This document shows, piece after piece, positions 1 through 10,340 of a stretch of 10,340 nucleotides of DNA. Source of the DNA: Litoreibacter sp. Its GTDB lineage: Bacteria; Pseudomonadota; Alphaproteobacteria; Rhodobacterales; Rhodobacteraceae. The position numbers and the translations under genes are program-made. Position 1 is the stretch's first letter; each line of letters starts with the position of its first letter. The notes below the pieces were generated by a model. That model did no database searches, was not told the DNA's origin, and saw nothing but the letters and a program-made list of their open reading frames with translations. The DNA is taken from NCBI GenBank assembly GCA_013042765.1, contig JABDPP010000308.1, positions 1 through 10,340 on the forward strand, in the 5' to 3' direction.

Positions 1-257
1 ATCTCCTGGATAGCGGCGGCAATCGATGTGCCGATATGGGGCAGATCGACCAGCGCCTGTCGTCCACCCTTATGAAGAATATCTGCCACCGGTGACGCCA
101 TTCCGGCGACCTCCTCGGCAGCGGCGCGATAAGCCCGCACGCGGAATACACTGGCCGATTGAGCCTCCAGCAGGTCTGCAACCATAGAGAGCTTTTCGAC
201 AACCAGCAGGTTGTCAGGATGCGGCGCCGATGGCGCGATGTGATTGATACGGGACAT
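1..257 (-). CDS. Helix-hairpin-helix DNA-binding protein, N-terminal part
   Basis: Only the first 85 codons are present; the gene runs off the left edge. Residues about 18-85 resemble the N-terminal helix-hairpin-helix (8-kDa-like) domain of the DNA polymerase beta/PolX family: a helix ending in VADLLEAQ, the FRVRAYRAAA signature (residues 38-47), and the hairpin LPHIG (72-76). In that family the domain binds non-specifically to DNA backbone at gaps or ends. The ATG at 257 is preceded by a good ribosome site (GAGAGGG, 264-270, 6-nt spacing). The gene lies downstream of the hybrid kinase on the same strand, but has its own promoter with an FNR/FixK-type box in the 112-bp gap. It could be a full PolX (polymerase plus PHP exonuclease) or a shorter HhH-only protein. 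The missing C-terminus prevents a choice, so no symbol is given. Confidence 0.8.
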   Translation of the reverse strand, partial: MSRINHIAPSAPHPDNLLVVEKLSMVADLLEAQSASVFRVRAYRAAAEEVAGMASPVADILHKGGRQALVDLPHIGTSIAAAIQE

Positions 258-263
258 CCGACG

Positions 264-270
264 CCCTCTC
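264..270 (-). promoter_or_regulatory. Ribosome binding site of HhH gene
   Basis: GAGAGGG read on the minus strand lies 6 nt before the ATG at 257 and supports that start. Confidence 0.65.
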
Positions 271-296
271 GGAAAACCTGAAAAACGCGATAGGTG

Positions 297-337
297 AAAA
301 TACCAGATCCCAAGGTCATAACATTGACCTGCCTCAA
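297..337 (-). promoter_or_regulatory. FNR/FixK-type box and -10 for the HhH gene
   Basis: The sequence TTGACCTGCCTCAA at 324-337 fits TTGA-N6-TCAA, the half-site pattern of FNR, FixK and Dnr regulators. Reading toward the HhH gene, 21 nt separate it from TATTTT (302-297), which is preceded by TGG and so resembles an extended -10. This puts the box near -41.5 (class II activation) and a start about 32 nt before the ATG. The centre of this box is less symmetric than the others in the window. Sequence match only; the regulator is unknown. Confidence 0.6.
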
Positions 338-369
338 AACTGGGATTCACACCCCAACATCAGCGTTGC

Positions 370-3300
370 TCAGTCGAGAAGGTCCCTCAAGGACACCGCC
401 AAGTCGTTAAGCCCATAGGGTTTGCGCAAGATTCTAGATTCCTCCGCAGCCCGGCCCAGACGTCCATTGGCCTCTTTCTCAAAGCCGGTGACCAACAGGA
501 TCTTGATATCGGGCCTGATGGCCTGCGCCTGTTCCGCGACATCGAACCCGTTCAGCGGGCCCGGCATGACCACGTCGCTGAGAACCAGATCGATCGCATT
601 ATTGTTTCGCAGCATGGCGATTGCCTCGGCCCCGCCCTCGGCATCTACAACCGTGTAGTCCAGCTCCTTCAGGCGCATGACTGTCAGCTTGCGCACCGCA
701 GGATCATCATCAACCACGAGAATGAGTTCACCGCCCCCCTTCGGACAACGGCTCGCTCCTGTAGGTGCAACAGGCTCTTCTTCCGTCGCGACCGGCAGAT
801 AGAGCGTTACGGTCGTTCCCTGATCGGGTTCGCTTTCGATCCAGGCATGGCCCTTGGACTGCTTTGCGAAGCCATAAACCATGCTCAATCCAAGGCCCGA
901 GCCGCGCCGGGGCCCTTTTGTCGTGAAAAAAGGCTCGAACGCGTGTTCGATTACCTCAGGTGACATCCCGAAACCGCTATCGCTTACCGACAGGGCGACG
1001 TAAGGCCCGGGCTCCAGATCCGCCTGGGTGGAAGTGTACGCCTCATCCAATGCCACATCGCGCGCTTCGATGGTAAGCCGCCCTCCCTCGGGCATCGCGT
1101 CACGCGCATTCAGGACGAGGTTGAGAACAGCACTTTCAAGGAGGCCCGGGTCGCTGAGCGCGGCGCTCAGATCGTCTGCCAGTTTCAGATGAATATCGAT
1201 CGCAGCACCCAGCGTGCGCCTTAGAAGCGGTTCCATCGCGCGCACCAGCGCGTTGAGATCGACGTTGCTGCGTTCCAGAGTCTGCTTGCGAGAGAAGGCA
1301 AGAAGCTGGCTCGTCAGCTCGGCCCCCATATTTGCGGCTCCCAGGACCTCGCTCAATAATTTACGGTTCCCGGCATCGCGCACCCGCATTTCCAGTAATT
1401 CCAGATTGCCGATGATAATCGTCAGTAAGTTATTGAAATCATGAGCGAGCCCGCCCGTCATCTGGCCAACAGCTTCCATCTTCTGGGCCTGCTGGAGCGC
1501 ATTGCGGCGGCGCACCTCATCCGTCAAATCGCGCAGGAACGCAGTGAAGTAGCGCTGATCGTTGGCACGAAACTCGGCGACCGTGATCAGCACCGGAATC
1601 CGTGTTCCGTCCTTTCGCATCGCCTCAATTTCGCGGCCGACGCCGATGATCCGTTTCTCTCCGGTGCGCAGGTAATGCTTCATATAGCCATCATGACGGC
1701 TGCGCTCGGGCTCGGGCATCAGCAGATTGATACTACGGCCGAAGATCTCGTCGATCTCGTAGCCGAACATCTCTTCCGCGGCCGGGCTAAAGCCCTCAAT
1801 ACGCCCCTTGGCATCGGCCAGAATTACCGCCTCGGGCGCCGTTTTCAGAATTGCACTCAGACGCGCTTCGCGCTCGGCCAGTGACTTCAGGGCGAGGTTC
1901 TCCTCGGTCACATCTTCCGCGGCCAGAAGAATCTGCTCGCCGCCATCGCCGGGCCTGTCGATCCGGCGTGCGTTAAGCACCATGTCGCGACGCGCCTTCC
2001 CAGCCACGCGTAGCGAGATCTCGAAACTCTCGACCGATTTCTTCTCAGGTAGGACACGCTCCCGCAAGTCGCGCAGCTTCGCATCATTCCATTGGCCGTC
2101 CTGAATCTCGAACAGGAGTTGCCCCTCGATCTCATCGGGACGCGTTCCGAAGATCCTGCAAAAGGAGTTGCTGGATTTCAGGATCCGAAATTCGTCGTTC
2201 AGGATCAGAAGTGGCTCGCGCACCGTGTTGATGATGCTCTCGGCAATCAGCTGCGCGCGGCGGTTGGCCTGCTCTGCGGCCCTGGCGGTGCTGAGATCAT
2301 CGGCAAGCCGGCGCTCATCATCTATCTTGTGCTGCAATTCCGCATTCAGGGTTAACAGTTCTTCATTGAGCGATTGCACTTCCTCGCGGGAGCTTTCCAG
2401 CGCCTCAGCAGTCGCCCGCGGCCCGTCCTGAAGCTCTATGTTTTCGAGCGCGCCGGGGCCCGCCTTGGGCGCCGGGGAACCAGAAGCCAGATCCCCGCCC
2501 AGAAGACTTTGAGCCGTGGTGTCCTTCAGGGTTTCATGGGCGACCGGTGCCGGTCGCGAGCCGGGCAACTCCTCGAACGTAACCAGCAGCCTGAGCGCGC
2601 CGTCATCCTCAATCGGATGGACGCAAATCGCGACTGGCAGGTCTTCACCGTCTCGCATCACGCTGCCGATGGCGGAGGCATCCCTGCGCCGGCTCAACGC
2701 CGACCGAACCGCATCGCCCAGTTCTGCACGCACCCCGTCGCGCGCCATCGCGAGAATATCCCGACTGGCCTCTCCCTGGGGCACTTTCACGTAACGGTCC
2801 GCGGGCCCCTGAACGAACAGGACCTCCCGTTGCGGATTGATTAAAACGGCTGCCGGGGCGTAGCGTTCCAACAGGAAACTTTGACTGATCTCGGCCAGTT
2901 GTCCGCGCCGCGCACCTTTCGCACCGGCGTCGGGCTGCGCTCCGATGCGGGATAAATCAAACTCTGGACGCACCGCGCCACCGATCCGACGGTAGACCCC
3001 GTGCTCCTCACTCACAGACGCAAAAAACTCCGAATGATGGCACGCCGTCTCCGACGTCCCAAGAACCAGAATTCCGTTTTCTTTCAAGGCGAAATGCAGC
3101 ATGCGCAAAACGCAATCATGGGATGGTTTATCTAGGTAGATCAGCAGGTTGCGGCAAGCCACCAGATCCAGATTCGAGTAGGGCGCATCACCCAGAATGT
3201 CTTGATGCGCAAAAACCACGACGTCGCGTAACGCGGGTGCGGCAACATATGTGTCGCCTTCGCGTGTGAAGAACCGCTTCAGCCGCTCGGGCGAAAAATC

Positions 3301-3894
3301 AGCTTCAATCGCCACCGGGAACACGCCTTTGCGGGCCACGCCTAACGCGTCATCGTCGACATCAGAAGCAAATACCTGAAGGTCCACCTCCTTGCCCTGC
3401 CGTTCAGAAGCCTCGATCACCAGCATGGCGAGCGAATACGCTTCCTCTCCCGTTGCGCAGCCCGGCACCCAGAACCGCAGTCCCTGCCCGGCACCGCAAT
3501 TGGCGACCAGATCGGGGATAACCTGCGCTTCGAGATAGTCAAAAACCTCGGGGTCGCGGAAAAACCACGTGACGCTTATCAGCAGATCGCGGCAGAGGTG
3601 CTCCGCCTCTTCCGGTGACGATCTCAGCAGGTCGAGATAGGCCTGTGGATCCTCCAGATGCTTCAACGCCATGCGTCGCGCGATCCGGCGCAAAACCAAG
3701 CTTTGCTTATAGGGCCCGAAGTCCATGGGCCCCTCGCCCTCCAGAACGCTGAGAACATCACTCAGAATGCTCTCGGCTGCTTCGACCAGATGCAGCGCAT
3801 CCTGCTGCAGCGGCGTGGTGTTCTGTTGACTTTCGTTACCTGAGGCGGGGCGGCGCGGGCGCGACTTGGCCGTCTTCTTCGTCGTCCCGGCCAT
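370..3894 (-). CDS. CheR/PAS/FixL-like PAS hybrid histidine kinase with receiver
   Basis: A soluble 1174-residue signalling protein with no membrane segment seen. In order: charged N-tail (1-35); CheR-type SAM methyltransferase (about 40-306; VPGCATGEEAYSLA at 143-156, LVACRNLLIYL near 244-254) without the CheB domain often fused to it; a degenerate PAS-like region (335-445); a low-complexity linker and coiled coil (about 485-545); PAS1 (about 548-665); PAS2 (about 680-795); HisKA with phospho-acceptor H818 in GGLAHDFNNLL; HATPase with N-box (about 924-936) and glycine boxes (DSGFG near 972, GSGLGLS near 998); and a C-terminal receiver with phospho-acceptor D1107 in LSDVVMPG and K at RKPYG. 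PAS2 carries the FixL haem-PAS signature (MPEPxRxRHD, IIGVGR), with H734 and R754 at the haem-ligand and distal-Arg positions. No DNA-binding output is present. The CBS gene lies 103 bp upstream on the same strand. Kinase identity is secure; oxygen sensing is inferred. Confidence 0.96.
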   Translation of the reverse strand: MAGTTKKTAKSRPRRPASGNESQQNTTPLQQDALHLVEAAESILSDVLSVLEGEGPMDFGPYKQSLVLRRIARRMALKHLEDPQAYLDLLRSSPEEAEHLCRDLLISVTWFFRDPEVFDYLEAQVIPDLVANCGAGQGLRFWVPGCATGEEAYSLAMLVIEASERQGKEVDLQVFASDVDDDALGVARKGVFPVAIEADFSPERLKRFFTREGDTYVAAPALRDVVVFAHQDILGDAPYSNLDLVACRNLLIYLDKPSHDCVLRMLHFALKENGILVLGTSETACHHSEFFASVSEEHGVYRRIGGAVRPEFDLSRIGAQPDAGAKGARRGQLAEISQSFLLERYAPAAVLINPQREVLFVQGPADRYVKVPQGEASRDILAMARDGVRAELGDAVRSALSRRRDASAIGSVMRDGEDLPVAICVHPIEDDGALRLLVTFEELPGSRPAPVAHETLKDTTAQSLLGGDLASGSPAPKAGPGALENIELQDGPRATAEALESSREEVQSLNEELLTLNAELQHKIDDERRLADDLSTARAAEQANRRAQLIAESIINTVREPLLILNDEFRILKSSNSFCRIFGTRPDEIEGQLLFEIQDGQWNDAKLRDLRERVLPEKKSVESFEISLRVAGKARRDMVLNARRIDRPGDGGEQILLAAEDVTEENLALKSLAEREARLSAILKTAPEAVILADAKGRIEGFSPAAEEMFGYEIDEIFGRSINLLMPEPERSRHDGYMKHYLRTGEKRIIGVGREIEAMRKDGTRIPVLITVAEFRANDQRYFTAFLRDLTDEVRRRNALQQAQKMEAVGQMTGGLAHDFNNLLTIIIGNLELLEMRVRDAGNRKLLSEVLGAANMGAELTSQLLAFSRKQTLERSNVDLNALVRAMEPLLRRTLGAAIDIHLKLADDLSAALSDPGLLESAVLNLVLNARDAMPEGGRLTIEARDVALDEAYTSTQADLEPGPYVALSVSDSGFGMSPEVIEHAFEPFFTTKGPRRGSGLGLSMVYGFAKQSKGHAWIESEPDQGTTVTLYLPVATEEEPVAPTGASRCPKGGGELILVVDDDPAVRKLTVMRLKELDYTVVDAEGGAEAIAMLRNNNAIDLVLSDVVMPGPLNGFDVAEQAQAIRPDIKILLVTGFEKEANGRLGRAAEESRILRKPYGLNDLAVSLRDLLD

Positions 3895-3900
3895 GCCAAT

Positions 3901-3956
3901 CTTCCCCGTTGCCTCTCCCCGGGGAGGATAATACTATGTTTTCAAGCCATAATCCA
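3901..3956 (-). promoter_or_regulatory. Possible kinase promoter and leader
   Basis: On the minus strand TATTAT (3933-3928, five of six to the -10 consensus) has TGGATT 17 nt upstream (3956-3951, a poor -35). An overlapping CTTGAAA (3946-3940), 15 nt before CCCC, also resembles a heat-shock sigma-32 -35. A perfect 12-nt palindrome CTCCCCGGGGAG (3915-3926) falls in the predicted leader, just before the SD-like GGGGAAG (3907-3901), which is 6 nt before the ATG. No FNR/FixK box is found here. The gene could also be read from the CBS promoter. Confidence 0.35.
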
Positions 3957-3997
3957 GTTTTCGAGCTACCCTCGGCATTTCGGCGACCCGAGCGGCC

Positions 3998-4417
3998 TCA
4001 CGGATGGTGATCGGACACCGCATGGATCAACTCGCCGGCCAGCTCGCGGCTCACGGCATGCGAGATATCACCGACACTCAGCATCCCGACCAGGTGGTTT
4101 TCGTCATTGAGCACCGGCAGGCGGCGAATTTTCTTCTGATCCATCAGATGGATCGCATCCTCCACCGTCTGGTGCGACTTGCAGTAGACGACCCCCTTGG
4201 TCATCACGCTGTGCGCCTTGGTTTTCTTGGGATCCTTGCCCTCGGCTACGACGCCAAGCGCGATATCACGGTCGGTGACCATGCCGACGATGTCTTCCCC
4301 CTTGCAGACCGGGATCGCGCCGACATCGTCCTTGCGCATCAACTCGGCAATCTCCGCCACACTGGTGTCCGGCGACACCCAGTCCACGGTTTTATGCATA
4401 GCTTCACAAACGTCCAT
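3998..4417 (-). CDS. Tandem CBS-domain protein
   Basis: A 139-residue protein made almost wholly of two CBS domains: CBS1 about 8-60 (GAIPVCKGEDIVGMVTDRDI, 33-52) and CBS2 about 72-125 (RRLPV at 98-102, LVGMLSVGDI at 109-118). Paired CBS domains usually form a Bateman module that binds adenine nucleotides or related ligands. Stand-alone forms like this lack an enzyme partner, so the role here is unknown, perhaps energy- or redox-state sensing. The reading frame can be opened from a TTG at 4432, but that codon overlaps the ribosome site GGAGGG (4430-4425). The ATG at 4417, 7 nt after it, is the better start. An FNR/FixK-type box with a well-placed -10 lies directly upstream. The kinase gene follows on the same strand after 103 bp, so partial co-transcription is possible. 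Confidence 0.94.
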   Translation of the reverse strand: MDVCEAMHKTVDWVSPDTSVAEIAELMRKDDVGAIPVCKGEDIVGMVTDRDIALGVVAEGKDPKKTKAHSVMTKGVVYCKSHQTVEDAIHLMDQKKIRRLPVLNDENHLVGMLSVGDISHAVSRELAGELIHAVSDHHP

Positions 4418-4424
4418 TTGATTT

Positions 4425-4430
4425 CCCTCC
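4425..4430 (-). promoter_or_regulatory. Ribosome binding site deciding the CBS start
   Basis: GGAGGG on the minus strand lies 7 nt before the ATG at 4417. It overlaps the alternative TTG start at 4432 and so argues against the five-residue longer form. Confidence 0.75.
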
Positions 4431-4447
4431 AACAGAGATATGTGAGG

Positions 4448-4489
4448 AGTCTAGCCAAAGGCCCGCCGGAGCTCATTGACAGATGTCAA
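4448..4489 (-). promoter_or_regulatory. FNR/FixK-type box and -10 for the CBS gene
   Basis: TTGACAGATGTCAA at 4476-4489 is a symmetric TTGAC-N4-GTCAA palindrome, a strong fit to the FNR/FixK/Dnr site. Reading toward the CBS gene, 22 nt lead to TAGACT (4453-4448, four of six to TATAAT). This puts the box at about -41.5 and the start near 4441, giving a 24-nt leader that contains the ribosome site. The geometry is that of a class II activated promoter. Confidence 0.75.
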
Positions 4490-4550
4490 AATGAGGCTTC
4501 CGGAACGGTCCGGGCAAGCTACTGCAACGCCATGTATCACAGCACAAGAA

Positions 4551-4580
4551 GGCGCCACCGGACACAAGTCCAGTGGCGCC
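4551..4580 (-). terminator. Long hairpin downstream of Hsp20 gene
   Basis: Two 13-nt arms (4551-4563 and 4568-4580) pair at 12 of 13 positions around a 4-nt loop. The stem is very GC-rich. On the minus strand it is followed by TTCTTGTG, a weak T-rich tail, so it may end the Hsp20 transcript about 135 nt past its stop and insulate the CBS promoter. There is no clean T-run, and a role as an RNA processing or protein-binding hairpin is possible. Confidence 0.45.
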
Positions 4581-4714
4581 AAAGATCCCGCCACCCGGTA
4601 CGCGGGGCAGTGTGCAAACAAGATACAAGAAGGGCGAGCAGGACCTATCCCTCATCCGGCGAGGCTACGCCAAGCCGGGCGCCATACGCGCCAGTTGGCG
4701 CTCCCATAATGGGA

Positions 4715-5236
4715 TCAGGCGGCTTTGATCTGGACGTGCTTCTCCTTCTGGATGACCTCCTTGGTCTTGGGCAGGGTCACGCGCAAAACGCCCTTGCTAT
4801 AGGTAGCCTCGATCTTATCAGCATCTACGCCTTCGGGCAGGCGGAACCGGCGCTGGAACGAGCCGTAGCGGCGTTCGGACAGGAAGTAGTTCTTCTCTTC
4901 CTTCTCGGTTTCTTCGGATTTTTCGCCCTTGATCAAAAGGGTTCCGTTGGAAATCTTGATGTCCACGTCCTTCTCGTCCATGCCCGGCAGCTCCGCCGAG
5001 ATCTCGTAGGCGTCTTTCTGCTCCGTGAGGTCCATGGCCGGGGACAGCTCCCACTGGCCTTCGCGACCAAGAATCCGGCGCGATAGGGGCTCACGCCAGG
5101 ACATCGGGTCGAAATCATCAAAAAGACGTTCGATCTCATGGCGCAGCGAGCCGAAAGGGGTCCAGCTTTCCTCCTTGGTCGGCGCAGGCTGCGGCGCCTC
5201 TTTCTTCACTTCGAGTTTGGTCTTCGTATCTGCCAT
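4715..5236 (-). CDS. Hsp20 family small heat-shock protein
   Basis: A 173-residue ATP-independent holdase chaperone that binds unfolding proteins in the cytoplasm as large oligomers. It has a charged, proline-containing N-arm (1-25), an amphipathic segment (LRHEIERLFDDF, 31-42) and an alpha-crystallin domain (about 66-158; AMDLTEQKDAYEI, AELPGM and the conserved GVLRVTLPK at 149-157). A short tail with VQI follows, the oligomer-linking IxI-type motif. The frame stays open upstream to give 225 residues, but the ATG at 5236 follows a near-perfect AGGAGGT (5249-5243) by 6 nt and starts the family-like sequence. It is transcribed divergently from the Cfa gene. No convincing promoter of its own was found within 250 bp; the FNR/FixK-type box of the spacer is about 295 bp upstream and is oriented better for the Cfa gene. 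Confidence 0.96.
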   Translation of the reverse strand: MADTKTKLEVKKEAPQPAPTKEESWTPFGSLRHEIERLFDDFDPMSWREPLSRRILGREGQWELSPAMDLTEQKDAYEISAELPGMDEKDVDIKISNGTLLIKGEKSEETEKEEKNYFLSERRYGSFQRRFRLPEGVDADKIEATYSKGVLRVTLPKTKEVIQKEKHVQIKAA

Positions 5237-5242
5237 TGCTCC

Positions 5243-5249
5243 ACCTCCT
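5243..5249 (-). promoter_or_regulatory. Ribosome binding site deciding the Hsp20 start
   Basis: AGGAGGT on the minus strand, 6 nt before the ATG at 5236. It rules in the 173-residue form over upstream in-frame starts. Confidence 0.85.
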
Positions 5250-5525
5250 GAAATGAAATGCCATGGTCGCCCGGCAGGATCGCACCGGACGCGGCTTTCT
5301 GCGCGAAATCGCGGGAACGTTCTGAATTTGCCCCTCCGATCTCCGCACGGACCATCTCGTGGCCAACGGGCTCGATCGTCAGAGGACTGCACTCGTTAAC
5401 AACAACTTCAGCGCGAGAGGCAAACTGGGTCATCGGACCACGATTCGCATTGATCTTAGTCAGTTTCACGCTCGGGTTTTTGCCAAACCCGGCAACCCGT
5501 GCAAAAACGCAGCAAGGAGGCCTTT

Positions 5526-5567
5526 TTGACATCGGTCAAGACCTGCCCATTACCCGTTTTGTAGCAT
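5526..5567 (+). promoter_or_regulatory. FNR/FixK-type box and -10 for the Cfa gene
   Basis: TTGACATCGGTCAA at 5526-5539 fits TTGAC-N4-GTCAA. Exactly 22 nt separate it from TAGCAT (5562-5567, four of six to TATAAT), the same spacing as at the CBS gene. The predicted start is near 5574. No -10 is seen at the equivalent place on the other strand, so the box seems directed at Cfa rather than Hsp20. Confidence 0.72.
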
Positions 5568-5678
5568 GTTCAACGTTTCGAAAGTCGGACAGGCCGTAAG
5601 GCGTGCTGCGCACGGGCGAGACAGGTTTTGCTGCCTAGCGCGTTCCACTGAGCCGTCCGGAACCGTGAGGAAAAGAAA

Positions 5679-6914
5679 ATGTGGACCAACCTTTTTCACG
5701 CCATGCTGACTCATTTCGTCCGCATCGGCGATCTGCACGTCACTCTCCCCGATGGAACGATCCGCCAGTATGGCGACGGAACGCGGCCCTTCGCAGCGAT
5801 CCATATCAAGGACCCCTCACTCCTGCGCCGGATCGTCATGAACCCGGACCTAGGCGTCGGCGAAGGATATATGGAGGGGACACTCACCATCGATGATGAG
5901 GACCTTTACGGCTTTCTCGAACTGGCCGTCCGAAATGCCGCGCGCCCATCAGCCTTCGTGTGGTGGCAGCAGCCGCTGAGGCTCATGCGCCGCGCGCTGC
6001 GGGTCGTCGAGCAATACAACCCGATCGAACGCGCACCGGCCAATGTGGCCCACCATTACGACCTCTCCGGGGAGCTCTATGACCTGTTTCTGGATGCCGA
6101 CCTGCAATATTCCTGCGCCTATTTCCGCAAACCGTCCGAAACGCTCGAACAGGCGCAGGATAACAAGAAACGCCATATCGCCAGCAAGCTCCTGATCGAG
6201 CCGGGCATGCGCGTGCTCGATATCGGCTGCGGCTGGGGCGGGCTGGCGCTGACGCTGGCCAGCGAATACGGGGCGCACGTGCTTGGTGTCACCTTGTCGA
6301 AGGAACAGCATGAAGTCGCCTGTCAGCGCGCACGCGCGGCCGGATTGCAGGACCAGGTGGAGTTCCGCCTGATGGATTACCGCGCCGTGGAAGGGGAGTT
6401 CGACCGGATCGTCTCGGTCGGCATGTTTGAGCATGTGGGCGTACCCCATTACCGGGAGTTCTTCGATCAGGTGCATCATTTGCTCAAGCCTGACGGGGTC
6501 GCCCTGATTCATACGATCGGGCGCAGCTCACCGCCGGGCACAACCAGCAGCTTCATCGCGAAATACATCTTCCCGGGCGGCTATGTCCCGGCCCTGTCGG
6601 AGACCATGCGTGCCATCGAACACCAGGATCTCTGCACCACTGATATCGAGGTCTGGCGGCTGCATTATGCAGAAACGCTGAAGCACTGGCGCGCCCGGTT
6701 CGAGGCCAACATCGACAAGGTCCGCGACATCTATGACGAGCGGTTCTGCCGGATGTGGCGCTACTACCTGATCGCTGCGGAGCTGACCTTCCGGCATGAC
6801 CACCAGGTCGTGTTCCAGTTCCAGTTGACGCACCGTCAGGACGCCGTTCCGCTGACCCGCGACTACCTCTACCAGCCGGAGAAGCCACGCCGCCTGCGGC
6901 AAGCCGCAGAGTAA
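5679..6914 (+). CDS. cfa: Cyclopropane-fatty-acyl-phospholipid synthase
   Basis: This enzyme transfers a methylene group from S-adenosylmethionine to cis double bonds of membrane phospholipid acyl chains, a change linked to acid, heat and stationary-phase tolerance. It has 411 residues, slightly longer than the E. coli enzyme (about 380). An N-terminal lipid-binding domain (about 1-115) precedes the class I methyltransferase core: YSCAYF (144-149), SAM motif DIGCGWGG (181-188), MFEHVG with E251, HTIG with H278, KYIFPGG (295-301) and HYAETLKHW (329-337). C146, E251, H278 and Y330 match the bicarbonate/active-site residues known in E. coli Cfa; the E-to-H spacing of 27 is identical. The ATG at 5679 has GAGGAA (5667-5672) before it. 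The methyltransferase/esterase gene follows after 128 bp on the same strand. Related lipid methyltransferases share the fold, but Cfa is the best call. Confidence 0.93.
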   Translation: MWTNLFHAMLTHFVRIGDLHVTLPDGTIRQYGDGTRPFAAIHIKDPSLLRRIVMNPDLGVGEGYMEGTLTIDDEDLYGFLELAVRNAARPSAFVWWQQPLRLMRRALRVVEQYNPIERAPANVAHHYDLSGELYDLFLDADLQYSCAYFRKPSETLEQAQDNKKRHIASKLLIEPGMRVLDIGCGWGGLALTLASEYGAHVLGVTLSKEQHEVACQRARAAGLQDQVEFRLMDYRAVEGEFDRIVSVGMFEHVGVPHYREFFDQVHHLLKPDGVALIHTIGRSSPPGTTSSFIAKYIFPGGYVPALSETMRAIEHQDLCTTDIEVWRLHYAETLKHWRARFEANIDKVRDIYDERFCRMWRYYLIAAELTFRHDHQVVFQFQLTHRQDAVPLTRDYLYQPEKPRRLRQAAE

Positions 6915-6971
6915 TTCAGCCGCACTTGCTTCAGCGCCTGAAAGGCACAGAGCCAGCCCTCGACGGAGCCG

Positions 6972-6985
6972 TTGATACGCGTCAA
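6972..6985 (+). promoter_or_regulatory. FNR/FixK-type box upstream of PCMT/esterase gene
   Basis: TTGATACGCGTCAA fits TTGA-N6-TCAA with matching half-sites TTGAT/GTCAA. It lies 57 nt before the ATG at 7043. Unlike the other three boxes there is no -10-like hexamer 21-22 nt downstream (AACCTG is found there). A weaker TAAACG (7026-7031) would place the box near -60, as in class I promoters, with a start almost at the ATG. Confidence 0.6.
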
Positions 6986-7042
6986 TCGGGAGGCGCGAAA
7001 CCGTGGCAACCTGCGCCCGTAGTGCTAAACGGTTCTCTTCTC

Positions 7043-9046
7043 ATGTACGACTTCACGAAACTCCGTCAGAACATGGTCCGAAAGCAAGTCGAAGCCCGCG
7101 GCGTGACGGCAGCCAATGTGCTTGCAGCCATGGGCAAGGTGCCGCGCGAGAAGTTCGTGACCGAAAGCCTGCGGGGCCTGTCTTATGACGACCGCCCGCT
7201 GGTGATCGCCGAGGGTCAGATCCTGCCGCAACCCTACGTGGCAGCCTTCATGATAGAGGCGCTTGGCCTGACGGGGGGCGAGAGGGTGCTGGAGATTGGG
7301 GCTAGCACCGGCTACGCCGCCGCGGTGCTGGCCCAGATCGCGGCCGACGTTTACACGATCGAGCGTGTCGGCCAGCGCGCCGAACGCGCAGCGAGCACGC
7401 TGCAAAAGGCGGGTTACAGCAACGTCCACTTGCTCCATGCCGACGGCACGCGGGGCTGGGCGGAACACGCACCCTTTGACGCAATTCTCGTCGCGGGTGC
7501 GGTGCCCTATGTCCCCGAGACCCTGAAGAACCAGCTCGCCACCGGCGGCCGTATGGTCGTGCCCGTCGGTATCGACCTGCGCGCGCAGGAACTCGTCCGC
7601 CTCACTCGTCTGCCCGACGGGCAGTTTGAACAGGAGGACATCGCAGACATACGTTTCGTGCCAGCCATCAGTGAGATGCACTGGGAGGGCGAAACGCCGC
7701 GTTCCGAGACGCGACAGCCGCGCATCCTTGCTCCTGACAGTGATACAGACCGGACGCTGCCCGCCCTCATCGTCAAACACGCCGAGGTGTTCGAGCGCAT
7801 CGAAGACGCCGACCTCTCCCCCCTTCTCGAGCGGATCGGCGACCGGCGAGTGGTCCTGATTGGGGAGGCAAGCCACGGCACCTCGGAGTTCTACCAGATG
7901 CGCGCCCGGATCACTCGACAACTCATCGAACAGAAGGGCTTCAACATCGTCGCGGTGGAGGCCGACTGGCCCGACGCGGCCCGCATCGATCGCTACGTGC
8001 GCGACAAGCAGACCGCCCCGTCTGACTGGGCGCCCTTTGCACGGTTCCCGACGTGGATGTGGCGCAACACCGAGACGCAGAACTTCGCTGACTGGCTGCA
8101 TGAATACAATTCGGCGCGTCCGGCGCGCAACCGAACGGCCTTCTATGGGCTCGATCTCTACAGCCTGTTTAGTTCGGCCCGCGCGACCATCTCCTATCTT
8201 GAAGGGGTCGACGAGAAGCTGGCCCGTCTGGCACGCCGCCGCTATGGCTGCCTGAGCCCATGGGAAGACGAGCCCACCGCCTATGGTCGTGCTGCTTTGG
8301 GAGAGGCGTTCCGAACCTGCGAAACTGAAGTCACACAGGTTCTCACGGACCTGCACCGCAAGCGTGCCGAGTATAGCGGGCAGGACGGGGAAGGCTTTCT
8401 GGATGCCACGCAGAACGCCTACCTCGTCGCCAATGCCGAACGTTATTACCGGATCATGTATTACGGCTCCCGCGCGGCGTGGAACCTGCGCGACAGCCAC
8501 ATGTTCGAGACCCTCCAGAATGTGATGCAGTTCCACGGCCCGCGCGCAAAAGCCGTGATCTGGGCTCACAATTCCCATATCGGAGATGCCCGCGCGACCG
8601 AGATGACGGCCCGCGCGGAGCACAATCTGGGCGAGCTTTGCGCCAAGGGTTTTGGACAAGACAGCTACCGGATCGGGTTTGGCACGGATCGCGGTACGGT
8701 CGCGGCCGCGGCGCGATGGGACGGTGCGATGGAAACCATGGACGTGCGCCCCGCCCACCGGCTCAGCTACGAGCACCAGTTCAAGCTCACCGGCTTGCCC
8801 GGCCTGATCCTGCCAATGCGTCCGGGTCAGGAACTGGAAATGGTCGAAGAATTGGTAAATCCGCGGCTCGAACGCGCCATCGGCGTGATCTACCGCCCGC
8901 AGTCAGAGCTCGCCAGCCACTATTTTGAGGCAGCCCTTCCGCACCAGTTTGACGAATATATCTGGATTGAAGAAACCAGCGCCGTCACCGCCCTTTCTGC
9001 AAGCCGCGATCGTGGGATGCCCGACACCTACCCGTTTGGGGTTTGA
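7043..9046 (+). CDS. Isoaspartate O-methyltransferase/erythromycin-esterase-like fusion
   Basis: A 667-residue two-domain protein. Residues 1-215 are a protein-L-isoaspartate methyltransferase (Pcm type), which uses SAM to start repair of isomerised Asp/Asn in damaged proteins: NMVRKQVEARG (10-20), GQILPQPY (58-65) and SAM motif LEIGASTGYAAAV (83-95). The usual Ser of the GQxxSQPY motif is Pro here. Residues about 240-655 form an erythromycin-esterase-like domain with LIGEASHGTSEFY (272-284; E275, H278), VAVEADW (E306) and WAHNSHIGD (H509, H512), which hold the family's catalytic Glu/His residues. These chromosomal homologues have no proven macrolide activity, so the substrate is unknown. The frame opens from a TTG at 6926, but the methyltransferase homology begins at the ATG at 7043. 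No Shine-Dalgarno sequence precedes it, so a leaderless or weakly initiated message is possible. The C-terminus converges on the next gene with a 12-bp gap. Confidence 0.94.
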   Translation: MYDFTKLRQNMVRKQVEARGVTAANVLAAMGKVPREKFVTESLRGLSYDDRPLVIAEGQILPQPYVAAFMIEALGLTGGERVLEIGASTGYAAAVLAQIAADVYTIERVGQRAERAASTLQKAGYSNVHLLHADGTRGWAEHAPFDAILVAGAVPYVPETLKNQLATGGRMVVPVGIDLRAQELVRLTRLPDGQFEQEDIADIRFVPAISEMHWEGETPRSETRQPRILAPDSDTDRTLPALIVKHAEVFERIEDADLSPLLERIGDRRVVLIGEASHGTSEFYQMRARITRQLIEQKGFNIVAVEADWPDAARIDRYVRDKQTAPSDWAPFARFPTWMWRNTETQNFADWLHEYNSARPARNRTAFYGLDLYSLFSSARATISYLEGVDEKLARLARRRYGCLSPWEDEPTAYGRAALGEAFRTCETEVTQVLTDLHRKRAEYSGQDGEGFLDATQNAYLVANAERYYRIMYYGSRAAWNLRDSHMFETLQNVMQFHGPRAKAVIWAHNSHIGDARATEMTARAEHNLGELCAKGFGQDSYRIGFGTDRGTVAAAARWDGAMETMDVRPAHRLSYEHQFKLTGLPGLILPMRPGQELEMVEELVNPRLERAIGVIYRPQSELASHYFEAALPHQFDEYIWIEETSAVTALSASRDRGMPDTYPFGV

Positions 9047-9085
9047 GCCGCACGGAAATCAGGGTTTGACCGAAACCCAAACCCC
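9038..9085. terminator. Possible terminator between convergent genes
   Basis: GGGGTTTG (9038-9045) pairs with CAAACCCC (9078-9085). Inside it GGGTTT/AAACCC (9062-9067 with 9073-9078) forms a tighter 6-bp hairpin with a 5-nt loop. The structure covers the meeting point of the two convergent genes and lies partly within both coding ends. No T-run follows, so termination is only a suggestion. Confidence 0.25.
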
Positions 9086-9643
9086 ATCGACGTTAACAGT
9101 CGCGGGTTTTCCGCAATGGAACATGTAGTAGGTAAAGCCCGAATGCGGCAGCCGGATGATGTCTCGCCGTCCGATCAGCTTTGCCGCTTTCTTGTGAACG
9201 TCCGTACCATGCATGCTGCTCATTCTCAGGGTCTGGGCCGGGGACACGAGCATGTTCTGGTTCGGCTTCTTGGGACCGAAGGCACCTTCGCGGATCAGAA
9301 CCGGCTGCGCGCCCGGACGACCTTCGAGAAAGTCGACGTCGAGCTTAATCTTGTCGATCCATTCAATGCGCACGAAGTCGCCGGAAAACGTCTTTACCTG
9401 ATCGCGCAATCGCAGTGCTTCGATCGGGAGCTGCCCGAAAATCGTGGTGATCTTGGATTTTCCGTAGAACCCGGGAAGGGTCCAGATCTCGCGCTCGCTC
9501 GGGTTGCGCGTGGGACGGACGCGCTGACGCAGGGCCGGGCTGGGCTTGTTAGCCGCCTGACCCAGATCGCTCGTACTCTCCAGCACGGAGCTGATGATCT
9601 GATCGGCGGTTTTGGGGCGTCTTACTTGCACGGCTCTTTTCAT
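9059..9643 (-). CDS. Hint-domain (Hedgehog/intein-like) protein without catalytic Cys
   Basis: A 194-residue protein. Residues 1-52 are basic and low in recognisable structure. Residues about 55-190 resemble the alphaproteobacterial Hint_2 family: LPGFYGKSKITT stands where active members read CFxxGTxIxT; then LPIEALRLRDQV (72-83), VRIEWIDK (91-98), PVLIREGAFGP (114-124), MLVSPAQTLRM (131-141), and a final MFHCGKPATVNVDGVWVS (174-191). Active Hint domains self-process through an N-terminal Cys; here Gly58 occupies that place, so self-cleavage is unlikely. Most relatives are C-terminal parts of larger secreted or cell-surface proteins, whereas this is a stand-alone short form with no signal peptide. 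The ATG at 9643 follows GAAGGTG (9655-9649) by 5 nt. It has no evident functional link with the stress genes. Family call is by motif reading and is moderately sure. Confidence 0.72.
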   Translation of the reverse strand: MKRAVQVRRPKTADQIISSVLESTSDLGQAANKPSPALRQRVRPTRNPSEREIWTLPGFYGKSKITTIFGQLPIEALRLRDQVKTFSGDFVRIEWIDKIKLDVDFLEGRPGAQPVLIREGAFGPKKPNQNMLVSPAQTLRMSSMHGTDVHKKAAKLIGRRDIIRLPHSGFTYYMFHCGKPATVNVDGVWVSVKP

Positions 9644-9648
9644 TTTTA

Positions 9649-9655
9649 CACCTTC
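9649..9655 (-). promoter_or_regulatory. Ribosome binding site of Hint-domain gene
   Basis: GAAGGTG on the minus strand lies 5 nt before the ATG at 9643 and supports that start. Confidence 0.6.
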
Positions 9656-9676
9656 ACTAACTAACCCTACGACCCG

Positions 9677-9690
9677 CTACATCGACGTAG
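9677..9690. repeat. Palindrome upstream of Hint gene
   Basis: CTACATCGACGTAG is a 14-nt palindrome with one mismatched pair, 34 nt before the Hint-gene ATG. It could be an operator or a leader hairpin. No known regulator site was recognised. Confidence 0.35.
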
Positions 9691-9694
9691 GAAA

Positions 9695-9733
9695 ACCTGC
9701 CGAAAAGTGAACTTTCGCCCGTTTCCGGCAGGT
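9695..9733. repeat. Inverted repeat upstream of Hint gene
   Basis: ACCTGCCGAAAA (9695-9706) and TTTCCGGCAGGT (9722-9733) pair at 11 of 12 positions around a 15-nt loop. It lies just upstream of the palindrome at 9677. With no T-run it looks more like an operator or leader structure than a terminator. Confidence 0.45.
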
Positions 9734-10195
9734 CCAACTTTATCCCACATCTTGTCGTCGAAGTCATCCGACGTATCGAGCAGAATGGATACTCTTTACT
9801 CGCTACAGGGATCACTTGACCCTCGAAACGCGGTCGCATTGAGGCTCAACTGATCCGAAACATGACGAAGTTTCGACGGGAATCTGACCCACGATTTGAA
9901 CGCAGAAATGCCTCATTTTTCGATTTCGAAACAATTGCGTAGCGTTTGTCAGCCAACCGACAGGAAAGTCCACAAGACGCCGTGTGATTGTTCTCGGTCT
10001 AGCGACACTGCACGCGGAAATTCACCATTAGGAACTGTGGTCAAAGCGCCTTTTTTCGATTGTGCCTGAAACAGAAACACACAGTTTTCAATCGCTTAAC
10101 GCCATTTCAGCCGCCTCAACTTCCAAACTTTCCAACCAGCACCTCTCAATTTCCGAAGCGATTCCCCAACGATTGACCCACCCAATGGCAAGGTC

Positions 10196-10340
10196 TCACC
10201 CGGCGATCGCGTCCGCCATTCGGACCGAAAGTGCGTGGATCGATAGGGCTGGCGACTCTCCTCCGCCGCTTGAAGGAAAGACGCTGGCATCGGCAATGTA
10301 GAGATTGGAATGATCGTGTGATCGGCAGGCGGCATTCACC
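10196..10340 (-). CDS. GMC-type oxidoreductase, C-terminal end
   Basis: Only the last 47 codons and the TGA (10198-10196) are in the window; the frame enters from the right edge at 10339. The sequence carries the closing signature of the glucose-methanol-choline (GMC) flavoenzyme family: SHDHSNLYIADASVFPSSGG followed by SPALSIHALSVRMADAI. It corresponds to the family's D/N-L-x-V-x-D-x-S-x-F-P segment, which helps bind FAD, and the final helix. GMC enzymes oxidise alcohols or sugars with FAD; the substrate cannot be told from this end. It is on the same strand as the Hint gene but more than 550 bp upstream of it, so co-transcription is doubtful. Confidence 0.83.
   Translation of the reverse strand, partial: VNAACRSHDHSNLYIADASVFPSSGGGESPALSIHALSVRMADAIAG

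Follow-up and report, generated by a model that had tools for sequence, protein, structure and literature searches.

Predicted FNR/FixK-type regulatory sites before protein-maintenance and membrane genes in Litoreibacter sp.

The original definition of the FixK2 regulon reportedly goes back to Mesa et al. in 2008. In Bradyrhizobium diazoefficiens, genes annotated as Pcm (bll4651), Hsp20 (blr7961) and a CBS-domain protein (blr6074) are induced under microoxia and marked as direct FixK2 targets, and three further CBS proteins of the same table (blr2762, blr4646 and bll5551) are not so marked (PMC6515984). The predicted FixK, FNR and DNR core regulons of Alphaproteobacteria in PMC2908626 assign Hsp20 and a CBS-domain protein to FixK; UspA, RdxB/FixG and cytochrome oxidase belong there to the FNR list. 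Rhodobacterales targets were described as mainly limited to redox processes (PMC4999443), and Usp and cold shock were added to the FnrL targets (PMC5398030).

The DNA analysed here (the window) is the whole stretch of 10,340 nucleotides, which belongs to a MAG of Litoreibacter sp. (80% complete, 2.6 Mb, 449 contigs). A preliminary description had listed four TTGA-N6-TCAA palindromes, each in an intergenic gap before a gene, and a pattern scan returned the same four exact matches (at 324, 4476, 5526 and 6972) and no others in the window. The features are given below, the sites without strand.

2..256, minus strand: gene fragment, N-terminal 85 residues, running off the contig (labelled HhH in the preliminary description)
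324..337: site 1, TTGACCTGCCTCAA, exact match, doubtful FNR/FixK-type box
370..3894, minus strand: CheR - PAS - PAS (FixL-like) - HisKA - HATPase - receiver hybrid kinase, 1174 aa (domain search)
3998..4417, minus strand: two-CBS-domain protein, 139 aa (PF00571, 103 bits, two stretches)
4476..4489: site 2, TTGACAGATGTCAA, exact match, putative FNR/FixK-type box upstream of CBS
4551..4580, minus strand: hairpin with a 13-bp stem after Hsp20 (fold z = -5.3, a stability reached by 0 of 200 shuffles)
4715..5236, minus strand: Hsp20 small heat-shock protein, 173 aa (PF00011, 103 bits)
5450..5463: one-mismatch site TTGATCTTAGTCAG in the Hsp20-Cfa gap, possible weak second box
5526..5539: site 3, TTGACATCGGTCAA, exact match, putative FNR/FixK-type box in the divergent Hsp20-Cfa gap
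5679..6914, plus strand: cyclopropane fatty acid synthase-like protein (Cfa), 411 aa (PF02353, 313 bits)
6972..6985: site 4, TTGATACGCGTCAA, exact match, putative FNR/FixK-type box upstream of Pcm-Ere
7043..9046, plus strand: fusion of a protein-L-isoaspartate methyltransferase and an erythromycin-esterase-like domain (Pcm-Ere), 667 aa (PF01135, PF05139)

By the gene starts as read here, all four copies are intergenic, in line with the preliminary description. Site 1 is flanked by the gene start at 256 (minus strand) and the kinase stop at 370, site 2 by the CBS start at 4417 (minus strand) and the Hsp20 stop at 4715, site 3 by the Hsp20 start at 5236 (minus strand) and the Cfa start at 5679 (plus strand), and site 4 by the Cfa stop at 6914 and the Pcm-Ere start at 7043. 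This status rests on the chosen starts, as overlapping longer open frames are present on either strand. According to a crude gene caller, sites 1 and 2 fall within such frames; the caller misplaces starts and labels some intergenic sites intragenic. The centres of sites 1, 2 and 4 lie about 74, 65 and 65 bp from the respective start codons, distances that would allow the boxes to be centred close to -41.5 relative to the start of transcription. Between 3850 and 7100, 0 sigma-70 promoter-like matches were found, with 1.0 expected from shuffles, and an Rfam search gave no match. The hairpin at 4551..4580 is a probable terminator dividing Hsp20 from CBS.

The earlier calculation, which gave 0.16 as the number of exact copies expected in 10 kb of even base composition, is arithmetically correct. 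When one mismatch was allowed, seven matches were found in the window (four exact, three one-mismatch) against a shuffle mean of 3.04, and at least seven occurred in 8 of 200 shuffles. With the 57 genome sites randomly placed, P was 9e-5 for at least four on this contig; four sites fell in some 6.7 kb stretch anywhere in 2.1% of simulations, and clustering by itself is consequently evidence of moderate weight. This last figure is one of three points that favour a random cluster of palindromes without function, the others being that the pattern fixes eight bases only and that site 1 agrees well with chance in score and flanks. Chance is nevertheless a highly improbable account of the four together, as the pattern recurs before CBS, Hsp20 and Pcm-Ere homologues, where 23 control palindromes are scarcely found. 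Judged by sequence comparison, the strong evidence is this conservation upstream of homologues rather than the clustering.

For the upstream counts, each locus contributed its single best hit; the hit had to cover at least 70% of the query, and a minimum of 100 bp of DNA had to be available upstream. Duplicates were removed, as was the window. Within 300 bp upstream, the 23 anagram control palindromes averaged 0.00-0.22 per homologue set. Conservation was strongest before CBS: in six of the seven non-self family orthologues (at least 55% identity) an exact site began 69-137 bp ahead of the gene, the seventh having one-mismatch sites only, and at 50% identity or above the count was 8 of 9 homologues (exact site within 300 bp). 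When six CBS upstream regions were aligned (one from the window, the others from five of these seven orthologues), 8 of the 13 invariant columns lay in the box. A chance origin of site 2 was ruled out by this conservation.

For the genes behind sites 3 and 4 the signal was partial or weaker. Within 300 bp upstream, exact sites were found for 4 of 8 Hsp20 homologues (at least 45% identity) and 9 of 43 Pcm-Ere homologues (at least 55% identity). At operon level, 15 of 80 Pcm-Ere loci had one (control mean 0.30), as did 11 of 26 titled Alphaproteobacteria (control mean 0.04), a subset hand-picked from record titles and placed by genus. Against these counts stand the 65 of 80 loci that had no exact site at operon level, and exact sites downstream of Pcm-Ere in 3 of 43 and 2 of 40 loci; downstream of Hsp20 the count was 1 of 26. 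Some beta- and gammaproteobacterial records likewise have these boxes ahead of Pcm-Ere. The one same-genus genome in the Pcm-Ere sample matched in the Pcm part only.

The form of the box was likewise shared. Inner Y/R flanks were present in 42 of the 46 homologous sites, a hand-compiled set that omits three loci with the site at or just inside an extrapolated start; with these added, one of which has Y/R flanks, the count was 43 of 49. Sites 2-4 fit the resulting TTGAY-N4-RTCAA palindrome. Because relatives have the same signal before the same genes, three of the four sites look like genuine signals before protein-rescue, repair and membrane genes. The earlier view that the palindromes behave as FNR/FixK-family boxes agrees with matching sites before homologues of CBS, Hsp20, Cfa and Pcm-Ere, the conservation being strong for CBS, partial for Hsp20 and Pcm-Ere and weak for Cfa.

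Site 1 differs, having no usable orthologues. Its inner flanks are not Y/R, breaking the TTGAY-N4-RTCAA form, and its score falls at quantile 0.04 among the homologous sites (the bottom 4% of the range). The 85-residue fragment behind it had no Pfam match up to E = 10 and no NCBIfam match, leaving the HhH label without foundation in either collection, and no credible homologue was found among 197 other family genomes. One match to this gene in another genome (E 6.5e-4) was interrupted by a stop and overlapped a longer ORF, and was treated as chance. Site 1 may be a chance palindrome, and for that reason it is placed outside the proposed regulon. The claim that all four copies stand upstream of stress genes is thereby narrowed to sites 2-4 (CBS, Hsp20/Cfa and Pcm-Ere), and the suggested DNA-binding arm of the regulon, which depends on site 1 and its homologue-less gene, is unsupported.

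Site 3 could serve either side of its divergent gap; measured to the gene starts, its centre is about 146 bp away from Cfa and about 296 bp away from Hsp20. Hsp20, which shares this site with Cfa, was absent from the finding of the preliminary description. The Cfa protein scored 577 bits against NCBIfam CPFASynBruc, slightly below the cut-off of 600. The second, one-mismatch match in the gap scored 11.3, the fifth best in the window, where the minimum of the homologous set is 14.9. Conservation before Cfa appears faint: exact sites within 300 bp were found for 2 of 7 homologues of at least 56% identity and for 0 of 23 of 45-56% identity, which include most same-genus Cfa genes. All 20 other same-genus genomes among those listed had Cfa matches at E <= 0.001, and none of the best same-genus Cfa loci fetched had an exact site within 400 bp. 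It is accordingly possible, if doubtful, that control is confined to the generic stress genes, through sites 2 and 4, and that site 3 serves Hsp20 alone with Cfa as a bystander. The 0 of 23 count points this way, as do the Hsp20 homologues that often have the site and the second Hsp20 of this genome, which has it too. Two observations argue for Cfa as a target: Cfa is nearer to site 3 than Hsp20, and the two site-bearing close homologues have their exact sites 92 and 150 bp upstream at loci where no homologue of the window Hsp20 was found.

The palindrome extends well beyond the window. Genome-wide, 57 copies of TTGA-N6-TCAA were counted against 14 of the reversed pattern. The listing covered 50 of the 57 sites, and neighbouring genes of some of these were searched with Pfam; for this part of the set, the flanking genes include FixG, a COX1-family oxidase and the Usp divergent from it, a further two Usp genes, cytochrome b561, a DksA-like gene and a second Hsp20. 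The pattern is thus over-represented and stands before known FNR/FixK targets. The "local regulon" proposed earlier understated the case, the window being part of a genome-wide FNR/FixK-type regulon.

The reader of the boxes is a putative FNR/FixK-type protein, with FnrL and FixK both candidates. In the 80%-complete genome, the sole FNR-type reader found is a C-terminal fragment of 66 residues where a contig ends; it contains ETVSR, scores 51 bits to FnrL and 62 bits to a Caulobacter-type FixK, and is 34-54% identical to same-genus FnrL C-termini. Searches with the FnrL model and with the cNMP-binding domain recovered no full-length regulator from this genome; two proteins with the cNMP domain are present, neither above the cut-off of an FNR, FixK or Dnr-type model. 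FnrL was above its cut-off in 18 of 21 genomes of the genus. The best match to the FixJ model in this genome reached 142.7 bits (cut-off 255). An NO-responsive Dnr/NnrR-type protein as main reader, which would make the island a nitrosative-stress or denitrification response, is very unlikely, even though Dnr and FnrL are described as having the same site (PMC5398030): no full-length Dnr-type protein was recovered from the 80%-complete genome, and the genes annotated beside part of the 57 boxes in this incomplete genome are oxidase, FixG and Usp and not nir/nor/nos. Nothing was found that speaks for or against nitrosative stress.

The kinase gene follows CBS on the same strand after a gap of 103 bp that contains no terminator-like site, and the two are probably co-transcribed. 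Among solved structures, FixL was closest to the kinase PAS (E 1.1e-33). The H of RHDGY and the R of GVGR align with the FixL H and R, which we take to be the heme-ligand His and the distal Arg. With FixL kinship and both residues kept, the domain resembles a FixL-type heme PAS and is a candidate for heme binding. That site 2 drives a CBS-kinase operon, with a heme-PAS/CheR hybrid kinase under FNR/FixK control as the island's own oxygen sensor, is a rather unlikely extension; if true, the kinase would return a second, graded oxygen (or NO/CO) signal to the protein-maintenance genes or to a separate output. Sulfitobacter sabulilitoris has a box-driven Usp-Pcm-Ere operon and, about 7 kb away from it, a CheB-CheR relative.

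We consider it very probable that sites 2-4 are binding sites of an FNR/FixK-type regulator activating three low-oxygen units for proteins, membrane and cell state. What the sequence shows is the sites, their form, their recurrence before homologues and their place in a genome-wide set whose other members stand before oxidase, FixG and Usp genes; that they are bound and activate, that oxygen is the signal, what the products do for the cell and which regulator acts are inferred. When oxygen falls, Fe-S FnrL would be activated by oxygen loss, or FixK would be made through FixLJ, and the active regulator would bind TTGAY-N4-RTCAA at sites 2, 3 and 4. Site 2 would switch on CBS, probably with the CheR-FixL-like kinase behind it, site 3 Cfa and/or Hsp20 from their common gap, and site 4 Pcm-Ere. 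The products would preserve proteins, membrane and cell state while low oxygen limits energy, with Hsp20 holding unfolded protein, Pcm repairing isoaspartyl damage, Cfa stabilising the membrane and CBS sensing adenine nucleotides.

The Pcm-esterase fusion, Hsp20 and CBS, and elsewhere Cpn60, FtsH and Usp, were repeatedly found behind the same box in differing arrangements: in Maricaulis as Pcm-Ere, Hsp20 and CBS, in another alphaproteobacterium as CBS, Cpn60 and Pcm-Ere behind two boxes, and in a Bradyrhizobium record (L115) as the same gene set with boxes. This repeated placement suggests that protein upkeep under oxygen limitation is a selected regulon arm and no by-product of respiration control. 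The control of protein-maintenance genes by low oxygen that is established for FixK2 of Bradyrhizobium would extend to Rhodobacteraceae and, judged by the boxes ahead of Pcm-Ere, to some beta- and gammaproteobacterial records, and the poorly understood Pcm-esterase fusion and two-CBS protein would gain a testable condition of use.

Among the closest described systems is that of Bradyrhizobium, where record L115 encodes a complete Pcm-Ere fusion of 58% identity and has TTGATGTCGATCAA about 100 bp ahead of it; bll4651 is presumably such a fusion. The gene order differs from that of the FixK2 regulon, and Cfa is not named in the part of that regulon given in PMC6515984. FixK is described as generally restricted to Rhizobiales (PMC2908626), whereas the genes and boxes here are in Rhodobacteraceae. 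The Rhodobacteraceae FnrL regulons share the organism family, the palindrome and the Usp and oxidase targets, but the CBS-Hsp20-Cfa-Pcm-Ere cluster was not found in the portions of their descriptions covered (PMC5398030, PMC4263372, PMC4999443). Among the matches listed by a term search of open-licence literature, which is not proof of absence, no paper linked Cfa or the Pcm-esterase fusion to FNR/FixK. The kind of regulon is already known from Bradyrhizobium FixK2 over Pcm, Hsp20 and CBS annotations, as tabulated in PMC6515984; what is new here is its occurrence in Rhodobacteraceae, the inclusion of Cfa, and a kinase with a FixL-like PAS that is probably transcribed together with CBS.

Exactly four copies of TTGA-N6-TCAA were found by pattern search of the window, with no fifth, confirming the preliminary description; three further matches carry one mismatch.

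324 (start): box 1, before the gene at 2-256 (minus strand)
4476 (start): box 2, before the CBS gene (3998-4417, minus strand)
5526 (start): box 3, between the divergent Hsp20 (4715-5236, minus strand) and Cfa (5679-6914, plus strand) genes
6972 (start): box 4, before Pcm-Ere (7043-9046, plus strand), a protein-L-isoaspartate methyltransferase and erythromycin-esterase-like fusion

With gene starts taken from the ORF list, the sequence and Pfam, all four boxes are indeed intergenic. Box 3 precedes Cfa as described and would also serve the previously unnamed Hsp20, whose start codon is at 5236 on the opposite strand. The label HhH for gene 2-256 found no support, as Pfam gave no match even at E = 10 and NCBIfam gave none. 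Boxes 2 and 4 are each centred about 65 bp ahead of the start codon of their gene, a spacing that would suit an activator bound at about -41.5. No sigma-70-like promoter was detected by a simple scan of 3850-7100, which would be neutral if the promoter depends on an activator. A short Hint_2-domain protein (9059-9643, minus strand) is unconnected to any box.

The strong evidence that the predicted sites exceed chance is their conservation upstream of homologues, counted as exact sites within 300 bp upstream at all fetched loci and binned by percentage identity. The mean for 23 anagram palindromes was 0.00-0.22 per homologue set.

Loci with the FNR pattern beside homologues of the window genes (gene; identity; exact site upstream; downstream)
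CBS; at least 50%; 8/9; 0/9
CBS; 30-50%; 4/30; 0/30
Hsp20; at least 45%; 4/8; 0/8
Hsp20; 25-45%; 7/26; 1/26
Cfa; at least 56%; 2/7; 0/7
Cfa; 45-56%; 0/23; 0/23
Pcm-Ere; at least 55%; 9/43; 3/43
Pcm-Ere; 45-55%; 1/40; 2/40

Six of the seven non-self CBS orthologues in the family (at least 55% identity) carry an exact site that begins 69-137 bp upstream of the start codon (72 bp in the window), and the seventh has one-mismatch sites only. The box holds eight of the 13 invariant columns in the upstream alignment of the window and five of the seven orthologues. When co-directional genes were traced upstream of Pcm-Ere to the presumed operon start, a box lay ahead in 15/80 loci (control mean 0.30): 11/26 of those titled Alphaproteobacteria (control mean 0.04) versus 4/54 others.

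In a hand-compiled set of 46 homologous sites, 42 have inner flanks Y and R (TTGAY-N4-RTCAA), as do 21 of the 50 listed genome sites. Boxes 2, 3 and 4 fit this form, scoring 18.6-19.4 against a homologous median of 18.9. Box 1 lacks the flanks and scores 15.6 (quantile 0.04 of homologous sites), and its gene has a single other match, weak and broken, among 198 family genomes including its own; box 1 is therefore held unproven as a functional site.

The window is an entire contig (C52) of a metagenome-assembled genome (2.6 Mb, 449 contigs, 80% complete) containing 57 copies of the pattern versus 14 of its reverse. Random placement makes four sites on the window contig unlikely (P = 9e-5), but four inside 6.7 kb anywhere in the genome would not be particularly uncommon (2.1%). 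The surroundings of 50 of the 57 sites were inspected and Pfam was run on 30 adjoining genes, which showed the usual company of such boxes: a COX1-family oxidase divergent from a Usp gene, FixG, two further Usp, cytochrome b561, a DksA-like protein and a second Hsp20, the last with a box 33 bp ahead of it. Some boxes adjoin genes with no obvious link (e.g. Bmp, LGT, an AMP-binding enzyme) or fall within genes, which is to be expected of a motif this short.

The predicted reader of the boxes is an FNR/FixK-family protein, with FnrL and FixK both candidates. One candidate of FNR type emerged when this 80% complete genome was searched with the FnrL model, the cNMP-binding domain and PF13545: a C-terminal fragment of 66 residues that contains ETVSR and is truncated at the end of contig C188. 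It scored 62 bits to a Caulobacter-type FixK model versus 51 to FnrL, and shares 34-54% identity with the C-terminal ends of FnrL proteins from the same genus; FnrL exceeds the cut-off in 18/21 genomes of the genus. The genome's two other complete CRP-family proteins did not exceed the cut-off of FNR/FixK-type models, nor did its best FixJ match. The truncated regulator lies beside Usp and DUF2267 genes, and the region of the following box is probably its own neighbourhood.

2384-4594 of L037, a locus on C188: box TTGATCCCTATCAA, flanked by a Usp and a DUF2267 gene in divergent orientation

CBS is likely a separate unit starting from box 2, given a hairpin 3' of Hsp20.

4580-4551, minus strand: hairpin with a 13-bp stem after Hsp20 (fold z = -5.3)

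Nothing resembling a terminator was found in the 103-bp gap between CBS and the downstream hybrid kinase (370-3894, minus strand), and the kinase may thus share the CBS transcript. Its domain order is CheR-PAS-PAS-HisKA-HATPase-receiver. The closest solved structure to the second PAS is FixL (E 1.1e-33), and the His and Arg of the FixL PAS are both kept; we take these to be the heme ligand and the distal residue, respectively, of a candidate heme site. A relative in Sulfitobacter sabulilitoris (L103, 18040-21981) has an N-terminal CheB, whereas the window kinase has none. CheR and kinase parts occur together in at least seven other genomes of 292 searched in an order sample.

Similar gene sets follow boxes in other genomes. 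A box precedes Pcm-Ere and another Hsp20-CBS in Maricaulis (L138); two boxes precede CBS-Cpn60-Pcm-Ere in an alphaproteobacterium (L118) and an unknown gene-Usp-Pcm-Ere in S. sabulilitoris; and boxes lie ahead of Hsp20, an FtsH-like protease and Pcm-Ere in Bradyrhizobium (L115). Boxes before the following two genes suggest that, outside the window genome, the predicted box-controlled set takes in further protein quality control.

7415-9478 of L115: FtsH-like protease adjacent to Pcm-Ere, box ahead
8230-9855 of L118: Cpn60 chaperonin adjacent to Pcm-Ere, box ahead

The Pcm-Ere fusion is rare in the window family (nearly whole in 5/198 genomes, own included) but widespread outside it, other phyla included (at least 587 confirmed stretches; 130 plasmid records at 80% coverage), which marks it as a predicted accessory gene.

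In excerpts of the literature, Hsp20 and a CBS protein fall within a predicted FixK regulon (PMC2908626), and genes annotated as Pcm (bll4651), Hsp20 (blr7961) and CBS (blr6074) are marked as induced in microoxia and directly targeted by FixK2, a mark that three further CBS proteins of the table lack (PMC6515984). Rhodobacterales targets are described as mainly redox (PMC4999443), and those of Dinoroseobacter FnrL are reported to include Usp and cold-shock genes (PMC5398030). A stress arm with Cfa and Pcm-Ere in Rhodobacteraceae is absent from the FixK/FnrL accounts in these excerpts of the four papers. Because they already cover Hsp20, CBS, Pcm and Usp under FixK, FixK2 or FnrL, the type of regulon is itself known.
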